From positions 372,001 to 436,000 of the forward strand of contig NZ_AUHV01000003.1 of NCBI RefSeq assembly GCF_000423365.1: a DNA stretch of 64,000 bases, in the 5' to 3' direction. The notes under the pieces were generated by a model that was not told where the DNA came from, searched no databases, and worked only from the letters and a program-made list of their open reading frames with translations. Source of the DNA: Maritalea myrionectae DSM 19524 (lineage in GTDB: Bacteria; Pseudomonadota; Alphaproteobacteria; Rhizobiales; Devosiaceae). Positions 1 to 64,000 of the stretch are shown here, in pieces. Numbering within the stretch: the first letter of the stretch is position 1; each line of letters opens with the position of its first letter. The position numbers and the translations under genes were made by a program.

Positions 1-792
1 CCCACCAAAGACAGCTTCTTGGTGGTGGAAGACGGTCCGGACACACTCTATTTCAATCGGCCGCTGAGTTTGGCGGCGTATGGCGCGATTAATGACCTGT
101 TTTTCCTCGGCAATGACGCCACGCGCCTGCTGCAAAAGATGCTGGCCAAACAAACGCTCACCGTTGAACTCGATACCGAGGCTGGGCGCCAATCGCTGCA
201 GTTTTCCCTGAGTGGCCTCACCGCCTCTATGCTGTGGATCGATGACCAGCAGGATGCCGTCGGCAGTCCGCGTGTTGCGGGCTATGCGCCAGCCGACTAC
301 GAGCGCGCCTTCGCCCTGCCCACCCCGCCGTCAGATATTCCGCAACCCGTTGCAGACCTGCACTTTGAGGGCGATGTGTGTGATTTCGAACCAATCGATG
401 TAGAGAACGCCGGTTGGGAAGTTATGCAGCTGGATCAGGAGAACAGCCTGTTTATGCTGCCCTGCTCTTCCGGCGCATATAATTTGCTTTCGCGCTTCTA
501 TATTTGGAATCCAACCCGGCAAACCGCGACGGTGCAGCATTTCGTCGATTATGGCGATACCAGTGGCTGGACCTCGGTGGACTATTTGGTGAACCCATAT
601 ATCGACCCACATCGTTTGACGATTTCGTCATTCTCAAAATTTCGCGGTTTGGGCGATTGCGGCAGCGCAGGTACATGGCAATGGGCGGGCTACGGTCTAC
701 AACTGCGCGAATATCACTACCAACCCACATGCGGCCTTGATTATGATGAGAATGCTGATTTGACGTTCCCACAAATCTTTCCAAAGGACTAG
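1..792 (+). CDS. DUF1176 domain-containing protein (5'-truncated)
   Basis: The reading frame is open from the first base, so the window holds only the C-terminal ~263 codons; the first in-frame start-like codon at 19 is internal. The C-terminal block GDCGSAGTWQWAGYG followed by YHYQPTCGLDY is the hallmark of DUF1176 (conserved glycines and two cysteines, usually a periplasmic or secreted protein). The N-terminus, where a signal peptide would sit, is missing. No biochemical function is established for the family. It ends at a TAG only 2 nt before the next gene, so the two are probably co-transcribed. Confidence 0.75.
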   Translation, partial: PTKDSFLVVEDGPDTLYFNRPLSLAAYGAINDLFFLGNDATRLLQKMLAKQTLTVELDTEAGRQSLQFSLSGLTASMLWIDDQQDAVGSPRVAGYAPADYERAFALPTPPSDIPQPVADLHFEGDVCDFEPIDVENAGWEVMQLDQENSLFMLPCSSGAYNLLSRFYIWNPTRQTATVQHFVDYGDTSGWTSVDYLVNPYIDPHRLTISSFSKFRGLGDCGSAGTWQWAGYGLQLREYHYQPTCGLDYDENADLTFPQIFPKD

Positions 793-794
793 AC

Positions 795-1676
795 GTGCGC
801 CTATTCTTACTCACCGGTGCCGCAATGCTTGCCTTTGCGGCCAACTCGCTATTGAACCGAGCAGCCTTGGCAGAAAACGCCATCGACCCGCATAATTTCA
901 CCCTGATGCGGCTGGGGTCTGGCGCGATCACCCTGATGCTGATTGCACTGATCGTCAATCGCAAATCAATGCGCGATATTGCTGCCGCCGGGACCTGGCC
1001 AAGCGCCATCGCGTTATTTGTTTATGCGCTCGGCTTTTCAATTGCCTATCTTTGGCTCGGCGCAGGTATGGGCGCGCTTATTCTGTTTGCCATGGTGCAA
1101 TTCACAATGCTTGGCACTGCCATCGCCAAAGGCGATCGCCCCTCGGCGCTGGAAATGGCTGGCTTGGTGATCGCACTGGTGGGTTTCGTTGCGCTGGTCA
1201 GCCCCGGCTTCGACCAGGCTCCGGATCTGCAAGCTGTCGGCCTGATGGCCTGTGCGGGTGTTGCTTGGGGCATCTATTCCCTATGGGGACGCGGCTCAAA
1301 ACACCCCACATTGGACACAGCAGGCAATTTCTGGCGCGCTTTTTTGATCGGCTCTGTGGTGATCGTCCCGATCATAGCCCTGCAACTCAGCCCAGCCTTG
1401 GTTAGCTTCAAAGGCATGGCCCTGGCCGTAGCATCCGGCGCACTTGCATCCGGCGTTGGCTATGCCATTTGGTACACAGCGCTGCCCGGCCTCACCCGCA
1501 CGCGAGCTGGCATTGTGCAGCTGAGCGTGCCCGCATTGGCCGCCATTGCCGGCGTGCTGTTTTTGGGCGAACCGCTGACGCTGAAATTCGGGCTATTGTC
1601 AGTGATGATTTTAGCAGGGGTTGGCCTTGCCACGTTGGCCAAACCAAAAGCTAATGCACAAAGTACCGGAAAATAA
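795..1676 (+). CDS. DMT-superfamily (EamA) transporter
   Basis: A 293-aa, very hydrophobic protein with about ten predicted membrane segments arranged as two EamA halves. The first half starts at the N-terminus (LTGAAMLAFAANSLLNRAAL) and the second after the short loop near residue 165 (SKHPTLDTAGNFW). The family exports or imports small metabolites such as amino acids; the substrate cannot be read from sequence. The start is GTG, 2 nt after the upstream stop. Its last 26 bp overlap the 3' end of the convergent YdjM-like gene. Confidence 0.8.
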   Translation: MRLFLLTGAAMLAFAANSLLNRAALAENAIDPHNFTLMRLGSGAITLMLIALIVNRKSMRDIAAAGTWPSAIALFVYALGFSIAYLWLGAGMGALILFAMVQFTMLGTAIAKGDRPSALEMAGLVIALVGFVALVSPGFDQAPDLQAVGLMACAGVAWGIYSLWGRGSKHPTLDTAGNFWRAFLIGSVVIVPIIALQLSPALVSFKGMALAVASGALASGVGYAIWYTALPGLTRTRAGIVQLSVPALAAIAGVLFLGEPLTLKFGLLSVMILAGVGLATLAKPKANAQSTGK

Positions 1677-2262
1677 AGCCAAGCGAGATAAAATATGGCG
1701 CGAGCAAAGCAACGATAAAGATGCGCGCGCACAAATTCTTGAAACGCCAAATCAAGAGGGCCGCCAGCAGCACGCCAACCACCAGCTCCACCGCACCAAC
1801 AATGTCGCCATAGTTGGACCGCTGATAATAAGAGACCGGAGAGAAGAACCGCCAATCGGTGATGGGCCAGAAATGCACATGGGCATCGTCCGTATGCACA
1901 GGAAAATCTGACACGACGTGCAACATTGCGCCAGCTGCAAAGATACCGATTAGGCGCCAATAATACCGATATAGCGGCACATACATGGCCAGCATCCACC
2001 CCAGAATGATCAGGAATGCATAAAGCGGGATGGAATTGGAGATCGCAGAAAAGCTCTGCCACGGCTCTTGCCAATACATTCCGTCCGGGCTGCGCCACAT
2101 ATTGCCGCGACCGACACCCGTGATGGCGGAAAACGCCACCATGACAAACACCGAAAAGTCCGGAAAAAAGCCGCCGAAAAAGGCCAGCATGTTTTGCTTT
2201 TTGGGCGCGTCGCGCCGGGTCAATATGGCACCGGCAATCAATATATGAGTTGTCGTAATCAT
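1651..2262 (-). CDS. YdjM/DUF457-like membrane-bound putative metal-dependent hydrolase
   Basis: A 203-aa integral membrane protein with 4-5 hydrophobic segments. Conserved polar features are THILIAGAI at the N-terminus, GGFFPDFSVF, and LHVVSDFPVHTDDAHVHFWP, in which several His and Asp residues lie beside membrane helices as in the YdjM (DUF457) family of putative metal hydrolases. Homologues are sometimes labelled CobQ-like without support. The function is unknown; the His/Asp pattern is the basis for the call. It is convergent with the DMT transporter. Confidence 0.55.
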   Translation of the reverse strand: MITTTHILIAGAILTRRDAPKKQNMLAFFGGFFPDFSVFVMVAFSAITGVGRGNMWRSPDGMYWQEPWQSFSAISNSIPLYAFLIILGWMLAMYVPLYRYYWRLIGIFAAGAMLHVVSDFPVHTDDAHVHFWPITDWRFFSPVSYYQRSNYGDIVGAVELVVGVLLAALLIWRFKNLCARIFIVALLAPYFISLGFIFRYFVH

Positions 2263-2497
2263 CTAGCGCTCCACAAAAAAATATTCTAGGCGCAAAACCA
2301 AAGGGAGAGCCAGTGCGTTAACAAAATTGTGAGAAACAATACCGAGAAAAAGCCATACCAAACAAATTTTGATGAAAAGGTTGGAAACTCCATCCAATAC
2401 CTTTAAATCTCTTCCACACATACCATATCAGGTGCTCTTGTGTTTTGCGACGTTTCTTGTCACTACCTGTCGCGAATGATCATATGAAAAGGTTGCG

Positions 2498-3478
2498 ATG
2501 CCCTATTTTCTGCTCATCTTAGGATTGGCCACGCTAGTTGTAACTGGCGATTTGTTGGTTCGTGGCGCTGTTGGCGTATCGACCCGAATGGGCATCCCCC
2601 CACTTGTAATTGGTTTAACCGTTGTGGCGTTCGGCACGTCCGCACCCGAACTGGTGGTATCCATTTCTGCCGCGCTTGATGGCGCTTCAGGCTTGTCCAT
2701 CGGTAATGTGGTCGGGTCAAACATCACCAATATTTTGCTGGTTCTAGGCTTCCCGGCATTGTTTTTCGCTATCGACTGCAAGCAAACAGGATTACGCCGC
2801 TCCACTAGCTTTATGATCTTGGTGTCAGTGTTGTTGATTGTGTTGAGCGTTGACGGCGTGATCAACCATGTCGACGGCCTGATCTTTTTGGGGCTTTTGG
2901 CAGGTTACCTGCTCTATAACGGCTTTGAAGCCAACAAAATGCGCAAACGCGGCCAGAACATCGAAGAGCTCATGGACGAGATCGACGATGCGCCCGAAGA
3001 TCCCAAAAAGATCGCGATCTATTTGATCATCGGCGTTATTGGTCTGCCCCTAGGTGGCAAACTCACCACCGATAGCGCGTTGGACATTGCGGCCATTTGG
3101 GGCGTTGCCGACAGCGCGGTGGGCTTGACCATCGTTGCATTGGGCACGTCATTGCCAGAACTGGCCGCAGGAATGTCCGCCGCGCTGCGGCGTCAATCCG
3201 CTGTGGCCATTGGCAATGCCGTTGGCTCCAACATCTTCAACATCCTCTCCATTCTCGGCATCACAGCGCTGATTGTGCCGCTGCAGGTGGCACCGAACTT
3301 TATGGTGTTTGATTATTGGGTGATGTTGTTTATCGCCATCGGTCTGGCCCCCGTCGTGTTTATGCACCGCTCAATCGGCAAGATTGAGGGCGGTGCGATG
3401 AGCATTGCCTATGTTGTTTATCTTGTAGTTGTCTTTCAAATTGGACATCAACTGGCTGAAGGGCTACCCATTGGATAA
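2498..3478 (+). CDS. Calcium/sodium antiporter, CaCA family (YrbG-like)
   Basis: A 326-aa inner-membrane exchanger built from two inverted repeats of about five helices. Both alpha-repeat motifs are clear: GTSAPELVVSISAA with GNVVGSNITNILLVLG in the first half, and GTSLPELAAGMSAA with GNAVGSNIFNILSILG in the second. The acidic residue and the GSN signature form the ion-binding site in this family. An acidic cytoplasmic loop (MDEIDDAPEDP) joins the halves. Its TAA stop overlaps the ATG of the following SDR gene by one base, so the two are translationally coupled. Confidence 0.9.
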   Translation: MPYFLLILGLATLVVTGDLLVRGAVGVSTRMGIPPLVIGLTVVAFGTSAPELVVSISAALDGASGLSIGNVVGSNITNILLVLGFPALFFAIDCKQTGLRRSTSFMILVSVLLIVLSVDGVINHVDGLIFLGLLAGYLLYNGFEANKMRKRGQNIEELMDEIDDAPEDPKKIAIYLIIGVIGLPLGGKLTTDSALDIAAIWGVADSAVGLTIVALGTSLPELAAGMSAALRRQSAVAIGNAVGSNIFNILSILGITALIVPLQVAPNFMVFDYWVMLFIAIGLAPVVFMHRSIGKIEGGAMSIAYVVYLVVVFQIGHQLAEGLPIG

Positions 3479-4227
3479 TGCAAAAACAAACATTTCTCAT
3501 CACAGGCGCCGCTAGTCGCATCGGCGCAGCCATGGCAAAAGGCATGGCCGAAGACGGCCACAACGTGGTTATCCATTATAACCACTCAGACACTGAGGCT
3601 GCCCAATTGGCAGACGAGCTCAACACAAAGGGATACAGCGCCGCCATTGAGGGCGCAGACCTCACCGATGCCGAACAATATGACACGCTGATTGAGCGCG
3701 CTTCGAAACATTTTGGCCCGATCACCGGGCTGATCAACAATGCCAGCCTGTTCAAGCCAGACACTATCGACGATTTGACCCATGAAATGTGGCACAAGCA
3801 TTTCAGCGTGCACGCTGAAGCGACCATGTTTTTGGCCAAACATTTCGCGGCACAATTGCCAAACGATCAAGCGGGCCTCATCGTCAATATGATTGACCAA
3901 CGGGTTTGGGCGCTCAAGCCAAGCTTTTTCAGCTACACCCTCTCTAAATCTGTGCTCTGGACCGCCACGCGCACGTTAGCGCAAGGACTTGCCCCACGTA
4001 TTCGCGTTAATGCAATTGGCCCCGGCCCGACCCTTCAGAATGAGCATCAGACTGAAGAAGATTTCCAAGAAGAGTTGGAAAGCCTGCCGCTTAAGACCGG
4101 GCCAGCGCTGGACGAAATTGTGGACACGATCCGCTATTTTTTGAGGGCAAAATCCGTAACCGGGCAGATGATCGCGATGGATGGGGGACAACATCTCATT
4201 TGGGCCGATCTTGGTGAAACAAATTAG
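3478..4227 (+). CDS. Pteridine-reductase-like short-chain dehydrogenase (FolM/PTR1 type)
   Basis: A 249-aa Rossmann-fold SDR. The nucleotide-binding motif is TGAASRIG (residues 9-16), with an Arg at the position typical of NADPH-specific pteridine reductases; NNAS is at 87-90 and the catalytic pair is Y153-x3-K157. The usual SDR serine 13 residues before the Tyr is replaced by Asp140, in VNMIDQR. This Asp/Tyr/Lys arrangement is known from PTR1-type pteridine reductases and points to reduction of a dihydropterin. It is coupled to the antiporter upstream and ends 24 bp before uvrC. The SDR class is certain; the pteridine substrate is inferred. Confidence 0.75.
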   Translation: MQKQTFLITGAASRIGAAMAKGMAEDGHNVVIHYNHSDTEAAQLADELNTKGYSAAIEGADLTDAEQYDTLIERASKHFGPITGLINNASLFKPDTIDDLTHEMWHKHFSVHAEATMFLAKHFAAQLPNDQAGLIVNMIDQRVWALKPSFFSYTLSKSVLWTATRTLAQGLAPRIRVNAIGPGPTLQNEHQTEEDFQEELESLPLKTGPALDEIVDTIRYFLRAKSVTGQMIAMDGGQHLIWADLGETN

Positions 4228-4251
4228 TTTTTGCGCTATATTTGAGTCGCA

Positions 4252-6138
4252 ATGAGTGAAGCGACCCCATCCCCCGGCCCAGAGATCATTAAACAGTTTG
4301 TGAAAACCCTGCCCACCGGGCCCGGGGTTTATCGCATGCTGGATGACCAGCAAAATGTGATCTATGTGGGCAAGGCCCGCAACCTCAAAGCGCGGGTGAC
4401 AAACTACACCCGTTATGAGGGCAATTCGGTGCGCATCGGCCGCATGATCGCCGCCACCCGCTCGATGGAATTTGTCACCACAAATACCGAGAGTGAAGCG
4501 CTGCTGCTTGAAGCCAACATGATCAAGCGGCTGCGGCCCCGCTACAACGTGTTGCTGCGCGACGATAAGAGCTTCCCCTATATTTTGCTGGCGACAGAGC
4601 ATGAAGCCGCCGAACTAACGAAACATCGTGGCGTGCGCCGCAAAAAAGGACATTATTTCGGCCCCTTTGCGTCCGTCACCGCAGTGAACCGCACCATTGC
4701 TGCGCTGCAAAAAGCGTTTCTGTTACGCAATTGTTCCGACAGCTATTATCAAGGGCGCACCCGCCCCTGCCTGCAACACCAGATCAAACGCTGCGCCGCA
4801 CCCTGCACCGGCGAAATCTCAATCGAAGATTATCAAAAACTGGTGCAAGACGCGGTCGACTTTTTGTCCGGCAAATCCAAAAGCGTGCAGGCTCAATTGT
4901 CGAAAGAAATGCAACAAGCATCCGAGAATTTGGACTTTGAACGCGCCGCCCTGCTGCGCGATCGGATATCTGCGCTCGCGCTGATCCAATCCCAAGGCGA
5001 TATGAGTGCGCAATCGCTTTCCGAAGGCGATATTTTTGCCATTCACCAAGAAGCGGGCCGCTTCTGCATTCAGGTCTTTTTCTTCCGCGCCCACCAAAAC
5101 TGGGGCAACCGCGCCTATTATCCACGCGCCGACAAGAGTTTAGAAGAATCTGAAGTGCTGGAAGCATTCGTAGCGCAGTTTTATGAAAGCCGCACACCGC
5201 CAAAGGTGGTTTTGCTGTCTCACCCGGTGGACAATCCAAAGCTGTTGCAAGAAGCCCTCTCGATCCGTGCTGATCGCAAAATCGATCTGCAGACCCCGCA
5301 GCGCGGCGAAAAGCGCCAACTCGTGGAACATGCCCTCGACAATGCGCGGCAGGCACTTGGACGGCAATTGGCGGAGAGTGCCTCGCAAACCAGTCTGCTT
5401 GAAGGCATGGCAAAAACATTCAATTTGGATGAACCGCCCAAACGCATCGAGACATATGATAACTCACACATTCAAGGCACCCACGCGGTGGGCGCCATGG
5501 TGGTGGCGGGCCGGGAGGGGCTTTCCAAAAAGCATTACCGCACCTTCAACATCAAGTCAGAGGAACTGACGCCCGGCGACGACTTTGGCATGATGAACGA
5601 AGTGCTGACCCGCCGCTTCAAACGTTTGGTGACCGAATATGAAAAGCCAGACGAAGAACTGACCAAAGACCCCGCTTACATGCCGGACTGGCCGGACGTG
5701 CTGCTGATCGATGGCGGCAAGGGACAGTTGAATGCGGTACGCAAAGTGCTTGAGCAATTCGACTTGCCGCAAAAAGTCACCTTGATCGGCATCGCCAAAG
5801 GCGAAGAGCGCAATGCCGGGCGCGAAACCTTTTTCATTGAAGGCCGTGAACCGTTTATGCTGCCCGCCCGCGATCCGGTGCTTTATTATGTCCAACGCCT
5901 GCGCGACGAGGCGCACCGCTTTGCCATTGGCACCCACCGCGCCAAACGCTCTAAAGCCATTGTGAAAAACCCACTGGATGAGATTGAAGGCATTGGCCCC
6001 AGCCGCAAGCGCAATTTGCTCAACCATTTCGGATCGGCCAAATCGGTCGGCCGCGCGGCGCTCTCCGATTTACAGTCGGTACCCGGCATATCAAAACAAA
6101 TGGCGCAGACCATTTACGACCATTTCAATAGATCATAA
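4252..6138 (+). CDS. uvrC: UvrABC system protein C (excinuclease subunit)
   Basis: The 628-aa incision nuclease of nucleotide excision repair; it cuts on both sides of a lesion after UvrA/UvrB loading. The GIY-YIG 3'-nuclease domain is at residues ~20-95 (GPGVYRM, then [14 protein letters not shown]). A UVR UvrB-binding motif lies around 205-240, the RNase H-like 5'-nuclease domain follows ([20 protein letters not shown]), and helix-hairpin-helix motifs form the C-terminus ([25 protein letters not shown]). Length is normal. I see no SOS box in the short upstream gap. Confidence 0.97.
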
Positions 6139-6172
6139 ACTCGGCCAAAATCTCTGGCACAAAGGCTTTCTC

Positions 6173-6727
6173 ATGAATTTGCCCAATCTTTTGACCATCT
6201 TCCGAATCGTGGCGATCCCCGCCATCATCTGGTTGGTGTTTATTGACAATAATGTGGCCCGCCAGGTGGCTTTTGCGCTCTATGTGGTGGCGTGTATTAC
6301 CGACTATTTCGATGGCTATCTCGCCCGCAAAATGAACATTGTGTCGGACCTGGGACGCATGTTGGACCCTATCGCCGACAAACTGCTCGTCGGCACCTTG
6401 CTGATCGCGTTTGCCTATACGGGTGAATTCAACCAAATCGAGACATGGCTGGCCATCGCCATCATGTTCCGCGAAATCGCCGTGGCTGGTCTGCGCGAAT
6501 ATTTGGGCAATGCACAAATCACAGTGCACGTCTCCAAGCTGGCAAAATACAAAACCACCCTGCAACTCGTGGCACTTGGCATCTTCATGCTGGTGCCCCT
6601 GGTGCCCAGCGTTGCCTCAGCGGCAAACGGCCTGCTTTGGGTGGCCACGCTTCTGACGGTTTATACCGGCTATGAATATTTCGCCGGGGCATGGCCAAAG
6701 CTGACAGCAGGAGCGAGCGGCAAATGA
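6173..6727 (+). CDS. pgsA: CDP-diacylglycerol--glycerol-3-phosphate 3-phosphatidyltransferase
   Basis: A 184-aa membrane enzyme that makes phosphatidylglycerol-phosphate, the first committed step to phosphatidylglycerol and cardiolipin. The CDP-alcohol phosphotransferase signature DG-x2-AR-x8-G-x3-D-x3-D is present (FDGYLARKMN ending in LDPIADKLL). About five membrane helices follow. The frame is open upstream into uvrC, but MNLPNLLTIFR is the standard family N-terminus and fixes the start at 6173. It overlaps moaD by ATGA. Confidence 0.93.
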   Translation: MNLPNLLTIFRIVAIPAIIWLVFIDNNVARQVAFALYVVACITDYFDGYLARKMNIVSDLGRMLDPIADKLLVGTLLIAFAYTGEFNQIETWLAIAIMFREIAVAGLREYLGNAQITVHVSKLAKYKTTLQLVALGIFMLVPLVPSVASAANGLLWVATLLTVYTGYEYFAGAWPKLTAGASGK

Positions 6728-6975
6728 TTATTCGCTACTTCGCGTGGATTCGCGAACGGCTCAACCGCGATGAGCAACAGCTGGAGCTGCCGGACAATGT
6801 GAAGACGGTACAAGATGTGTTGAACCATTTACGCGCCATCGACGAAGATTTTGCCTTTGTCCTGCCACCGGAAACTGTATTCCGGGCGGCACTCGACGAT
6901 GAGTTGGTGGAACTCGACACTCCCCTCGGCAGCGCCAAAGAGCTTTCAATTTTCCCACCGATGACGGGGGGATGA
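6724..6975 (+). CDS. moaD: Molybdopterin synthase small (sulfur carrier) subunit
   Basis: An 83-aa ubiquitin-fold protein ending in Thr-Gly-Gly (FPPMTGG), the C-terminal tail that is adenylated and thiocarboxylated to donate sulfur in molybdopterin synthesis. It starts MIIRYFAWIRERL at an ATG overlapping the pgsA stop; the open frame further upstream lies inside pgsA and lacks family similarity. It is directly coupled to moaE. Confidence 0.92.
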   Translation: MIIRYFAWIRERLNRDEQQLELPDNVKTVQDVLNHLRAIDEDFAFVLPPETVFRAALDDELVELDTPLGSAKELSIFPPMTGG

Positions 6976-7430
6976 TGGGCATCAGCGTCACCATTCAGGC
7001 TGAAATTTTTGATGCGGGCGATTTGGTCAATCAATTCACCCGAGATATGCCCGAAGCCGGCGCCGTGGCGACCTTTACCGGGCTGGTGCGGTCCAAACCG
7101 GAGCAGCCGATCAAAGCCCTGATCCTTGAGCATCACCCTACAATGGCGCAAAAGCAGATCGAGCGATTTGCCCAAGAGGCCGTGGACAAGTTTGACCTGC
7201 TGGCAATCCAAGTGGTGCATCGCTTTGGTGAAATGAAAGTCGGCGAACCGATTGTGCAAGTGATGGCCGCGAGTTCTCATCGACAAGCCGCATTCGACGG
7301 GGCCAATTATGTGATGGATTGGCTCAAAACCGATGCCCCGTTCTGGAAAAAGGAAGTGGGGGCGGACGGCGCCCACTGGGTTGAGGCGCGAGACAAGGAC
7401 GAAGCTGCCAAGAACAAATGGACAAAATAA
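6972..7430 (+). CDS. moaE: Molybdopterin synthase catalytic (large) subunit
   Basis: A 152-aa protein that converts precursor Z (cPMP) to molybdopterin using MoaD thiocarboxylate. Family motifs include GAVATFTGLVR near the N-terminus, HHPTMAQKQIE, VHRFGEMKVGEP, SSHRQAAFDGANYVMDWLKT and the catalytic lysine region FWKKEV. The start overlaps moaD (ATG at 6972, alternative ATG at 6975). A strong hairpin terminator follows immediately and closes the operon. Confidence 0.94.
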   Translation: MMGISVTIQAEIFDAGDLVNQFTRDMPEAGAVATFTGLVRSKPEQPIKALILEHHPTMAQKQIERFAQEAVDKFDLLAIQVVHRFGEMKVGEPIVQVMAASSHRQAAFDGANYVMDWLKTDAPFWKKEVGADGAHWVEARDKDEAAKNKWTK

Positions 7431-7459
7431 AACGCCGCCTCAAATGAAGCGGCGTTTTT
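7431..7459. terminator. Bidirectional intrinsic terminator between moaE and ilvE
   Basis: Perfect 8-bp stem AACGCCGC/GCGGCGTT (7431-7438 with 7449-7456), followed by a T-run on the plus strand and preceded by an A-run that gives T's on the minus strand. It lies between two convergent genes. Confidence 0.85.
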
Positions 7460-7478
7460 CAATTCGATAAAGGCTGAC

Positions 7479-8369
7479 TTATTCAGCAGCTGCCTTTTTC
7501 GGCTGCACCGCATCTGCATAAGCCTCGATCATTTTTTGACAAATGTCGCGCTTCTCAAAGATGGTGCCTTCGATTTCAGCAACAGGCGTGACTTCAGCCG
7601 CAGAACCGGTCAGGAAGCATTCTTCAAAATCGCCAATTTCGTCAGGCATAATTACCCGCTCAATGACGTTGATGCCCTGCTCTTTCGCCAACCCAATAAC
7701 GGTGCGACGGGTAATGCCATCCAAGAAGCAATCAGGCTTTGGCGTATGGATTTCACCATTTTTGATGAAGAACACATTCGCGCCAGTCGCCTCCGCCACA
7801 TAACCGCGATAGTCGCGCATCAATGCGTCTGAATAGCCTTTGGCTTCGGCGGCGTGCTTTGAAAGGGTGCAGATCATATAAAGACCTGAAGCCTTAGACG
7901 CGAATGGCGCAGAATCTGGCGCCGGACGCTGCCAATCAGACCAAGCCAGGCGCACACCTTTGAGCTTTTCTTCCATGGAAAACAGGCTCGGCCATTCCCA
8001 TGCGGCAATCGCCAAATGAACAGGGTTGTTGTGGGCGCCAAGGCCCAACTCATGCGACCCGCGCCACGCTAGGGGGCGCATATAGGCGTTGGTGAGATTG
8101 TTCTTCTCCAACACCTCGCGGCAAGCGGCGTCAATTTCGTCAGCTGAATATGGAATTTCGAAATCCAGAATATTGGCGGATTTGCGCAAGCGCTCAGAAT
8201 GCTCGTGCAACTTGAACACTTCGCCATTATATGCCCGCTGCCCTTCAAACACGCTCGACGCGTAATGCAAAGCATGGGTCAACACATGCACCTTGCACTC
8301 TTTCCACTCGCGCATCTCTCCATCAAACCAGATCCAACCATCACGTTGGTCTAAAGGTACACCGGCCAT
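7479..8369 (-). CDS. ilvE: Branched-chain amino acid aminotransferase
   Basis: A 296-aa fold-type IV PLP aminotransferase, interconverting Leu/Ile/Val with their 2-oxo acids. The start MAGVPLDQRDGWIWFDG is at 8369, preceded by a GGGAGAAG ribosome site; an upstream extension to 8459 has none. Family motifs are HALHYASSVFEGQRAY, the PLP-lysine region SKASGLYMICTLSK, GYVAEATGANVFFIKNG and FLDGITRRTVI. Class IV enzymes also include D-amino acid aminotransferases, but the N-terminal WFDGEM and length fit IlvE. It is divergent from a MarR gene, a pairing common in this bacterial class. Confidence 0.9.
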   Translation of the reverse strand: MAGVPLDQRDGWIWFDGEMREWKECKVHVLTHALHYASSVFEGQRAYNGEVFKLHEHSERLRKSANILDFEIPYSADEIDAACREVLEKNNLTNAYMRPLAWRGSHELGLGAHNNPVHLAIAAWEWPSLFSMEEKLKGVRLAWSDWQRPAPDSAPFASKASGLYMICTLSKHAAEAKGYSDALMRDYRGYVAEATGANVFFIKNGEIHTPKPDCFLDGITRRTVIGLAKEQGINVIERVIMPDEIGDFEECFLTGSAAEVTPVAEIEGTIFEKRDICQKMIEAYADAVQPKKAAAE

Positions 8370-8527
8370 TTTCTTCTCCCTCAAATCGGCTTTTGGCCCG
8401 AAATTATGTTTGAAATCACTTATGCTGAGCCATAAATCGGCATATTTTGCATTTGACAAGCTGCCGATCTTGGCAAATGGCCCAAGCTTTGGGATAAGTG
8501 TAAATCAAACTGTGAACAGGGTGAAGC

Positions 8528-9058
8528 ATGACAGCCAATAAAATAAATGTCAACAAGGCTGACATAAATTCCGATTCTGATCATCCTTCAAAGGATATTA
8601 TGGATGCTATGCCCCTTGATTTAATGGGCCTTTTATTCTTCGCATATCGTGATTTTGTGCACGAAGCTGACGCGTTATTGTCGAGACAAGGCTTTGGCCG
8701 TGCCCACCACCGGGTGCTTTATTTCGTCAATTTGCGTCCCGGCATGACCGTCGCGGACTTGCTCGACCTGCTAAAAATTACCAAACAAAGCCTCGCCCGC
8801 GTGCTGCGGCAACTGATCGACAATGGCTATATCGAACAAAAGATGGGGCAAAAAGATCGCCGTAAACGGTTGCTTTTCCCCACCGCCAAGGGCGCAGAAT
8901 TTTTCACTGCCCTTTCGGCCAACCAGTCGCAACGTATGCGTGAGGCTTTGGACAAATTGCCCCCCGAAACCAAAGAAACGGTGGCGCGGTTTTTTGTTGA
9001 AATGATTGATCCGGAAGATCACAGCAAACTTAAAAATCTGAATATTATTCAAAATTAA
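8528..9058 (+). CDS. MarR-family transcriptional regulator
   Basis: A 176-aa winged-helix regulator. The HTH lies around residues 75-110 (TVADLLDLLKITKQSLARVLRQLIDNGYIEQ) and is followed by the beta-wing QKDRRKRLLFPTAKG, which contains the DRR signature of MarR proteins. It is divergently transcribed from ilvE, and the 158-bp gap between them is the likely operator region; a TATGC...GCATA inverted repeat at 8421-8444 is one candidate. The effector is unknown; control of ilvE is inferred from position. Confidence 0.85.
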   Translation: MTANKINVNKADINSDSDHPSKDIMDAMPLDLMGLLFFAYRDFVHEADALLSRQGFGRAHHRVLYFVNLRPGMTVADLLDLLKITKQSLARVLRQLIDNGYIEQKMGQKDRRKRLLFPTAKGAEFFTALSANQSQRMREALDKLPPETKETVARFFVEMIDPEDHSKLKNLNIIQN

Positions 9059-9073
9059 CATATAGGGGCCAAC

Positions 9074-10870
9074 CTAAGCGACCCGCTGCCCGTGCACATA
9101 TGCCTTGTGTTGTCCGCGTCCGGCTCTCTTGGCACCATAAAGTGCGATGTCCGCCTCCGCACGCAACCGCTCAATGTCGAGTTTAGCGCCCCGCCCCAAT
9201 GTGATGCCAATGCTCACTTCGCATGACACTTTCTGCCCTTTATAAACCCATGGGGCACGCAACGCCTCGTTCAATGTGTTCGCCAATTGCCCTGCCTGCT
9301 CCAAGGATTGAAAACGCTTTGAAACAATAGCAAATTCATCGCCGCCAAGGCGGGCGACAAAGTCCGCTGGATCAATCACTTTTCGGATCGTCTCCCCCGT
9401 ATGCCGCAGCAATGCATCGCCCGCATTATGCCCCACGCTGTCATTGATCTGCTTAAAATGATCCAAATCGACAAAAAACAACGTTAACGGACATCCGATC
9501 TCGTGCGCTGCTTTTGCCTTGCGCGCAATTTCCTTATCAAAATAGCGACGGTTGGGCAGCGTTGTCAGCGCATCATGCATGGATTCATAGGCCAGCTTTT
9601 TCTCCATCATGCGCTTTTCTGTAATATCTTCATGGGTCCCAATCCACCCGCCCAAGGGCGTCGGCGAATGGACAGATTTGATGATCCGGCCATTGCCCAA
9701 ATATGTTTCAGCAACGTGCTCCTGACTTTGGCGCACATCACGCATAATATTCTCCAACAGCTGACGGGGCGCACCGGCAAAATCACCATTCTTGGCCTGG
9801 ACGGCCAACAGGTCGAAAAACGACACCCCGGCATAAACATCCGCCTTCGTCATGCCGAACATATGGGCATATTTGTCATTCCACACGGTCAGCTTAAAGT
9901 TGCGATCAAAGCACGACACACCTTGGTTCATATTGGCCAAGGTTACAGACAGCCGCATATTGCTCTTCTCGATCTGCTCTTGCGAACGGGCCAAACCAGA
10001 TATGGCCACCGCAATGGCGTAGGATGGCAATATGGCCAGCAAGGTGAGCAATTGCGCTTCAAATACCTGATCGCGCAGCCGTAACCCGGAATTGTTTTGC
10101 GGCCACAGCCCGAAAATGACCAGAAGCGACACACCAATCACCAGCACAGAACCAACAGCAGCGACCTTAAAAGGCTTGCCTTGCAAAGCGAGCCAGCAAC
10201 TTGGCGCCATAAAGGCCAGCGCCAAAGGCAAGTTAAGCACATGCAGCGTCAACATGCTGAAGACCGAGCACAGCAACAAAATTGTCAGCGATTTCAGGAC
10301 AGGCAAAAGCGTTTTGCGGTCAAATGCAAAACCGCTCCAGCGTGGCCAGCCGGTAGAAAGAAGGGGCAACAAAACAATGATGGAACTCAATGTGTCACCG
10401 CCCCACCAATAAATCAGGCTGTTGGCAAAGGGCAGGCCAAATCCGGTATGAATTGTGGAGGCCCCAATCACCGCGCCGGGTAACACGAGGAATGTCAGCA
10501 CCCCGAGAAAATACATAAAACTTTTGGGCGTTTCGATCGGCGTTTCGTCTAGCTTCAACGCGCGCAACCCAATCGTCACCAAAAGGATTTCCAAGCCGTT
10601 GGCAAATGGCAAGCCTAAAATCAATATCAGCGGGTCACCGAACAGCAATTGCGTTGCAATATTGCCAAGAAATGCGCCCAACAAAACGGCAGGCAGATGC
10701 CACAAACCATAGATTAAGCACAGCGCCACCATGGCCGCATTGGCAGGCCAAAACACAGCCACGTCATGCGAAAGACGCGCGAGGCAAACACCGCCAGTCG
10801 CCAAAACCAAAAACAACAGAAATGAAGCGAAAAAGATTTTACCGCTTTGAATAACCCCAACAGAATTCAA
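9074..10870 (-). CDS. MASE1-PAS-GGDEF diguanylate cyclase
   Basis: A membrane sensor predicted to make cyclic di-GMP. About residues 10-300 form a MASE1-type multi-helix sensor, followed by a PAS domain (ANMNQGVSCFDRNFKLTVWN) and a C-terminal GGDEF domain with an intact active site (ARLGGDEFAIV, ~residues 509-513). The inhibitory I-site RxxD that normally lies five residues upstream is DPAD here, so product inhibition at that site is probably lost. There is no EAL domain. The start is uncertain: TTG at 10870 has AAGGA at good spacing, and another in-frame TTG lies at 10885. Confidence 0.87.
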   Translation of the reverse strand: MNSVGVIQSGKIFFASFLLFLVLATGGVCLARLSHDVAVFWPANAAMVALCLIYGLWHLPAVLLGAFLGNIATQLLFGDPLILILGLPFANGLEILLVTIGLRALKLDETPIETPKSFMYFLGVLTFLVLPGAVIGASTIHTGFGLPFANSLIYWWGGDTLSSIIVLLPLLSTGWPRWSGFAFDRKTLLPVLKSLTILLLCSVFSMLTLHVLNLPLALAFMAPSCWLALQGKPFKVAAVGSVLVIGVSLLVIFGLWPQNNSGLRLRDQVFEAQLLTLLAILPSYAIAVAISGLARSQEQIEKSNMRLSVTLANMNQGVSCFDRNFKLTVWNDKYAHMFGMTKADVYAGVSFFDLLAVQAKNGDFAGAPRQLLENIMRDVRQSQEHVAETYLGNGRIIKSVHSPTPLGGWIGTHEDITEKRMMEKKLAYESMHDALTTLPNRRYFDKEIARKAKAAHEIGCPLTLFFVDLDHFKQINDSVGHNAGDALLRHTGETIRKVIDPADFVARLGGDEFAIVSKRFQSLEQAGQLANTLNEALRAPWVYKGQKVSCEVSIGITLGRGAKLDIERLRAEADIALYGAKRAGRGQHKAYVHGQRVA

Positions 10871-11065
10871 GACAAATTCCTTCAACTCCGCGAATTGACT
10901 GCATAAAAACAGCGCGCACGCTAGAGTAGTGACGAAATGATTGATCGAAGGTTACTGCAGAGCGCGGATTAGCGGGGGATTCCCCAATTTATACTGAAAA
11001 ATTATAATTTTATTCAAAAACGCTTTAAAAAACGGTCAAAAAACGGCCACGTACCTTCAAAAAAG

Positions 11066-11419
11066 CTACATCAACCGCTGCCCGTTGGGCACCATTTTGT
11101 CTGTCGCGGCAAGCACGATATCGCCGTTTTCATCGGCGAAGCCCAAGGTGAGTACTTCTGATTTAAGCGGGCCAATTTGGCGCGGCGGAAAATTGACAAC
11201 GGCCATCACCTGCCGCCCCACCAACTCATCGGCCTGATAATGCACGGTGATTTGCGCCGATGACTTTTTGATGCCGATATCATCGCCAAAATCAATCAAC
11301 ATAATATGCGCAGGCTTACGCGCTTCCGGAAAGGGGCGAACTTCCACGATCGTGCCCGTACGGATATCCACTTTCATGAAATCGTCAAAGCCGATTTCCG
11401 GCGCAATTGCATCACTCAT
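11066..11419 (-). CDS. csaA: CsaA-like tRNA-binding protein
   Basis: A 117-aa OB-fold protein of the tRNA-binding domain family (PF01588), as in CsaA and the C-terminal domain of some tRNA synthetases. Diagnostic segments are DFMKVDIRTGTIVEV, KPAHIMLIDFG, ITVHYQADELVGRQVMAVVNFPPRQIGPLKSEVLTLGF and VLAATDKMVPNGQRL. The chosen ATG at 11419 overlaps the proC stop by 8 bp. The family has been proposed to act as a tRNA-binding or export-related chaperone. Confidence 0.88.
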   Translation of the reverse strand: MSDAIAPEIGFDDFMKVDIRTGTIVEVRPFPEARKPAHIMLIDFGDDIGIKKSSAQITVHYQADELVGRQVMAVVNFPPRQIGPLKSEVLTLGFADENGDIVLAATDKMVPNGQRLM

Positions 11420-12233
11420 CTTCGCCCAACTCCCGTGCCCGCTCGATGGCTGCACGCACTGTCTTTTCCATCAAGGGCACCAGCCCATCTTCGGACATAA
11501 GCACCTGTAATCCCGCATAAGTCGTGCCATTCGGAGACGTTACATTCTCACGCAATTGTTCGGCACTTGTCTGATTGTCATATTCCAACAGCCCTGCGGC
11601 ACCAACAATGGTTTGCCGCGCAAATCGCATCGCCATTTCCGGTGGCATACCATTGGTTTCAGCTGCCTCAGCCAGGGCTTCAACCATGTAAAACACATAG
11701 GCAGGGCCCGAACCGGCAACACCGGTGACTTTGTTGATGTCATCTTCTTCGTTCAACCACACCACATCGCCTGATGCTTCAAGCAAATTGTCAGCAATCA
11801 TTCGATCTTGTGGATCAACAGCCCGGTTGGAAAAGACACCTGTGATGCCTTTGCCAATTTGCGCAGGCGTGTTCGGCATGGCGCGGATAACTTTCGCGCA
11901 CCCTGACAGCTTTTCCATCTTGGCGATGGAAATACCCGCCATCACCGAAATCAGCACACTATCATCGCCAATCGCTGGCTTGATGGACGCCAAAACATCG
12001 TCAGCCACCTGCGGCTTAACAGCCAACACAATGACCTGTGCATCTTTGTCCGGCACAGATTGATAGATCGTCAATCCAACAGTTGAGGCTTTGTGGCGCA
12101 CAGACGAGGATGGATTAGGATCCACCAAAATCAAACGATCAGGGGATAGGCCAGCATCAAGCCAACCGTCGGCCATCGCCATCCCCATTTTACCTGCGCC
12201 AACAAGAACAACCGGACCGACATCACCCAACAT
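11412..12233 (-). CDS. proC: Pyrroline-5-carboxylate reductase
   Basis: A 273-aa NAD(P)H-dependent reductase, the last step of proline synthesis. The N-terminal Rossmann motif is VGAGKMGMAMADGW, followed by the family segments VLAVKPQ, VRAMPNTPAQIGKG and the C-terminal signature VTGVAGSGPAYVFYMVEAL...GMP. The gene starts directly after the stop of the upstream YbjN-like gene and overlaps csaA downstream, so the three form one minus-strand operon. Confidence 0.94.
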   Translation of the reverse strand: MLGDVGPVVLVGAGKMGMAMADGWLDAGLSPDRLILVDPNPSSSVRHKASTVGLTIYQSVPDKDAQVIVLAVKPQVADDVLASIKPAIGDDSVLISVMAGISIAKMEKLSGCAKVIRAMPNTPAQIGKGITGVFSNRAVDPQDRMIADNLLEASGDVVWLNEEDDINKVTGVAGSGPAYVFYMVEALAEAAETNGMPPEMAMRFARQTIVGAAGLLEYDNQTSAEQLRENVTSPNGTTYAGLQVLMSEDGLVPLMEKTVRAAIERARELGEDE

Positions 12234-12734
12234 TTAAGCTTCACCTACTGTTTCAAAAATAACATGCGACAGCGCTTCTGAAGCGGGTTTGCCTGCCCAC
12301 ACCACAAATTGAAAGGCCTGATAATATTGATCGCAGCTTTCAATGGCTGAGTTCAACAAGGCCTCGCATTGCGAAGGAGAGACTTCTGCACCGCCGCTCA
12401 ACAAATGCGCGTTACGGAACAGCACCATATTTTCTTTGCTCCAAATGTCAAAATGACCAATCCACAATTGCTCGTTGATTTGCGTGATCAATTGTTTGAC
12501 TTCGGCGCGGCGGGCTTCTGGCACCTTGAGATCAAATGCACAGGCAATGTGCAGCGATTCCAAATTTTCCATCCAGGAAAAGGAAACGTGATAGTCGCTC
12601 CAACTCCCTTTGACAGAGATTGAAATTTCATCGGCATCTTGCCGTTCAAACACCCAATCATTGATGCCGGCAATGTGCTCAATAATATCCACCGGGTGCA
12701 CCACCCGGTCGTGTTCCATCTCTAATAGCGACAT
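12234..12734 (-). CDS. YbjN-domain protein
   Basis: A 166-aa soluble acidic protein of the YbjN/type III secretion chaperone-like fold family. It contains FSWMENLESLHIACAFDLKVP, LWIGHFDIWSKENMVLFRN and a C-terminal YYQAFQFVVWAGK. In alphaproteobacteria this gene commonly sits beside proC and csaA, as here. The start MSLLEMEHD at 12734 is chosen because family similarity begins there; an in-frame extension to 12839 adds unrelated residues. The molecular role is not established. Confidence 0.75.
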   Translation of the reverse strand: MSLLEMEHDRVVHPVDIIEHIAGINDWVFERQDADEISISVKGSWSDYHVSFSWMENLESLHIACAFDLKVPEARRAEVKQLITQINEQLWIGHFDIWSKENMVLFRNAHLLSGGAEVSPSQCEALLNSAIESCDQYYQAFQFVVWAGKPASEALSHVIFETVGEA

Positions 12735-12969
12735 AATGCGCCTCGCAAAAAAGCTCGTGTTGCAGGGGGCAAAAAACGGTTTTGCCCGAATTAGATACGC
12801 AAAGATACTCAAGATATTCGGGTCTGCTTCTGGACCCACGCGCCAAGAAAGGTGCGTCGCTTTTGCGAATCTACCGCGTTACAACAAAGCGTAGCACCGA
12901 CCATCAAATGCGAAACCCGCCAATTGGAGAATCCCACATCATTCTTTGTTGATGATCGGCCCGAGATGG

Positions 12970-12984
12970 TTAATGAGGCGTTAA
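12970..12984. promoter_or_regulatory. CtrA-like box upstream of the ybjN-like operon
   Basis: TTAA-N7-TTAA at 12970-12984, matching the full CtrA recognition pattern of alphaproteobacteria. It lies in the ~300-bp gap (12735-13033) between ubiK and the ybjN-like gene, 236 bp upstream of the latter's start. The rest of that gap shows no convincing gene. Confidence 0.4.
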
Positions 12985-13033
12985 GATGAGTGACTTATCC
13001 ACCGGAAACCCGGTTCAAATTGACACAAAACCG

Positions 13034-13270
13034 TTACTTTTTAAGCGCGTCAATGTCTTTGCGCAGCTGCTCAATCTCTTCATTTTGCGCCGCCAATTGG
13101 GCTTTAACCGCCTCAAACTCTTCGCGTTTGACCAAATCAAGATCGTTCACAACGCGCTCCATTTGTGACTTGACCGCAACTTCGATCTCGCGGCGCACGC
13201 CGTCTGCAACACCCGCAGCATCATTCATCAGCTTGCTCAAATCGTCGAAAAACTTATTGCCTTCACGCAT
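13034..13270 (-). CDS. ubiK: UbiK-family accessory factor (BMFP domain)
   Basis: A 78-aa, highly charged helical protein. The N-terminal half (FFDDLSKLMNDAAGVADGVRREIE) is amphipathic, and the C-terminal half is a coiled coil with heptads of Leu/Ile (EEIEQLRKDIDALKK). This is the BMFP/YqiC architecture; E. coli UbiK is an accessory factor of the ubiquinone biosynthesis complex. It diverges from lgt across a 161-bp gap. Confidence 0.85.
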   Translation of the reverse strand: MREGNKFFDDLSKLMNDAAGVADGVRREIEVAVKSQMERVVNDLDLVKREEFEAVKAQLAAQNEEIEQLRKDIDALKK

Positions 13271-13431
13271 ATTTGTACCTGCCTTTCAAAAAGGGTACTC
13301 GATTTCTATATAGAGCTTATGTAAGCACGCAATCGCTGCTTGACCAGCCCCCAATGGAGCGGCAAGCTGTCGCCAGTGTTTTTAAAATGGGCGTGAGCCA
13401 CAAACGAAACAACAAAGGAACGTGAACCAAC

Positions 13432-14262
13432 GTGCCCTTCCCCAATATTGATCCCATCGCCCTCTCCATCGGCCCTCTGGCCATCCGCTGGTACGCACTG
13501 GCCTATCTGGCAGGCATTGGATTCGCCTTTTTCTATGGCCGCCTCTTGATCAAACAAAAGCCTCTTTGGCATCAATCCACCCCGCCCATGACCGCGACAC
13601 AGCTCACAGACTTTGTGTTTTGGGCCATCATCGGCGTTATTCTGGGTGGTCGCTTGGCCTATGTGCTGTTTTATTCGCTTCTGGTCGGCGGCGATTATTA
13701 TCTCAACAATCCTTTGTCGATTCTCGCGGTGTGGGAAGGCGGCATGTCGTTCCATGGCGGCCTATTTGGCGTTGCCCTCGCCGCTGTCTTTTTCGCCCGA
13801 TATTTAAAACAAAGCCCGCTATCTGCCCTCGATTTGATGGCGGCCATTGCCCCCATCGGCCTTTTGCTCGGCCGCATCGCAAACTTTATCAATGGCGAGC
13901 TATATGGTCGCGTCACCACCATGCCATGGGGCGTGGTCTTTCCAGAAGGCGGCCCGGACCCGCGCCACCCCAGCCAGCTTTATGAAGGACTTTTAGAAGG
14001 TCTGCTGTGCTTCATCATCCTGCGCATCGCTACACATAATGCTATGGCCCTGCGCAAGCCGGGCTTGGTGGCGGGTCTCTTCGCCATCATCTACGCCCTA
14101 TCGCGCATTCTGGTGGAATTTGTACGCGAACCGGACGCGCATATCGGCCTGTTGCCTTATGGCCTGACCATGGGCATGGTCCTTTCCATTCCGGTTGGGC
14201 TGATCGGCGTTGCGCTCGTAATCAATGCGGCTCGCACCAAAAAAGGAGGCCGCGCCATATGA
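13432..14262 (+). CDS. lgt: Prolipoprotein diacylglyceryl transferase
   Basis: A 276-aa inner-membrane enzyme with about seven helices that transfers diacylglyceryl from phosphatidylglycerol to the lipobox cysteine, the first step in lipoprotein maturation. The Lgt signature GRIANFINGELYGRVT is present, as are GGMSFHGGLFG and the C-terminal SRILVEFVREPDAH. The start is GTG, preceded by AAAGGA at 13415-13420. It heads a chain of overlapping genes; its stop overlaps the next ATG (ATGA). Confidence 0.95.
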   Translation: MPFPNIDPIALSIGPLAIRWYALAYLAGIGFAFFYGRLLIKQKPLWHQSTPPMTATQLTDFVFWAIIGVILGGRLAYVLFYSLLVGGDYYLNNPLSILAVWEGGMSFHGGLFGVALAAVFFARYLKQSPLSALDLMAAIAPIGLLLGRIANFINGELYGRVTTMPWGVVFPEGGPDPRHPSQLYEGLLEGLLCFIILRIATHNAMALRKPGLVAGLFAIIYALSRILVEFVREPDAHIGLLPYGLTMGMVLSIPVGLIGVALVINAARTKKGGRAI

Positions 14263-15347
14263 ATGATCACCTCAGCCTCTCAGACTTGATCAATGTGCAA
14301 ATCAAGGCGCAGGGCCCCATGTCCTTGTCGACCTATATGAATTTGTGCCTCACCCATCCCACACTGGGCTATTATCGCAAGGCAGACCCATTGGGACGTC
14401 AAGGCGACTTCATCACCGCGCCCGAGATCAGCCAGATGTTTGGCGAAATGCTGGGCGTGTGGGTGGCTCAAATCTGGCAGCAAATGGACAAGCCGAAAAA
14501 ATTCACCCTCGCCGAACTGGGCCCGGGGCGCGGCACACTCATGGCCGATATGGTGCGCATTTTCCAAGGCGTCCCCGATATGATGGACGCCCTGAGCATT
14601 CAATTGCTGGAAACCAACCCGGTGTTGAAACAGGCGCAGGTTGACGCCATAAAAGGCACACCACTCAATTGGGTGGAAGAGATCCACCAGCTGGCGGACA
14701 TTGAGGGCCCCTTGATTGTTGTGGCCAATGAGTTCTTCGACGCGCTGCCCATCAAACAATTCCAATACACCAACGGCAACTGGTTTGAGCGCGTGATTGG
14801 ATTGAAAGATGACGACCGTGTTTGGGGCCTATCCCCAACCCCCATGCCGACCGACGCTTTCCCCGCAAAAATTGCAAAACCAGAGGAAAACGCCATTTGG
14901 GAAATGGCCTATCCGGCGCAAAAAAACATGGAAGAGTTGGGCGCACTGGTGGCGGAAAAGACCGGAGCGATTTTGGCCATCGACTACGGCTATGCCGAAA
15001 CCCAAACCGGCGACACCTTGCAAGCGCTGGAAAAGCATAAAATGGTCGACCCGCTGGCCCATCCGGGCGCCGCCGACCTCACAAGCCATGTGGATTTTGA
15101 AGCGCTGAGCGAAACGCTGGACCGAGACAAGCTCAATATTTGCCCGCTGATCAGCCAAAAAGACTTCCTCAAAGCCATGGGGATTGAAATGCGGGCGCAG
15201 GCGATCATGGATCATATTCCTGACGCCAGACAAAAGGTTGAAAACGACCTTGAGCGTCTTATTGGTGACAAACAAATGGGCCAGCTTTTCAAGGTGCAGG
15301 CCATTGGATCAAAAAATATGGTACCCTATCCCTTTGAGGCAAGCTGA
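14259..15347 (+). CDS. MidA/NDUFAF7-like SAM-dependent methyltransferase
   Basis: A 362-aa class I methyltransferase of the DUF185 family. Motif I is LAELGPGRGTLMADM, followed by the family segment IVVANEFFDALPIKQFQY and the acidic IDYGY motif. The mitochondrial relative NDUFAF7 methylates an Arg of complex I subunit NDUFS2; the bacterial substrate is inferred at best. It is coupled to lgt (ATGA) and to pgeF (its stop overlaps the next ATG). Confidence 0.87.
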   Translation: MNDHLSLSDLINVQIKAQGPMSLSTYMNLCLTHPTLGYYRKADPLGRQGDFITAPEISQMFGEMLGVWVAQIWQQMDKPKKFTLAELGPGRGTLMADMVRIFQGVPDMMDALSIQLLETNPVLKQAQVDAIKGTPLNWVEEIHQLADIEGPLIVVANEFFDALPIKQFQYTNGNWFERVIGLKDDDRVWGLSPTPMPTDAFPAKIAKPEENAIWEMAYPAQKNMEELGALVAEKTGAILAIDYGYAETQTGDTLQALEKHKMVDPLAHPGAADLTSHVDFEALSETLDRDKLNICPLISQKDFLKAMGIEMRAQAIMDHIPDARQKVENDLERLIGDKQMGQLFKVQAIGSKNMVPYPFEAS

Positions 15348-16117
15348 TGACGGATATCGCGCAAAAAGCAGACCATTTGAGTTTTGACGGCATCACCCAC
15401 GGCTTCTTTGGCCGGGCCGGCGGGGTTTCCCCTGCGCCATTTGACAGCCTGAATGTGTCGATTAAACAAGGCGACAGCCAAGAAAACGTCACCGCCAATC
15501 TCACCATAATTGCTGACCAGCTGGGCATTCAGCCGGGTAACTTTGGGCTATTGAAACAAGTGCACTCCATCAATGTTGTGCAATTTGACGGCAAAGCCGA
15601 CTGGGACAACCGCCCCGAGGCGGATGGCATCGTCTCCAATGTGCCCGGCACAGCCATCGGCATCCAAACGGCGGACTGCGGCCCGGTTTTGTTTTGCGAC
15701 CCGGACAATAAGGTGATCGGCGCGTGCCACGCTGGGTGGAAAGGTGCCGTGGGCGGCATTGTGCACCGCACGCTCGACGCCATGGAAGAGCTGGGCGCCA
15801 ATCGCCACAAAATTCACGCGGTGCTTGGCCCTTGTATCCACCCGGAAAACTATGAGGTGGGCGACGAGTTCAAGGCAAACGTGCTCAAGGATTGGCCCGA
15901 ACTTGAGGGACATTTCCCCTATCCCCCTGGTGCGACCAAACCCCACTTTGACCTGCCGGGCACCATCGTGCACCAACTCGAATCGGCACACTTGCATACC
16001 GCGGCACATCTCGACATTTGCACATATGCGAACAATGAGACCTATTTCTCCCACCGCAAAGCCACACATTTGGACACAAAAACCGGCCGACAACTGTCTG
16101 CCATTGCAATTTTGTGA
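15347..16117 (+). CDS. pgeF: Peptidoglycan editing factor PgeF (YfiH/DUF152 laccase-fold)
   Basis: A 256-aa protein. Metal-ligand motifs of the family are visible: LKQVHSINVV, ADGIVSNVPGTAIGIQTADCGPVLF, GACHAGWKGAVGGIV and VLGPCIHPENYEVG. E. coli PgeF (YfiH) removes mis-incorporated L-Ser from muropeptide precursors; homologues have also been described as polyphenol oxidases and purine nucleoside phosphorylases. It is the third gene of the lgt chain. Confidence 0.9.
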   Translation: MTDIAQKADHLSFDGITHGFFGRAGGVSPAPFDSLNVSIKQGDSQENVTANLTIIADQLGIQPGNFGLLKQVHSINVVQFDGKADWDNRPEADGIVSNVPGTAIGIQTADCGPVLFCDPDNKVIGACHAGWKGAVGGIVHRTLDAMEELGANRHKIHAVLGPCIHPENYEVGDEFKANVLKDWPELEGHFPYPPGATKPHFDLPGTIVHQLESAHLHTAAHLDICTYANNETYFSHRKATHLDTKTGRQLSAIAIL

Positions 16118-16229
16118 CAAAAATTAAGCAAAACGCACGATTCAACTTTTGACTGTGTTGAACCCAACGCCTGTGGGGTATAAGCAAACTTTAGGCGTGG
16201 ATCAGAATTATCTCAAAGGGCATGGGCAA

Positions 16230-17162
16230 ATGAAGCTGGTAACAGGGAACTCCAACATTCCGCTGGCCAAGGCAGTCTCCGAATATTTGGAGACGCCTTT
16301 AACAGATTGTGTTGTAACCAAATTCGCTGACAAAGAAATCTTTGTTGAAGTGAACGAAAACGTAAGGGGGGAAGACGTTTTTGTGTTGCAATCAACATCC
16401 TACCCCGCAAACGACAATTTGATGGAACTGCTGATCGTTATCGACGCACTGCGTCGGTCTTCAGCCCGTCGCATCACCGCCGTCATTCCCTATTTCGGTT
16501 ATGCACGGCAAGATCGCAAATCTGCACCACGGACACCGATTTCGGCGAAACTGGTCTCCAACCTGATCACCGAAGCAGGCGCAAACCGCGTTCTAACTTT
16601 GGATCTGCACGCAAACCAAATCCAAGGCTTCTTCGATCTTCCAACCGACAACCTGACATCAGCACCCGTGATGGTGCGCGACATCAAGCAACATTACGAC
16701 ACCAGCAAAGTTATGGTTGTGTCGCCTGATGTGGGCGGCGTTGTGCGCGCCCGGAACGTGGCCCGCCGCATTGGCGCCCCGTTGGCGATTGTTGATAAAC
16801 GTCGCCCCAAGGCTGGCGTTTCAGAAGTGATGAACGTGATCGGCGATGTGGAAGGCCATTCTTGCATTATGATCGACGATATTGTCGACAGTGGCGGCAC
16901 CCTGTGCAATGCGGCTGAAGCCCTCTTGGAAAAAGGCGCAAAAGAAGTTTCCGCCTATATCACCCACGGCGTGCTTTCCGGCACAGCTTGCGAACGTGTG
17001 GGCGGCTCCAAGCTGAAAGAATTGGTCATTTCAGATTCAATCTTGGAAACTGATGTAGAAGCCGCAACAGCAAATATTCGCCGTTTTTCCATCGCGGAAT
17101 TGATGGGCGAAGCGATTGCGCGGACCGCTTCAGAGCAATCTGTTTCCTCGCTTTTCGACTAG
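16230..17162 (+). CDS. prs: Ribose-phosphate pyrophosphokinase
   Basis: A 310-aa PRPP synthetase that feeds nucleotide, His and Trp synthesis. Key motifs are [26 protein letters not shown] (ATP binding), the Mg2+/ribose-phosphate region [15 protein letters not shown], the flexible loop DKRRPK and the PRPP loop [13 protein letters not shown]. The start MKLVTGNSN at 16230 is preceded by AAAGGG; the upstream in-frame extension has no similarity. It is closed by a strong terminator. Confidence 0.96.
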
Positions 17163-17187
17163 GAAATTGCACCTGAATTGACGATTT

Positions 17188-17219
17188 AAGGGGCGCAAAC
17201 ACTGCGCCCCTTCTTTTTT
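17188..17219 (+). terminator. Intrinsic terminator of prs
   Basis: Ten-bp stem AAGGGGCGCA/TGCGCCCCTT (17188-17197 with 17203-17212), a 5-nt loop and a T-rich tail (17211-17219). Confidence 0.9.
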
Positions 17220-17375
17220 GGCCTTTTGCACGAAGATTCTTCGCCCTACCCCATTGCCCAAACACGATAAACCCAGTATACACCGGGCCTTGAAACGCCG
17301 CGTGCACCCCTGGAGGACGTCGGCGTGCATTCAGGACATGGGGTTCTGATGCATCAAACATTCTGGAGAATATCC

Positions 17376-18023
17376 ATGAGCGCTGAGCTTAAAGCCAAAG
17401 CGCGGGACCGGGTTGGCAAGGGGGCCTCTCGTGCACTGCGTCGTGAAGGCCAAGTTCCTGCCGTTATTTACGGTGACAACAAATCCCCGCTATCAATTAC
17501 AGTGACCTACAAAGATGCAATGAAACGCATCCAAATGGGCGGTTTCCTGTCTCAAGTGATCACAGTCGACGTGGATGGTGAAAACCACCGCGTTATTCCG
17601 CGTGATTATCAGCTTGAGCCAGTACGCGACTTTTTGGTGCATATCGACTTTTTGCGCGTTTCTAAAACATCTGTTCTCAACGTTGAAGTGCCTGTGCACT
17701 TCATCAATGAAGAAACAAGCCCTGGCTTGAAGCGTGGCGGCGTGTTGAACGTGGTGCGTCACACAGTTGAATTGAGCTGCCCTGCTGACAGCATTCCAGA
17801 ATTCCTGGAAATCGACCTCGCGTCTGCTGAAGTTGGCGACAGCCTGCACATCTCAACTGTTGAATTGCCAAAAGGTGTTACACCGGTCATCACTGATCGT
17901 GACTTCACCATCGCAACTATTGCTGCGCCTTCTGCCCTCAAATCTGAGGAAAATGAAGACGAAGAAGAAGTTGTTGCACCAGACGAAGTGCCAGCCACTG
18001 AAGTCAAAAGCGACGACGAATAA
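17376..18023 (+). CDS. rplY: 50S ribosomal protein L25/general stress protein Ctc
   Basis: A 215-aa, long (Ctc-type) L25 that binds 5S rRNA. The N-terminal L25 beta-barrel begins [33 protein letters not shown] and is followed by the C-terminal TL5 domain ([34 protein letters not shown]). It ends in an acidic tail ([10 protein letters not shown]...). The start at 17376 is preceded by CTGGAGAA; the frame extends upstream without similarity. It is followed by a hairpin and then pth, a standard order. Confidence 0.94.
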
Positions 18024-18033
18024 GACCTTTGAT

Positions 18034-18065
18034 GTGAGGCGGCCTCCTGTCGCCTCACCTCTTTA
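18034..18065 (+). terminator. Hairpin between rplY and pth (possible partial terminator)
   Basis: Perfect 8-bp stem GTGAGGCG/CGCCTCAC (18034-18041 with 18051-18058), followed by a weak T-rich stretch (CTCTTTATT). Because pth starts 12 nt later, it may only attenuate read-through. Confidence 0.5.
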
Positions 18066-18076
18066 TTGGTAGTTTT

Positions 18077-18808
18077 ATGCGCTTAATTGTCGGTCTCGGA
18101 AATCCCGGAAGTAAATATGCCAAGAACCGCCACAATGTCGGTTTCATGGCCGTGGAAGAGATCGCCAATCACCACAATTTTCCGCCCTTCAAGAAGAAGT
18201 TCAATGGCCTGTTCACCGAAAGCGTGATCGAGGGTCAAAAGGTTGGGCTATTGCTGCCGCAAACCTTTATGAACAAATCCGGCGACAGCGTGATCGCCGC
18301 CATGAGCTTTTATAAACTCAGCCCTGACGACATTTTTGTGCTCTATGACGAGCTGGATTTGGCCCCGGGTAAAGTGCGGGTGAAAAAAGGCGGCGGCAAT
18401 GGCGGCCACAACGGCATTCGGTCAATCGAAAGCCATTTGGGCAAAGAGTTTAACCGCGTCCGCATCGGCATCGGCCATCCGGGCCATAAAGATCGCGTGC
18501 ACGCCTATGTGCTGGGCGATTTTGCCAAAGCCGACCATCAAGAATGGTTGGATGATCTGCTGAATGAATTTGGGCGCAATGCGGACTGCCTTGCCAAAGG
18601 CGACGGGCCGAACTTGATGAACAAATTGGCGCTGGCGGCACAAGCCAGCCAAAGCGCCGAACCGGCAAAAGAGCCAAAGGCAGAAGCGGCCAAGCCAAAA
18701 GGGCAAAGCCATATTCGCCAAGCGCGCCAAGCCAAAAAACCAAATGTGCCCGAAAAGGGCCCCATGGCCGATATGCTGAAAAAGCTGTTCGGCAAAGGAG
18801 AGAATTAA
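18077..18808 (+). CDS. pth: Peptidyl-tRNA hydrolase with basic C-terminal extension
   Basis: Releases peptides from prematurely dissociated peptidyl-tRNA. The catalytic core (residues ~1-190) has [21 protein letters not shown] with the catalytic His20, [17 protein letters not shown] and [13 protein letters not shown]. At 243 aa it is ~50 residues longer than the usual enzyme. The tail is Ala/Lys/Pro-rich ([25 protein letters not shown]) and ends [14 protein letters not shown], so it looks disordered with a short terminal helix. It is separated by 1 nt from ychF. Confidence 0.94.
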
Positions 18809-18809
18809 G

Positions 18810-19907
18810 ATGGGTTTCAAATGCGGCATTGTGGGCCTGCCCAACGTAGGTAAATCCACACTTTTCAACGCCCTCACCCGCACTGCAGCGGCGCAAGCGG
18901 CCAACTTCCCGTTCTGCACCATTGAACCCAATGTGGGCGAAGTGAGCGTGCCAGACGAGCGGTTGGACAAGATTGCGGCGATCGGCAAATCCGCCGAGAT
19001 CATCCCCACACGCTTGAGCTTTGTGGACATTGCGGGCTTGGTGAAAGGCGCCGCACAGGGCGAAGGCCTGGGCAACCAGTTTTTGGCCAATATCCGCGAA
19101 GTAGACGCGATTGCCTATGTGCTGCGTTGCTTTGAGAACGACGATATCGTGCACGTTTCTGGCAAGATCGACCCGCTGACCGACGCGGAAGTGGTGGAAA
19201 CCGAATTGATGCTCGCAGACATGGAAAGCCTTGAAAAGCGCATTCCAAACCTTGAGAAAAAGCTGCGCGGCCAGGATAAGGACGCAAAGGCAACGATTGA
19301 TCTGATCAACCGTGCGCTCGACGTTTTGCGCGATGGCAAACCTGCTCGCCACGTTGAAATCAGCGAAGATGAGAAAAAAGCATTCAAAGAGCTGAACCTG
19401 CTCACCTCAAAGCCCGCGCTCTACATCTGCAATGTGGATGAAGATTCCGCCGCTGAAGGCAATGAGTTGACCAAAAAGGTCGAGGAATATGCTAAGGCAC
19501 AAAATGCCCGCATGGTCATTATTTCAGCCGAGATCGAATCTCAACTGAGCCAATTGGACGATGAAGAACAGGCAGAGTTTTTGGAAAGCCTGGGGCTGGA
19601 AGAGCCCGGCCTGAACCGCATCATTCGCGAAGGCTATAAGCTGTTGAACCTGCAAACATACTTCACCGTTGGCCCGAAAGAAGCCCGCGCCTGGACCATC
19701 ACAGAAGGCACCAAGGCACCGCAGGCGGCTGGTGTGATCCACACCGACTTTGAACGCGGCTTCATTCGCGCCCAGACCATCGCTTATGATGACTTTGTGG
19801 CGCTCGGCGGCGAGGCGGCGGCCAAAGAAGCGGGCAAAGCCCGTGACGAAGGCAAGGAATATGTGGTGAAAGACGGCGACATCATGCTGTTTAAGTTCAA
19901 CACCTAA
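18810..19907 (+). CDS. ychF: Redox-regulated ATPase YchF (OLA1/Obg family)
   Basis: A 365-aa translation-associated P-loop NTPase. G1 is [15 protein letters not shown] and G3 is DIAGLVKGA. The G4 position reads NVDE instead of NKxD, which in this family gives preference for ATP over GTP. A coiled-coil segment lies around 130-200 and the C-terminal TGS domain ends FKFNT. It is the last gene of the lgt-to-ychF run. Confidence 0.95.
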
Positions 19908-19921
19908 AGCCGAAACACATG

Positions 19922-19938
19922 GGGGCGCTAAGCGCCCC
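19922..19938. terminator. GC-rich hairpin between convergent ychF and the FMN reductase gene
   Basis: Perfect 7-bp stem GGGGCGC/GCGCCCC with a TAA loop, abutting the stop of the minus-strand reductase gene. There is no clear T-run on either side, so terminator function is uncertain. Confidence 0.35.
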
Positions 19939-20465
19939 TATTGCTTGCAATAATCAGTAAATTCTTCCAAAAACGCGCGCACGGCATCTTGGTTCTCAGG
20001 CCGTGCCATTCTTTGCGCAATGTCGTCTGGCGAAAGCGCCATAAACTCGAACCGCAAAAACAAGTCCGGCGCAAATCTATGGCTGACGGTAGAGAGCACC
20101 AGCCGAAGCTGGGCTAGCATATCATCGCCGCGATGTGATGCATGCATAAGCGCAATGGGCTTGCTTATAATCTCCTCACGCGACACCAACCAATCGATGG
20201 CGTTTTTCAAGCCGCCAGGGATCCCCCGCACATATTCTGGGCTGGAAATGATCAACCCGTCACTCTCACGAATAAGATCTGCAAAGGCCTGCACACTTTC
20301 GGGCAGCTGTGCCGCCTCAAGATCCGGCGAAAACACCGGCAAGTCTGCCACTTCCGCAAACAATTTTACCTGATGAACCGGTGAAGCGATATCAGCGACA
20401 GATCGCAACAAAGCTGTATTTGTGGATATGCTCCGGCCACTGCCAGAGAGTGCAAGAAACTTCAT
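19938..20465 (-). CDS. NADPH-dependent FMN reductase family protein
   Basis: A 175-aa flavodoxin-fold protein. FMN-binding motifs are LALSGSGRSISTNTALL at the N-terminus and IISSPEYVRGIPGGLKNAIDWLV in the middle, typical of the NADPH-dependent FMN/azoreductase/ArsH family. The substrate is unknown. It stands alone, convergent with ychF. Confidence 0.85.
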   Translation of the reverse strand: MKFLALSGSGRSISTNTALLRSVADIASPVHQVKLFAEVADLPVFSPDLEAAQLPESVQAFADLIRESDGLIISSPEYVRGIPGGLKNAIDWLVSREEIISKPIALMHASHRGDDMLAQLRLVLSTVSHRFAPDLFLRFEFMALSPDDIAQRMARPENQDAVRAFLEEFTDYCKQ

Positions 20466-20556
20466 GGCAATTCCTTACACGATTCCGCGTTGGTCGACCA
20501 CGCTCACTCGACGCTGGCACGGGTGCACCCAAATATACCTGAGACGCTATTCGCCC

Positions 20557-20910
20557 CTATATGCCGATAAATATGGCCGTTAGGGCCAAGACGGCAGGCA
20601 CTGTCTGGATAAACAAAATTTTGCGATTAGCCGTGGCGGCCCCGTAAATTCCAGCGACTGCAATGCAGATCAGGAAAAACAACACAAAGCTTTTGCCTGC
20701 GGCACCGAGCGCCAATCCCACAAGAAGGCCCGCCGCGAGAAAGCCATTATAAAGCCCCTGATTGGCCGCGAGCGTGCGGGTCTTTTGCGCAAAGTCTAGC
20801 TCAAGACCAAAAGCGCGTAGCCCGGCAGGTTTATCCCACAAAAACATCTCCAATATCATGATGTAGATGTGCAGCAACGCAATAAGGGCGACAAGTGTAA
20901 TGGCAATCAT
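20557..20910 (-). CDS. DUF1304 membrane protein
   Basis: A 117-aa protein with four hydrophobic helices. The family pattern is clear: IALLHIYIMILEMFLWDKPAG, then TRTLAANQGLYNGFLAAGLL and a final YGAATANRKILFIQTVPAVLAL. Its function is unknown; the Glu in the first helix and the NQGLYNG motif are the conserved polar features. Confidence 0.85.
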   Translation of the reverse strand: MIAITLVALIALLHIYIMILEMFLWDKPAGLRAFGLELDFAQKTRTLAANQGLYNGFLAAGLLVGLALGAAGKSFVLFFLICIAVAGIYGAATANRKILFIQTVPAVLALTAIFIGI

Positions 20911-21095
20911 AATGTTCTCATCCGCTATTTGGACCGAAACTGTGCCACTCTATGAAAAGGCAGGCAATGCATTTGTTACTGATGCCCGCCAACTGCCGCA
21001 CATTTACACGCCTGATGCGAGAATTTCGGGTTGCCGTAATCGTAAATTGATGTACCATCGCGTCAACTGAACAAACCGCTCAGAATGTGATTGCG

Positions 21096-21581
21096 ATGAC
21101 CACGAAAAACCGGCTGCATTTCGAAGACCTTGAAGAAGGCACTGTGATCCAACTTGGCACACACACCATCAGCAAAAAAGAAATCATCGAATTTGCCAAG
21201 GAATTTGACCCACTGCCCTTCCATTTGGATGAAGAAGTGGCCAAGAAATCACTGCTGGGTGGCCTCGCCTCCTCCGGTTGGCAAACCGCCGGACTGACCT
21301 TGCGCATGCTTGTGGATGAGTTCCTCAGCAAAATTGCCTCCATGGGCGGCCTTGGATTTGAAAATCTGAAATGGAAGAAGCCTTTGATGAAAGGCGACAC
21401 GCTGACGGGCACAGCCACAATTTCGTCGCTGCGGCGCTCACAAGGCCATCCGGAAAAAGCAGTGATGATCCTCGATTTTGATATGCGCAACCAAAAGAAC
21501 CAGCAAATCATGACCATGAGCCTGGCCAACCTCGTGGCTGTGCGCGATCCAAATCAACCGGTTGAGGGAGAAGGCGAATGA
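21096..21581 (+). CDS. MaoC-like hotdog-fold protein (first of tandem pair)
   Basis: A 161-aa single hotdog domain of the MaoC/(R)-specific enoyl-CoA hydratase family. Family features are FEDLEEGTVIQLGTHTISKKEIIEFAKEFDPLPFHLDEEVA, in which the D-x4-H spacing supplies the catalytic pair, and GGLASSGWQTAG. The ATG at 21096 is preferred over a GTG at 21087. It overlaps the following MaoC-like gene by ATGA, which suggests a heteromeric or sequential pair. The CoA substrate is unknown. Confidence 0.85.
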   Translation: MTTKNRLHFEDLEEGTVIQLGTHTISKKEIIEFAKEFDPLPFHLDEEVAKKSLLGGLASSGWQTAGLTLRMLVDEFLSKIASMGGLGFENLKWKKPLMKGDTLTGTATISSLRRSQGHPEKAVMILDFDMRNQKNQQIMTMSLANLVAVRDPNQPVEGEGE

Positions 21582-22132
21582 CCCTTTGGTTTGAGGATAT
21601 TGAACCCGGCACCAGCTGGGATTTGGGCACGCATAAATTCACGCAGGACGAGATCATCACTTTCGCCAAGAAATATGATCCGCAATATTTTCATGTCGAC
21701 CCAGAAGCGGCAAAGGATGGCCCCTTCGGCGGTCTGGTGGCCTCAGGCTGGCACACCGTGTCCATGGGCCACAAAATCATGGTCGACTATCTTTACGAAC
21801 ACGACGATATGATGCGCGCCAATGGCGAAGAGCCCGGTGTTTCTGGCCCCTCTCCGGGCGTCAACAAGATGCAGTTTAAAGCGCCCGTGCGTCCCGGCGA
21901 CGAAATACGGTTTAAGATCACGGTGGAGACAAAGCGCAAATCCAACTCGCTGCCCGGTTGGGGCGTTTTGCTCAACATCATCGAGGCATTCAACCAGGAA
22001 GAAGAGTTGGTTTATCGCTCTGAAATCGCCAGTTTTTCGAAACTGCGCGACTTCAAACCCGGCCTTGGGTTGCGCCTCGGCATGGCACTCGCAGCGATGC
22101 CGATCCTCGGTAAAATGATCCGCCGCAAATGA
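21578..22132 (+). CDS. MaoC-like hotdog-fold protein (second of tandem pair)
   Basis: A 184-aa paralogue of the preceding gene, with the same layout: FEDIEPGTSWDLGTHKFTQDEIITFAKKYDPQYFHVDPEAA, then GGLVASGWHT. The D-x4-H catalytic pair is kept. A C-terminal extension (GLGLRLGMALAAMPILGKMIRRK) is hydrophobic and basic and could contact membrane. It is translationally coupled to the first MaoC-like gene. A role in acyl-CoA or polyketide-type hydration is inferred from the family. Confidence 0.85.
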   Translation: MTLWFEDIEPGTSWDLGTHKFTQDEIITFAKKYDPQYFHVDPEAAKDGPFGGLVASGWHTVSMGHKIMVDYLYEHDDMMRANGEEPGVSGPSPGVNKMQFKAPVRPGDEIRFKITVETKRKSNSLPGWGVLLNIIEAFNQEEELVYRSEIASFSKLRDFKPGLGLRLGMALAAMPILGKMIRRK

Positions 22133-22503
22133 CGTAGCCTTGACGGATGGGCAAAGATTATGCATTTTTGCCTCATCCAACCATGAGGTGACGCCTAAAA
22201 TGATCAGCTAAGATTTTCCGACGCGACCAATGTTCTTGCGCCTGAGTGCTTTTCCAAAAAGCGCGATGCGAACATATGGGCATGACGAAAATCTTGACGA
22301 TCAACGGACGAAACTCGTCGTGTCCACGCGTCTTATTTTTCCAAATTTTCAATGATGGTCGCGCTCTTTGCAGCGCACCAATTCCCTATCGCTAATTCTC
22401 ATGGAGAGCGAAATGATTTTTATGCCGACAATTCATCAGCAACTCGAATTTTTACCTGTGCGCGCAGGCCGAATGCCGCAGCGCCTGATGAAAGGAATAT
22501 CGC
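22133..22503. other. Intergenic stretch without a convincing gene
   Basis: 371 bp between the MaoC-like pair and the short basic protein. A plus-strand frame ending near 22553 could be read from 22401 or 22413, but its product resembles nothing and it overlaps the better-supported ORF at 22504. No tRNA or recognisable riboswitch was seen. Confidence 0.4.
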
Positions 22504-22674
22504 ATGAAAGCGCCCTTTACACACGCCAACCCCAAGGGGGGCAAGGCACCTAAACAATCTCAACATTTCTCAAACAATCAATCGCCTTTTGGGGCAAAAC
22601 AACGGCGTGAGCGCGTGCCGAAACCCGCGCCGAAAAAGCTGCCCAAAAGCCTGAATGATCTTTTGAAGAAATAG
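22504..22674 (+). CDS. Short basic proline/lysine-rich protein
   Basis: A 56-aa ORF that begins MKAPFTHANPKGG and ends KKLPKSLNDLLKK, preceded by an AAAGGA ribosome site 6 nt before the ATG and followed within 7 nt by a 9-bp hairpin. The composition (about 25% Lys/Arg, many Pro, Gln and Asn) suggests a disordered, nucleic-acid- or ribosome-associated protein. I do not recognise a family. RBS and hairpin together make it more likely real than a chance frame. Confidence 0.5.
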   Translation: MKAPFTHANPKGGKAPKQSQHFSNNQSPFGAKQRRERVPKPAPKKLPKSLNDLLKK

Positions 22675-22680
22675 CAGAAA

Positions 22681-22707
22681 GCCCTGCGCGAAACCTTTGC
22701 GCAGGGC
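22681..22707 (+). terminator. Hairpin after the 56-aa ORF
   Basis: Perfect 9-bp stem GCCCTGCGC/GCGCAGGGC (22681-22689 with 22699-22707), with a 9-nt loop. The T-run is weak (CTCTTT). It also lies just past the end of the convergent LysE-type gene. Confidence 0.6.
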
Positions 22708-22714
22708 AACCTCT

Positions 22715-23353
22715 TTAAGGAGAAATGATCAGCTTGACGCCAGCTGCGCCGAACACCACAGCCATAAACCCGTCAATGCCCCGCTTTGCGCGACGATAAA
22801 GCTGCACCGCCTGCGACGTGGAAAACAAATAGGCATAAGTGTAGTTCAACGTCATTGAACACATGCCCGCTATCGCAAAGATGAAAAAGCTGGTCCACCA
22901 GGGCGCACCGGGCCACATGCCCATGGTGATCACCGCACCCCACGCAAATACGGCCTTTGGATTGGTTAAGTGCAGCGCAATACCGCCGATAAACAGGCTT
23001 GAAAGCGCTGCGTCCTTCGGTGCCGCCAATTCCCTCTCTATCGGCGCTTTAAAGCTACGGAAGGATTTGTAGGCCAAATAGAGAAGATAAAGCCCACCCA
23101 CAAGCTTAAGGACAAACAATAAATGCGCCACTTGCTGCAAAGCCGCGACCAAACCTGCCGCGGCAAGCACGCCCCAAAAAAGCGAGCCGACAACAATGCC
23201 ACTAGCCCGTGCAAAGCCCGCTTTTCGCCCCAGAGATGCCGATGTTTGACACACCGACAAGGTGGCAGGGCCTGGGCTGCCGCTTGCCAAAACAAACACA
23301 CCCAGCGCCAACAACAATTGCGGGAGATGCGACAGAATTTGATCCAAAATCAA
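22715..23353 (-). CDS. LysE/RhtB-family amino acid exporter
   Basis: A 212-aa membrane protein with six hydrophobic segments and the family signature SGSPGPATLSVCQTSASLGRKAGFARASGIVVGS near the N-terminus; LTNPKAVFAWGAVI is the second conserved block. Such proteins export basic amino acids, homoserine, threonine or similar compounds; the substrate is not predictable. The start is TTG at 23353, overlapping the apt stop (TTGA), with GAAGGC as a ribosome site inside apt. Confidence 0.82.
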   Translation of the reverse strand: MILDQILSHLPQLLLALGVFVLASGSPGPATLSVCQTSASLGRKAGFARASGIVVGSLFWGVLAAAGLVAALQQVAHLLFVLKLVGGLYLLYLAYKSFRSFKAPIERELAAPKDAALSSLFIGGIALHLTNPKAVFAWGAVITMGMWPGAPWWTSFFIFAIAGMCSMTLNYTYAYLFSTSQAVQLYRRAKRGIDGFMAVVFGAAGVKLIISP

Positions 23354-23877
23354 TCGCCTTCAAACTCAATCAGAAAGTGCGTATTGATGTTCTGCGCCTG
23401 AACTTTCTTGGCGCCACCAAGGTCGGGCAAATCGATGACAAAGGCTGCATCTTCCAGCGTTGCACCTGAACGACGGATCAGCGAGATGGCCGCAATGGCG
23501 GTACCGCCAGTGGCCACCAGATCGTCGACCAGCAAAACCTTGTCGCCGTCTTTGACGGCGCCTGCATGCATCTCAATGGTGTCTACGCCATATTCCAAAG
23601 CGTAGTTCTGCCCCATGGTCTCGCCTGGGAGTTTGCCCGCTTTGCGGATTGGTACAAAGCCCACGCCCAGCTCAATAGCCAAACCGGCGCCGAAGATGAA
23701 CCCACGCGCCTCAATGCCTGCAACATGCGTGATGCCCTTATCCCGATAAGGCGCAGCGAGTCGTTTAATGCTCTCGCGAAAACCCTCCGGATGCTCAATC
23801 AACGAGGTGATGTCTCGGAACTGCACCCCAGCTTTGGGATAATCAGGAATGGTGCGGATTAGCGTTTTCAGGTCCAT
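23350..23877 (-). CDS. apt: Adenine phosphoribosyltransferase
   Basis: A 175-aa purine-salvage enzyme that makes AMP from adenine and PRPP. It has the type I PRTase PRPP loop VLLVDDLVATGGTA, the N-terminal region MDLKTLIRTIPDYPKAGVQFRDITSL and the hood motif GIEARGFIFGAGLA. The start at 23877 matches the family; the in-frame extension to 24054 crosses the petC terminator. It is coupled to the LysE-type exporter. Confidence 0.95.
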   Translation of the reverse strand: MDLKTLIRTIPDYPKAGVQFRDITSLIEHPEGFRESIKRLAAPYRDKGITHVAGIEARGFIFGAGLAIELGVGFVPIRKAGKLPGETMGQNYALEYGVDTIEMHAGAVKDGDKVLLVDDLVATGGTAIAAISLIRRSGATLEDAAFVIDLPDLGGAKKVQAQNINTHFLIEFEGD

Positions 23878-23980
23878 ATTGCTTGCGCCTTTTTCGGAAT
23901 GATTTTCACAGTGACCGAAGGCTTTTTTAACAGGCGTCTTGGCGCAATACCACCACGAAACGAAAATTTTGAACAAACAA

Positions 23981-24007
23981 TAAAAAGCCCGACCAAACGG
24001 CCGGGCT
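23981..24007 (-). terminator. Intrinsic terminator of petABC
   Basis: On the minus strand AGCCCG...CGGGCT (23986-24007) forms a stem, extended by CC/GG with one mismatch, and runs into a T-run (the A-run at 23982-23986). It separates petC from apt. Confidence 0.75.
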
Positions 24008-24032
24008 CTTAAAAATTCATCTGCAACAGATC

Positions 24033-24881
24033 TTAGTGATCTACATTGCTCCAAAGCCTGCGCTTCACCATGTACATCATGCCTGCGAACAAGAACAAGA
24101 ACAACAACACGTTGAAGCCCAGTTGCTTGCGAGAGGTCATGTCAGGCTCGGCCAACCACATCATGAATGCGGCAACGTCTTTGGCGTACTGATCAACTGT
24201 TTCAGGCGCTGCGCCTTCATAGTCGACCATTTCGTCATAGATTGGCTGCGCCATTGCCAAGGTACCACCTGAACCGTGGAAGTGGTCGTTCCAATAGGTG
24301 CCTGGGCCAACTTCTACACCCTCAGGCGGCTCATTATAGCCAACCAAAAGATTGTAGATATAGTCAGCGCCGCCTTCTTGGTAGGCAGTGAAATAGTTGC
24401 CAATCCAGTTCGGGAACTTTTGCGGCACGTTACGTGCTTTTGCCAACACTGAGAAATCTGGAGGAATTACGCCACCATTGGCATCTTTCGCATCCTGATC
24501 AGACTCAAAAGGATTAGGCCATTTGTCCGCAGGAACACCAGACCGTTCGCCATCAATATGCTCAGGGTCCTGAATAGTGTAACTGGCAGCAAGCGCTTTA
24601 ACCTGCTCCTCAGAATATTCTGGTCCGCCCTCTTTTTCCAACATACGGAAGCTGAACAGCTCCGCACCATGGCAAGATGAACATACTTCCTGGAACACCT
24701 GGAAGCCACGCTGCAATTGCGCTTTATCGTATGTGCCGAAAACGCCGCCAAATGTCCAATCGATCAATTTGGCTTCTGGACCTTTGTAGTCGCCAGCGCC
24801 AGCGGCATAAGCGCCGCCAGCCATCAAACCAGAGGCAGCGATAAGAGCTGCACCGATGATTGAATTCAGTTTTTTCATCAT
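24033..24881 (-). CDS. petC: Cytochrome c1 of the bc1 complex
   Basis: A 282-aa haem protein with an N-terminal signal peptide (SIIGAALIAASGLMAGGAYAAG). The haem c attachment site is CSSCH, within QVFQEVCSSCHGAELFSFRML. The sixth-ligand Met is probably in the C-terminal half (GGTLAMAQPIYDEMVDY). A C-terminal membrane anchor (LLFLFLFAGMMYMVKRRLW) is present. It passes electrons from the Rieske centre to soluble or membrane cytochrome c. Last gene of petABC; ATG at 24881 or 24878. Confidence 0.95.
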   Translation of the reverse strand: MMKKLNSIIGAALIAASGLMAGGAYAAGAGDYKGPEAKLIDWTFGGVFGTYDKAQLQRGFQVFQEVCSSCHGAELFSFRMLEKEGGPEYSEEQVKALAASYTIQDPEHIDGERSGVPADKWPNPFESDQDAKDANGGVIPPDFSVLAKARNVPQKFPNWIGNYFTAYQEGGADYIYNLLVGYNEPPEGVEVGPGTYWNDHFHGSGGTLAMAQPIYDEMVDYEGAAPETVDQYAKDVAAFMMWLAEPDMTSRKQLGFNVLLFLFLFAGMMYMVKRRLWSNVDH

Positions 24882-24889
24882 CTCAACTC

Positions 24890-26152
24890 CTATTCTGCAG
24901 CTTCTGTTTTGTGTTTAGCCAACACGCTTTCAGAAATGCTTGCAGGCAATGGCAATGTGGTTTCAATCCGCGGCAAGAAAGGCAGAATGATCAAGAAGTA
25001 AGCGAAATAGTAGAATGTCGCTGTCTTAGACAAGATCACATATACGCCTTCAGCAGGCTGCGCACCGAGATAAGTCAGACCGATAAAGTTCACGATCCAA
25101 ATCCAGTAGAACCATTTGAACATCGGACGGAAGGCACCTGAGCGCACTTTCGAACGGTCCAACCAAGGCACCACGAACCAAATTGCAATCGAACCAAACA
25201 TCGCGATAACACCGCCAAGTTTACTGTCGATCGGACCGATGTTGAAATCGATCGCACGCAAGATGGCGTAGAATGGTAAGAAGTACCATTCAGGCACAAT
25301 GTGCGGCGGTGTCACTTGTGGATCAGCCGGGATGTAGTTGTCTGGGTGACCCAGAATGTCTGGTGCGAAGAAAACGAACCAAGCAAATGGGATCATGAAC
25401 ACAACAATCGCGAACAGATCTTTCATGGTCAAATATGGGTGGAACGGCACTGTGTCCGACTTCGTTTTCACTTCCACGCCCGTTGGGTTGTTGTTGCCCG
25501 GCACGTGCAATGCCCAAATATGAAGGCCAACAACGCCAGCGATCATAAATGGCAGCAAATAGTGAAGTGAGAAGAAGCGGTTCAATGTGGCATTGTCTAC
25601 CGCAAAGGCACCGCGCAAGAACACCATCAAGCCTTCACCAACCAATGGAATGGCTGAGAAGAAGTTGGTGATCACAGTCGCCGCCCAGAAGCTCATTTGG
25701 CCCCAAGGTAGAACGTAACCCATAAAGGCTGTTGCCATCATCAACAAGAAGATTACAACGCCCAAAATCCATAGCACTTCACGCGGCGCTTTATATGAGC
25801 CGTAGTAAAGTCCACGGAAAATATGGATATAAACCGCGAGGAAGAAGAAAGAGGCACCGTTCGCGTGGGCGGCCTGAATCAACCGGCCCCAGTTCACATC
25901 GCGACGAATATGCTCAACCGAGTTGAACGCCATATCCGCGTGCGGCGTATAGTGCATCGCCAAGACCACACCGGTGATAATCTGGATCACCAAAAAGATC
26001 GCCAGAATGCCCCCAAAGGTCCAAAAATAGTTCAGATTCTTTGGAGATGGAAAATCAACAAATGAATCATACCCCAAACGGATGATGGGCAGACGCTCAT
26101 CCATCCATTTTTCAAAACCGCTATTCGGTTGGTAATTGCTTTTATGTGACAT
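24890..26152 (-). CDS. petB: Cytochrome b of the bc1 complex
   Basis: A 420-aa polytopic subunit with the quinone sites and two b haems. Helix B and D His ligands are visible (LAMHYTPH region, [46 protein letters not shown]), and the Qo-site motif [10 protein letters not shown] is intact. The C-terminus extends past the eighth helix with [27 protein letters not shown] ribosome site precedes the ATG. It lies between petA and petC. Confidence 0.97.
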
Positions 26153-26163
26153 AAATGCCCCCC

Positions 26164-26688
26164 TTAACCGATCTGAACGACTGTGTCGGACAAGAATTCA
26201 TATTCTGGTACGACAAGGTTCTTCGGTGCTGGACCCTTACGAATACGGCCCGCCGTATCATAGTGCGAACCGTGGCATGGACAGAACCAGCCATCATATT
26301 CGCCAGATTCACCAACTGGCACACACCCAAGGTGCGTGCAGTTCGCGATCATGATAAGCCATTCTTCATGGCCTTCCTTCACGCGTTGCGCATCTGTTTC
26401 CGGATCCTTCAATGCATCCAACGGCACGGCGCGTGCTTCTTCGATCTCTGCTTCAGTCCGGTGACGCACAAATACCGGGAAACCCCGCCATTTGATCGTA
26501 ACCGACTGCCCAACCTCAACTGAGGACAGGTCAAACTCGATCGACGCCAACGCCAAAACGGAAGCATCTGGATTCATTTGGTCAATGAGGGGCCATGCGA
26601 CTGCGGCCGCGCCTACAGCGCCCACGGCACCCGTTGCAACATAGAGAAAGTCTCTTCTGTTTGGTTCTTTTTCGCTTTGTGTAGCCAA
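26164..26688 (-). CDS. petA: Ubiquinol-cytochrome c reductase iron-sulfur (Rieske) subunit
   Basis: A 174-aa protein with the two Rieske boxes CTHLGC and CPCHGSHYD, which bind the [2Fe-2S] cluster through two Cys and two His. An N-terminal Tat-type motif ([17 protein letters not shown]) and one transmembrane anchor are present. The start appears to be TTG at 26688, preceded by AAAGA. It is the first gene of petABC; the 260-bp gap to the dinB-like gene must hold the divergent promoters. Confidence 0.95.
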
Positions 26689-26948
26689 GGTCTTTGATCC
26701 CTACCTAAGATCGTTGGTCCGCCCTAAAAACTCCAACATCCAACGTTACGAGTAACAATAAATGTCAGAATCGCCCCCACTTGAACCCCAAGTGAAGCGG
26801 AAATCGAGTTCTTTTTGCACTCATTGCGCCGCTTGTCCAGCCTTTGAGCATATTCATTGGGGAAAGTGCGACACTATACCGTAAAAAATGCACTTTTTCC
26901 TTCAATTGGGCTATGGATAGCTTGAATATAAAGCACAAAGGCAGCCAA

Positions 26949-27467
26949 ATGAGCTTCAAATATCCGATCGTCGCGATGGCGCACTATAATCAATGGCAAA
27001 ACGACAATCTGATTGAAGCCGCTGATAAAATAAGTGATGAAGATCGGCAATGCGATCTTGGCGCATTTTTCAGTTCGATTGAAAAAACCTTCAACCACAT
27101 CCTATGGGGCGACAAGATTTGGCTTTCTCGGTTTGGCGATTTTTCACCGCCCAGAACGACCACATTGAGCGATAGCCTTTCAGAAGGTGGCACGTGGAAT
27201 GAGTTTAAGGCCGAACGCCGCGCCCTCGATCAAAAAGCAATCAAATGGGCAACTGAATTTGATATGGCCAAACTGCCCAGCGAAATCACTTGGTTTTCGA
27301 AAGCTATAAATCAAGAAATTTCTCGCCCAACTGCAATTTTGGTGCCGCATTTGTTTAATCATCAAACCCACCATCGCGGACAAATACACGCCATGCTCAC
27401 CCGGCTGGGGCAGAAACCTTCCGACACCGACATTCCATTCATGCCAAACGTTGAAAATCTACTATGA
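26949..27467 (+). CDS. DinB-family putative metal-dependent protein
   Basis: A 172-aa four-helix-bundle protein. The DinB metal-ligand histidines are visible in FNHILWGDKIW and in LFNHQTHHRGQIHAML near the C-terminus. Members include thiol-dependent transferases and stress-induced proteins; the substrate is unknown. ATG 26949 (MSFKYPIVAMAHYNQW) fits the family N-terminus; an earlier in-frame start at 26844 does not. It overlaps trmL by ATGA. Confidence 0.82.
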   Translation: MSFKYPIVAMAHYNQWQNDNLIEAADKISDEDRQCDLGAFFSSIEKTFNHILWGDKIWLSRFGDFSPPRTTTLSDSLSEGGTWNEFKAERRALDQKAIKWATEFDMAKLPSEITWFSKAINQEISRPTAILVPHLFNHQTHHRGQIHAMLTRLGQKPSDTDIPFMPNVENLL

Positions 27468-27934
27468 CCATCTCCCTAGCTCTCTACCAACCAGACATAC
27501 CGCAAAATGCGGGCACCTTGATGCGCCTAGGGGCGTGCCTGAATATTGAAGTGCACCTGATCCACCCCACAGGCTTTTTATTTTCGCAAAAGGCCTTTCG
27601 CCGTGCGGGCATGGATTATCTCGATCAGGTCAACTTAAAAGAACACAATAGCTTTGATGCTTTTAATCAATGGCGCACAGCTGAACACAAACGTTTGGTG
27701 TTATTGACCACCAAATCATCCCAACGCCACGCTGATGCCCAATTCACCGAAAATGATGTTCTAATGGTTGGGCGCGAAAGCGCAGGTGTGCCAGATGAGG
27801 TTGCAGATATCAGTGACCTCAACGTACGTATACCGATGCGGCAAGATACCCGATCGCTTAATGTTGCTATTGCCGGGGCAATCGTATTAAGCGAGGCGGC
27901 AAGACAAACAAACCTTTGGGCGGATTTAGTATGA
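27464..27934 (+). CDS. trmL: tRNA (cytidine/uridine-34-2'-O)-methyltransferase
   Basis: A 156-aa SPOUT methyltransferase that modifies the wobble ribose of tRNA-Leu isoacceptors in E. coli. Family motifs are [20 protein letters not shown], the trefoil-knot region [14 protein letters not shown], and [26 protein letters not shown]. It is coupled by ATGA overlaps both to the upstream dinB-like gene and to hemF downstream. Confidence 0.93.
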
Positions 27935-28818
27935 CCAGCACGGATCTTGAAAGCAAAAAGCAAAAGGCGAGCGCGTGGTTCGAACAATTGCGCAATGAAA
28001 TTTGCTTTGAATTTGAAACGTTAGAAGACGAACTCGCCGCCCCCTTGCGCCACGCCCCTGCGGGACGCTTTGAACGCAAAAAGTGGGACCGCATTGACCA
28101 AACCTCGGGACAACCCGGCGGCGGCGGTGAAATGTCAATGATGCACGGCCGCGTGTTTGAAAAAGTCGGCGTGCACATCTCCACCGTACATGGGGAATTT
28201 AGCGAAGATTTCGCCAAAGGCATGCCCGGCACCGAAAACAGCCGTAAATTCTGGGCCAGCGGCATCTCCCTGATTGCACACCTGCACAACCCGCATGTGC
28301 CTGCGGTGCATATGAACACCCGCATGGTGGCCACCGAGGAATGGTGGTTTGGCGGCGGCGCTGACCTGACGCCGGTTTTGCTGGACCGTCGCAATCAAGA
28401 AGATCCCGATTCAAAAGATTTTCACGCGGCGATGAAAGAAGCTTGCGATGCTCACGCCTGCGCCGACTATGACAAATATAAGAAATGGTGCGACGAGTAT
28501 TTCTTCCTCCCCCACCGCAACGAGCCACGTGGCATTGGCGGCATTTTTTATGATCGACACAATTCGGGCAGTTGGGATGACGACTTCGCCTTCACCCAGG
28601 ATGTGGGCAAAGCCTTCAAAAAAATCTATCCCGAATTGGTGCGTCGCAATTTCAACATGCCATGGACCGACGAAGAGCGGGAAGAGCAACTTGTGCGCCG
28701 CGGCCGTTATGTCGAGTTCAATCTTCTCTATGATCGGGGCACAACATTCGGCCTGAAAACAGGTGGAAATGTGGAATCGATCCTCTCTTCCATGCCCCCC
28801 GCGGTGAAATGGCCATAG
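27931..28818 (+). CDS. hemF: Oxygen-dependent coproporphyrinogen III oxidase
   Basis: A 295-aa enzyme that decarboxylates coproporphyrinogen III to protoporphyrinogen IX with O2, in haem synthesis. Signature stretches are [64 protein letters not shown] and the C-terminal [12 protein letters not shown]. The ATG at 27931 overlaps the trmL stop. The enzyme indicates aerobic haem synthesis, consistent with the nearby bc1 operon. Confidence 0.95.
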
Positions 28819-28845
28819 GCGCTTTTCAGAACCAAACTTGACATT

Positions 28846-28893
28846 CTCCCAACGCTTCCCACTTGCAATTAAGCGGGGACGGCGCGTTGGGAG
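28846..28893 (+). promoter_or_regulatory. RBS-sequestering inverted repeat before the lipoprotein hydrolase gene
   Basis: Perfect 10-bp inverted repeat CTCCCAACGC (28846-28855) and GCGTTGGGAG (28884-28893). The right arm contains the GGGAG Shine-Dalgarno of the gene starting at 28900. A TTGACA hexamer lies at 28839-28844, just before the left arm. Confidence 0.5.
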
Positions 28894-28899
28894 CGTGAC

Positions 28900-29730
28900 A
28901 TGACTTTTTTAAAGACGAGACTTTCTGCCCTAATTTTTGGCCTATTTGGCATGGTCGCCTTGACCGGCTGCACCAGCCTTGTGGGTGGCACCACAATCGA
29001 CACAGGGCCAACCAAAACCGAATATGTATTGAGCGGCACAACCGGCCCCACCATCGTGTTGGAGGCCGGACTGGGCGACCATATGGGCGCCTGGGAGGGG
29101 ATTTATGCCCAAACCTCGCAATTTGCCAGCACCTTTGCCTATTCTCGGCCCGGATATGGCCAATCCAGCGCTAATGATTTCCCGCCCGATCGCGATGGCA
29201 AGCGCACAGCCACAGAAATGGCACCCTATCTTAAAAACCTGCTGGCCAAAGCCGGCGCAAAACCACCCTATATATTGGTGGCCCACTCCATCGGGTCCAA
29301 TTTCGCCCTGCAATTTGCCGCAACCTATCCGCAAGAAGTTGCTGGGTTGGTGATGGTGGACGGGCGACCGCCCAACTTTACCACCGCATGTGACCAGGCC
29401 AAAGCCGGCATGTGCCGCCCGCCTGAGCTTATGCTGGCCACGATGCCTTCACATATGGCTGCCGAGGTGCGCGGCGCACGCCTATTCGAAGCGAACCCAC
29501 CTGCCATGGCCGGAATTGCAAACATCCCCGCCACATTTTTGGTGGCCACCCAACCGGACTTTCTTGCATCAGCCCAATTCCAATCATTATGGCGACAAGA
29601 GCAGGCACAATGGGCCAATCAATTTGCCAAGGCAGAGCGAATTGAAGTCAACAGCACCCACTATATTCACCACAAAAAGCCCGACATTGTGATGGACGCC
29701 ATCAGGGCCATGGTGAAAAAAGTGCAATAA
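28900..29730 (+). CDS. Alpha/beta-hydrolase lipoprotein
   Basis: A 276-aa protein with a lipoprotein signal peptide: hydrophobic residues 10-20, then lipobox LTGC with Cys24. The alpha/beta-hydrolase core follows: oxyanion region VLEAGLGDH, then the nucleophile elbow AHSIGS with Ser130, and a likely catalytic His in NSTHYIHHKKPD near the C-terminus. The elbow begins with Ala rather than the common Gly. Substrate unknown; it should sit in the periplasm tethered to a membrane. Confidence 0.82.
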   Translation: MTFLKTRLSALIFGLFGMVALTGCTSLVGGTTIDTGPTKTEYVLSGTTGPTIVLEAGLGDHMGAWEGIYAQTSQFASTFAYSRPGYGQSSANDFPPDRDGKRTATEMAPYLKNLLAKAGAKPPYILVAHSIGSNFALQFAATYPQEVAGLVMVDGRPPNFTTACDQAKAGMCRPPELMLATMPSHMAAEVRGARLFEANPPAMAGIANIPATFLVATQPDFLASAQFQSLWRQEQAQWANQFAKAERIEVNSTHYIHHKKPDIVMDAIRAMVKKVQ

Positions 29731-29742
29731 TTTTTCCGCACC

Positions 29743-29769
29743 TGTCGAAATAGCGGCCCGCCAATCGAC
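29743..29769 (+). promoter_or_regulatory. Candidate ECF42-type promoter
   Basis: TGTCGA (29743-29748), a 17-nt spacer, then CGAC (29766-29769), located 47 nt before the YCII/DGPF gene. From memory, ECF42 promoters carry TGTCGA in the -35 region and a CG(A/T)C -10 element. This would make the pair autoregulated. Confidence 0.5.
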
Positions 29770-29815
29770 ATGATAATGTAAGCGCAATCAAGCGCGTGAT
29801 GAGGAAGGAAAAATT

Positions 29816-30166
29816 ATGCAGTTTATGGCACTTATTTACTCAGCAGATGGGGCAGAACAAAACTATCCCGGCGGGCCGGAAAAAATGATGGCGGACTATT
29901 ATGCCTATACTGAGGAAGTGAAAAAAGCTGGCGTGATGGTGGCCGGCGATGCGCTGCAACCCACCAGCACCGCGACGTCTATTCGCGAGCGTGACGGCAA
30001 GGCCAGCCTGACCGATGGTCCCTTTGCGGAAACCAAGGAGCAACTGGGCGGCTATTATCTGCTCGAGTGCAAGGATTTGGACGAAGCCATCAAATGGGCA
30101 GGCAAAATCCCCACCGCAAAATATGGCACCATCGAAGTGCGGCCAGTGATGATCTGGGACCAGTGA
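29816..30166 (+). CDS. YCII-family (DGPF) protein partner of ECF42 sigma factor
   Basis: A 116-aa ferredoxin-like-fold protein with the DGPF motif (KASLTDGPFAETKEQLGGYYLLE) that names the family. DGPF proteins are the standard genomic neighbours of ECF42 sigma factors and are presumed targets or partners. A GAGGAAGGA ribosome site precedes the ATG. Its stop overlaps the GTG start of the sigma gene (GTGA), so the two are translated as a coupled pair. Confidence 0.9.
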   Translation: MQFMALIYSADGAEQNYPGGPEKMMADYYAYTEEVKKAGVMVAGDALQPTSTATSIRERDGKASLTDGPFAETKEQLGGYYLLECKDLDEAIKWAGKIPTAKYGTIEVRPVMIWDQ

Positions 30167-31413
30167 ACCCAATAGAAGCTGAACTGACCCGGATTGTGCG
30201 CGCCAATTCGGGTCGGATCTTGTCAGCGCTGATCAAGGTCACGCAGGATTTTACCCTGGCGCAAGACGCCTTGCAGGATGCGATCACGCAAGCCATTGCC
30301 CAATGGCCAGAAAGCGGCCCGCCTCAAAATGGTGGCGCCTGGCTTTATGTCGCCGCAAAACGCCGCGCCATCGATCTTGTGCGCAAAGAAAGCCGCCACC
30401 ATGCCGATGCAACGCAACAGATATTGACCGATTTGCAGCACGATCAAGACGAAACCGCTGAATGGGAACAGGACATCCCCGATGAACGCCTGCGCCTCAT
30501 TTTCACCTGTTGCCACCCCGCCCTTAATGTGGACGCGCAAGTGGCCCTGACCCTGCGCACGCTGGGCGGCCTGACGGTGCGCGAAATTGCGCGCGCCTTT
30601 CTGGCCAGCGAAACCACCATTGGTCAACGCATTACCCGCGCCAAGCAAAAAATCAAAAACGCTAATATTCCCTATGAAGTCCCCAACCATGAGGACATGC
30701 AGGCGCGGCGTGCAGGTGTGCTCACCACCATCTATTTGATTTTTAATGAAAGCTATTCGGCTTATGAGGGCCAAAGCCTCACCCGCGAGGATTTGGCCAA
30801 TGAAGCCATTCGCCTGTGCGCCATATTAAACCGCCTCGATCCCGATCCCGAAACCGCGGGGCTTTTGTGCCTCATGCGCCTCACCCATGCCCGTCGCGCC
30901 GCACGGCTGGACACAGAGGGCGATTTTGTGCCGCTGGACAAGCAAGACCGCAGCCTTTGGGATCAGACCGAAATTGAAGCGGCGCACGCCCAATTGCTGG
31001 ATGTTTTTGCCAACGGTCAATTCGGCCCCTTCCAATTGCAGGCCGCCATCAGCGCCTTGCATTGTTTGGCACCCAGTTGGGCCGAAACAGACTGGCAGCA
31101 AATCTTTGCCCTTTATGGCGCGCTTGCCGCTTACGACCCATCACCTGTCGTACGGCTCAATCAGGCTGTCGCCCTCGCCAATATGGGCGGGCACAATAAA
31201 GCACTTGAACAGCTGAATACTTTGGAAGCCGAATTGGGCAATTATCAGCCGTTTTACGCGGCCCGCGCCGACATTTTGTCCCGATGCGGTGAAGAAAAAG
31301 CCGCTCAAATCGACTATGACCGGGCAATCGAATTAAGCAAAAATAAAGTAGAAAAGAACTTTTTATTTCAGAAGAAAAGTGCCCTTGCCGCTTCACTTAA
31401 AAATAATAAGTAA
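30163..31413 (+). CDS. ECF42-type RNA polymerase sigma factor with C-terminal TPR-like extension
   Basis: A 416-aa protein, about twice the length of a plain ECF sigma. Region 2 lies at ~1-80 (ALQDAITQAIAQWP, WLYVAAKRRAIDLVRKE) and region 4 at ~110-170 (LTLRTLGGLTVREIARAFLASETTIGQRITRAKQKI). After it come DUF6596-like residues (GVLTTIYLIFNESYSAYEG, EAIRLCAILNRLDPDP) and a helical TPR-like tail. No anti-sigma gene is adjacent; in ECF42 the C-terminal extension takes over regulation. The start is GTG at 30163, overlapping the DGPF gene stop. Confidence 0.9.
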   Translation: MNPIEAELTRIVRANSGRILSALIKVTQDFTLAQDALQDAITQAIAQWPESGPPQNGGAWLYVAAKRRAIDLVRKESRHHADATQQILTDLQHDQDETAEWEQDIPDERLRLIFTCCHPALNVDAQVALTLRTLGGLTVREIARAFLASETTIGQRITRAKQKIKNANIPYEVPNHEDMQARRAGVLTTIYLIFNESYSAYEGQSLTREDLANEAIRLCAILNRLDPDPETAGLLCLMRLTHARRAARLDTEGDFVPLDKQDRSLWDQTEIEAAHAQLLDVFANGQFGPFQLQAAISALHCLAPSWAETDWQQIFALYGALAAYDPSPVVRLNQAVALANMGGHNKALEQLNTLEAELGNYQPFYAARADILSRCGEEKAAQIDYDRAIELSKNKVEKNFLFQKKSALAASLKNNK

Positions 31414-31424
31414 AAACCGACTGT

Positions 31425-31439
31425 TTAATCACCTGTTAA
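31425..31439 (+). promoter_or_regulatory. CtrA-like box upstream of the first 68-aa paralogue
   Basis: TTAA-N7-TTAA (31425-31428 and 31436-31439), an exact match to the CtrA full-site pattern, ending 24 nt before the start codon at 31464. Confidence 0.5.
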
Positions 31440-31463
31440 GGGTTTGAGGCGGATAATCGGGGT

Positions 31464-31670
31464 ATGAAAATCAAACCATTCGGCTCGCGCATATCGCTGT
31501 ATAAATCCAACCAAATTTGGCGTGAGAACCGCGCGAAGCACAATCTGCGTGATTCTCAAGTCCATGAAGCGATGAACCGCGCCATTTTCGGTAGCATGAC
31601 AAATTTCACTTATGGTCAAAATTCGCTGATTATTAAGCAAGCAGCGCTGCGTGTGCTAAAATCTATTTAG
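31464..31670 (+). CDS. 68-aa conserved small protein, tandem copy 1
   Basis: A basic 68-residue protein with no signal peptide or membrane segment. It is 41/68 identical (gapless) to the next gene. The conserved core is IFGSMTNFTYGQNSxIIKQA, with the N-terminal pattern LYKxNQxWRxxRAKH. I do not recognise the family. The duplication with conserved protein sequence shows it is a real gene. A GAGG lies 14 nt upstream; a CtrA-like box precedes it. Confidence 0.7.
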   Translation: MKIKPFGSRISLYKSNQIWRENRAKHNLRDSQVHEAMNRAIFGSMTNFTYGQNSLIIKQAALRVLKSI

Positions 31671-31693
31671 CCACAGCACTCATCGAATGCGCG

Positions 31694-31709
31694 TAAACTA
31701 GCCGTTAAC
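31694..31709 (+). promoter_or_regulatory. CtrA-like half-perfect box upstream of the second 68-aa paralogue
   Basis: TAAA-N7-TTAAC (31694-31709); the right half matches the CtrA consensus and the left half has one mismatch. It ends 48 nt before the ATG at 31758. Confidence 0.35.
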
Positions 31710-31757
31710 TTTTCATTCACCATAATATAGAGACCTGTACTCAAGTAGATTTGCACC

Positions 31758-31964
31758 ATGAAAGCACAACTCTATGGCAACCGCGTGCCGCTTTACAAAG
31801 CGAACCAGATGTGGCGGGCAGCGCGCGCAAAACACATCCAGCGCGACCTGCAGGCCACGCAGATAATGACCAACTCCATTTTCGGTAGCATGACAAACTT
31901 CACTTACGGCCAAAATTCGCAGATCATAAAGCAAGCAACTGTCCGCGCCCTCAAAACGGTCTAA
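31758..31964 (+). CDS. 68-aa conserved small protein, tandem copy 2
   Basis: Paralogue of the preceding gene, with the same length, the same IFGSMTNFTYGQNS core and the same basic N-terminal half (LYKANQMWRAARAKH). Differences are concentrated at residues 3-6, 21-22, 27-40 and 60-68. The 87-bp gap between copies and a separate CtrA-like site suggest independent transcription. No clear Shine-Dalgarno is seen. It overlaps the 3' end of the convergent cca gene by 4 bp. Confidence 0.7.
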   Translation: MKAQLYGNRVPLYKANQMWRAARAKHIQRDLQATQIMTNSIFGSMTNFTYGQNSQIIKQATVRALKTV

Positions 31965-33244
31965 GCGAGATGTTCCGCTTTGGCCTTTGCCAAAAGCGTG
32001 TCCTTGCCGGGCTGAAAGCCTTCATCCACCCAATGCTGCTCGAGCGTCTTGAGGATTTTGCCCATCTCTTCACCGGGCTCAACACCAAGGGCGATTAAAT
32101 CTTTACCCCCAAGCGGAAACACTGGCGCTGTCCAGGCGAGCGCCTTTTCCATATGCTGATGCAGCGCGCCAATCTTGGCCATCAAGTCCATATTTTGATC
32201 TTGCTTAAGTTTTTGCCGCAACCCAGCCAAATCCAAGCGCAGCCGATCCAATATGGCAGCTTGATCACCCCAATAGAGAAATTGCTCCAACGCACTATTG
32301 CTGGTTTCAGGGGCGATTGGCGTCACCATCGCCCATTTCACCAACCGATCCGCTTCGCTATTAGACAATTTGAGCCGCTCCGCCAGGGCTTTGGCTTTGT
32401 CCGCCTGCGGCGGGATGATGGAAATCAAGCGAAACAGCGGGTCAATTTCCCACTCCAGCTCTTCTTCCGCCGCCACAATCCCGTGAATGGCATCCATGCC
32501 CCATTTTTCGCCCTCGGGCAGCACCAACGCCAATATACCTGTGGTGCGCATCCACAATAGCGCGCGCGAAGGATCGGGGGCGCTCAAGATCTTTTTAAGC
32601 TCAGTCCAAACCCGTTCAGCGGACAAGCCCTTAACGCCGGCCTTTAGTTTTGCCGCTGCCTTCAGCCCCCCGGCCTCAGGACGACCAGAGCCGTAATAGG
32701 CAAAGAAGCGGAAAAATCTGAGAATTCGCAAATAGTCTTCTTCGATCCGCGCGGCCGCATCGCCAATAAAATGCACATTGCGGTCAAGGCAATCCTGCAC
32801 GCCATTGAGCGGGTCATAAAGCGTGCCATCGGCCAGCACATAGAGCGCATTCACGGTGAAGTCGCGCCGCTTGGCGTCTTCTTCCCAATCGGTGCCAAAG
32901 GCCACTTCCGCATGGCGGCCATCGGTTTTCACATCCTGCCGCAATGTGGTGACTTCGATCGCCTCATCCTCAACAACTAACGTCACCGTGCCATGGTCAA
33001 TGCCAGTGGGCACAGCTTTGATCCCGGCCTTTTCAGCCCGCGCCATCACCTCGTCCGGCGTGAAAATACTGGCCATATCCACATCGCCACCAGGGTCACC
33101 CAAAATAGTGTTACGCACAATGCCGCCCACAGCGCGCACATGGCCCTGATCCCCGTCGAGCAATTCAAAAACTGCACGCACAGCTGGCCGCTTGAGCCAG
33201 GCCGCACGCTGAATATTTTCAAGCGCGGCGTTCAAATCTGTCAT
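31961..33244 (-). CDS. cca: CCA tRNA nucleotidyltransferase
   Basis: A 427-aa class II nucleotidyltransferase/poly(A) polymerase-type protein that adds or repairs the 3'-CCA of tRNAs. The head domain carries VGGIVRNTILGDPGGDVDMAS (metal-binding DxD) and TDWEEDAKRRDFTVNALYV, then DPLNGVQDCLDRNVHFIGDAAARIEEDYLRILRFFRFFAYYG, all class II motifs. The C-terminal helical body follows. It overlaps the upstream nudix gene by ATGA. Confidence 0.92.
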   Translation of the reverse strand: MTDLNAALENIQRAAWLKRPAVRAVFELLDGDQGHVRAVGGIVRNTILGDPGGDVDMASIFTPDEVMARAEKAGIKAVPTGIDHGTVTLVVEDEAIEVTTLRQDVKTDGRHAEVAFGTDWEEDAKRRDFTVNALYVLADGTLYDPLNGVQDCLDRNVHFIGDAAARIEEDYLRILRFFRFFAYYGSGRPEAGGLKAAAKLKAGVKGLSAERVWTELKKILSAPDPSRALLWMRTTGILALVLPEGEKWGMDAIHGIVAAEEELEWEIDPLFRLISIIPPQADKAKALAERLKLSNSEADRLVKWAMVTPIAPETSNSALEQFLYWGDQAAILDRLRLDLAGLRQKLKQDQNMDLMAKIGALHQHMEKALAWTAPVFPLGGKDLIALGVEPGEEMGKILKTLEQHWVDEGFQPGKDTLLAKAKAEHLA

Positions 33245-33870
33245 TCAGTATCCTTTGAGGTCAATGCGAGATCGCGGAACATGCGGGTCATGGAAGCGGT
33301 GATGCCCCAAATGGCTCGATCTTGAAAGTCAATGCGCCAGGTTTCCCGCTGCGCTTCATCGCCCCGCACAAAGCGGATTTTGGAATAGTGATTGGCGGGA
33401 ATTAGGTGCGGCAACGGCACTTCAAAAAAGCTGGCCACTTCATCCGGATTGGCCACAAACGGCTTGCGCGGCTTAATGGTGGCCACCACCGGCGTGATCA
33501 AATAATTGGTGCCCGACAAATAGTTGGGCAAAAAGCCCAGCACGTCCACATCATCCTGATTGAGATCTACTTCTTCTTCCGCCTCGCGCAAGGCGGTCAT
33601 GATCGGGTCGGTATCGCCCTCTTCCACCCGGCCGCCGGGAAAGGCAATTTGCCCGGCATGCGCCCGCAGATGGGAAGACCGTTCAATATAAAGCACATGG
33701 CTGAGCGGCCCTCGCTCCACCAATCCAATCAACACAGCAGACTGTTTTGGCTCGCGCGCCGCATTAAGCGGCGGCACACCATCCACCTTATGGCAGCCAA
33801 TATCCTTGCTGCCATCCGGTTGATCCAACAACCGATGCTTGATCTGTGCCAACAATGTTTCGTCTTGCAT
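33241..33870 (-). CDS. Nudix hydrolase, CoA pyrophosphatase-like (NudL)
   Basis: A 209-aa protein with an intact nudix box GGRVEEGDTDPIMTALREAEEEV. The preceding LRAHAGQIAFPGGR and following LGFLPNYLSGTNYLITPVVA are typical of the CoA pyrophosphatase (YeaB/NudL) subgroup, which cleaves CoA to 4'-phosphopantetheine and 3',5'-ADP. It is coupled to cca by ATGA. Confidence 0.85.
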   Translation of the reverse strand: MQDETLLAQIKHRLLDQPDGSKDIGCHKVDGVPPLNAAREPKQSAVLIGLVERGPLSHVLYIERSSHLRAHAGQIAFPGGRVEEGDTDPIMTALREAEEEVDLNQDDVDVLGFLPNYLSGTNYLITPVVATIKPRKPFVANPDEVASFFEVPLPHLIPANHYSKIRFVRGDEAQRETWRIDFQDRAIWGITASMTRMFRDLALTSKDTE

Positions 33871-33893
33871 AAAGACTTTTCCGCAATCGAATT

Positions 33894-34451
33894 CTAATTG
33901 TCACCGCTCCAAAATGAGATCGGACCAGTGAGTCCTTTCTTCACTTTAGCACTTTTGACAACCGCCAACACCCGCATTGGGTCGACTGGCGCAGGAAAAT
34001 CGATTTTTTGCGGCGAGATGGGTTGGAACCCCAACGGCTCATAATAGGCGCGATCCCCAACCAGCAACACAAATTTGCAGCTGGCTTGTTCCAGCGCCTT
34101 TTGCGTCACATGCATGGTGAGCAAACGCCCCGCGCCCAACCGCCGCCGATGCGGATCGGTGACCAACGGGCCAAGCAAATAGCCGTTCATGCCAGAAAGA
34201 TTGATGGGCGACATTTTGACATTGGCCACGGCCACGCCTTCATGCTCCGCCACAAAGCTCAAACGATCATCAACACCAAACCGCTCGCGAATGCGAAACG
34301 CCGCGCGGGCAAAGCGGCCCGGGCCAAAACAAAGTTGATGCAAATGCTCAACCCAGTCAGCATCAGAAGGCTGCTCGGAACGGATGTCGAGCTTATGCAT
34401 ATTTTGAGCGAGTTGCGGCGAAAGTTGAGACGCAGAAAGCATGTGGGTCAT
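33894..34451 (-). CDS. GNAT-family N-acetyltransferase
   Basis: A 185-aa GNAT protein. The acetyl-CoA pyrophosphate loop is PHRRRLGAGRLL, preceded by the beta-4 strand GYLLGPLVTD and followed by VLLVGDRAYYEPLGFQPI, the common YxxxGF motif of GNAT enzymes. The subgroup resembles the YhbS-type acetyltransferases. The start is uncertain (ATG at 34451, or at 34397 giving MHKLDIRSEQP). It ends 23 bp before the nudix-cca operon. Confidence 0.82.
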   Translation of the reverse strand: MTHMLSASQLSPQLAQNMHKLDIRSEQPSDADWVEHLHQLCFGPGRFARAAFRIRERFGVDDRLSFVAEHEGVAVANVKMSPINLSGMNGYLLGPLVTDPHRRRLGAGRLLTMHVTQKALEQASCKFVLLVGDRAYYEPLGFQPISPQKIDFPAPVDPMRVLAVVKSAKVKKGLTGPISFWSGDN

Positions 34452-34783
34452 GGTATTTGATCATTTCTTTAAAGAGGCAGCATAAAGGTGACGGGGGCTC
34501 TAAAGCACTCGTCGCTCTCGTCGCAGCAAAAGAAATGTCAAATTCCGTCTCATATCTTCGCATAAACACCGAAATGAAAGTTTTGTCGAGACATTTTTTA
34601 CAAAAAATGCACGGAACTTTGCACTTTGAAGCCAAAATATGATCATTTTGCTCAATTCCTATACAAAGTGTCAGCCTGCCCCATTCATCCAAAACTTATT
34701 GTTCACAGTTTCGGGGTTTATAGATTGAATAATACCCCTATTTTAACGTCCAGATAAACAAACAAACTGAATGAGGCTTTGAA
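34452..34783. other. Divergent intergenic region with a perfect 18-bp palindrome
   Basis: 332 bp between the GNAT gene and the glutathionyl-hydroquinone reductase gene; AT-rich, with no convincing ORF. It contains CATTTTTT-AC-AAAAAATG (34592-34609), which could be an operator or a weak hairpin serving either divergent gene. Confidence 0.4.
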
Positions 34784-35725
34784 ATGGGACTATTGATCGA
34801 CGGCGAATGGTCTACCCAATGGTACGATACAAAGAGCACAGGCGGAAAGTTTAAGCGCAGCGCCGCTGCGTTCCGCAATTGGGTCACCCAAGATGGCAGC
34901 GCCGGCCCGAGCGGCGAAGGCGGTTTTGAAGCCGAAAGCGGCCGCTATCACCTATATGTTTCCCTCGCCTGTCCCTGGGCCCACCGCACGCTGATTTTTC
35001 GCAAACTGAAAGATTTGACTGACCATATCGACGTGACCGTCGTGGATGCCAAAATGCCAGACGAGCATGGCTGGACCATTCCTGAAGGTGCCGACCCGGT
35101 CAACAATGCTGAAACCATGTGGCAGGTCTATGTGGCGGCAAAGAGCGACTATACCGGTCGCGTGACCGTGCCCGTATTGTGGGACAAAAAGCGCGACACC
35201 ATCGTATCAAACGAGAGCGCGGAGATCATCCGCATGTTCAACTCAGCCTTCAACGACATCACGGGCAACACCGACGATTATTACCCGGAAGAACTGCACG
35301 ATGAAATCAATGAGGTGAACGAACGCGTCTACCACACGGTCAATAATGGTGTGTATAAATCCGGCTTTGCCACAACGCAGGAAGCCTATGATGAAGCGGT
35401 GACCGAATTGTTTGATAGCCTTGAATGGCTGGAGGATAAGCTGGGCAAGCAAAAATATCTCGCGGGTGATCAACTCACTGAGGCCGATTGGCGGCTATTC
35501 ACCACGCTGGTGCGGTTTGATCCGGTCTATCATGGGCACTTCAAGTGCAACATCAAGCGGATTGCCGACTATCCAAACATCAGCCGTTTGGTGCATGAAT
35601 TGGTCGCGGTGCCCAATGTGAAAGACACCATCGATATGGACCACATCAAAACCCACTATTATTGGAGCCACACCAGCATCAATCCGCATCGGATTGTGCC
35701 CAAAGGCCCCCTGATCGAATTTTGA
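34784..35725 (+). CDS. Glutathionyl-hydroquinone reductase (YqjG-like, xi-class GST)
   Basis: A 313-aa GST that reduces glutathionyl-hydroquinones. The active-site motif is CPWAHRT (LYVSLACPWAHRTLIFRKL, catalytic Cys ~65). The family N-terminal region RSAAAFRNWVTQDG, the SNESAEIIRMFNSAF motif and the C-terminal YYWSHTSINPHRIVPKGP are all present. Such enzymes protect against quinones. It starts after a typical divergent promoter gap and is convergent with the next nudix gene (stops adjacent). Confidence 0.92.
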   Translation: MGLLIDGEWSTQWYDTKSTGGKFKRSAAAFRNWVTQDGSAGPSGEGGFEAESGRYHLYVSLACPWAHRTLIFRKLKDLTDHIDVTVVDAKMPDEHGWTIPEGADPVNNAETMWQVYVAAKSDYTGRVTVPVLWDKKRDTIVSNESAEIIRMFNSAFNDITGNTDDYYPEELHDEINEVNERVYHTVNNGVYKSGFATTQEAYDEAVTELFDSLEWLEDKLGKQKYLAGDQLTEADWRLFTTLVRFDPVYHGHFKCNIKRIADYPNISRLVHELVAVPNVKDTIDMDHIKTHYYWSHTSINPHRIVPKGPLIEF

Positions 35726-36202
35726 TCACCAATTTTGTGATGGTGGCGCGGCGGTGAAATATTCTTCAACACGGCGTCGCGCCCCATCATTCATGTCGTC
35801 CGGCAGTTCATCTTGCTTGAACCAGTCCATTTCAACGATCTCAGCGTTTGGTTTGAAAGGATGCACCTCGTCGAACGCATCGGCAACAAACAGGCACACA
35901 TGATCGCGGATGCTCAGCCCATTATTATTGTGAAAAACACCATGCAGCCTGGCTTCGCCAGTCACTTGAAGGCCCGTTTCCTCAAATGTTTCGCGCATCG
36001 CGGCCTCCAACGCTGTTTCCCCGGGCTCTACGCCCCCACCGGGAAACTGCCAACCACGCACATATGATTGGCGTACCAGCAGCACTTTATCCCCATCCAC
36101 GAGCATCATCCGCGCACCAAGCGTCATGCGTCGCCACACGCCGACAAGCGCCAAATAGATTTTCATCCGCCAGCGACTATAGAGTTTTTGCTGCATAACC
36201 AA
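35726..36202 (-). CDS. Nudix hydrolase
   Basis: A 158-aa protein with a full nudix box GGGVEPGETALEAAMRETFEETG. The N-terminal part MTLGARMMLVDGDKVLLVRQSYVRGWQFPGGG is typical of the (deoxy)nucleoside-triphosphate-type hydrolases. The substrate is unknown. A basic, hydrophobic N-terminus (KIYLALVGVWRRM) could associate with the membrane. It is monocistronic, divergent from the metallophosphoesterase. Confidence 0.83.
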   Translation of the reverse strand: MVMQQKLYSRWRMKIYLALVGVWRRMTLGARMMLVDGDKVLLVRQSYVRGWQFPGGGVEPGETALEAAMRETFEETGLQVTGEARLHGVFHNNNGLSIRDHVCLFVADAFDEVHPFKPNAEIVEMDWFKQDELPDDMNDGARRRVEEYFTAAPPSQNW

Positions 36203-36318
36203 AGCTCCTCACTTATGTCGCCTTAAACCATCATTGGGTGAAAATTGTGCAAACGCCTCTTTTTTTGGCGTGCAATTTTCGCCATAGTGCGCCCAACTGC
36301 AGGGAGCCAACCATTTCT

Positions 36319-37212
36319 ATGACCACGATTGCCCATATTTCAGATGTGCATTTGCCATACCATGAAAAAGTCACCCTGCCCCAGTTGTTGAATAAGCGGA
36401 TCACCGGCTATCTCAATTGGAAGCTCAATCGGGGCCATGCGATCGAAAACGACACCCTGCAATCTTTAATGGCGCATCTTAAGACCCAGCATTACGACCA
36501 TTTGGCCGTCACTGGCGATTTGATCAATTTATCGCTGGAACAAGAGTTTGCGTTGGGTCAGCAATGGCTGAAATCCATTGAAAAACCAAACAAGCTGATG
36601 TTCATCCCCGGCAATCACGACATTTATGTGCCTTCCGGCAAGGGCTATATGACCCATTATTGGCATGAATATATGGAAGGGGAACGCGCCGAGGACAAAT
36701 ATCCATTTCCCTTTTGGCGGCAAGTGGATGACGTGGCCCTGATTGGCTGCAACAGCGCCATTGCCACGCCCCCCTTTTTCGCCAACGGCACATTTTCGCG
36801 CCGCCAAGAGCGCTTGCTTGAAAAATTGCTGGTCAAGACCAAGGAAATGGGCCTGTTTCGGATTGTGATGATCCACCATCCGCCGCACGACGATGTGATG
36901 AATATTTGGCGCCGTGGCCTCACCAACCGCCACCGCTTTAAGCGCGTGCTGAAAAAACATGGTGCCGATCTGGTTTTGCACGGCCATTTGCACAAATCCG
37001 AACTTAAATCTCTGCCGGGTCCGCATGGCGAAATCCCGGTGGTGGGCATTTCGTCCGCCTCTATGGGCCCCAATGCTGTGCAGCCGCCAGCGTCCTACAA
37101 TCTTTATAATATTGAGAAGCAGGGTGATAATTTTACCTGCACAATGCAGGAATATGGCTACCACCGATTTGGCGATACAATCGAAAAACGCGCCGAGTTG
37201 GTCCTGTCCTAA
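36319..37212 (+). CDS. Calcineurin-like metallophosphoesterase
   Basis: A 297-aa dinuclear metal phosphoesterase. Metal-ligand motifs in order are ISDVHLPY (D-x-H), VTGDLINL (GD), PGNHDIY (GNHD), IHHPPH and VLHGHLHKSEL (GHxH), a complete set. ATG 36319 (MTTIAHISDVHL) is preceded by AGGGAG. Lacking a membrane segment, it is probably cytoplasmic; members hydrolyse cyclic nucleotides, UDP-diacylglucosamine or others. It ends 48 bp before murL. Confidence 0.88.
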   Translation: MTTIAHISDVHLPYHEKVTLPQLLNKRITGYLNWKLNRGHAIENDTLQSLMAHLKTQHYDHLAVTGDLINLSLEQEFALGQQWLKSIEKPNKLMFIPGNHDIYVPSGKGYMTHYWHEYMEGERAEDKYPFPFWRQVDDVALIGCNSAIATPPFFANGTFSRRQERLLEKLLVKTKEMGLFRIVMIHHPPHDDVMNIWRRGLTNRHRFKRVLKKHGADLVLHGHLHKSELKSLPGPHGEIPVVGISSASMGPNAVQPPASYNLYNIEKQGDNFTCTMQEYGYHRFGDTIEKRAELVLS

Positions 37213-37260
37213 CCTGCGGCCGAACTTGCTTTTAACACATTTTTGGTGATGCTTGCCGCT

Positions 37261-38586
37261 ATGAACACCTTCATTATTGATTCTGCAGAATTCAACGCTG
37301 AAACTGGCGAAGCTAAATTCAACTATCGTCTCGGCGAGCACCGGTTTACCGAGCGCTTGGAGTTGGGCGTCGGGTTTGATCTTGCCCGCGCACAGAGCAA
37401 CAGCTTTGCCCACCTGCTGGATCTGGCTGCAGCAATTTTGGGCGTGTCCTATTATAAGCTGAAAGCCCCGAAAACCATTGATTTGACCACGCTCAATCTG
37501 AGCGAAGCTGATCAGATATTGTTGCGCGACATATATGAAAACGGCTTGGGCGAATTTTACACCCGCAATAAGTTGAAACGGTTTGGCCAGATTGACTATC
37601 AGTTCGCGCCAGCCATCACGCCGACCAACGACCTTGATTGGCCGCAGCAATCGCTGGTGCTGATCGGCGGGGGTAAGGATAGCCTTGTATCGGTTGATTT
37701 ATTGACCCGCGCCAACATTCCATTCACCCCCTTCGCGGTGAACCCAAAAGGGCCAATCATCAGCTCGACCGACCAGATCGAACAAAGCCCACTCTTTGTT
37801 CGGCGTCACCTCTCGCCAACCCTATTCGAGTTGAATGACCAGCCCGGATTTTACAACGGTCACGTCCCCTCCACAGCAATCAACTCCGTTGTGGCGAGCC
37901 TAGTGGCAGCGCTCTATGGCTATAATGAAATCATTTTGTCCAACGAACGCTCCGCAAGCGAAGGCAATGTGGAATTTGATGGCCGCGAAGTGAACCATCA
38001 GCACTCGAAAAGCCTCGATTTTGAACAATTGATGGAAACCAGCTTTAAGGCAGCGAGCGGCGGTCAGCTCGGCTATTTTTCATTGTTGCGCCCCTTCTCT
38101 GAAGTGCGCATCGGACAGCTTTTTGCCCGCACGCAAAAATTCGATCAGCATTTTTCTAGCTGCAATGAAAATTTCAAACAAAACCAAGATGGCCCCAAAC
38201 GGTGGTGCACCAACTGCCCCAAGTGCCATTTTGTCTCGCTGATCCTCGCGCCCTTTATGGAGCCGCAACGCCTGACTGACATTGTTGGCAAGAACGTGTT
38301 GGATGATGCCACTAAGCTCGGCGCATTTCGCGAACTCTCCGGCCTAACCGGTCACAAACCTTGGGAATGTGTCGGTGAGATTTTGGAAGCCGCTGCCGCG
38401 CTGTGGCATCTGGCCCATCAAGACCATTGGCAGGATGCGGCGATTGTGAAGACGCTTAAGCCGGAGCTGGACGCGTTCTATGGTGCGCCCACATTGGAAA
38501 GCGCATGGGACGAATTGCTTCAGGATGCGAACCAGCATAATGTGCCGGAAAAATATCAATTGAACGAGATTGCCCGTGCAAGCTGA
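37261..38586 (+). CDS. murL: UDP-MurNAc-L-Ala-L-Glu epimerase (MurL)
   Basis: A 441-aa protein that matches the MurL family. MurL epimerises the terminal L-Glu of UDP-MurNAc-L-Ala-L-Glu to D-Glu in an ATP-dependent reaction, described in Xanthomonas oryzae. Conserved blocks are GVSYYK (61-66), a PP-loop-like GGGKDS (136-141), NGHVPSTAI, LSNERSASEGNV, VNHQHSKSLDFE, YFSLLRPFSE and CxxCxxC (316-322) followed by LILAPF. It overlaps murD2 by 11 bp, the partner ligase. The start is ATG 37261 (ATG 37249 is possible). Confidence 0.88.
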   Translation: MNTFIIDSAEFNAETGEAKFNYRLGEHRFTERLELGVGFDLARAQSNSFAHLLDLAAAILGVSYYKLKAPKTIDLTTLNLSEADQILLRDIYENGLGEFYTRNKLKRFGQIDYQFAPAITPTNDLDWPQQSLVLIGGGKDSLVSVDLLTRANIPFTPFAVNPKGPIISSTDQIEQSPLFVRRHLSPTLFELNDQPGFYNGHVPSTAINSVVASLVAALYGYNEIILSNERSASEGNVEFDGREVNHQHSKSLDFEQLMETSFKAASGGQLGYFSLLRPFSEVRIGQLFARTQKFDQHFSSCNENFKQNQDGPKRWCTNCPKCHFVSLILAPFMEPQRLTDIVGKNVLDDATKLGAFRELSGLTGHKPWECVGEILEAAAALWHLAHQDHWQDAAIVKTLKPELDAFYGAPTLESAWDELLQDANQHNVPEKYQLNEIARAS

Positions 38587-39874
38587 TCAATATTTCAACC
38601 GTGCCGTTTTGCTTTATGGTGCCGGTATCGAAGCGAAATCCACCCGAGATTTTTTGGCCGAATATGCCCCTGACATCAAAGTCTATGTCACCGCCGACCA
38701 AGGTGAGATTTTCCTGCCCGACAGCACGGTTATCGCCCCAACTGAAATTGAGGCATTAAGCGAAAAAGGCGAAATTGGAACGATTGTCCGCTCGGCCGGG
38801 GTATCGATCTATAAGCCTGAACTGCTCGCCGCAAAAAAACATGGGGTCGAGATCACCACCAACATCAATTTGTGGGACAAGTTTAAGCGCAAGGGCGCGA
38901 AACTGGTGGCAGTGACAGGCACCAAGGGCAAAAGCACAACGGTGAAACTGACCGAAACCATGCTCGAATGCGCCGGAATCGATGCGCGATTGGGCGGCAA
39001 TTTTGGCGTCGCCCCGCTCGATTTGGATGATCACGACATCATCGTGATGGAACTCTCCTCCTATCAGGTGGCAGACTTGACCGCGCAACCGGACTTTGTG
39101 GGCTTCACCAATCTGTTCCCCGAGCACATACATTGGCACAATCACTCACTGCCGCAATATTTTCACGACAAGCTGAACCTGCTGCGCCGTGACGGGCCTT
39201 ATGCTTATGCCCTGGGCGCTCAAGCGGCGGTGAACCAGAAGGTGCAGGAAGCGCTGCCCAAATATGCCCATGAGCTGGCCGCCCCAAGCGCCGAGCTGGT
39301 CGCGGCCCTGCATGCCACCATGCGCAAATCGCGCCTCAAAGGCCCGCACAATGCGGACAATATGATCATCGCCGCCAAATTGGCCTTGGGTTTGGGCGCG
39401 CCTGAAGACGCCATTTTAAAAGGCCTTGAGACATTTGCGCCACCCGCACACCGGCTGGAGGAGCATAAGATCGGCAACCTGTTGTTTGTTGATGATTCCA
39501 TCGCCACAACACCAGAAGCCACCATGGCCGCCATCGCTTCATATCCCGACGAAAAAATTGCGCTGATGGTTGGCGGCTATGATCGCGATCAGAATTATGA
39601 AGAATTGGCGCGCACGGTGGTGGACAGCAATGTGACCGCGCTTTGCTGCTTGCCCACCACCGGGGAACGCATGCAAGCGGCAATGGATAAGCTTGACCAC
39701 AAAATTGATGTGTTCGCAGCGGAGGGGCTGGCCGACGCCATGGAAGGCTTTAAGCGCCGCGATGGGTTCGACACGATCATCCTGTCGCCCGCCGCACCAT
39801 CATTCAATCAATATGACAATTATATCGCCCGTGGTGAGCACTTCATTCAATTGGCCAACGAGCTGTTTGGCTGA
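38576..39874 (+). CDS. murD2: UDP-MurNAc-L-alanine--L-glutamate ligase (MurD2)
   Basis: A 432-aa Mur ligase. The ATP P-loop is GTKGKSTT (115-122), followed by VMELSSYQVADL, the metal/His region FTNLFPEHIHWHNHS and the C-terminal domain motifs PPAHRLEEHK and FVDDSIATTPEATMAAI. It resembles MurD but lies beside murL, as in the MurD2-MurL pathway where L-Glu, not D-Glu, is added to UDP-MurNAc-L-Ala. The start is GTG at 38576. Substrate stereochemistry is inferred from the linkage. Confidence 0.85.
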   Translation: MQADQYFNRAVLLYGAGIEAKSTRDFLAEYAPDIKVYVTADQGEIFLPDSTVIAPTEIEALSEKGEIGTIVRSAGVSIYKPELLAAKKHGVEITTNINLWDKFKRKGAKLVAVTGTKGKSTTVKLTETMLECAGIDARLGGNFGVAPLDLDDHDIIVMELSSYQVADLTAQPDFVGFTNLFPEHIHWHNHSLPQYFHDKLNLLRRDGPYAYALGAQAAVNQKVQEALPKYAHELAAPSAELVAALHATMRKSRLKGPHNADNMIIAAKLALGLGAPEDAILKGLETFAPPAHRLEEHKIGNLLFVDDSIATTPEATMAAIASYPDEKIALMVGGYDRDQNYEELARTVVDSNVTALCCLPTTGERMQAAMDKLDHKIDVFAAEGLADAMEGFKRRDGFDTIILSPAAPSFNQYDNYIARGEHFIQLANELFG

Positions 39875-40185
39875 TGTTTGGCATTGGCATTTATCGCCGT
39901 GGCAAGAAGCCCGGCACCCTCACAGCAGAATGGCTGGATGATCGCATGGTTGACGCAGGCATTCGCGCTGGCACGGGTTTTGCGCAAAACGGACCGACAA
40001 ACGGAATTGTCGGTGACTATGACATCACTTACGAGGCTGGCGATCAGCGCGTTGACCTGAAACTGACCATCCGCGCCGACGGACCGAATTTTCGCCTGCA
40101 ATGGCTCAAGGATGACGTCTTGATTGATGAGGGCATTGCCTTTCAATCTGCCGACTGTCTCATCCTCGGCTATCAATCCACATAA
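39874..40185 (+). CDS. Hypothetical 103-aa protein
   Basis: A soluble beta-rich 103-aa protein that begins MFGIGIYRRGKKPGTLTAEW and ends ADCLILGYQST. Its ATG overlaps the murD2 stop (TGATG), so it is translated with the murL-murD2 cassette. I do not recognise a family; the strand-rich pattern (VGDYDITYEAGDQRVDLKLTIR) suggests a small barrel. Confidence 0.65.
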   Translation: MFGIGIYRRGKKPGTLTAEWLDDRMVDAGIRAGTGFAQNGPTNGIVGDYDITYEAGDQRVDLKLTIRADGPNFRLQWLKDDVLIDEGIAFQSADCLILGYQST

Positions 40186-40196
40186 GAGATTTCCAC

Positions 40197-40532
40197 ATGC
40201 CCCAAGGCTATTTCTACCTCCTCATCGCGATTATCGGCGAAGTAGTTGCCACCTCCGCGCTGAAAGCCGCCAATGGATTTTCTGAAACGCTGCCCTCCAT
40301 CCTCGTGGTGGTTGGCTATGGCGTGGCCTTTTATTATTTGAGCCTCTCGCTCAAAACCATCCCGCTGGGCATTTCTTATGCCATCTGGTCTGGCGTCGGC
40401 GTCGTGGCAGTGTCGCTTATGGGCTGGGTCTATTACAAACAGGCGCTCGACATCGCAGCCCTCATCGGCATGGCGATGATTTTGGGCGGCGTCTTGGTGA
40501 TCCACCTCTTCTCAAATTCAGCCGCGCACTAA
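40197..40532 (+). CDS. Small multidrug resistance (SMR/EmrE-type) exporter
   Basis: A 111-aa protein with four membrane helices. The essential Glu of the first helix is present (LLIAIIGEVVATSALKAANGF, Glu15), as are YYLSLSLKTIPLGISYAIWSGVGVVAVSLMGW and a C-terminal helix. The exact LKTIPLG-YAIW-GVG pattern is diagnostic of EmrE/QacE-like proton-coupled exporters of cationic compounds. It sits 11 bp after the 103-aa gene. Confidence 0.93.
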   Translation: MPQGYFYLLIAIIGEVVATSALKAANGFSETLPSILVVVGYGVAFYYLSLSLKTIPLGISYAIWSGVGVVAVSLMGWVYYKQALDIAALIGMAMILGGVLVIHLFSNSAAH

Positions 40533-40624
40533 GTCGATCTCCAAACACAAAATATTGTTTTTTGAAACAATGCTGAATGGCCGCTCGTATCTACTTTGTC
40601 CAATAAGGGAAAAAGGAGATCATT

Positions 40625-41047
40625 ATGTCATTTACAAAAACAATTTTTACTACCGCTGCAGCATTTGCCCTGACCGCCACATCCGCCCTAGCTGACGGCC
40701 ATTCAAAAATCGGCGTTATGGCAGAAGACCAAGACGTATCGGGTGGCACAGTGAGCGCCGCAGAAATCGTTGCTGGCGAGAACGGCTATCTGGTGGTGCA
40801 CCGCACGGGCGACGACATGAAGCCGGGTCCAGTTGTTGGCTATTCGACGATCAAAAAGGGCATGAATGAAGACATCACCGCCATTTTGACTGAAGATGTA
40901 AGCGCTGGCGACAAGTTGATGTTGATGATCCACTCAGAAGCAGGTGGCAAAGAAACTGGCGTATTTGAATATACGCTGGGTGCCAAAGAAGATGGCCCAA
41001 TTCGCATGGATGGTGATTTGGTGATGACGGTAATTTCAGCGAAATAA
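40625..41047 (+). CDS. Secreted DUF7282 protein
   Basis: A 140-aa protein with a classical signal peptide (KTIFTTAAAFALTATSALADG, cleavage after Ala23-like). The mature part is a small acidic beta-domain, VVHRTGDDMKPGPVVGYSTIKKG..DKLMLMIHSEAGG, the DUF7282 pattern. It is exported to the periplasm; function unknown. An AAAAAGGAG ribosome site precedes the ATG. It is closed by a strong terminator. Confidence 0.75.
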   Translation: MSFTKTIFTTAAAFALTATSALADGHSKIGVMAEDQDVSGGTVSAAEIVAGENGYLVVHRTGDDMKPGPVVGYSTIKKGMNEDITAILTEDVSAGDKLMLMIHSEAGGKETGVFEYTLGAKEDGPIRMDGDLVMTVISAK

Positions 41048-41069
41048 CCTGCCACGGCATTCTTAGATG

Positions 41070-41101
41070 GGCCGCCAGGCATGAAACTTGGCGGCCTTTT
41101 T
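41070..41101 (+). terminator. Intrinsic terminator after the DUF7282 gene
   Basis: Perfect 8-bp stem GGCCGCCA/TGGCGGCC (41070-41077 with 41089-41096), followed by TTTTT. It lies between convergent genes. Confidence 0.85.
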
Positions 41102-41117
41102 GTGCGCGGGCAAATGC

Positions 41118-41534
41118 CTAGTCGAAATTCAAATCCACATAGCCTTCGGCCCAATTGTTTTGATTGGCGCTGCCATCCGGCGTGATGAATGTTGGCATAT
41201 TTGGATTGGCCCGAGTGACGTGGTAGCAAAACTCGCCCCACCCTTCGGCCGACCAGTCCTCACAATATTGGCCAACACCCCCATCATCCTTGACTGACCA
41301 TGGGATGTTGCGGATTTTATCGTCTTTTACCACCACCACGGCGATGCCGTCTGGATGGTTGTTTTGTTTATACTCCGTCACCCCATCGGGGAAAGTGCCC
41401 CAAATCGAATTGCCAGACATCAGTGCTTCAACTTCGGAAGCGCTCAGTTTGGTTTCATCCGCTTGCGCAACGCTGAGTGCACCCGCCATAAACAACAAAA
41501 AGGGTGCCGCGTAGAATAAATGGAATTTGCTCAT
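41118..41534 (-). CDS. Secreted protein of unknown function (DUF995-like)
   Basis: A 138-aa protein with a signal peptide (FYAAPFLLFMAGALSVAQA). The mature domain contains GNSIWGTFPDGVTEY, WSVKDDGGVGQYCEDW and GEFCYHVTRANPN, with two cysteines that could form a disulfide. The pattern recalls the small periplasmic DUF995 family, but I am not certain. A GGGAGGAAAC ribosome site precedes the ATG at 41534. It is divergent from the AraC gene. Confidence 0.65.
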   Translation of the reverse strand: MSKFHLFYAAPFLLFMAGALSVAQADETKLSASEVEALMSGNSIWGTFPDGVTEYKQNNHPDGIAVVVVKDDKIRNIPWSVKDDGGVGQYCEDWSAEGWGEFCYHVTRANPNMPTFITPDGSANQNNWAEGYVDLNFD

Positions 41535-41638
41535 GTTTCCTCCCAGAGCCATCTTGGTTCGTGCACTTTGCCGTGCACTGACTCTTTCTGGCGCAATTCA
41601 CGCTGGCACCCTGTGAATATTCGTGCCAAAATTTTGCC

Positions 41639-42640
41639 ATGGGTGGGCAAGCAAACAATTCAGACCAAAGCGTCAACAAACCAATGGGCGAGGCCTATAG
41701 CGCCTATTGGGACATGTGGCTCCAAAAAGGAGCTCTGGCTGTCCACACCCAATTCGACCTCACGACAAAAACCGCGAGCCCCCTCGACACGTTCGATCAG
41801 CTCTATGAGCAATATGGGGGCAAGGCTGTTTTCGACTTTGTGGCACAGCAGGGCGCTATAAATGGATTGGACGTGCCCTCATTGCTGTTCTCCAGCGCCA
41901 AAACACCTGCAGATTTGGTGCATAAATGGCAACAAATAACGCAAGCACAAAGTGAAATTCGGTTTGGGTCGAAAAATTCTTCTGCTGATTTCGTCCATTT
42001 GCTCCCTTCGGGCGAGTTGGTGCTAAGCCCAAGTCGCATTCGCCCGGCAAACCTGTCTCGATTTGGCGCCGCCATGTTAACAGGCGTTATGGCACACACA
42101 TTGCAGCAGCTTTCCCCGGCGGGCGTGACAGTCTTTGAAGCGGTAAAGGCAGGCAGCACCCGCTCAATCGACAATATCACCTCACGCGCCGACATTGGCT
42201 TCGATGCGAGCAGCGACATTATTATTAGATGTGTAGATGCAGCGCCCAAGGACGCGCCGCGCAACAAGCCCACCCCTTACTTGCACCTCAACCACCTTTT
42301 CAATCATCACAATCATCCGCTGTTCCGGCAACTTGTGCATTTTCTCGACCAACAATCAGGTGGACACACATCAATTGACGAAACGGCGTTTCATTTAGGC
42401 CTGTCCGTCCGCACATTGTCGCGGCGGCTACACATCAACGGCATCAGCTATGGCAGGCTGACGCGATTTGTGCGTTTACGCAAAGCGCTACAATTGCTGT
42501 TTGTCGGCACGCCACAAATGGATGATATCGCCTTTGCCGCTAATTATGCCGACCGCCATCACATGGCCCGCGACTTCAGGCAAATGGTGCAACTTTCCCC
42601 TACCTTTTTGCGGGATCTTCTTCAGCAAAACCCTGTTTAA
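41639..42640 (+). CDS. AraC-family transcriptional regulator
   Basis: A 333-aa regulator. The N-terminal ~220 residues form an arabinose-binding-like (PF12625) sensor, and the C-terminal double HTH is HTSIDETAFHLGLSVRTLSRRLHINGISYGRLTRFVRLRKALQLL followed by DDIAFAANYADRHHMARDFRQMVQLSPTFLRDL. The ligand is unknown. It is divergent from the secreted protein gene by 104 bp, so it may regulate that gene. Confidence 0.87.
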   Translation: MGGQANNSDQSVNKPMGEAYSAYWDMWLQKGALAVHTQFDLTTKTASPLDTFDQLYEQYGGKAVFDFVAQQGAINGLDVPSLLFSSAKTPADLVHKWQQITQAQSEIRFGSKNSSADFVHLLPSGELVLSPSRIRPANLSRFGAAMLTGVMAHTLQQLSPAGVTVFEAVKAGSTRSIDNITSRADIGFDASSDIIIRCVDAAPKDAPRNKPTPYLHLNHLFNHHNHPLFRQLVHFLDQQSGGHTSIDETAFHLGLSVRTLSRRLHINGISYGRLTRFVRLRKALQLLFVGTPQMDDIAFAANYADRHHMARDFRQMVQLSPTFLRDLLQQNPV

Positions 42641-42765
42641 CCTCCGAATTAAACCAATATTTTACCAACATTCTCAGTTCTATTTCAGCTAAATGACTGA
42701 AAAACCTATCATTTAATCGGTTAGCTAAATATTTATCTAGTTTATTGGGGATTGAACAATGCTCG

Positions 42766-42810
42766 ACTCCTAAACTGAAATTGTTCGCAATGATGCGACG
42801 CATTGGGAGT
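42766..42810 (+). promoter_or_regulatory. Structured leader before the 34-aa micro-ORF
   Basis: ACTCC (42766-42770) can pair with GGAGT (42806-42810), enclosing the inner inverted repeat ATGCG-A-CGCAT (42793-42803). The right arm overlaps the GGGAGTGAG Shine-Dalgarno of the ORF at 42818. The same layout recurs at 62041-62078. The 42641-42765 stretch upstream is AT-rich with a TAAATGA/TCATTTA repeat (42690-42715) and no gene. Confidence 0.4.
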
Positions 42811-42817
42811 GAGAATT

Positions 42818-42922
42818 ATGGAAGCAATTGCTTTGGCATTCACATCAGCAATGATTTCTTGGGGCTTGTTTACTTTGTACCCCGAGCAGGAAGTCCGCGC
42901 AAAAGCCAACCGTCGGCAATAG
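42818..42922 (+). CDS. 34-aa micro-ORF with hydrophobic N-terminus
   Basis: Encodes MEAIALAFTSAMISWGLFTL followed by a charged tail (YPEQEVRAKANRRQ): a single predicted membrane segment with a basic C-terminus. The GGGAGTGAG ribosome site is well placed, and a structured leader precedes it. It is the first of three closely spaced short ORFs; no family is recognised. Confidence 0.5.
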   Translation: MEAIALAFTSAMISWGLFTLYPEQEVRAKANRRQ

Positions 42923-42954
42923 CGCACATTTGAAAATTAGTTCAGGGGGCAAAG

Positions 42955-43083
42955 ATGAAAACTTTAACCGCAGCAACAGTGGCCTTTTTGTTGGTATCCG
43001 CAGGGTTTGCGTTGGATATCCAGGTGACATCACAAGCGGAGCCTAGCTTCGATACCGCTATCAACACACCTATTTTGGATTAG
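42955..43083 (+). CDS. 42-aa putative exported micro-protein
   Basis: Begins MKTLTAATVAFLLVSAGFAL, a signal-peptide-like segment, then DIQVTSQAEPSFDTAINTPILD, which would be a very short mature peptide or remain attached. A CAGGGGGC ribosome site lies upstream. It follows the 34-aa ORF by 32 bp and precedes the next micro-ORF by 4 bp. Unknown family. Confidence 0.5.
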   Translation: MKTLTAATVAFLLVSAGFALDIQVTSQAEPSFDTAINTPILD

Positions 43084-43087
43084 GAAT

Positions 43088-43222
43088 ATGCAACCGCACC
43101 ATAAATTGCTGGCGACCCAACTGTTCGCAGCCGCGATTTTAATCGGTGTCATTACAATGGCTTCAACACCGCTCGCGCTGTTTGAACGTCAATCTGAACC
43201 GCAATATGCCATGATACGCTAG
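43088..43222 (+). CDS. 44-aa putative membrane micro-protein
   Basis: Encodes a protein starting MQPHHKLLATQLFAAAILIG, with one hydrophobic segment, and ending ALFERQSEPQYAMIR. It lies 4 bp after the stop of the 42-aa ORF, with GGA before its ATG, so the two are probably translated together. A strong terminator follows at 43290. Unknown family. Confidence 0.5.
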   Translation: MQPHHKLLATQLFAAAILIGVITMASTPLALFERQSEPQYAMIR

Positions 43223-43289
43223 GGTGAGAACCCGCAAGGCTCAGATGAGGAATACTATGTCCGTGAGTGCAAGAGGACCTCGGTCCTAA

Positions 43290-43325
43290 AACGGCAGTTC
43301 TTTTTAAGGACTGCCGTTATTTTTT
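43290..43325. terminator. Bidirectional terminator between micro-ORFs and mce
   Basis: Stem AACGGCAGT/ACTGCCGTT (43290-43298 with 43310-43318), with a loop rich in T and a T-run following (43317-43325). A smaller GGACC-TC-GGTCC hairpin lies just upstream (43275-43286). Confidence 0.85.
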
Positions 43326-43727
43326 GACCTCTTCCAACTCGATCAAGGTGCCATCAAAATCTTTCGGATGCAAAAACAGCACCGGCAGACCATGCGCCCC
43401 GATCTTGGGTTCACCATCCCCCAAAACCCGTGCGCCCTCTTCCGACAGCTTTTGCGCTGCGGCACGGATATCTTCCACCTCAAAACACATATGATGCATG
43501 CCGCCAGACGGATTCTTTTCCAAAAAGGCCGCAATCGGTGAATTCTCGCCCAGCGGATGCAGCAACTCCACTTTGGTGTTGGGCATTTTCACAAATACCA
43601 CTGTCACCCCATGCTCAGGCAAGTCCTGTGGTTCGGACACAGCCGCGCCCAACTGATCGCGATATTTCGCTGTCGCCGCGGCCAAATCTGGCACCGCAAT
43701 CGCGATATGATTGAGATTACCGATCAT
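43317..43727 (-). CDS. mce: Methylmalonyl-CoA epimerase
   Basis: A 136-aa vicinal-oxygen-chelate enzyme that interconverts (2S)- and (2R)-methylmalonyl-CoA, linking propionyl-CoA carboxylase to the mutase. Motifs are [23 protein letters not shown] (first metal His), [30 protein letters not shown] and the terminal [14 protein letters not shown] (Glu ligand). It is coupled by ATGA to the mutase gene upstream. Confidence 0.95.
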
Positions 43728-45868
43728 GGCTCGTTCCTTAGTTTGCCTTCGATGCGCGACATCACCGCATTAGCAGCATCCAGCACATTGGTGCCGGGGC
43801 CGAAAATATCGGACACGCCCGCGTCGCGCAGCGCTTGATAATCTTGCTCCGGGATCACACCGCCTGCAAAGACAGAGATATGCGCCGCTTTTTTTTGGCG
43901 CAGCAAATCGATTAGCTCTGGAATAAGCGTTTTGTGCCCTGCGGCGAGGGATGATGCACCGATGGCATCGACCTTCAAGTCAACAGCCTTTTCAGCGACT
44001 TCTTCCGGCGTTTCAAACAGCTCGCCTATATGCACATCAAAGCCCATATCCGCGAAGGCAGTCGCGATGACTTTCGCGCCGCGATCATGACCATCCTGCC
44101 CCATTTTACCAATATAAATAGAGGGTTGCCGGGATTGGGTCGATTTGAATTCAGCAACGCGCTGGGTGATCGCCTGATATTCAGGGTCATCCGCATATTG
44201 CTCGCTATACACGCCTGAAATCACTTTTGTGGTCGGGCGATGGCGGCCAAAGACCTCCTCCATTGCGTCGGAAATCTCACCCAATGTGGCGCGGGCGCGG
44301 GCGGCATCTATGGCGGCGGCCAGCAAATTGCCGTCCCGCGTTTCCGCGATTTCACGCAATTTCGCAAGTGCCTTGTCGCACGCCTCTTGATTGCGGCTGG
44401 CCCGAATTTGTTTCAAAGCTTCAACCTGACCTGCACGCACCTTCTTATTGTCGATATCAAGAATATCGAGCTCGTCCTCTTTATCGAGACGATAGCGGTT
44501 GACGCCGACGATCACATCATCGCCCTTGTCCACACGGGTTTGGCGTATGGCCGCGGCGCGTTCAATTTCCAGTTTGGGAAGCCCCTCGTCGACCGCCTTG
44601 GTCATGCCGCCTTTTTCTTCAATCTCGGCAATCATTTCGCCCGCTTTGGCCACCATGTCGGCGGTGAGGCGCTCGACATAGTAAGAGCCGCCCAGCGGAT
44701 CCACCACGTCCGTGACGCGGGTCTCATGGTCCAAAATCAACTGGGTGTTGCGGGCAATGCGCGAGGAAAACTCGGTCGGCAGCGCAATCGCTTCGTCAAA
44801 CGAGTTGGTGTGCAGGCTCTGGGTGCCGCCCAAAATCGCCGCCATCGCTTCATAGGCCGTGCGCACAATATTGTTGTACGGGTCCTGCTCAGTCAGCGAC
44901 ACGCCAGACGTTTGGCAGTGTGTCCGCAACATCATGGAACGCGGGTTCTTCGCGCCCAAATCCTTCATAATATCGGCCCAAAGGGTGCGCGCCGCCCGCA
45001 GCTTCGCCACCTCAGAAAAGAAATTCATGCCAATGCCGAAGAAGAACGACAAGCGCCCGGCAAACGCATCAATATCTAAGCCCCGTGCCTGCGCGGCGCG
45101 GACATATTCCATGCCATCAGCCAGCGTATAGGCCAGCTCCTGCACGGCAGTCGCGCCAGCCTCATGCATATGATAGCCGGAGATGGAAATGGAGTTGAAT
45201 TTCGGCATAAATTCAGCCGTGTGCGCAATAATATCCGCAATAATCCGCATGCTCGGTTCCGGCGGATAGATAAAGGTGTTGCGCACCATAAATTCTTTCA
45301 AAATGTCATTTTGAATGGTGCCGGAGAGCTTGTCCTGGCTCACGCCCTGCTCTTCCGCCGCCACAACAAACATGGCCAGCACTGGGATCACCGCGCCATT
45401 CATGGTCATCGACACTGACATTTCATCCAGCGGAATCCCATCAAACAGCACCTTCATATCTTCAACGCTGTCGATGGCGACGCCGGCCTTGCCCACATCG
45501 CCCACCACGCGTTCATGATCACTGTCATACCCACGGTGGGTGGCCAGATCAAACGCCACCGAAAGGCCCTTTTGACCCTTTTCCAGCGCTTGGCGATAAA
45601 AGCGGTTGCTCTCTTTCGCCGTGGAAAAGCCAGCATATTGCCGAATGGTCCAGGGACGGTTGGCATACATGGTGGCGCGCACGCCACGGGTGAACGGCGC
45701 TTCGCCGGGCATCGCGTCGGCGGCGCGATCAGGCACATCTTCCGCAAAATAGGCGGGCCTGATGGGCACCCCACCATAATCGGTTTCCAGATCGTCAGGC
45801 TCACGCCCGCGCAATTCTTTTTCCGCCAGGGCCTGCCATTTTTTGTAGGTCTCGTTGGAGAGGGTCAT
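43724..45868 (-). CDS. Methylmalonyl-CoA mutase
   Basis: A 714-aa adenosylcobalamin-dependent mutase that makes succinyl-CoA from (2R)-methylmalonyl-CoA. It is a single-chain form: an N-terminal TIM barrel ([40 protein letters not shown]) and a C-terminal B12 domain with the base-off motif D-x-H-x2-G ([26 protein letters not shown]). It is coupled to mce and pccA by ATGA overlaps. It requires cobalamin; no B12 riboswitch was seen. Confidence 0.95.
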
Positions 45869-47868
45869 TGGTCTTCAAACTCCATGATCACTTCATCCAC
45901 CGCCAAGATGGCGCCTACATCCGCCGCGATTTTGGACACCACGGCTTTCTTTTCCGCCCGCAGCACATTTTCCATTTTCATGGCTTCAACAATGGCCAGC
46001 GGCTGGCCTTCCTGCACCTCGTCGCCTTCGGCAACTTCAAGGCGCACCACCTGCCCCGGCATCGGGCACAGTAGGAATTTGGACATGTCCGGCGGCATTT
46101 TCACCGGCATATGCACCATCAAATCGGCGACATGCGGCTCAAACACCTGCACATTCATATCCGCCCCGCGATAGCGCACCCGAAAGCCCGTGGCCTTGCG
46201 CGTGACTTGCGCGACGATATGATCGTCACCCACCCGCGCGCGGATCAGCGTTTCGCCCGGGCCCCAATCGGTTTCGACGCGCATCAGCATTTCAAAATCA
46301 TCTTCGCGATCGCGCCAGATGACGGCCTCTTCCAGCACATCAAAGTCAAACCGCTCATCGCCAATCATCACAGAGCGGGCCACATCTTTAATGGACAGGT
46401 CCAGCGTATCCGCTTCAGCAAAGCCGCGATGTTGGCTGTGAAAGCCAATATAGGCCGCCAACCCGGCGATGTTTTTCTTGGCCGCATTGCCCAGCTCAAC
46501 GCCGTTGAACCCTTCGGGAAATTCTTCAGCGATATAGCCCGTGGTAAGACGACCTTCTTTAAAGCGATTCTGCTCCATTACAGCGGAGAGGAACGGGATA
46601 TTGTGGCCAATGCCTTCAACCTCAAACGCGTCCAGCGCGTCAGACATGGCAGAAATGGCGGCAGCCCGATCTGGCGCCCAGGTACACAATTTGGCGATCA
46701 TCGGGTCGTAGAAGGTGGAGATTTCTCCCCCATCAAACACCCCGGTATCGTTGCGCACCACAAGGTCTTCAGATTCGAATTCTGACGGCGGGCGATAGGT
46801 CGTCAATCGTCCAATGGAAGGCAGGAAATTGCGATAGGGGTCTTCGGCATATAGTCGAGACTCAATTGCCCACCCATTGAGCGTGACCTCATCCTGAGCG
46901 ATCGACAATTTCTCGCCCGCCGCAACGCGAAGCATTTGCTCCACTAGGTCAATCCCTGTGATCAATTCGGTGACAGGGTGTTCCACCTGCAACCGCGTAT
47001 TCATCTCAAGGAAATAGAAATTCTTGTCGCCATCCACGATGAATTCCACCGTGCCCGCGCTGGCATAGCCAACCGCCTTGGCCAAGGCCACCGACTGTTC
47101 GCCCATTTTCTTGCGCGTTTCTTCATCCAAAAACGGTGACGGCGCTTCTTCAATCACCTTCTGGTTGCGGCGCTGAATGGAACATTCGCGCTCACCCAGA
47201 TAAATGCAATTGCCATGCTTGTCGGCCAACACCTGAATTTCAATATGGCGCGGATCGGTGACGAACTTTTCGATAAAGATGCGATCATCACCAAAGCTAG
47301 ACGCGGCTTCCGATTTGGACCGCTCAAAGCCTTCGCGGGCTTCCGCATCATTCCACGCAATCCGCATACCCTTGCCACCGCCGCCAGCGGAGGCTTTGAT
47401 CATCACCGGATAGCCGACTTCATTGGAGATCTTCACCGCTTCATCCGTGTCTTCAATCAGGCCCATATAGCCCGGCACGGTGGACACATTCGCTTCCTTA
47501 GCCAGCTTCTTGGAGGTGATCTTATCCCCCATCGCCTCAATAGCGTTGGGCGGTGGCCCGATAAAGGTGATGCCCGCTTTTTCCAGCGCTTCACAGAACT
47601 TGGCGTTCTCACTCAAAAAGCCATAGCCCGGATGCACCGCCTCCGCGCCCGTTGCCTTGCAGGCCGCGATGATCTTATCGCCCAGCAAATAGCTTTCCGA
47701 TGCGGGTGATCCCCCAATATGCACCGCCTCATCCGCCATGCTCACATGCAGCGCTTCCCGGTCCGCATCCGAATAAACCGCAACGGTTTTGATGCCCATA
47801 ATCTTGGCCGTTTTAATCACCCGACAGGCAATCTCGCCCCGGTTGGCTATAAGAATTTTCGAGAACAT
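45865..47868 (-). CDS. pccA: Propionyl-CoA carboxylase, biotin carboxylase/BCCP (alpha) subunit
   Basis: A 667-aa protein. The N-terminal biotin carboxylase begins [21 protein letters not shown] and has an ATP-grasp with [11 protein letters not shown] and the catalytic [16 protein letters not shown]. The biotin carrier domain at the C-terminus has the AMKM biotinylation motif ([11 protein letters not shown]). Start 47868 fits the family; the frame extends upstream through a repeat. It works with PccB to carboxylate propionyl-CoA. Confidence 0.95.
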
Positions 47869-47930
47869 TATGTCTGTTTCTCCATTTACCTCGGCATCGC
47901 CAAAAGCGACGAAGCATCTGTTTTTAGTTG

Positions 47931-47980
47931 TCATTGTCGGACCAGCCCTGTGGCGTGAACCCAAAATTAATCCGACAATC
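47931..47980. repeat. Dispersed repeat copy 1 with ATTGTCGG/CCGACAAT ends
   Basis: Imperfect 50-bp element bounded by ATTGTCGG (47933-47940) and CCGACAAT (47972-47979), upstream of pccA. It shares its ends and internal CCAGCC...GTGA sequence with the element at 50649-50702 in reverse orientation. Confidence 0.6.
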
Positions 47981-48006
47981 CATCTAGCTTTGGCCATTCC
48001 CACTGG

Positions 48007-48032
48007 ATCCTCGGGTCAAGCCCGAGGATGAC
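48007..48032. repeat. Palindromic hairpin repeat with TCAAG loop
   Basis: Perfect 9-bp stem ATCCTCGGG/CCCGAGGAT with loop TCAAG, followed by GAC. The same loop and flank, on a different stem, occur at 50759-50784. Confidence 0.7.
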
Positions 48033-48046
48033 AAGGGGTAAATAAA

Positions 48047-48445
48047 TCAATCGGGCCGCTTGCAGATAAAATCAATTTCCACCAGCGCATGCAGCGCCAG
48101 GCCGGTGACCCCGATGGTCGTGCGCGCCGGGCGACGATCCTTGGGGAAAAAGCTCTGATAGGTCTCGTTGAACTGGGCATAGTCCCGATAAAAATCGGTG
48201 AGATAGCACCGCGCCATCATCACATGCTCCAGCCCCATATCGATGCCCCCCAAAACAATCTTGAGGTTCTCCATCACCCGAACAGTCTGCGCCTCAATCC
48301 CCTCCGGCAAAGGCGCATCCGGCGCATCTGGGAAGGTCGGCATTTGCCCCGTAACAAACACCCACCCATTCGCCTCCGTCGCATGTGAAAAAGGTGCGAC
48401 AGGCCTTGGGCCGTCTGAAATCATATGGAATAGTGGATCAGTCAT
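48047..48445 (-). CDS. RidA-family enamine/imine deaminase-like protein
   Basis: A 132-aa chorismate-mutase-fold protein of the YjgF/YER057c/UK114 family. Visible features are PVAPFSHATEANGWVFVTGQMPTFPD and the C-terminal RPARTTIGVTGLALHALVEIDFIC. The Arg before TT is the usual ligand-binding residue. RidA removes reactive enamines from PLP enzymes; members linked to catabolic genes often act on pathway intermediates. It lies between pccA and pccB. Confidence 0.87.
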   Translation of the reverse strand: MTDPLFHMISDGPRPVAPFSHATEANGWVFVTGQMPTFPDAPDAPLPEGIEAQTVRVMENLKIVLGGIDMGLEHVMMARCYLTDFYRDYAQFNETYQSFFPKDRRPARTTIGVTGLALHALVEIDFICKRPD

Positions 48446-48455
48446 TGTTGCCTCC

Positions 48456-48836
48456 CTACGCTGCCCAAATGCTCATCACAGCAGCGATTGAAATCAGTAA
48501 AAAGAACGACCATTGCGGCATGAACAAAAAGCGCTGCTTTTTGACCACAACAATCAGCAGATTGAGTAAGCAAAAGCCTATCGACAATGCTGTGGCCAGA
48601 ACACCCAATTCCCAAGCGCTTTTATATTGCGCCGCGAGCGCAAAAGACGCGCTGGTGCCCAAAAGCGTGATGGTGACCATGTGCCAACAAAAATAGTTGG
48701 TGAACTTTGCCACTGAATGCATCTCACTTTTCAGCAATGGCCTTGCGATATAGCGCCCGCCGACAAAAATATGCGCCAATAAAGTCGCAGCATTCAATGC
48801 GGCAGCAACCCAAAGCCAAAAAGTGTTCAAAACCAT
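48456..48836 (-). CDS. 126-aa membrane protein of unknown function
   Basis: A 126-aa protein with four hydrophobic segments (LWVAAALNAATLLAHIFVGG, FTNYFCWHMVTITLLGTSASFAL, LGVLATALSIGFCLLNLLIVVV, FFLLISIAAVMSIWA), with a His in helices 1 and 2. Its position, 10 bp before the RidA gene and 10 bp after pccB, puts it in the propionate operon. I do not assign a family. Confidence 0.65.
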   Translation of the reverse strand: MVLNTFWLWVAAALNAATLLAHIFVGGRYIARPLLKSEMHSVAKFTNYFCWHMVTITLLGTSASFALAAQYKSAWELGVLATALSIGFCLLNLLIVVVKKQRFLFMPQWSFFLLISIAAVMSIWAA

Positions 48837-48846
48837 CTGTTGTTTC

Positions 48847-50379
48847 CTACAACGGAATATTGTCGTGCTTCTTAATCGGCATCGACTGTTGTTTATTCTT
48901 CAGGGTTTCAAACGCCCGTGCCACGCGGCGGCGGGTGTTGTGGGGCATGATCACATCGTCGATAAAGCCACGCTCGGCTGCCACAAACGGGTTGGCGAAG
49001 CGGTCTTCATAATCCTTGGTGCGTTTGGCGATTTTTTCGGCATCGCCCAGCTCTGAGCGATAAAGAATTTCGGTGGCGCCCTTGGCGCCCATCACGGCGA
49101 TTTCCGCAGTAGGCCACGCATAGTTCACATCCGCGCGGATATGCTTGGAGGCCATCACGTCATAAGCGCCGCCATAGGCTTTACGGGTGATGACGGTGAC
49201 TTTGGGCACGGTCGCCTCCGCATAAGCGAACAGCAATTTTGCACCATGCTTGATGATGCCGCCATATTCCTGCGCGGTACCGGGCAAAAAGCCGGGCACA
49301 TCAACAAGGGTGAGGATCGGAATATTGAAGCTATCGCAAAAGCGCACAAAGCGGGCCGCTTTTTTCGCTGAGTTAATGTCCAGACACCCGGCCAAGACCA
49401 AAGGCTGGTTGGCCACCACGCCGACGGACTGGCCGTTAATGCGCACAAAGCCCGTAACGATGTTGCCCGCATGGTCCTTTTGCAGCTCCAAGAACTCGCC
49501 TTCATCAGCGATTTTGTGGATCACTTCTTTCATATCATATGGCACGTTGGGGCTATCAGGGATGATGGTATCAAGGCTCATTTCTGGCCGATCCACCACA
49601 TCATTCACATCCACCTTTGGCGCTTTTTCCTGCGCGTTCAACGGCAGATAATCAAATAGTCGACGGACCTCCAACAACGTCTCAACATCATTGTCGAAGG
49701 CCGCGTCGGCCACGGAGGAAATCTTGGTGTGCGTGCTCGCCCCACCCAATTCTTCTTGCGTCACCGTTTCGTTGGTCACGGTTTTCACCACGTCCGGCCC
49801 GGTCACAAACATATAGCTGGTGTCCTTCACCATATAGATGAAGTCCGTCATCGCCGGAGAGTAAACCGCGCCGCCGGCGCAGGGCCCCATAATCACAGAG
49901 ATTTGCGGCACGGCACCAGACGCCATCACATTGCGCAAGAACACATCGGCATACCCACCGAGGGAAGCCACGCCTTCCTGAATACGCGCGCCGCCACTAT
50001 CGTTCAGCCCAATCACCGGGGCGCCATTTTGCACCGCCAATTCCATGATCTTGCAAATCTTTTGCGCATGGGTTTCGGACAAGGAGCCGCCAAACACGGT
50101 GAAATCCTGCGAAAACACATAGGTAAGCCGCCCATTAATAGTGCCCCACCCGGTGACCACGCCATCGCCCGGCACAATGTTTTCTTCCATGCCAAAATCG
50201 GTACAGCGGTGGGTGACGAACATGTCATATTCTTCAAAGCTGCCAGGATCGAGCAACACAGAAAGCCGTTCCCGCGCGGTCAATTTGCCTTTGCCGTGCT
50301 GGGTATCAATGCGGCGCTGGCCGCCGCCAAGGCGTGCGCCTGCGCGCTTTTGTTCAAGCTGCTCGATGATTTCCTGCAT
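48847..50379 (-). CDS. pccB: Propionyl-CoA carboxylase carboxyltransferase (beta) subunit
   Basis: A 510-aa crotonase-fold carboxyltransferase. Family motifs are [76 protein letters not shown] (oxyanion region) and [25 protein letters not shown]. The start is ATG 50379 with a GGGGGCG ribosome site; a TTG at 50403 is less likely. It leads the minus-strand pcc cluster and diverges from pccR. Confidence 0.95.
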
Positions 50380-50491
50380 GTGCGCCCCCAAAGAGATAGA
50401 CAAAAATGAATTAAATCGCGATGGACCGACCCTAGCAAAGCAGGCAGAAGTTTAAAGGCCTATAAGTGTAAACAGGAACACGCTTTTAACA

Positions 50492-50505
50492 TTGTAAATT
50501 GTAAA
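50492..50505. promoter_or_regulatory. Candidate ScfR/PccR operator near pccB
   Basis: Two adjacent copies of TTGTAAA (50492-50498 and 50499-50505), 113 bp upstream of the pccB start. The characterised PccR site in Rhodobacter sphaeroides is, as I recall it, TTTGCAAA-N4-TTTGCAA. Related TTGTAAA/TTTACAA sites occur before the second ScfR gene at 61949. Confidence 0.45.
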
Positions 50506-50568
50506 CTTGTGTAATTTGTGTAATTCTGGTGGAAAGGTGGGTGTGACCATGCCATTCGCCGCATTCGT

Positions 50569-50590
50569 CATTCCCGCGCAGGCGGGAATC
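50569..50590. repeat. Palindromic GCGGGAAT hairpin repeat
   Basis: Stem ATTCCCGC/GCGGGAAT (50570-50577 with 50582-50589), loop GCAG, preceded by GTC. This is a widespread bacterial intergenic palindrome type. Confidence 0.6.
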
Positions 50591-50648
50591 TAGGGTGAAT
50601 GTCGGCAGTGAAATCGTAGGCGTTTTGCGCCTTGGCCACTCCGGCCCG

Positions 50649-50702
50649 GATTGTCGGGGCTCTGTTTCGCGCTCACGCTGCGCGGCTGGCCCGACAATGA
50701 CG
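50649..50702. repeat. Dispersed repeat copy 2 with ATTGTCGG/CCGACAAT ends
   Basis: ATTGTCGG (50650-50657) and CCGACAAT (50691-50698) bound this element; reverse-complemented it aligns with 47931-47980. It ends in ATGAC like the other hairpins here. Confidence 0.6.
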
Positions 50703-50758
50703 AGAAGAGAGGCATCGCGAAACGAGCTAATGCTGTTTCGTGAGGACATGTGAATTGA

Positions 50759-50785
50759 ATTGCAAGATCAAGTCTTGCAATGACG
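50759..50785. repeat. Palindromic hairpin repeat with TCAAG loop (second)
   Basis: Perfect 9-bp stem ATTGCAAGA/TCTTGCAAT (50759-50767 with 50773-50781), loop TCAAG, followed by GACGG. Confidence 0.7.
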
Positions 50786-50889
50786 GAAGAGCGTGAAGCG
50801 AGCGACCCTTAAGAACACCACCGCATGGCACCAATCGGCGGGGGGGCCGGGGGAGTGAGCAAAGCGAACGACGGCGGCAAGAAAGGGAC

Positions 50890-52308
50890 ATGATGGCACA
50901 ACGCAAAATTTTTGCAGGCGTAAAGCTGAGAGCCCTGCGGGAACAACACAAGCTGACCCAAGCCGAATTCGCGGCGCGGCTGGACATTTCCACCTCTTAC
51001 GTCAACCAGCTCGAAAACAACCAACGCCCCGTCACCGCAGCGATCATGCTAGCGCTGGCTGAAACGTTCAATGTTGATGTCACCAGTCTTTTGGCCGACA
51101 AATCAGACCGGATGATCATTGATCTAAAGGAGATTTTTGCCGACCCGCTTTTTGCCGATAACCCGCCCGGTTTGCAGGAAATGAAGTCCCTCGCCACCAA
51201 CACGCCACAAACCGCCCACGCCTTTATGCGGCTTTATGAAGCCTATCGAAAATCCAATGAGCGCATGGCGGGCGTGGATGATGTATTGATGCGCGAACAG
51301 GCGGGTAATCTGCAAACCTCCTATGAAGAGGTGCGCGATTTCTTCCACTATGCCGACAATTATATCGATCCGCTGGACCGCGCGGCCGAAGATTTGGCCA
51401 TTGAACTGGGCCTAAATGGTTATGACAAGCTGGAACGGCTGGTGGATTATTGCCAGCGTGCCCACGACCTTACGGTTGAGTTTGTGATCCCCAACAAGCG
51501 AGACATGATCCGGCAGTTTGACCGGACGCGGCGCGTGATCCGCCTCAACACCACGCTGGAGAAATCCACTCAGTTTTTCCAACTCGCCAACCAATTGGCC
51601 CTGCTGGAACAAACTTCGCTGATCAATCAGATTTTGGCCGATGCCAATTTCAAGCGCGACGAAGCCCGCGCCATCTGCCGCATTGGGTTGGCCAATTATT
51701 ATGCCGGGGCACTGCTCATGCCCTATCAGCAGTTTTTGAAAGAGGCGCAGGCGGTCCGCTACGACATTGAAATCATGGCTCAACGCTTTGGCGCCAGCCT
51801 CGAGCAAGTCGCCCACCGCCTTTCCACTCTGCAACGCCCGCAATTGCGCGGCATTCCGTTTTTCTTTGCCCGGGTGGATCAGGCGGGCACCATCACCAAG
51901 CGCCACTCGGCCACCGCATTGCAATTTGCGCGGTTCGGCGGCGCCTGCCCGCTGTGGAATGTGCACCGCGCCTTTGAATCGCCGCAGCGGATCATCCGCC
52001 AGCGCGCCGAAACGCCAGATGGCAAACGTTATTTATGCCTTGCCTGGGCCAGCGAAAAGCGCGCCGGCGGCTTCCGCCAACCCACGCGCCGCTATGCCTA
52101 TGCACTGGGCTGCGAAATCGATCATGCCAGCCAACTTGTCTATTCGGATGATCTGGACATTGGCAAAGAGGCCGCCTTTGATCCTATCGGCGTCTCCTGC
52201 CGCACTTGCGAACGCCGCAACTGCACCCAACGCTCGGTGCCGCCCATCGCCGCCGAGATTTCCATTACGCCAGACGACCGCAATGTCGTGCCCTATGAGA
52301 TTAACTAG
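50890..52308 (+). CDS. pccR: Short-chain fatty acyl-CoA regulator (ScfR family, PccR-like)
   Basis: A 472-aa regulator. An N-terminal XRE-type HTH (LRALREQHKLTQAEFAARLDISTSYVNQLENNQRPV) is followed by the long ScfR/DUF2083 C-terminal region. Family landmarks are QRFGASLEQVAHRLSTLQRP, GIPFFFARVDQAGTITKRH and the Cys cluster VSCRTCERRNC. In Rhodobacter sphaeroides PccR activates the propionyl-CoA carboxylase gene; here it is divergent from pccB, matching that role. ATG 50890 or 50893. Confidence 0.9.
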   Translation: MMAQRKIFAGVKLRALREQHKLTQAEFAARLDISTSYVNQLENNQRPVTAAIMLALAETFNVDVTSLLADKSDRMIIDLKEIFADPLFADNPPGLQEMKSLATNTPQTAHAFMRLYEAYRKSNERMAGVDDVLMREQAGNLQTSYEEVRDFFHYADNYIDPLDRAAEDLAIELGLNGYDKLERLVDYCQRAHDLTVEFVIPNKRDMIRQFDRTRRVIRLNTTLEKSTQFFQLANQLALLEQTSLINQILADANFKRDEARAICRIGLANYYAGALLMPYQQFLKEAQAVRYDIEIMAQRFGASLEQVAHRLSTLQRPQLRGIPFFFARVDQAGTITKRHSATALQFARFGGACPLWNVHRAFESPQRIIRQRAETPDGKRYLCLAWASEKRAGGFRQPTRRYAYALGCEIDHASQLVYSDDLDIGKEAAFDPIGVSCRTCERRNCTQRSVPPIAAEISITPDDRNVVPYEIN

Positions 52309-52658
52309 CGCCCGGCTAATCGAAATTCACGCACAACCTAAAATAGCACTATTGTAAGTGTTGCATCCGATTTCTGTTGCAAATCACGCGATTTTTTGGC
52401 AGACTGACTGTAGGGATAAAGGTCCTCGGAAACGCGGAAACTATCAGCAATTACAATTGGTTGAAGCCTTTTCGCACTTACGATGAGAATAGCTTCGCGT
52501 TCTGAGTGATACCCGCCCCAAACCAACGCCGTGTTTTATACAGAATGTCGACTTCTGGATGATTTAGTGCGTCCGGATATGGGCGGCAGGCATATTTCTC
52601 CCGCACAACAAAAAGCGCGGGAAAATCCCGCGCCATCTGTTTCGCCCAGTAATAAATC
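52309..52658. other. Intergenic stretch without a convincing gene
   Basis: 350 bp downstream of pccR. A minus-strand frame could encode ~70 aa ending at 52478, but it overlaps the better-supported 66-aa gene and has no ribosome site. Two TGTTGCA repeats occur near 52357-52383. Nothing else recognised. Confidence 0.4.
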
Positions 52659-52859
52659 TTAGGCTTGTATATCGACCAGGCGGCCCGTGCCATCGGCAGG
52701 TGGCGCTTTGGTTTCGTCGGTTTTCTTTTCGGCAAACTCATCGAATGCCGTTTTTTTCGCCTCAAGCTGCTCCACTTCGCCCTTTTCCTTCGCAGGTGGG
52801 GCGGGCGGCTCAGACCGTACATATTGTGCGGGTTGGCTCACCGCTGAAATTGAACTCAT
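52659..52859 (-). CDS. 66-aa small charged protein
   Basis: Encodes a 66-aa protein starting MSSISAVSQPAQYVRSEPPA, then an acidic/basic stretch (AKEKGEVEQLEAKKTAFDEFAEKKTDET) and ending TGRLVDIQA. The AAGGAGA ribosome site is strong. It looks disordered with a short helix; the GRLVDIxA C-terminus resembles that of other small alphaproteobacterial proteins. Function unknown. Confidence 0.55.
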   Translation of the reverse strand: MSSISAVSQPAQYVRSEPPAPPAKEKGEVEQLEAKKTAFDEFAEKKTDETKAPPADGTGRLVDIQA

Positions 52860-53000
52860 TCTGCGTCTCCTTCGATCAGCATGATGGATTGCCTTTTGGA
52901 AAAGACAATTGTCCACCGCTGAGCATAGAGGCAGCACAATAAGGGGCGATTAGGGGAAAGGATTGGATTTAATGCAATTCTTATCCATTCTCAGAACACC

Positions 53001-53909
53001 CTAAGGCACAAAGCCCTCATCGCTGCCAAGCGCGCTGACCTTCTCCTCAAGAAACGATTTAAACGCTCGCACCCGAGTGGGCATCAGGCGCCGGTCGGCA
53101 TAGATCATAAAGACATGGCGCATCTCGGTTTCATAGTCGGGCAGGATTTGCTCCAGCCGCCCTTCGCGCAGGGGCTGCTGCATATAAAAGAGTGGGCCAT
53201 ACATGATGCCCATCCCCCGAATGGCGGCATCGACCACCATGCGGATGGAATTGATGCTGTAGCGCGGGGTGGGGAAAAATTCAAAGCGGGCGCCCTGCTG
53301 CAAAAAGGCCCAGGCCTTTTGCGGGTCAGAGGTGAGCAAGTCAAACTCTTGCAGCTGCGCCGGCACTTCAGGCCTGCCTTTTGCCGCCAGATAGCTGGGG
53401 GCTGCGGCGACGCACATTTGCGTATCCAGCAATTTGCGCTGCACCAGGCTGGGCTGGGTGGGCGGCACCACGACCAGCGACAAATCCAACTGGTCTTCAA
53501 CAAAATACTGGTCGGAAATGGCAAACTTGATTTGAATATCAACCTGCGGGTGTTGGGACATAAACTCCAGCGCCCAGCCATGCATATAGTCGATCGCCAT
53601 ACTCTCCGGGCAGGAAACACGGATGGAGCCAGACAGGACATCCGCCCGGTCATTCAAAGCGGAAAGCTGCTCCTGAAGTTGCGAAAAGTCGTCGCTCAGC
53701 GTGTTGTAATAACGCTCGCCATCCACCGTCAGCTTGAACTGCTTGGCGTGACGATGCACCAATTTATGCCCAACTTCCTCTTCCAACTGTGCCAAATGCC
53801 GCGACAAGGTGGGGGCCGAAAGCCCCAGCTTTTGTGCAGCCTTGGTGAGGCTGCCCGCGCGCACCATTTCGCAAAAACTATAAAGAGCATTGAGATCCAT
53901 TGATTTCAT
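53001..53909 (-). CDS. LysR-family transcriptional regulator
   Basis: A 302-aa regulator with an N-terminal winged HTH (MDLNALYSFCEMVRAGSLTKAAQKLGLSAPTLSRHLAQLEEEVGHKLVHR) and a C-terminal periplasmic-binding-like effector domain. It is divergent from a DUF2798 gene 89 bp away; LysR/DUF2798 pairs are a recurrent arrangement, so control of that gene is likely. Effector unknown. Confidence 0.9.
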   Translation of the reverse strand: MKSMDLNALYSFCEMVRAGSLTKAAQKLGLSAPTLSRHLAQLEEEVGHKLVHRHAKQFKLTVDGERYYNTLSDDFSQLQEQLSALNDRADVLSGSIRVSCPESMAIDYMHGWALEFMSQHPQVDIQIKFAISDQYFVEDQLDLSLVVVPPTQPSLVQRKLLDTQMCVAAAPSYLAAKGRPEVPAQLQEFDLLTSDPQKAWAFLQQGARFEFFPTPRYSINSIRMVVDAAIRGMGIMYGPLFYMQQPLREGRLEQILPDYETEMRHVFMIYADRRLMPTRVRAFKSFLEEKVSALGSDEGFVP

Positions 53910-53998
53910 TTATGAAAACTTACTTTGCAATATTGGCTATTTTTATCGCAATAATGAAAACATATATTCACCGCATCACCAAGAAAAAAGGTTTTGAG

Positions 53999-54235
53999 AT
54001 GAACAAACTTCCCGCAAAATTCCGCCAGCCCATTGTTGGGCTCGGCATTATGATCGTCATGCTCTCCAGCCTGCCCGCCATTCTGGTGTCGCAAAATCTG
54101 CCACCTCAAGCCGACTTTGGCAGCGCCTATTTCGGCGCCATCGGCCAGATGGCCCCCTATGCTGTGCCACTGGCGATCGGGTCTGCGATCTTTTTCAACC
54201 TGGTGGCCAATATTTTTGTAGAGAAAGTACGCTAG
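53999..54235 (+). CDS. DUF2798 small membrane protein
   Basis: A 78-aa protein with two membrane helices (IVGLGIMIVMLSSLPAILVS and PYAVPLAIGSAIFFNLVANIFV) and a MNKLPAKFRQPIVG start. This is the DUF2798 layout. An in-frame upstream extension to 53900 crosses the LysR start and is rejected. AAGG precedes the ATG. Function unknown. Confidence 0.72.
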   Translation: MNKLPAKFRQPIVGLGIMIVMLSSLPAILVSQNLPPQADFGSAYFGAIGQMAPYAVPLAIGSAIFFNLVANIFVEKVR

Positions 54236-54240
54236 GAATC

Positions 54241-54269
54241 AAAAAGTCCCCGCGACGAAACGCGGGGAC
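54241..54269 (-). terminator. Intrinsic terminator of the pspA-yiaA operon
   Basis: Perfect 9-bp stem GTCCCCGCG/CGCGGGGAC (54246-54254 with 54261-54269); on the minus strand it runs into TTTTT (54241-54245). It may also act on the convergent DUF2798 gene. Confidence 0.85.
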
Positions 54270-54289
54270 AAACTTCATATTCAAGACGA

Positions 54290-54568
54290 TTAAACTTCGT
54301 CTTCCTTGCTGACATAGTCTTTCAGCAATTTTTCGTTTTTAGCTGTTTCAAGCTTCGCAATCGTCTCGCTGGAGCGACGTTGGTCTGTGCGGTATTTCAC
54401 CAAATTCACCAAGCTGCCCATCAACAAGACCACGCCCATTCCCCAATATCCCTTGGTGGAGAGGTCAACAGGGGCCAAATAAAGCGACAGGGTCAAGAGG
54501 GCCAAAGCGCCAACAACACAAGCACCGTTGAACATAATATAGATTGCGTTTTCATCATTATTGTACAT
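54290..54568 (-). CDS. YiaA/YiaB-family inner-membrane protein
   Basis: A 92-aa protein with two membrane helices (IMFNGACVVGALALLTLSLYL and GYWGMGVVLLMGSLVNLVKY), the YiaAB domain pattern, and a charged cytoplasmic C-terminal tail with a helix (ETIAKLETAKNEKLLKDY). It lies 43 bp after pspA in the same operon; YiaAB proteins accompany envelope-stress genes. It ends just before a strong terminator. Confidence 0.72.
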   Translation of the reverse strand: MYNNDENAIYIMFNGACVVGALALLTLSLYLAPVDLSTKGYWGMGVVLLMGSLVNLVKYRTDQRRSSETIAKLETAKNEKLLKDYVSKEDEV

Positions 54569-54611
54569 GGGATTATTCCTTTGTTTTAAAATAGAATTTC
54601 GGGTTTTCGGT

Positions 54612-55292
54612 TTAGTTTTGTTGTGATTTTAATCTGGCGATCACATCGGTCGCCTCAATTTTGGACTTTTCGCCAAATCCAGCCCGCGCCATTCGGTCGC
54701 CGATATCGGCTTTGCTCAAACTGCTGTCGATTTCATCCAGAATATTGCTCTCCTCCAGCGGATCGCTTGAGTTTGTGACCCGTGCAATCAAGGCCTCGGC
54801 CTCATGAATGGCGCTGCCATTCGACAAAGATCGATCCAATGATTTATGGGTGCGCCGATCGGCATCAATCGCCCGCGCGGTGATCAGGCCCTGCTTCAAA
54901 TCAATGATGCGCCGATGCGCCTTTTCAACAGCCATTTTTGTGCGGGAAACACGCCGCTCCAACTCGTCCATCGTGGCGCGCCGGACAGAGGCCTCATTTT
55001 CGATATCTGCAATCGCTTCAGCTGCATCTTGCGCCAACTCATCCCGACCTGCGTCCAATGCAGCGGTTGCTCGTTTTTCTAAATCACGAGCGCGGGCCGT
55101 AATGGAATTCAGGATTTTCTCCTCACTGCGTTGTCGCATAATCAAAGACGCCAAGGTCCGCTTTGCACCCGCCAGTCCGGCCTCTGCCTCCCGCACCTTT
55201 TGTTCAATCAACTCCACTGCATATTCATCAACAATTCGATCTTCCGCTTTCGCGCTAAAACTTTTCATCAAGGTCGAAAACATATTTATCAT
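54612..55292 (-). CDS. PspA/IM30-family protein
   Basis: A 226-aa, almost wholly alpha-helical coiled coil, beginning MINMFSTLMKSFSAKAEDRIVDEY, in the PspA/Vipp1 (IM30) family, which assembles on membranes and protects them under envelope stress. A perfect AGGAGGGC ribosome site precedes ATG 55292. Its upstream region carries three TTGAAC-N3-GTTCAA-type operators, which repeat at the neighbouring tetR gene. Confidence 0.82.
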   Translation of the reverse strand: MINMFSTLMKSFSAKAEDRIVDEYAVELIEQKVREAEAGLAGAKRTLASLIMRQRSEEKILNSITARARDLEKRATAALDAGRDELAQDAAEAIADIENEASVRRATMDELERRVSRTKMAVEKAHRRIIDLKQGLITARAIDADRRTHKSLDRSLSNGSAIHEAEALIARVTNSSDPLEESNILDEIDSSLSKADIGDRMARAGFGEKSKIEATDVIARLKSQQN

Positions 55293-55308
55293 CGTGCCCT
55301 CCTTTATT

Positions 55309-55323
55309 TTGAACACCGTTCAC
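55309..55323. promoter_or_regulatory. TetR operator copy A
   Basis: TTGAAC-ACC-GTTCAC, one mismatch from the palindrome TTGAAC-N3-GTTCAA. It lies 17 bp upstream of the pspA start. Confidence 0.65.
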
Positions 55324-55342
55324 AATTTCAATATAGACAATT

Positions 55343-55357
55343 TTGAACGTCGTTCAA
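55343..55357. promoter_or_regulatory. TetR operator copy B
   Basis: Perfect TTGAAC-GTC-GTTCAA palindrome upstream of pspA. Confidence 0.8.
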
Positions 55358-55365
55358 TATAAAAA

Positions 55366-55380
55366 TTGAACATCGTTCAA
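55366..55380. promoter_or_regulatory. TetR operator copy C
   Basis: Perfect TTGAAC-ATC-GTTCAA palindrome, 23 bp (centre to centre) from copy B. Confidence 0.8.
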
Positions 55381-55453
55381 AAAACTTCAAACCGAACATC
55401 CCTTATCTAGATTTAATATTTAGATTCAGGGACTTATTCAGTCCAAAAAAATT

Positions 55454-56059
55454 CTAATTTTTTCGATTTTTATAGGCTTGCAGGTGGATATCGACCAAAT
55501 TATGCGCAATTTCGGCGATGTTCTGGTTCATAATAAGCTGCAGCCTGCCGGAATTTTCGAGCGACGACACGCTGTGCACACTTGCAAAGAGCAACCGACT
55601 GGCTTCTTGTGCCTGTTCTTCCGGCAAATCTGAACGTTCCGCCACGAAACAGGCCGTCAGCATGTGTATAAGGCCGTCGATTTTGGCGACATACCATTCG
55701 GGCACTTCTGTGCCTGGCGCGCGTCGAAACTCAAACAGTGCATTCCAAAGGTTCTTGTTTCTTTGCACATAGTCCAAAAAAACATCAGCATAGCGATGCA
55801 AAGTGTCTCCGCTGAGTTCCCCTTCTTGTGCCTGAGAAAATGCCAGCGCCAAACCGTTCAACGTGCCGACATTCACCGCAGTGACAATTGCATCAAGGTC
55901 ATCAAAATGATGATAGAGCGTGCCGGGCGCATACCCGATCTCCTTCGACAAGCGACGCGCAGACAGCTTATCCACCCCATCTGCAACAATAAGCTGGCGC
56001 GCGGCTGACACAATCAGCGCTTCCAATTCTTCTTTTGTGTGATCTGCACGTCTGGCCAT
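55454..56059 (-). CDS. TetR-family transcriptional repressor
   Basis: A 201-aa protein with an N-terminal TetR HTH (LIVSAARQLIVADGVDKLSARRLSKEIGYAPGTLYHHFDDLDAIVTAVN) and a C-terminal ligand domain (VQRNKNLWNALFEFRRAPGTEVPEW, TetR_C type). The start is ATG 56059, with GAGGGC; ATG 56083 is possible. It lies upstream of pspA on the same strand, across a 161-bp gap with three operators, and has a fourth at its own promoter, consistent with autoregulation and repression of pspA-yiaA. Confidence 0.88.
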   Translation of the reverse strand: MARRADHTKEELEALIVSAARQLIVADGVDKLSARRLSKEIGYAPGTLYHHFDDLDAIVTAVNVGTLNGLALAFSQAQEGELSGDTLHRYADVFLDYVQRNKNLWNALFEFRRAPGTEVPEWYVAKIDGLIHMLTACFVAERSDLPEEQAQEASRLLFASVHSVSSLENSGRLQLIMNQNIAEIAHNLVDIHLQAYKNRKN

Positions 56060-56076
56060 TATGCCCTCACTTTTTC

Positions 56077-56089
56077 TGAACAACGTTCA
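56077..56089. promoter_or_regulatory. TetR operator copy D at the tetR promoter
   Basis: TGAAC-AAC-GTTCA, the core of the operators found before pspA, 18 bp upstream of the tetR start. Confidence 0.75.
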
Positions 56090-56245
56090 ATTACGCCAAT
56101 CTCAGCAACAAAACAAGACGAGTTACACATGAACCACCACAAAGACTGATCGATTTAACACGCCAGAGCGACAAAGCGTCGCTCTTGCCAACTCCCATAT
56201 TAAGCGATAGCGCTAGTGCACACATTGTCTGACAAAGGCGAGAAA

Positions 56246-56896
56246 ATGGCTAAAGCGCAACAAACAGACCCGCAGCATAAATGGCATGAAGACATTCAAG
56301 CGGTGCTTCTGGGCACCCTTTTGATTGCCCTTGGCGTCAATATGTATAAAACCGCCATGCTGGGCACCGGCGGCATCAACGGGCTGGCGCTTCTGCTCTC
56401 CTATATTTCACCCTTGGAATTTGGTGTTCTGTTTTTTGCGCTCAACCTGCCCTTTTACTGGTTTGCCTATGTGCGCATCGGCCCCGCCTTCACCATCAAG
56501 ACATTTGCGTCCGTGGCCCTGGTGTCGCTATTTGCCCAACTCACCCCGCAATGGATCAGCTTTGATATGCTTCACCCTGTTTATGCCAGCGTGATTGGCG
56601 GCGGTATTATTGGCGTGGGCTTGCTCATCCTGTTCCGGCACAAATCGGGCCTCGGTGGCGTGAACATTTTGGCGGTCTATTTGCAAGACCGTCACGGCAT
56701 TCGCGCGGGCTATTTGCAAATGGGTGTGGACGCCGCCATTCTTTGCGGTTCATTCTTTGTGTTGAACTGGCAGCAGGTCTTGCTGTCCATTCTGGGCGCA
56801 GTGATACTCAATCTAGTGATCGCCACCAACTTCCGACCCGGCCGCTATGTTGGCTTTTCCGGCGCCTTTTTTGCGCAGAGCAAAACGAAAGACTAG
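56246..56896 (+). CDS. YitT-family membrane protein
   Basis: A 216-aa membrane protein with five to six helices. Family features are LLGTLLIALGVNMYKTAMLGTGGINGLALLLSY and FRHKSGLGGVNILAVYLQDRHGIRAGYLQM. YitT homologues lack a defined function, though transport is often suggested. ATG 56246 is preceded by AAGGCGAG; 56216 is an earlier in-frame start without support. It converges with the histidine kinase gene (4-bp overlap). Confidence 0.82.
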   Translation: MAKAQQTDPQHKWHEDIQAVLLGTLLIALGVNMYKTAMLGTGGINGLALLLSYISPLEFGVLFFALNLPFYWFAYVRIGPAFTIKTFASVALVSLFAQLTPQWISFDMLHPVYASVIGGGIIGVGLLILFRHKSGLGGVNILAVYLQDRHGIRAGYLQMGVDAAILCGSFFVLNWQQVLLSILGAVILNLVIATNFRPGRYVGFSGAFFAQSKTKD

Positions 56897-59607
56897 GCCT
56901 CGCCCTCATAGAGCGGCAGGCTCACGCGGAAACAGGCCCCCTCGTCTTCGCCCTTGACCAACTCGATTTTGCCCTTCATGCGGGCAATAATTTGTGAAGA
57001 GATGGCAAGACCGAGACCCGACCCTGTTTGGCCGCTGCTCGCGCCGCGCTGCCCCCGGGCGAATTTTTCAAACACGCGCCGCCGGTCTTTGGCAGCAATG
57101 CCCGGCCCATTATCTTGAAAATCAATCAAAAGCCGCTTGCCGGTTTTGCTAAACCGCACTTCAACAAACGGTCGGTCAGCGTCATTATATTTAATTGCAT
57201 TGGTGATCAGATTGATAAACACCTGTGCCAAGCGATCTGCGTGCCCCAGCACAAGCGCCTCAGCGGGCACATTATGGCGCTTGATGTTCATATTCTTTTG
57301 CCGGGCAAGGCTTTCACATACCGATACGGCGCGGTCCATCGCCGACACCACATCAACTGGCGTGTTGGTCCACACCTTTTCGCCCCGCTCCAGCGCGCTC
57401 AAATCTAAGATCTCATCCAACAATTGGGTCAAGCGCAGGCTTTCCGTGTGAATTGTCGATAAGAAGCGTTGCCGCTCACCAGCGTCCAGCTCCTCCGGTT
57501 CCAGCAATATTTCTGAGAATGAACGGATCGAGGTCATCGGGGTGCGCACTTCATGGCTCACCTGCGACAAAAACTCGTCCTTCTGCTGATCCAGCTCCCG
57601 CAATTTGGCGTTGGCATCCTGTAGCTTTTCAGCCGTTAGCCGCAACTCTTCAGACTTTTGCTCCAATTGCTGCGAATATTCGATGACCTGCTGGGTTTCA
57701 TCGGCAATTTTCATCACTTCTTGCAGCGATATGCTTTCGCCAGACACCACTTGCGAAATCATCACGTGTGCCGACGCCGCTCCGATGGACCCCGCCAATT
57801 CTTTTTCCAACAAGGCGATAAACTCTGGGGTTGGCTCCAAACTGGTTCGACTGCGCCCTTGCTCGCGTGCAAAACTGTCAAACACAGCCCCGGCCCGCGC
57901 GGCCCCCAGCACCCGCTGCGCCACAAAGAAAAGATCATTTGTGGCCGCTGACGTGCGCATAAACCTTGTTTCGATGCCCGGCATCCGACGAAACGCATCA
58001 ACGAACAACGCACTTTGAATACGCTCCAACACCGATTGAGAGGTGGACAAAGACACAAGGATCAAGGCGATCGTGTTGGCAAACAAACTCCAAAACACCG
58101 AATGCACCAAGGGGTCCATCCCCTCTAACCCGAACAGCGCTTGCGGTTTCAAAAACGCGATCCCATAGGGTCCATTTTGCACCCACTGCGCCACCCAGAC
58201 ACTGGATTCCTCAAAGCTGGGCAAAAACATCGAATAGGCCCAAACCACAAAGCCGATAAATAGGCCCGCGCCTGCGCCCTTGGCTGTGGCATCGCGCCAA
58301 AACAAAGCGGCGATAATCGCGGGCAATGTTTGCGCAACCCCGGCAAACGAAATCAAACCGATACGCGCCAGCGCACCCGACCCATTGGTGAGCCAGAAAT
58401 ACAAAAAGCCCAATCCCAAAATCACACAGATGGAAATGCGCCGACTGGTGAGCAAAAGATCCGTCACCCCGCCGCCATCCTCTTCACCGCTGCGACCAGG
58501 CAAGCGCAACGCGATGGGCACCACAATATGGTTAGACACCATGATCGAGAGCGCTATCGAAGCGATAATGATCATCGACGTCGCCGAGGAGAACCCGCCA
58601 ATAAAGGCGAACAATGCCAAGCCCTCTTGTCCAAAATTAAGCGGTAATGTCAGCACGAACATGTCCGGATCGCTGCCAGGGGGCAGCATCGCGGTACCCA
58701 CAATCGCGATGGGCAATGTGAAAATGCTCATGGCAAACAAATAGAGCGGGAACGCCCAACTGGCGGTGCGCAAATGGTTCTCGTTGGAGTTTTCGACCAC
58801 AGTGATTTGAAACTGGCGCGGCAAACAGATGATCGCGGCCGCCGACAAAATAGTCATCGCCACCCATCGGCCGTTGAACCCGCCATATTGAAACGCATTG
58901 ATTTGCGCCGCATCTGCGCGGGCAAACACATCACGGAACCCGTCGCCCAACCCAAACACCACAAAAATGCCGATGGACAAAAGCGCAATCAGCTTAATGA
59001 TCGCCTCAAACGCAATCGCGGCCACCACCCCATGATGCTGCTCTTTCGCATCCACATTTCGCGTGCCGAACAGAATGGTAAAAATCGCCATCGCCACGGC
59101 AACACCCAACGCAAGGCGCACATCATCCACATTCAACCCGGGCTGATCCACATTGTCGCCCAAGGTCATCACATTGAGACTGGAGGTGATCGCCTTAAGC
59201 TGCAGCGCGATATAGGGCGTGGTGCCAATCACGGCGATCAATGTCACCAACACCGCAAGCCGCGAGCTTTTGCCAAAGCGAGAGGAAATCAAATCGGCAA
59301 GCGAGGTGATCCGCTGGGTGCGCCCCACCCGCACCAATTTGCGCAAGCCAAACCACCAGCCCACAAACACCAGTGTGGGGCCAAGATAGATGGTAAAAAT
59401 CTCATAGCCTGTGCGCGCGGCAGACCCAACCGCCCCGTAAAAGGTCCAGCTGGTGCAATAAACAGAAATGGCGAGCGTATAGATAAGCGGCGACCGCAAA
59501 AACTTGCCCGCCTCACCCTTTGCCCAACGCTCGCTGAAATAGGCCAGCGCAAACAACAGCACCACATAGCCAAGGGCAATCAGAATGATCAGATTGGTCG
59601 CAATCAT
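56893..59607 (-). CDS. Solute-symporter sensor histidine kinase (CbrA/CrbS-like)
   Basis: A 904-aa protein. Residues ~1-480 form a sodium/solute-symporter (SLC5/PutP-like) membrane domain with ~12-13 helices; a linker follows, then HisKA with SQVSHEVRTPMTSIRSFSEILL (phospho-acceptor His685) and a HATPase_c domain (N-box NLITNAIKYN, G-boxes DNGPGIAAKD and GSGLGLAIS). There is no fused receiver. CbrA/CrbS kinases sense carbon sources such as histidine or acetate. It overlaps the small membrane gene (ATGA), with a receiver-only gene next. Confidence 0.9.
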   Translation of the reverse strand: MIATNLIILIALGYVVLLFALAYFSERWAKGEAGKFLRSPLIYTLAISVYCTSWTFYGAVGSAARTGYEIFTIYLGPTLVFVGWWFGLRKLVRVGRTQRITSLADLISSRFGKSSRLAVLVTLIAVIGTTPYIALQLKAITSSLNVMTLGDNVDQPGLNVDDVRLALGVAVAMAIFTILFGTRNVDAKEQHHGVVAAIAFEAIIKLIALLSIGIFVVFGLGDGFRDVFARADAAQINAFQYGGFNGRWVAMTILSAAAIICLPRQFQITVVENSNENHLRTASWAFPLYLFAMSIFTLPIAIVGTAMLPPGSDPDMFVLTLPLNFGQEGLALFAFIGGFSSATSMIIIASIALSIMVSNHIVVPIALRLPGRSGEEDGGGVTDLLLTSRRISICVILGLGFLYFWLTNGSGALARIGLISFAGVAQTLPAIIAALFWRDATAKGAGAGLFIGFVVWAYSMFLPSFEESSVWVAQWVQNGPYGIAFLKPQALFGLEGMDPLVHSVFWSLFANTIALILVSLSTSQSVLERIQSALFVDAFRRMPGIETRFMRTSAATNDLFFVAQRVLGAARAGAVFDSFAREQGRSRTSLEPTPEFIALLEKELAGSIGAASAHVMISQVVSGESISLQEVMKIADETQQVIEYSQQLEQKSEELRLTAEKLQDANAKLRELDQQKDEFLSQVSHEVRTPMTSIRSFSEILLEPEELDAGERQRFLSTIHTESLRLTQLLDEILDLSALERGEKVWTNTPVDVVSAMDRAVSVCESLARQKNMNIKRHNVPAEALVLGHADRLAQVFINLITNAIKYNDADRPFVEVRFSKTGKRLLIDFQDNGPGIAAKDRRRVFEKFARGQRGASSGQTGSGLGLAISSQIIARMKGKIELVKGEDEGACFRVSLPLYEGEA

Positions 59608-59852
59608 AACTCGCGATCCCGTTCCAATCGTTCAGGGCGCTGTTCGGGGTCCACCCGCGGCAGCAAGCGCGACAACGCAAACGCGGCCACAATCAAAAAA
59701 AGCCAAACGCCAAACAGATAGGTAAAAATGATCGGCAAGCCAAAAACCGTGCCGCCCCGGTCAAATAAGTGCACAATTGGCGGCATGATCAATATCGCAC
59801 CCAAGATCGGCAGAAAAAAGCCAAACCCTTCGCTGCGCCGCCGATTCGCCAT
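59604..59852 (-). CDS. Small membrane protein of the kinase operon
   Basis: An 82-aa protein with two hydrophobic helices (FFLPILGAILIMPPIVHLF and FTYLFGVWLFLIVAAFALSRL) and an acidic/basic tail (DPEQRPERLERDREL). Small two-helix proteins often accompany SSS-family transporters, and this one sits between receiver and kinase genes in full overlap (TGATG and ATGA), so a subunit role is inferred. The start is ATG 59852 (TTG 59855 is possible). Confidence 0.6.
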   Translation of the reverse strand: MANRRRSEGFGFFLPILGAILIMPPIVHLFDRGGTVFGLPIIFTYLFGVWLFLIVAAFALSRLLPRVDPEQRPERLERDREL

Positions 59853-60235
59853 CAATCCAACCCTTGCTCATCGCCGATCAGGGCTTTGACCGCCCCAACC
59901 ACATCGCTATTGGCATAAGGCTTGGTGACAAAACTGTTTGCCCCCAATTCTTCGGCAATGCGTCGATCCTGCGCTTGCCCCTTCGCTGTAAGCATCAGTA
60001 CGGGCAGATGAAGCGTTTGCTCGTCTTGCCGCAGCAGCTTAAGCACCTCAAAGCCAGACTTTTTGGGCAACATCACATCGAGCACGACAACGCGCGGCTT
60101 GATCTCGCGCACCGCCCGCAACGCCTCTTCACCGTCTTGTGCGGCCTGCGTCGACCACCCCGCACGACGCAGGATAAAGTCAAGGGAGTCCAGAATACTG
60201 GGCTCGTCCTCAACAATCAGGACATCAATAGTCAC
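59852..60235 (-). CDS. Single-domain response regulator
   Basis: A 127-aa CheY-like receiver without an output domain. Phospho-acceptor Asp53 (VVVLDVMLPKKSG), acidic Glu9/Asp10 pair (IVEDE), Thr83 and Lys105 are intact. The start is GTG, preceded by GAGGAGGAA. It is the first gene of the kinase operon, so it is the probable phosphorylation partner of the SSS kinase; how it signals onward is unclear. Confidence 0.88.
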   Translation of the reverse strand: MTIDVLIVEDEPSILDSLDFILRRAGWSTQAAQDGEEALRAVREIKPRVVVLDVMLPKKSGFEVLKLLRQDEQTLHLPVLMLTAKGQAQDRRIAEELGANSFVTKPYANSDVVGAVKALIGDEQGLD

Positions 60236-60297
60236 AAATTCCTCCTCCTCACAACTGAACCTCCCAATTCAGTTGCCCCCGAAACATAGGGCGAAAA

Positions 60298-61923
60298 CTA
60301 GCTTCCGCCAATATCGAAATTGATTTCTGTTAACGGTAGCCGCACCGTATGCTCTCCGCCCGCCCCCGTAAACATTTCTTCTTGTCGACTTTCGCATGAG
60401 CGACGAATGCACATTCTGCAGGTGGGGCCCACTGGCACATCCACTTGCGGATTATCAAGGCTCATGCCTTTGCCATATACGGTTTGGTCGGCATAGAGCA
60501 CATCACACACCAACATCACCGAGGTATAAAGCGGGCGCGATTGAAAACGATCTGCCCGCTTAGCAAAAGATTTCGCCAGCATCAAATATCGCCCCCCATC
60601 CGGATAGCTCACGGTCTGCCGCACCACATCATTGGGATGGCGGAACGCGTCAAACAACGTCCAAAGCGGACAACCATGCCCCGCATTGGGCCATGCCATG
60701 CCCGGCAATGGAAAATGCTTCGATAGCCGTCCGGAAGGATCTGCCCGCAAAAAACCAAATGGAATGCCCTCTGCGCCCGGCCGCCGCAAAGTCACCAACC
60801 TATGCGCCACCTGCTCAAAACTAGCGGCGTAGCGCTGGCTCAAATAGTCAATGTCATAAGAGCTTTGCTCAGCCTCACGCAAAAAGTCCTCATAGGGAAA
60901 GATGATCGCCCCCGCCAAATAAGAGCCCAATGCTCGAATCGCCAATCGACGTGAAGCTGCGGAACTCAATCGTTCATCCTTGGCCAAAGCGATTAACTCA
61001 TCACGCCCTCTCAGCTCACTGTAAAGCCGCGCCATTTGAAACTGTCGCGTGGCCAACGTGGCACTGCCTTGAAACCAAAGTACCTTATCTTTCGCATCGA
61101 AGCGGTATTGCATAGGAAAGCCTGTTTCTGTGCCCCCCAATTCCGCCACACGTTTGGTGGTGATACCGAACTCGGTTTCCAACTGCACCGCCAGCTCGGC
61201 TTCAACAACGCTGCCGCGCCGGGCAAATCCGGCGCGCAACGCCGCAGCTTTTTCCTCCAGAGTCGGAAAATAGTTCTTTTCCTCCACAATCAAATCGTCA
61301 AGCTCACGGGCCGGCGTGAGCGAACGATTGCGCCCCGCTTCACCTTCAAACTGATCGATTAAGGTTTGCGCCACATCAGAGAGCGCGCGGCTCTCCCGCG
61401 ACACCATGCCATGGAAACGCTGCTGCTCCGCCAATTCAAGATCAGGCACGTCAGTCAAAATCTCGGCTGATGACCGAACGGCCGTTATCTGCGACAACAT
61501 CTGGTGCAGCAAATCCGCCAAAAGCGGGTCTGATTTAAGCCTGTTTGAATAAGCCTCCGCTTCCGCGACCGCTTCAGCATAAGCGCGATAGGTTTGATGC
61601 AATGCCCGCGCGGCCCGCGGATTGGTGGCCACCAAATCGCGCGCCTCGGCACTGCCCATTTTCAGCGATTCTAACGCGGGGTCAGAAAAGATTTCCTCCA
61701 ACGCGCTGAGCAATCTTTGTTCATTTTCGCCGGTCAGCTCATCAAGAGAGATGTCCAACTTGAGCGCAATCGTTTGTAAAAGCGTGCCCCCAACATCTCG
61801 TTTATTGGCCTCAATCAAATTCAAATAGCTGGGCGAAATACCAATCGACTTCGCAAAATTGCTTTGCGAGTAACCCAAAGATTTCCGCTGGTTACGGATT
61901 TTCAGTCCTATTGGCGCGCGCAT
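60298..61923 (-). CDS. ScfR-family regulator with a histidine-kinase DHp-like segment
   Basis: A 541-aa regulator. An N-terminal XRE HTH (LKIRNQRKSLGYSQSNFAKSIGISPSYLNLIEANKRDV) is followed by the ScfR/DUF2083 region (SQRYAASFEQVAHRLVTLRRPG, GIPFGFLRADPSGRLSKHF, Cys cluster TCRMCIRRSC). Between them lies residues ~130-190, LLADLLHQMLSQITAVRSSAEILTDV..., which resembles a HisKA/DHp helix pair with His140 at the phospho-acceptor position but lacking the usual acidic residue and Pro. The start is ATG 61923. It lies 62 bp upstream of the receiver gene on the same strand. Confidence 0.85.
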   Translation of the reverse strand: MRAPIGLKIRNQRKSLGYSQSNFAKSIGISPSYLNLIEANKRDVGGTLLQTIALKLDISLDELTGENEQRLLSALEEIFSDPALESLKMGSAEARDLVATNPRAARALHQTYRAYAEAVAEAEAYSNRLKSDPLLADLLHQMLSQITAVRSSAEILTDVPDLELAEQQRFHGMVSRESRALSDVAQTLIDQFEGEAGRNRSLTPARELDDLIVEEKNYFPTLEEKAAALRAGFARRGSVVEAELAVQLETEFGITTKRVAELGGTETGFPMQYRFDAKDKVLWFQGSATLATRQFQMARLYSELRGRDELIALAKDERLSSAASRRLAIRALGSYLAGAIIFPYEDFLREAEQSSYDIDYLSQRYAASFEQVAHRLVTLRRPGAEGIPFGFLRADPSGRLSKHFPLPGMAWPNAGHGCPLWTLFDAFRHPNDVVRQTVSYPDGGRYLMLAKSFAKRADRFQSRPLYTSVMLVCDVLYADQTVYGKGMSLDNPQVDVPVGPTCRMCIRRSCESRQEEMFTGAGGEHTVRLPLTEINFDIGGS

Positions 61924-61948
61924 ATTTCCACCCTTAAAATGCCACAAT

Positions 61949-61999
61949 TTGTAAAAAAATTTACAAGCATTTGTAAAAATAAGTACATCATTTTACAAA
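61949..61999. promoter_or_regulatory. Candidate autoregulatory ScfR operators
   Basis: TTGTAAA-AAAA-TTTACAA (61949-61966) is a perfect inverted repeat; TTTGTAAA at 61970-61977 and TTTACAAA at 61992-61999 follow. They lie directly upstream of the ScfR gene and match in type the TTGTAAA repeats before pccB. Confidence 0.5.
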
Positions 62000-62040
62000 A
62001 TTTTCCTTATATTACAATAATCTATTGAAAAATTTTCAAA

Positions 62041-62078
62041 ACTCCCGCTTAATCTGCCCTGATGCAGCGCATGGGAGT
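62041..62078 (+). promoter_or_regulatory. Structured leader before the transporter operon
   Basis: ACTCCC (62041-62046) can pair with GGGAGT (62073-62078), the ribosome site of a 13-codon ORF at 62086. Inside is ATGC-AGC-GCAT (62062-62072); CCC (62057-62059) could instead pair with GGG (62073-62075), giving mutually exclusive folds. The layout parallels 42766-42810. Confidence 0.4.
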
Positions 62079-62085
62079 TCATTTT

Positions 62086-62127
62086 ATGGAAGCGCGCATT
62101 AATTCAAAGGAGGAGAATAATGACTGA
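62086..62127 (+). CDS. 13-aa leader ORF overlapping the substrate-binding protein gene
   Basis: Encodes MEARINSKEENND, with GGGAG before the ATG; its stop lies 8 nt past the ATG of the next gene (62120). It may set translational coupling or simply be a chance frame; the AAAGGAGGAG that serves the downstream gene is inside it. Confidence 0.3.
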   Translation: MEARINSKEENND

Positions 62128-63466
62128 ACGCAAGGATGGCCCTTCACGCCGTCGAGTTCTTAAGGGCGCTGCCGCTGGTCTCGTGACCGCTGGCGTTGCC
62201 CCAACCATCATCACCAGTGCCTATGCTCAGGAATATCGCAACAAGCCAACTGGCGACAGCGTAACCCTTGGCTTTAACGTGCCACAAACTGGCTCATATG
62301 CTGACGAAGGCGCTGACGAACTGCGTGCTTTTGAGTTGGCTGTTGAGCATTTGAACGGCGAAGGTGATGGCGGCATGCTAAACACCATGCAGCCTTCATC
62401 TCTGACAGGTAACGGCATTTTGGGCAAAAAAGTTGCCTATGTGACTGGTGACACGCAAACCAAATCTGACGCTGCGCGGGCTTCTGCCAAGCGGATGATC
62501 GAAAAAGATGGCGCCCTGATGATTTCAGGCGGTTCATCTTCAGGTGTGGCGATTGCGGTGCAAGGCCTTTGCCAAGAGATGGGCACCATCTTTATGGCCG
62601 GTTTGACCCACTCAAACGACACAACAGGTAAAGATAAGCGTCGCTATGGTTTCCGGCACTTCTTTAACGCCTATATGTCTGGTGCAGCACTTGGCCCCGT
62701 TTTGGGCGAAGAATATGGCACAGACCGTCGTGCCTATCACCTAACAGCCGACTACACTTGGGGCTGGACACAAGAAGAATCCATGAAAAATGCCACCGAG
62801 GCATTGGGCTGGGAAACTGTTGAAACAGTGAAAACCCCAGTGGGCGCTGGTGACTTCTCTCAATATATCACACCTGTGTTGAACTCAGGCGCTGACGTAT
62901 TGATCTTGAACCACTACGGCCGTGACATGGTGAACTCACTCACCCAAGCGGTTCAGTTCGGTCTGCGTGACCGTCAAGCCAATGGCAAAGATTTCCAAAT
63001 CGTTGTGCCATTGTTCTCACGCTTGATGGCGCAAGGTGCGGGCGACAACATTAAGGGCATTTTGGGTTCAACCAACTGGAACTGGTCACTACAAGACGCT
63101 GGTTCACAGGCTTTTGTGAAATCGTTCGGTGCGAAATATGGCTTCCCACCATCAATGGCGGCCCATACTTGCTACGTTCAGACATTGCTCTATGCCGATG
63201 CATGTGAGCGTGCTGGCAGCTTCTATCCACCAGATGTAATTAGAGCTCTTGAAGGTCACAAGTTCGACGGTATGGGCAATGGCGCTACCGAATATCGTGC
63301 AGAAGACCACCAGTGCTTTAAAGACGTATTGGTTGTGCGCGGTAGCGAGAACCCAACATCTCAGTTCGACTTGCTCAATGTGGTTAAACAAGTTCCACGT
63401 TCACAAGTTGAATATGATGCCTCCATCTTTGGTGGCGAGTTGGGACCATACGAAGTCTCTATGTAA
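62120..63466 (+). CDS. Tat-exported ABC transporter substrate-binding protein (branched-chain amino acid/amide type)
   Basis: A 448-aa periplasmic binding protein of the Leu/Ile/Val-BP (Peripla_BP_5/UrtA-like) family. The N-terminus has a Tat motif SRRRVLKGAAAGLVTAGVAPTIITSAYAQ. Visible features are GFNVPQTGSYADEG, MISGGSSSGVAIAVQGLCQE and PVGAGDFSQYITPVLNSGADVLIL. The AAAGGAGGAG ribosome site is excellent. It is followed by a LivH-type permease after a strong hairpin. The ligand (branched-chain amino acid, urea, amide) is not certain. Confidence 0.85.
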   Translation: MTERKDGPSRRRVLKGAAAGLVTAGVAPTIITSAYAQEYRNKPTGDSVTLGFNVPQTGSYADEGADELRAFELAVEHLNGEGDGGMLNTMQPSSLTGNGILGKKVAYVTGDTQTKSDAARASAKRMIEKDGALMISGGSSSGVAIAVQGLCQEMGTIFMAGLTHSNDTTGKDKRRYGFRHFFNAYMSGAALGPVLGEEYGTDRRAYHLTADYTWGWTQEESMKNATEALGWETVETVKTPVGAGDFSQYITPVLNSGADVLILNHYGRDMVNSLTQAVQFGLRDRQANGKDFQIVVPLFSRLMAQGAGDNIKGILGSTNWNWSLQDAGSQAFVKSFGAKYGFPPSMAAHTCYVQTLLYADACERAGSFYPPDVIRALEGHKFDGMGNGATEYRAEDHQCFKDVLVVRGSENPTSQFDLLNVVKQVPRSQVEYDASIFGGELGPYEVSM

Positions 63467-63482
63467 AATAGAAAATTGGTTT

Positions 63483-63507
63483 GCCGGGGCGGCACAGCCG
63501 CCCCGGC
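63483..63507 (+). terminator. GC-rich hairpin between binding protein and permease genes
   Basis: Perfect 11-bp stem GCCGGGGCGGC/GCCGCCCCGGC (63483-63493 with 63497-63507) with an ACA loop, followed by TTTC. In such operons a hairpin here gives more binding protein than permease through partial termination or mRNA stabilisation. Confidence 0.7.
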
Positions 63508-63540
63508 TTTCGGGGCTTTTGTCGGTGGGGGAGTTACCAC

Positions 63541-64000
63541 ATGGACGCGATATTTCTTCAGTTTTTAAACGGTCTAGATAAAGGCGGCGCCTATGCGTTG
63601 ATCGCCCTGGGCCTCACCCTAGTTTTCGGCACGTTGGGCGTTGTGAACTTCGCCCACGGGGCTCTGTTTATGCTTGGTGCGTTTTGTGCGGTGACCCTGC
63701 GCAAAATCCTGACCATGCAGAAAGTTGTTCTTGATGAGGAAAACTTGACCGCATGGGGTACACCCACCGAAATCCGCACAACTTATGTAGAAACATGGTT
63801 TGGCGATTTTGGCACCCAGCTGGTCAACTACTCCGTTCCCTTAGCCATTTTATTGGCCATACCCGTCATGTTGGTGGTGGGCGTTGTAATGGAACGCGGC
63901 CTGATCAAGCATTTCTATCGCCGCCCCCACGCTGAGCAGATCTTGGTGACCTTTGGTCTGGCCATTGTGCTGCAAGAAATCATCAAGCATTATTTCGGCG
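63541..64000 (+). CDS. LivH-type branched-chain amino acid ABC permease (3'-truncated)
   Basis: The first 153 codons of a polytopic permease; the window ends inside it. The LivH signature GLTLVFGTLGVVNFAHGALFMLG is present at the N-terminus. A GGGGGAG ribosome site precedes ATG 63541. Between helices, residues ~60-85 form a hydrophilic insert (VVLDEENLTAWGTPTEIRTTYVETWFGD) that is longer than usual for LivH. It works with the upstream binding protein. Confidence 0.9.
   Translation, partial: MDAIFLQFLNGLDKGGAYALIALGLTLVFGTLGVVNFAHGALFMLGAFCAVTLRKILTMQKVVLDEENLTAWGTPTEIRTTYVETWFGDFGTQLVNYSVPLAILLAIPVMLVVGVVMERGLIKHFYRRPHAEQILVTFGLAIVLQEIIKHYFG

Follow-up and report, generated by a model that had tools for sequence, protein, structure and literature searches.

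The window, a 64,000-nucleotide stretch of DNA from Maritalea myrionectae DSM 19524, carries on its forward strand a run of closely spaced genes that includes murL and murD2. The first gene of the run (36319..37212, + strand) encodes a 297-aa calcineurin-like metallophosphoesterase (PF00149, 63.3 bits); its mechanical ORF could begin earlier, at 36238. A gap of 48 bp separates it from murL (37261..38586, + strand), which encodes a 441-aa protein matching NCBIfam NF041275 (379.6 bits, E 1.6e-113). The murL gene overlaps by 11 bp with murD2 (38576..39874, + strand), which has a GTG start and encodes a 432-aa MurD-like ligase (TIGR01087, 259.8 bits), and a 103-aa gene (39874..40185, + strand) starts within a TGATG overlap with murD2. 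This gene order had been given in the preliminary description, and the coordinates, both distances and the TGATG were all confirmed on the open reading frames. Downstream of the 103-aa gene lies a gene for an SMR-type small multidrug-resistance transporter (40197..40532, + strand; PF00893, 102.8 bits), which was absent from that account.

The score of MurL is below the NF041275 cut-off of 700 bits, which was reached by none of the 385 genomes of the class; the name of this model refers to Xanthomonadales. MurL is 38% identical over 437 aa to the annotated MurL of Xanthomonas sacchari. When it was aligned with 30 other MurLs, 46 columns were invariant in the latter, including GGGKDS, NGHxP, E229, NHQxSK, SCN, WCxxCxKC and CVG, and the window MurL departed at none of them. 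The complete MurL motif set claimed earlier is kept at 46 of 46 columns, and the loss of MurL residues, which had been named as evidence against the assignment, was not seen at any of them. A TAA reported inside the murL gene of another genome (G497) precedes the ATG, and the frame from the ATG is intact.

The cassette ligase is the only match in the genome over the TIGR01087 (MurD) cut-off of 211.95 bits. At the sites of E. coli MurD D182 and K348, which correspond to Xanthomonas E197 and R358, it has E and R, and at the sites of A414 and L416 it has P and F. According to the available text of PMC8788868, a swap at the E197 and R358 sites altered the chirality preference of Xanthomonas MurD2. 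In a quick tree, calculated with no bootstrap, a single branch with an SH-aLRT of 100 divided 43 MurD2 rows from 19 canonical ones, and the ligase fell on the MurD2 side; in the same tree, the MurD2s of Devosiaceae formed a long branch placed inside the MurD2s of other groups. Judged by its specificity residues and its grouping in the tree, the cassette ligase is of the MurD2 type.

To see how D-Glu could otherwise be supplied, the genome (99% complete, 10 contigs) was searched for murI, a D-amino acid aminotransferase and a canonical murD in the dcw cluster, as the preliminary description had proposed, and none of the three was found. For MurI, no TIGR00067 match exceeded the cut-off (best 27.6 bits versus 146.65), an absence that is not specific, because among 20 genomes that have no MurL match, 10 lacked a TIGR00067 match as well. 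No D-amino-acid transaminase of class IV was found in the genome; the sole match to PF01063 (class-IV aminotransferase) was a branched-chain amino acid aminotransferase (7479..8459, − strand), which scored 496 bits with NF005726 (cut-off 396) and 112 bits with the D-amino-acid transaminase model TIGR01121, under its cut-off of 277. The dcw cluster had no murD between mraY and ftsW; the loss of murD from dcw is an observation on the window genome, the one genome whose dcw cluster was read. An aspartate/glutamate racemase-like protein (L001) was considered as a MurI and ruled out, being an asp_race/YgeA-type protein that reads TNTMH where glutamate racemases carry their first catalytic Cys.

An alternative is that the ligase is a canonical, D-Glu-adding MurD relocated from dcw, with D-Glu coming from a broad racemase (the YgeA/RacX-like L001 or DapF) and MurL serving some other role. 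The ligase does pass the canonical MurD model, and the genome does have the asp_race/YgeA-type gene. By contrast, the MurD2-type residues at both chirality-changing sites, the grouping of the ligase with MurD2s, the occurrence of MurL matches in 131 of 136 Devosiaceae genomes and the TNTMH of L001 in place of the first catalytic Cys all argue against this scenario, which we consider extremely improbable. We are highly confident that the cassette is the only source of peptidoglycan D-Glu in this bacterium. The absence of MurI and of a D-amino-acid transaminase, together with the MurD2-type residues, bears out the earlier proposal that MurL and MurD2 are the likely sole route to D-Glu. By analogy with the characterized relatives described in the available text of PMC8788868, D-Glu would be made by first attaching L-Glu (MurD2) and then inverting it (MurL). 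Most likely, the cassette took over from murI and from the dcw murD. Against the cassette as sole source, L001 and DapF could in principle supply some D-Glu; in Chlamydia, DapF makes D-Glu, as stated in the available text of PMC5885031.

The pathway in Devosiaceae has already been published: a 2021 review lists, in its available text, MurD2/MurL for Devosia and Pelagibacterium (PMC8788868), and the present cassette extends this known pathway. MurL relatives are also found beyond the genera that the 2021 review lists, among them relatives in MAGs of several candidate phyla.

The preliminary description had suggested that the phosphoesterase and the 103-aa gene could be accessories to the pathway, and neither suggestion was supported. 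That the 103-aa ORF is truly a gene follows from its frame, which is kept in relatives, and from the dN of 0.14-0.16 versus dS of 0.81-1.19 for the two closest of these; its product is predicted by modelling to be a small eight-stranded beta barrel. If the two proteins were dedicated accessories, they might, for example, remove AMP/PPi or handle the nucleotide-linked precursor. Consistent with such roles, the genes lie on the same strand with tight spacing, and 105 of the 131 MurL-matching Devosiaceae genomes have a phosphoesterase gene within 2 kb on the upstream side of murL. However, the 103-aa gene was found in 6 of 136 Devosiaceae genomes, all of the window's genus, and it has weak relatives in five of the 385 class genomes besides the window's, all five of which lack a MurL match. 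Likewise, the phosphoesterase has homologues (36-40% identity) in all four MurI-bearing relatives from the order, whereas at E <= 1e-15 none of the other genomes in the class sample that match MurL, 16 in number, has one. We therefore regard dedicated accessory roles as very unlikely. The SMR gene is located 1.3-2.1 kb downstream of murL, on the same strand, in 67 of the 131 MurL-matching Devosiaceae genomes. Most likely, all three flanking genes, for the phosphoesterase, the 103-aa barrel and the SMR transporter, are mere neighbours with no dedicated part in the pathway. It is quite likely that the phosphoesterase-murL-murD2-SMR neighbourhood has been kept by history in Devosiaceae, the cassette having landed beside an older, order-level phosphoesterase; the homologues in MurI-bearing order relatives and the long Devosiaceae branch inside the MurD2s of other groups are both in line with this. 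Such a history complements the explanation of the cassette as the sole D-Glu source, and there is no opposition between the two.

The mechanism of MurL has been called unclear for want of a recognized domain, as the available texts of PMC5808125 and PMC8788868 put it. We obtained an AlphaFold2 model of MurL (pLDDT 88.7, pTM 0.90) and compared it with the 1000 chains ranked highest by Foldseek. A QueC-type fold was predicted across most of the model, the N-terminal 125 residues being covered by few comparison rows. The GGGKDS of MurL corresponds to the PP-loop SGGxDS with G for the first S, and it was aligned to the PP-loop of TtuA (E 8.3e-4). Residues C301, C316, C319 and C322 are invariant in 31 of 31 MurLs, and from their placement in the model we infer a metal site; in QatC-type proteins, C332, C352, C355 and C358 are invariant in 10 of 10.

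Sequence profiles were also compared. An hhalign alignment of MurL with QatC (E 0.0037, probability 9%) spanned 254 columns in the expected order, while MurD alignments, used as controls, gave E 0.15 versus MurL and 0.42 versus QatC. In a separate run, the reversed-QatC control scored 29.3 versus 26.7 for real QatC, the best of 60 column shuffles reaching 25.1; because reversed QatC scored above the real one, a sequence-profile kinship between MurL and QatC was not counted. E. coli QueC aligned with MurL at the PP-loop only (33 columns, probability 3.7%). The PADLOC QueC model matched 1 of 31 MurLs (E 0.027), the PADLOC QatC model matched none of the 31, and no relative was found when viral contigs were searched with a QatC-type query. 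A mention linking MurL with QatC or QueC was not found in the literature searched, which lay outside the original MurL papers, where an earlier remark on the fold is possible. The term 'murl' beside PP-loop in the available text of PMC2922099 was rejected, as it means Mur_ligase, not MurL.

In its model, MurL looks to be built like QueC and QatC, enzymes familiar from the modification of tRNA and from defence against phages. We favour, with reasonable though not strong confidence, the reading that MurL is a QueC-family enzyme nearest to QatC that uses the carboxylate activation of QueC for stereo-inversion. As a QueC-fold PP-loop enzyme forming an acyl-adenylate, with its own active site for the inversion, MurL would adenylate the alpha-carboxylate of L-Glu; the alpha-proton, made acidic by adenylation, would then be lost, reprotonation would follow from the opposite face, and the adenylate would finally be hydrolysed. 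The fold match gives MurL a testable mechanism and may tie cell-wall chirality to QueC/QatC enzymes. If this is true, a fold known for deazaguanine making and defence-protein modification also sets cell-wall chirality, and MurL becomes a known-substrate model for QatC, whose reaction is described as unresolved in the available text of PMC13279940.

Compared with known systems, the cassette resembles the MurD2/MurL pathway of Xanthomonas oryzae (XOO_1320/XOO_1319), which, according to the available text of PMC8788868, likewise operates without MurI and D-amino-acid transaminase. Both have the same MurD2 specificity residues and the same invariant MurL residues, and murL and murD2 are adjacent and overlapping in the window as in X. 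oryzae and X. sacchari. The window genes are nevertheless only 38% (murL) and 30% (murD2) identical to their X. sacchari homologues and, unlike the Xanthomonas pathway, are flanked by phosphoesterase and SMR genes. In predicted build, MurL is probably nearest to QatC, a component of the anti-phage system qatABCD (PDB 9y02, 9y01; available text of PMC13279940), but the substrate of QatC differs from that of MurL, and the genes beside murL encode the phosphoesterase, MurD2, the unmatched 103-aa protein and the SMR transporter, not QatA, QatB or QatD. Relative to QueC, the 7-cyano-7-deazaguanine synthase (PDB 3bl5, 2pg3), and to Cap9 (9nto), the core domain of the MurL model is extended on both sides, the PP-loop reads GGGKDS versus SGGxDS, and the cysteines are spaced C-x14-CxxCxxC versus C-x8-CxxCxxC.

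Reading of the open reading frames in the window bore out the positions that the preliminary description had assigned to the four cassette genes, all on the (+) strand: a phosphoesterase gene (36319-37212; its product matches PF00149), murL (37261-38586), murD2 (38576-39874), whose GTG start at 38576 lies 11 bp inside murL, and a 103-aa ORF (39874-40185) that starts within TGATG at 39872-39876. The next gene, 40197-40532 (+), encodes an SMR transporter (PF00893, 102.8 bits). The NCBIfam model NF041275, named for Xanthomonadales, recognised the murL product with 379.6 bits, below its 700-bit cut-off, and no Pfam match to MurL was found; the ligase was over the cut-off of the MurD model TIGR01087 (259.8 vs 211.95 bits).

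We searched the genome (3.54 Mb in 10 contigs, 99.28% complete) for murI, a D-amino-acid transaminase and a murD in the division and cell-wall (dcw) cluster, as proposed earlier, and none was found over the cut-offs. The single MurI match, L001, scored 27.6 bits (cut-off 146.65) and was rejected: it is an asp_race/YgeA-type protein, in which TNTMH occupies the site of a cysteine of glutamate racemases. The one class-IV aminotransferase found was over the branched-chain aminotransferase cut-off and under that for D-amino-acid transaminase. The window's ligase was the only MurD match over the cut-off; of five others (≤115 bits), four were the dcw murC, murE (two matches) and murF, and the fifth lay on contig C1. 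In the dcw cluster, murE, murF, mraY, murG, murC, murB and ddl were each named over cut-off by NCBIfam models, ftsW fell slightly below (308 vs 337.5 bits), and the gene preceding murE is of the penicillin-binding-protein transpeptidase type, under cut-off. No murD stands between the mraY and ftsW ORFs, which are 111 bp apart. Since the only MurI match is below cut-off and the dcw cluster holds no murD, we conclude that murI and the dcw murD are both missing. By analogy with Chlamydia DapF, which has racemase activity according to a passage of PMC5885031, a DapF with such activity could in principle be another source of D-Glu.

Passages of PMC8788868 report that Xanthomonas MurD2 carries Glu, Arg, Pro and Phe at the sites occupied by Asp182, Lys348, Ala414 and Leu416 in E. 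coli MurD, that swapping the first two residues made MurD2 a D-Glu enzyme, and that E. coli MurD with K319T accepts L-Glu. Taking this numbering as the Met-counted position minus one, as inferred from the residues, the window's ligase has E, R, P and F at the four sites and I at the K319 site. Among MurDs from murL loci (117 different core sequences, 133 before removal of identical cores, window included; seven loci in which no MurD ORF was found and two with short ones were left out), 112 have E, R and I/L at the D182, K348 and K319 sites, four have D, R and I/L/F, and one has a gap. All 18 MurDs not adjoining murL, one of them from G086, a genome with a distant MurL-like gene, have D, K and K. 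In a tree of 62 rows, built by a quick method without bootstrap and with no actinobacterial MurD on its canonical side, one branch (SH-aLRT 100) separated 43 MurD2s from these 18 MurDs and that of E. coli. The MurDs with D at the D182 site and R at the K348 site, from murL loci L140, L158, L174 and L176, are possible intermediates in a shift from D-Glu to L-Glu.

The MurL model matched 17 of 385 class-sample genomes at E ≤ 0.001, none over cut-off. A MurI search covering 37 of the 385 found no match over cut-off in any of these 17, and one in 10 of the 20 genomes that the MurL model did not match, including 4/4 order relatives. The genome's best MurD adjoins murL in 13 of the 17; contigs break at the murL locus in G050, G069 and G166, and the canonical MurD of G086 lies away from its MurL-like gene. 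A distant MurL-like protein (L042:8113-9552; 479 aa; NF041275, 112 bits) retains GGGKDS, NHQ, SCN and WCxxCxKC; its genome encodes a canonical MurD at another locus and gave no MurI match, and the protein is perhaps an epimerase acting on another peptide. Within Devosiaceae, MurL matched 131 of 136 genomes and 15 of 16 genera; the pathway is now found in nearly all of the family. In G397, G407 and G446, also Devosiaceae, murL is broken into two matches, perhaps through frameshifts or assembly errors.

A scan of genome contigs gave at least 567 MurL relatives, of which the best 80 were kept. Among these 80, the closest named murL was from Maritalea porphyrae (NZ_JAPWGX010000004.1; 64% identity), and Micromonosporaceae, Microbacteriaceae, Alteromonadaceae, Rhodanobacteraceae and MAGs of several candidate phyla were represented. 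MurD lay directly downstream on the same strand in 47 of the 80 and upstream on the other strand in 25 actinobacterial loci; three had other arrangements and five had no MurD in the locus, two of these being cut by a contig end. The candidate-phylum relatives, which fall outside the genera given in a 2021 review, come from MAGs in which binning errors are possible (L143, L158, L162, L174, L176, L182, L185, L186 and L188: Microgenomates, Saccharibacteria, Taylorbacteria, Falkowbacteria, Roizmanbacteria, Moraniibacteriota, Peribacteraceae, a Patescibacteria MAG and Gracilibacteria); the six of these whose MurD2s were included in the MurD2 tree formed one group there (SH-aLRT 81). Relatives were also seen on plasmid records (H61-H64), one of Xanthomonas sacchari (508,653 bases) and three of Pseudonocardia.

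The suggestion that the phosphoesterase or the 103-aa gene is an accessory to the pathway was not supported. A phosphoesterase homologue (E ≤ 1e-40) occurs in 130 of 136 family genomes. In 125 of the 131 with a MurL match it shares contig and strand with murL and lies upstream of it, no more than 2 kb away in 105 genomes and no more than 300 bp away in 76. It is also present in 4/4 MurI-bearing order relatives (36-40% identity), and in 0/16 other MurL-matching class-sample genomes at E ≤ 1e-15. The 103-aa gene, under purifying selection and encoding a predicted eight-stranded barrel, occurs right after murD2 in 6 of 136 family genomes, all six sampled members of the window's genus and none in other genera; G499 carries two tandem copies there (L193:3979-4679). 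A profile of the protein found weak relatives in five other genomes of the 385, none with a MurL match, and the neighbours of two, read by eye, were unrelated to peptidoglycan. We conclude that neither gene is a dedicated part of the pathway; both may be co-transcribed, and these bystanders do not enlarge it into a bigger system. The SMR gene was matched in 84 of 136 family genomes (E ≤ 1e-20). In 67 of 131, about half of the family, it occupies the position following murD2, 1.3-2.1 kb downstream of murL and on the murL strand; members of the window's genus have the 103-aa gene between murD2 and the SMR gene. The SMR transporter may have a role in envelope biology.

The aspect most worth following up is the fold kinship predicted between MurL and both QatC (anti-phage) and QueC (tRNA modification). 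Two alphaproteobacterial plasmids carry QatC-like genes (L206:2811-6553 and L207:2808-6511; PADLOC QatC, 111 and 104 bits), preceded by a small hypothetical gene and followed by an XRE-type and one further gene; no QatA or QatD is annotated within either stretch, and the loci are perhaps a variant system. The cassette itself is a confirmed case of a pathway that had previously been described in Devosia and Pelagibacterium. The annotated murL and murD of Xanthomonas sacchari have the same motif residues as the window's pair and overlap too, by 20 bp rather than 11 bp.

Follow-up and report, generated by a model that had tools for sequence, protein, structure and literature searches.

The window, meaning the whole stretch of 64,000 nucleotides that was analysed, carries a compact row of forward-strand genes in which murL is followed by the gene of a MurD-type ligase (Table 1). 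The first-pass annotation had placed four ORFs here, with a gap of 48 bp between a phosphoesterase gene and murL, an 11-bp overlap between murL and the ligase gene and a TGATG junction between the ligase gene and a 103-aa ORF, all of which are borne out by the ORF listing and the DNA itself. The overlap is given by the murL stop codon (TGA, 38584-38586) and an in-frame GTG of the ligase at 38576, while the ORF listing offers an alternative TTG start at 38570 that would extend it to 17 bp; the stretch 38551-38592, which covers this junction, is identical in two sister genomes. The phosphoesterase is taken to start at an ATG, the longest ORF opening with a GTG at 36238. An Rfam search of the window gave no match at gathering level. 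The SMR gene downstream adjoins murD2 in other Devosiaceae too and is not thought to be part of the D-Glu pathway.

Table 1. Features of the murL-murD2 locus, in positions of the window
Feature	Position	Strand	Evidence and remarks
Calcineurin-like phosphoesterase	36319..37212	+	PF00149 63.3 bits (cut-off 21.5); synteny in Devosiaceae
MurL	37261..38586	+	ATG start, GGTGA ahead; NCBIfam MurL model E 1.6e-113
GGGKDS loop of MurL, residues 136-141	37666..37683	+	Counterpart of the SGGxDS pyrophosphate-binding loop
MurL four-Cys cluster C301, C316, C319, C322	38161..38226	+	Putative zinc site, 78/78 sequences
MurD-type ligase (MurD2)	38576..39874	+	TIGR01087 259.7 bits (cut-off 211.95)
103-aa ORF, TGATG-coupled	39874..40185	+	Predicted 8-stranded beta barrel; found in Maritalea only
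SMR-family efflux transporter gene, downstream neighbour	40197..40532	+	PF00893 102.8 bits

MurL and its partner ligase

The MurL model is the sole NCBIfam match of the window's MurL, aligning residues 4-432 with model positions 10-439, and the protein is 83% identical to one from Maritalea mediterranea. Against NF041275, the equivalog model for Xanthomonadales MurL, it scores 379.6 bits and falls short of the curated cut-off of 700, so it is not filed in that Xanthomonadales-bound model; for comparison, the MurL of Micromonospora rubida scores 401.9 and that of Dyella lipolytica 779.1. The epimerase motifs quoted in the first-pass annotation are present, and an alignment of 78 homologues found the conserved residues intact. 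GGGKDS is kept throughout (G138 in 77, with one unread letter), as are the four cysteines, whose spacing is C(x)14CxxCxxC in the window and ranges from C(x)13 to C(x)15 across the alignment. N199, G200, H201, P203 and T205, together with N245, H246, Q247, K250 and E255, are kept in all sequences or all but one, and the remaining residues of the quoted motif stretches vary.

The assignment of the ligase to MurD2 is borne out by its specificity residues, which, numbered from the TTG start, are Glu185, Arg339 and Pro410, together with Ile311 at the place of E. coli Lys319. E185 and R339 lie opposite D182 and K348 of E. coli MurD (chain 5a5f_A), and it is the replacement of this Asp and Lys by Glu and Arg that marks a MurD2. 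In a comparison of 104 MurD2 rows with 29 canonical rows (30 canonical loci were taken and one, L216, was dropped as it yielded no ORF), all 29 scored Hyphomicrobiales MurDs have Asp, Lys, Ala and Lys at these four positions; F412 does not separate the two groups. These residues support a ligase of MurD2 type that is predicted to use L-Glu.

Sources of D-Glu in the genome and the family

Other sources of D-Glu were sought throughout the genome (3.54 Mb, 99% complete). No protein exceeds the cut-off for MurI, the best match to TIGR00067 reaching 27.6 bits against 146.65 in one search and none appearing at E 0.001 in others. The MurD2-type ligase is the only protein in the genome over the cut-off of the MurD model (TIGR01087), and no canonical murD was found between mraY and ftsW in the dcw cluster. 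This differs from MurI/canonical MurD systems. No D-amino-acid aminotransferase exceeds its cut-off in the genome either, and the one class IV aminotransferase is IlvE. Two Asp_Glu_race matches over cut-off were considered as MurI and dropped: that on contig C6 has no NCBIfam match at E <=1e-5, and that on contig C1 is of the aspartate/glutamate-racemase type (TIGR00035 222 bits, cut-off 93.1; best family PRK10200 aspartate/glutamate racemase, E 4.3e-79 and 265.5 bits, under the cut-off of 417). A third match, of 22.5 bits and under cut-off, lies in a 286-aa ORF that resembles a pantothenate-pathway gene.

The MurD2/MurL route in place of MurI, as first proposed for this locus, is supported by these searches and by the conserved residues, and the translationally coupled murL and murD2 very probably supply the D-Glu of peptidoglycan in this Maritalea-like host. 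Most likely no other such route exists here, since neither a MurI nor a second MurD exceeds its cut-off, murD was not found in the dcw cluster, the one class IV aminotransferase is IlvE, and the ligase has MurD2 residues. MurD2 would attach L-Glu to the precursor, and MurL, by homology to assayed MurL, would then epimerise this residue to D-Glu unidirectionally while spending ATP to AMP, after which MurE and MurF, encoded in the dcw cluster, would continue as usual. The racemase on contig C1 means that free D-Glu may still be available, and it could feed an ordinary D-Glu-using MurD while MurL does something else. Such an arrangement is highly improbable, as the ligase agrees with MurD2 at each of its four informative positions, no canonical murD was found where it normally lies and a MurD2 ORF accompanies murL in 103 of 112 MurL loci from Pseudomonadota and Actinomycetota. 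One of these 112 loci yielded no MurL ORF (L143) and eight more yielded no MurD2 ORF (L092, L101, L126, L158, L164, L165, L176 and L180), and four pairs of rows represent the same genome twice (L073/L102, L077/L104, L081/L141 and L088/L120).

The pathway is uncommon but not new, in Devosiaceae either, since the MurD2/MurL route in Devosia and Pelagibacterium is already in print (PMC8788868). MurL was found in 131 of 136 Devosiaceae genomes, a count in which fragments and the genome of the window are included, and none of the 136 has a MurI over cut-off. In a quick tree of MurL, which skipped six loci and cut over-long ORFs to their last 470 residues, Devosiaceae form one well-supported clade. 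The genome shares with Xanthomonas oryzae (XOO_1320 and XOO_1319) the same MurD2/MurL gene pair, the homology of MurL, the absence of MurI and the MurD2 specificity residues, those of Xanthomonas being taken from the description in PMC8788868; it differs in that its sequences are alphaproteobacterial.

The phosphoesterase and the 103-aa gene

The further suggestion that the two linked genes could be accessories to this pathway is not supported: the 103-aa gene was found in Maritalea only, and the phosphoesterase is linked within Devosiaceae only, often loosely. A phosphoesterase acting as an accessory, for example by processing by-products or a stray UDP-linked intermediate, would fit the gene order in Devosiaceae, where 34 of 40 loci have it ahead of murL; in 25 of these it lies within about 240 bp of the longest murL ORF, to which all gaps were measured, or overlaps it. 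Such a role is nevertheless quite unlikely, as the gap exceeds 300 bp, reaching several kb, in 9 of the 34, and the gene was found at none of the 71 non-Devosiaceae loci scored. Nor did it turn up in the sequence retrieved for five Devosiaceae loci (two from the same genome) or at one more where the contig ends. Plain block synteny accounts for its presence, because its own upstream neighbours stay in place as well. A regulatory or helper role of the 103-aa protein towards MurL or MurD2 in Maritalea is very unlikely. The survey of its conservation beside murL found the gene in 6 of 136 Devosiaceae genomes, the window's and five others of Maritalea, always between murD2 and the SMR gene, a constant position that would suit such a role, but the other 130 genomes yielded no copy, and murD2 is directly followed by the SMR gene at six loci from outside Maritalea. 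The protein evolves fast (30-37% identity between two Maritalea clades) and its gene has a tandem copy in one Maritalea genome. Neither gene looks like a part of the pathway.

Predicted fold and proposed mechanism of MurL

The predicted structure of MurL (AF2, pLDDT 94.9) contains the QueC core fold, shared with QueC (3bl5 and 2pg3) and Cap9 (9nto) over model residues of about 128-336 in the case of 3bl5, with the loop and the Cys cluster in the same order and extra N- and C-terminal parts in MurL. QatC of the anti-phage system qatABCD (9y01 and 9y02) is alike in predicted fold over model residues 1 to 401, at a Foldseek TM-score of 0.42-0.43 and 11.3 A, and also has a pyrophosphate loop and a Cys cluster. 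It differs in its biological role and gives no family match by sequence, NF041925 not being listed at E up to 10; PADLOC had no match for four MurL-type proteins. The predicted likeness in shape to QatC, whose reaction has yet to be resolved in the literature (PMC13279940), suggests something of the mechanism of MurL.

Sequence comparison is less telling. The QueC family motifs are SGGxDS and C(x)8CxxCxxC (PMC13329287), whereas the window's MurL has GGGKDS and C(x)14CxxCxxC, although 4 of 11 QueC proteins from related genomes also have the C(x)14 spacing. MurL gives no match to Pfam QueC (PF06508) at E up to 0.1. Sequence searches of the PDB found no MurL chain, and one with the MurL profile gave nothing significant (TtuA at E 0.052 over 40 residues on the loop, thioredoxin at E 0.6). 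Aligned by hhalign with QueC and QatC sets, the 78 MurL sequences reached probabilities of 2 to 23%. The score was equalled by 4 of 200 shuffles for the first 7 QueC rows, and by 0 of 200 both for 11 QueC rows and for the 4 with C(x)14 spacing. For the first 6 QatC rows, which included a spurious ORF (L242) and one row under the QatC cut-off (L246), it was equalled by 0 of 100, and for the 4 rows left after cleaning, over 22 aligned columns, by 3 of 200. Against 19 long SGGxDS proteins, which we take to be asparagine-synthetase-like, 32 of 97 shuffles reached it. The better QueC and QatC sets were assembled after the first results were known, and a MurD2 control, at 26.2, was reached by only 1 of 200 shuffles (2 of 100 in an earlier run), which makes the shuffles a lenient test. 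The profile support for a link between MurL and QueC is therefore suggestive and weak, and no proof. These low probabilities, the control, the silence of PF06508 and the GGGKDS loop would all suit a generic Rossmann-like (HUP) resemblance, with the substrate activated otherwise and the fold saying little on mechanism, which we consider unlikely.

If MurL is instead a QueC-fold enzyme of the PP-loop type, the GGGKDS loop would bind the pyrophosphate part of ATP and the cysteines zinc, a likely role by analogy with the QueC family. MurL would adenylate the alpha-carboxylate of the terminal L-Glu, a step already hypothesised by its discoverers, and thereby acidify the alpha-proton. Invariant residues such as H246, K250 or C370 might then re-protonate from the opposite face, these roles being guesses from invariance, and hydrolysis would free AMP and set the direction. 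Tentatively, and with somewhat less than even confidence, MurL and QatC may be grouped as an extended branch of QueC-fold proteins, whose ancestor, an ATP-dependent activator of nucleobase carboxylates, was re-aimed at a peptide C-terminal carboxylate, the MurL adenylate serving only to loosen the alpha-proton.

Were this extended branch real, a one-way, ATP-driven epimerase would have arisen from a nitrile-forming fold, and the QatC reaction would also start with a carboxylate adenylate, perhaps not on deazaguanine. The ATP-to-AMP chemistry of MurL would find an explanation in a QueC-type core, which would likewise point to residues for testing. Such a core would also link cell-wall synthesis to the QueC-like anti-phage proteins, whose chemistry is partly unsolved (PMC13279940), and would give a template for inhibitors of the MurD2/MurL pathway, which has been put forward as a target for narrow-spectrum drugs (PMC8788868).

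Sources of D-glutamate in the source genome

The genome from which the window is taken comprises 10 contigs and 3,539,530 bases, with a completeness of 99.28% and a contamination of 0.12%. The window MurL is 83% identical to a protein of Maritalea mediterranea and 64-85% identical to those of four genus mates in the search set, with a fragment at 60% in a fifth, so that the source is a Maritalea-like member of Devosiaceae.

The first-pass annotation had proposed that MurL and the adjoining MurD-type ligase form a cassette for an alternative supply of D-Glu, and the whole-genome searches agree with this. No protein exceeds the MurI cut-off, the best TIGR00067 score being 27.6 bits against 146.65. 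TIGR00035 (222 bits, cut-off 93.1) marks the protein with this match as a racemase of the aspartate/glutamate type, from which free D-Glu might conceivably be obtained. The sole Aminotran_4 protein is IlvE, which scores 496.1 bits with the branched-chain model (cut-off 396) and 112.4 with the D-amino-acid transaminase model, below its cut-off of 277.45.

Likewise, the window ligase is the one protein genome-wide above the TIGR01087 cut-off for MurD; the weaker rows include four pieces within the dcw genes murC, murE and murF, and one in a 429-aa frame on contig C1. The dcw cluster runs ftsI, murE, murF, mraY, ftsW, murG, murC, murB, ddl, ftsQ, ftsA, ftsZ, lpxC, where the eight genes from murE to ddl were named by NCBIfam (FtsW as the best match, yet below its cut-off), while ftsI, ftsQ, ftsA, ftsZ and lpxC are what we take the others to be. 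It lacks murD, and the mraY and ftsW ORFs at its expected place lie 111 bp apart.

Ligase specificity and distribution of the pathway

Asp182, Lys348, Ala414 and Leu416 of E. coli MurD correspond to Glu197, Arg358, Pro433 and Phe435 in Xanthomonas MurD2, in which E197D/R358K switched the preference to D-Glu; K319T in E. coli MurD led to acceptance of L-Glu (PMC8788868). Alignment to solved MurD chains places E185, R339, P410 and F412 of the window ligase (numbered from the TTG start) opposite the four E. coli residues, and I311 opposite Lys319. Between 104 MurD2 rows, which are related and include four genomes twice so that their counts are not independent, and 29 canonical Hyphomicrobiales MurDs (30 loci, one dropped), the R339 place is R in 104/104 against K in 29/29, the E185 place E in 101/104 against D in 29/29, the P410 place P in 104/104 against A in 29/29, and the I311 place I or L in 104/104 against K in 29/29. 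The F412 place does not separate the two sets. Ile/Leu at the Lys319 place is not mentioned in the available portion of PMC8788868. In three MurD2-type ligases (loci L121, L122, L147) the E185 place is taken by the canonical Asp while Arg and Ile/Leu are retained, which provides a natural test of which residue governs the choice of L-Glu.

MurL was matched in 131/136 Devosiaceae genomes, fragments counted (117/119 of the good genomes), and MurI above the cut-off in 0/136; MurI matches below it occur in 62/136, the highest at 113.3 bits (G393) and the next at 44.4. In three genomes (G399, G409, G448) the MurL match is split into two adjoining pieces, possibly by frameshifts. A quick tree built from 107 MurL rows gathers the Devosiaceae into one clade (40 rows, support 100), in which the window falls within Maritalea. 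Devosia, Pelagibacterium and Parvularcula have already been named for the pathway (PMC8788868), which is therefore no novelty in this family.

In a sample of 387 alphaproteobacterial genomes, 13 have MurL and 134 a MurI match (TIGR00067, E <= 0.001), with no overlap. Neither is matched in 240/387, for which an over-narrow model or substitution by a D-amino-acid aminotransferase could account. One of the 13 (G071) has a divergent relative only (L101:4113-5552; 29% over 126-373), in which the GGGKDS loop, an NHQ-GKS stretch and a four-Cys cluster are present. Its gene sits between recR and rmuC with no MurD2 match in 10.5 kb, and the protein may epimerise a substrate other than the cell-wall precursor.

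Gene layout and neighbouring genes

Features of the window around murL
Feature	Position	Strand	Context
313-aa and 158-aa ORFs	34784-36202		precede the phosphoesterase in most of 20 Devosiaceae loci
Phosphoesterase	36319-37212	+	
MurL	37261-38586	+	
murL/murD2 junction	38551-38592		
MurD-type ligase (murD2)	38576-39874	+	
103-aa ORF	39874-40185	+	
SMR efflux gene	40197-40532		downstream of murD2 in 11/20 Devosiaceae loci

The ORF listing reproduces the positions first assigned to the phosphoesterase, murL, murD2 and the 103-aa gene. GGTGA precedes murL, and two sister genomes also have it, within TTTTGGTGAT. The junction does not differ among these three genomes, which is consistent with the 11-bp overlap first described and with a GTG start at 38576.

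The suggestion that the two flanking genes could be accessories of the pathway was not borne out. Of 40 Devosiaceae loci, 34 have the phosphoesterase upstream of murL (close in 25, more than 300 bp away in 9); none of the 71 scored loci outside the family does. Further upstream are ORFs that we take to be GST-like (313 aa) and NUDIX-like (158 aa).

Among the 136 Devosiaceae genomes, the 103-aa gene was found only in Maritalea: in the window and five other genomes it separates murD2 from the SMR gene, in tandem duplicate in one (L074:3979-4670, G501). At six loci outside Maritalea, murD2 is immediately followed by the SMR gene. A search of 5.8 billion proteins with the 103-aa protein yielded 3 relatives besides itself, a number that rose to 16 with an 8-row alignment; both of the named ones are from Maritalea. 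The protein is modelled as an 8-stranded barrel (pLDDT 94.7), for which a fold search gave no clear relative. Both genes look like neighbours, not pathway parts.

MurL and the QueC family

Among the open-licence papers searched, none was listed that links MurL to QueC, QatC or the PP-loop enzymes. The two QueC-family papers do not mention MurL, nor, in the portions available, epimerases or peptidoglycan. PMC2922099, the one paper in which "murl" and "pp-loop" occur together, was discarded as a prior report, the term denoting a Mur ligase in the available text. The QueC proteins of four Hyphomicrobiales loci (L182, L183, L185, L186) carry C(x)14CxxCPxC in place of C(x)8CxxCxxC, and share the C(x)14 spacing with the window MurL.

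The cassette is confirmed as a member of the known MurD2/MurL pathway, and the QueC-type structural reading of MurL, its key enzyme, is new and directly testable.
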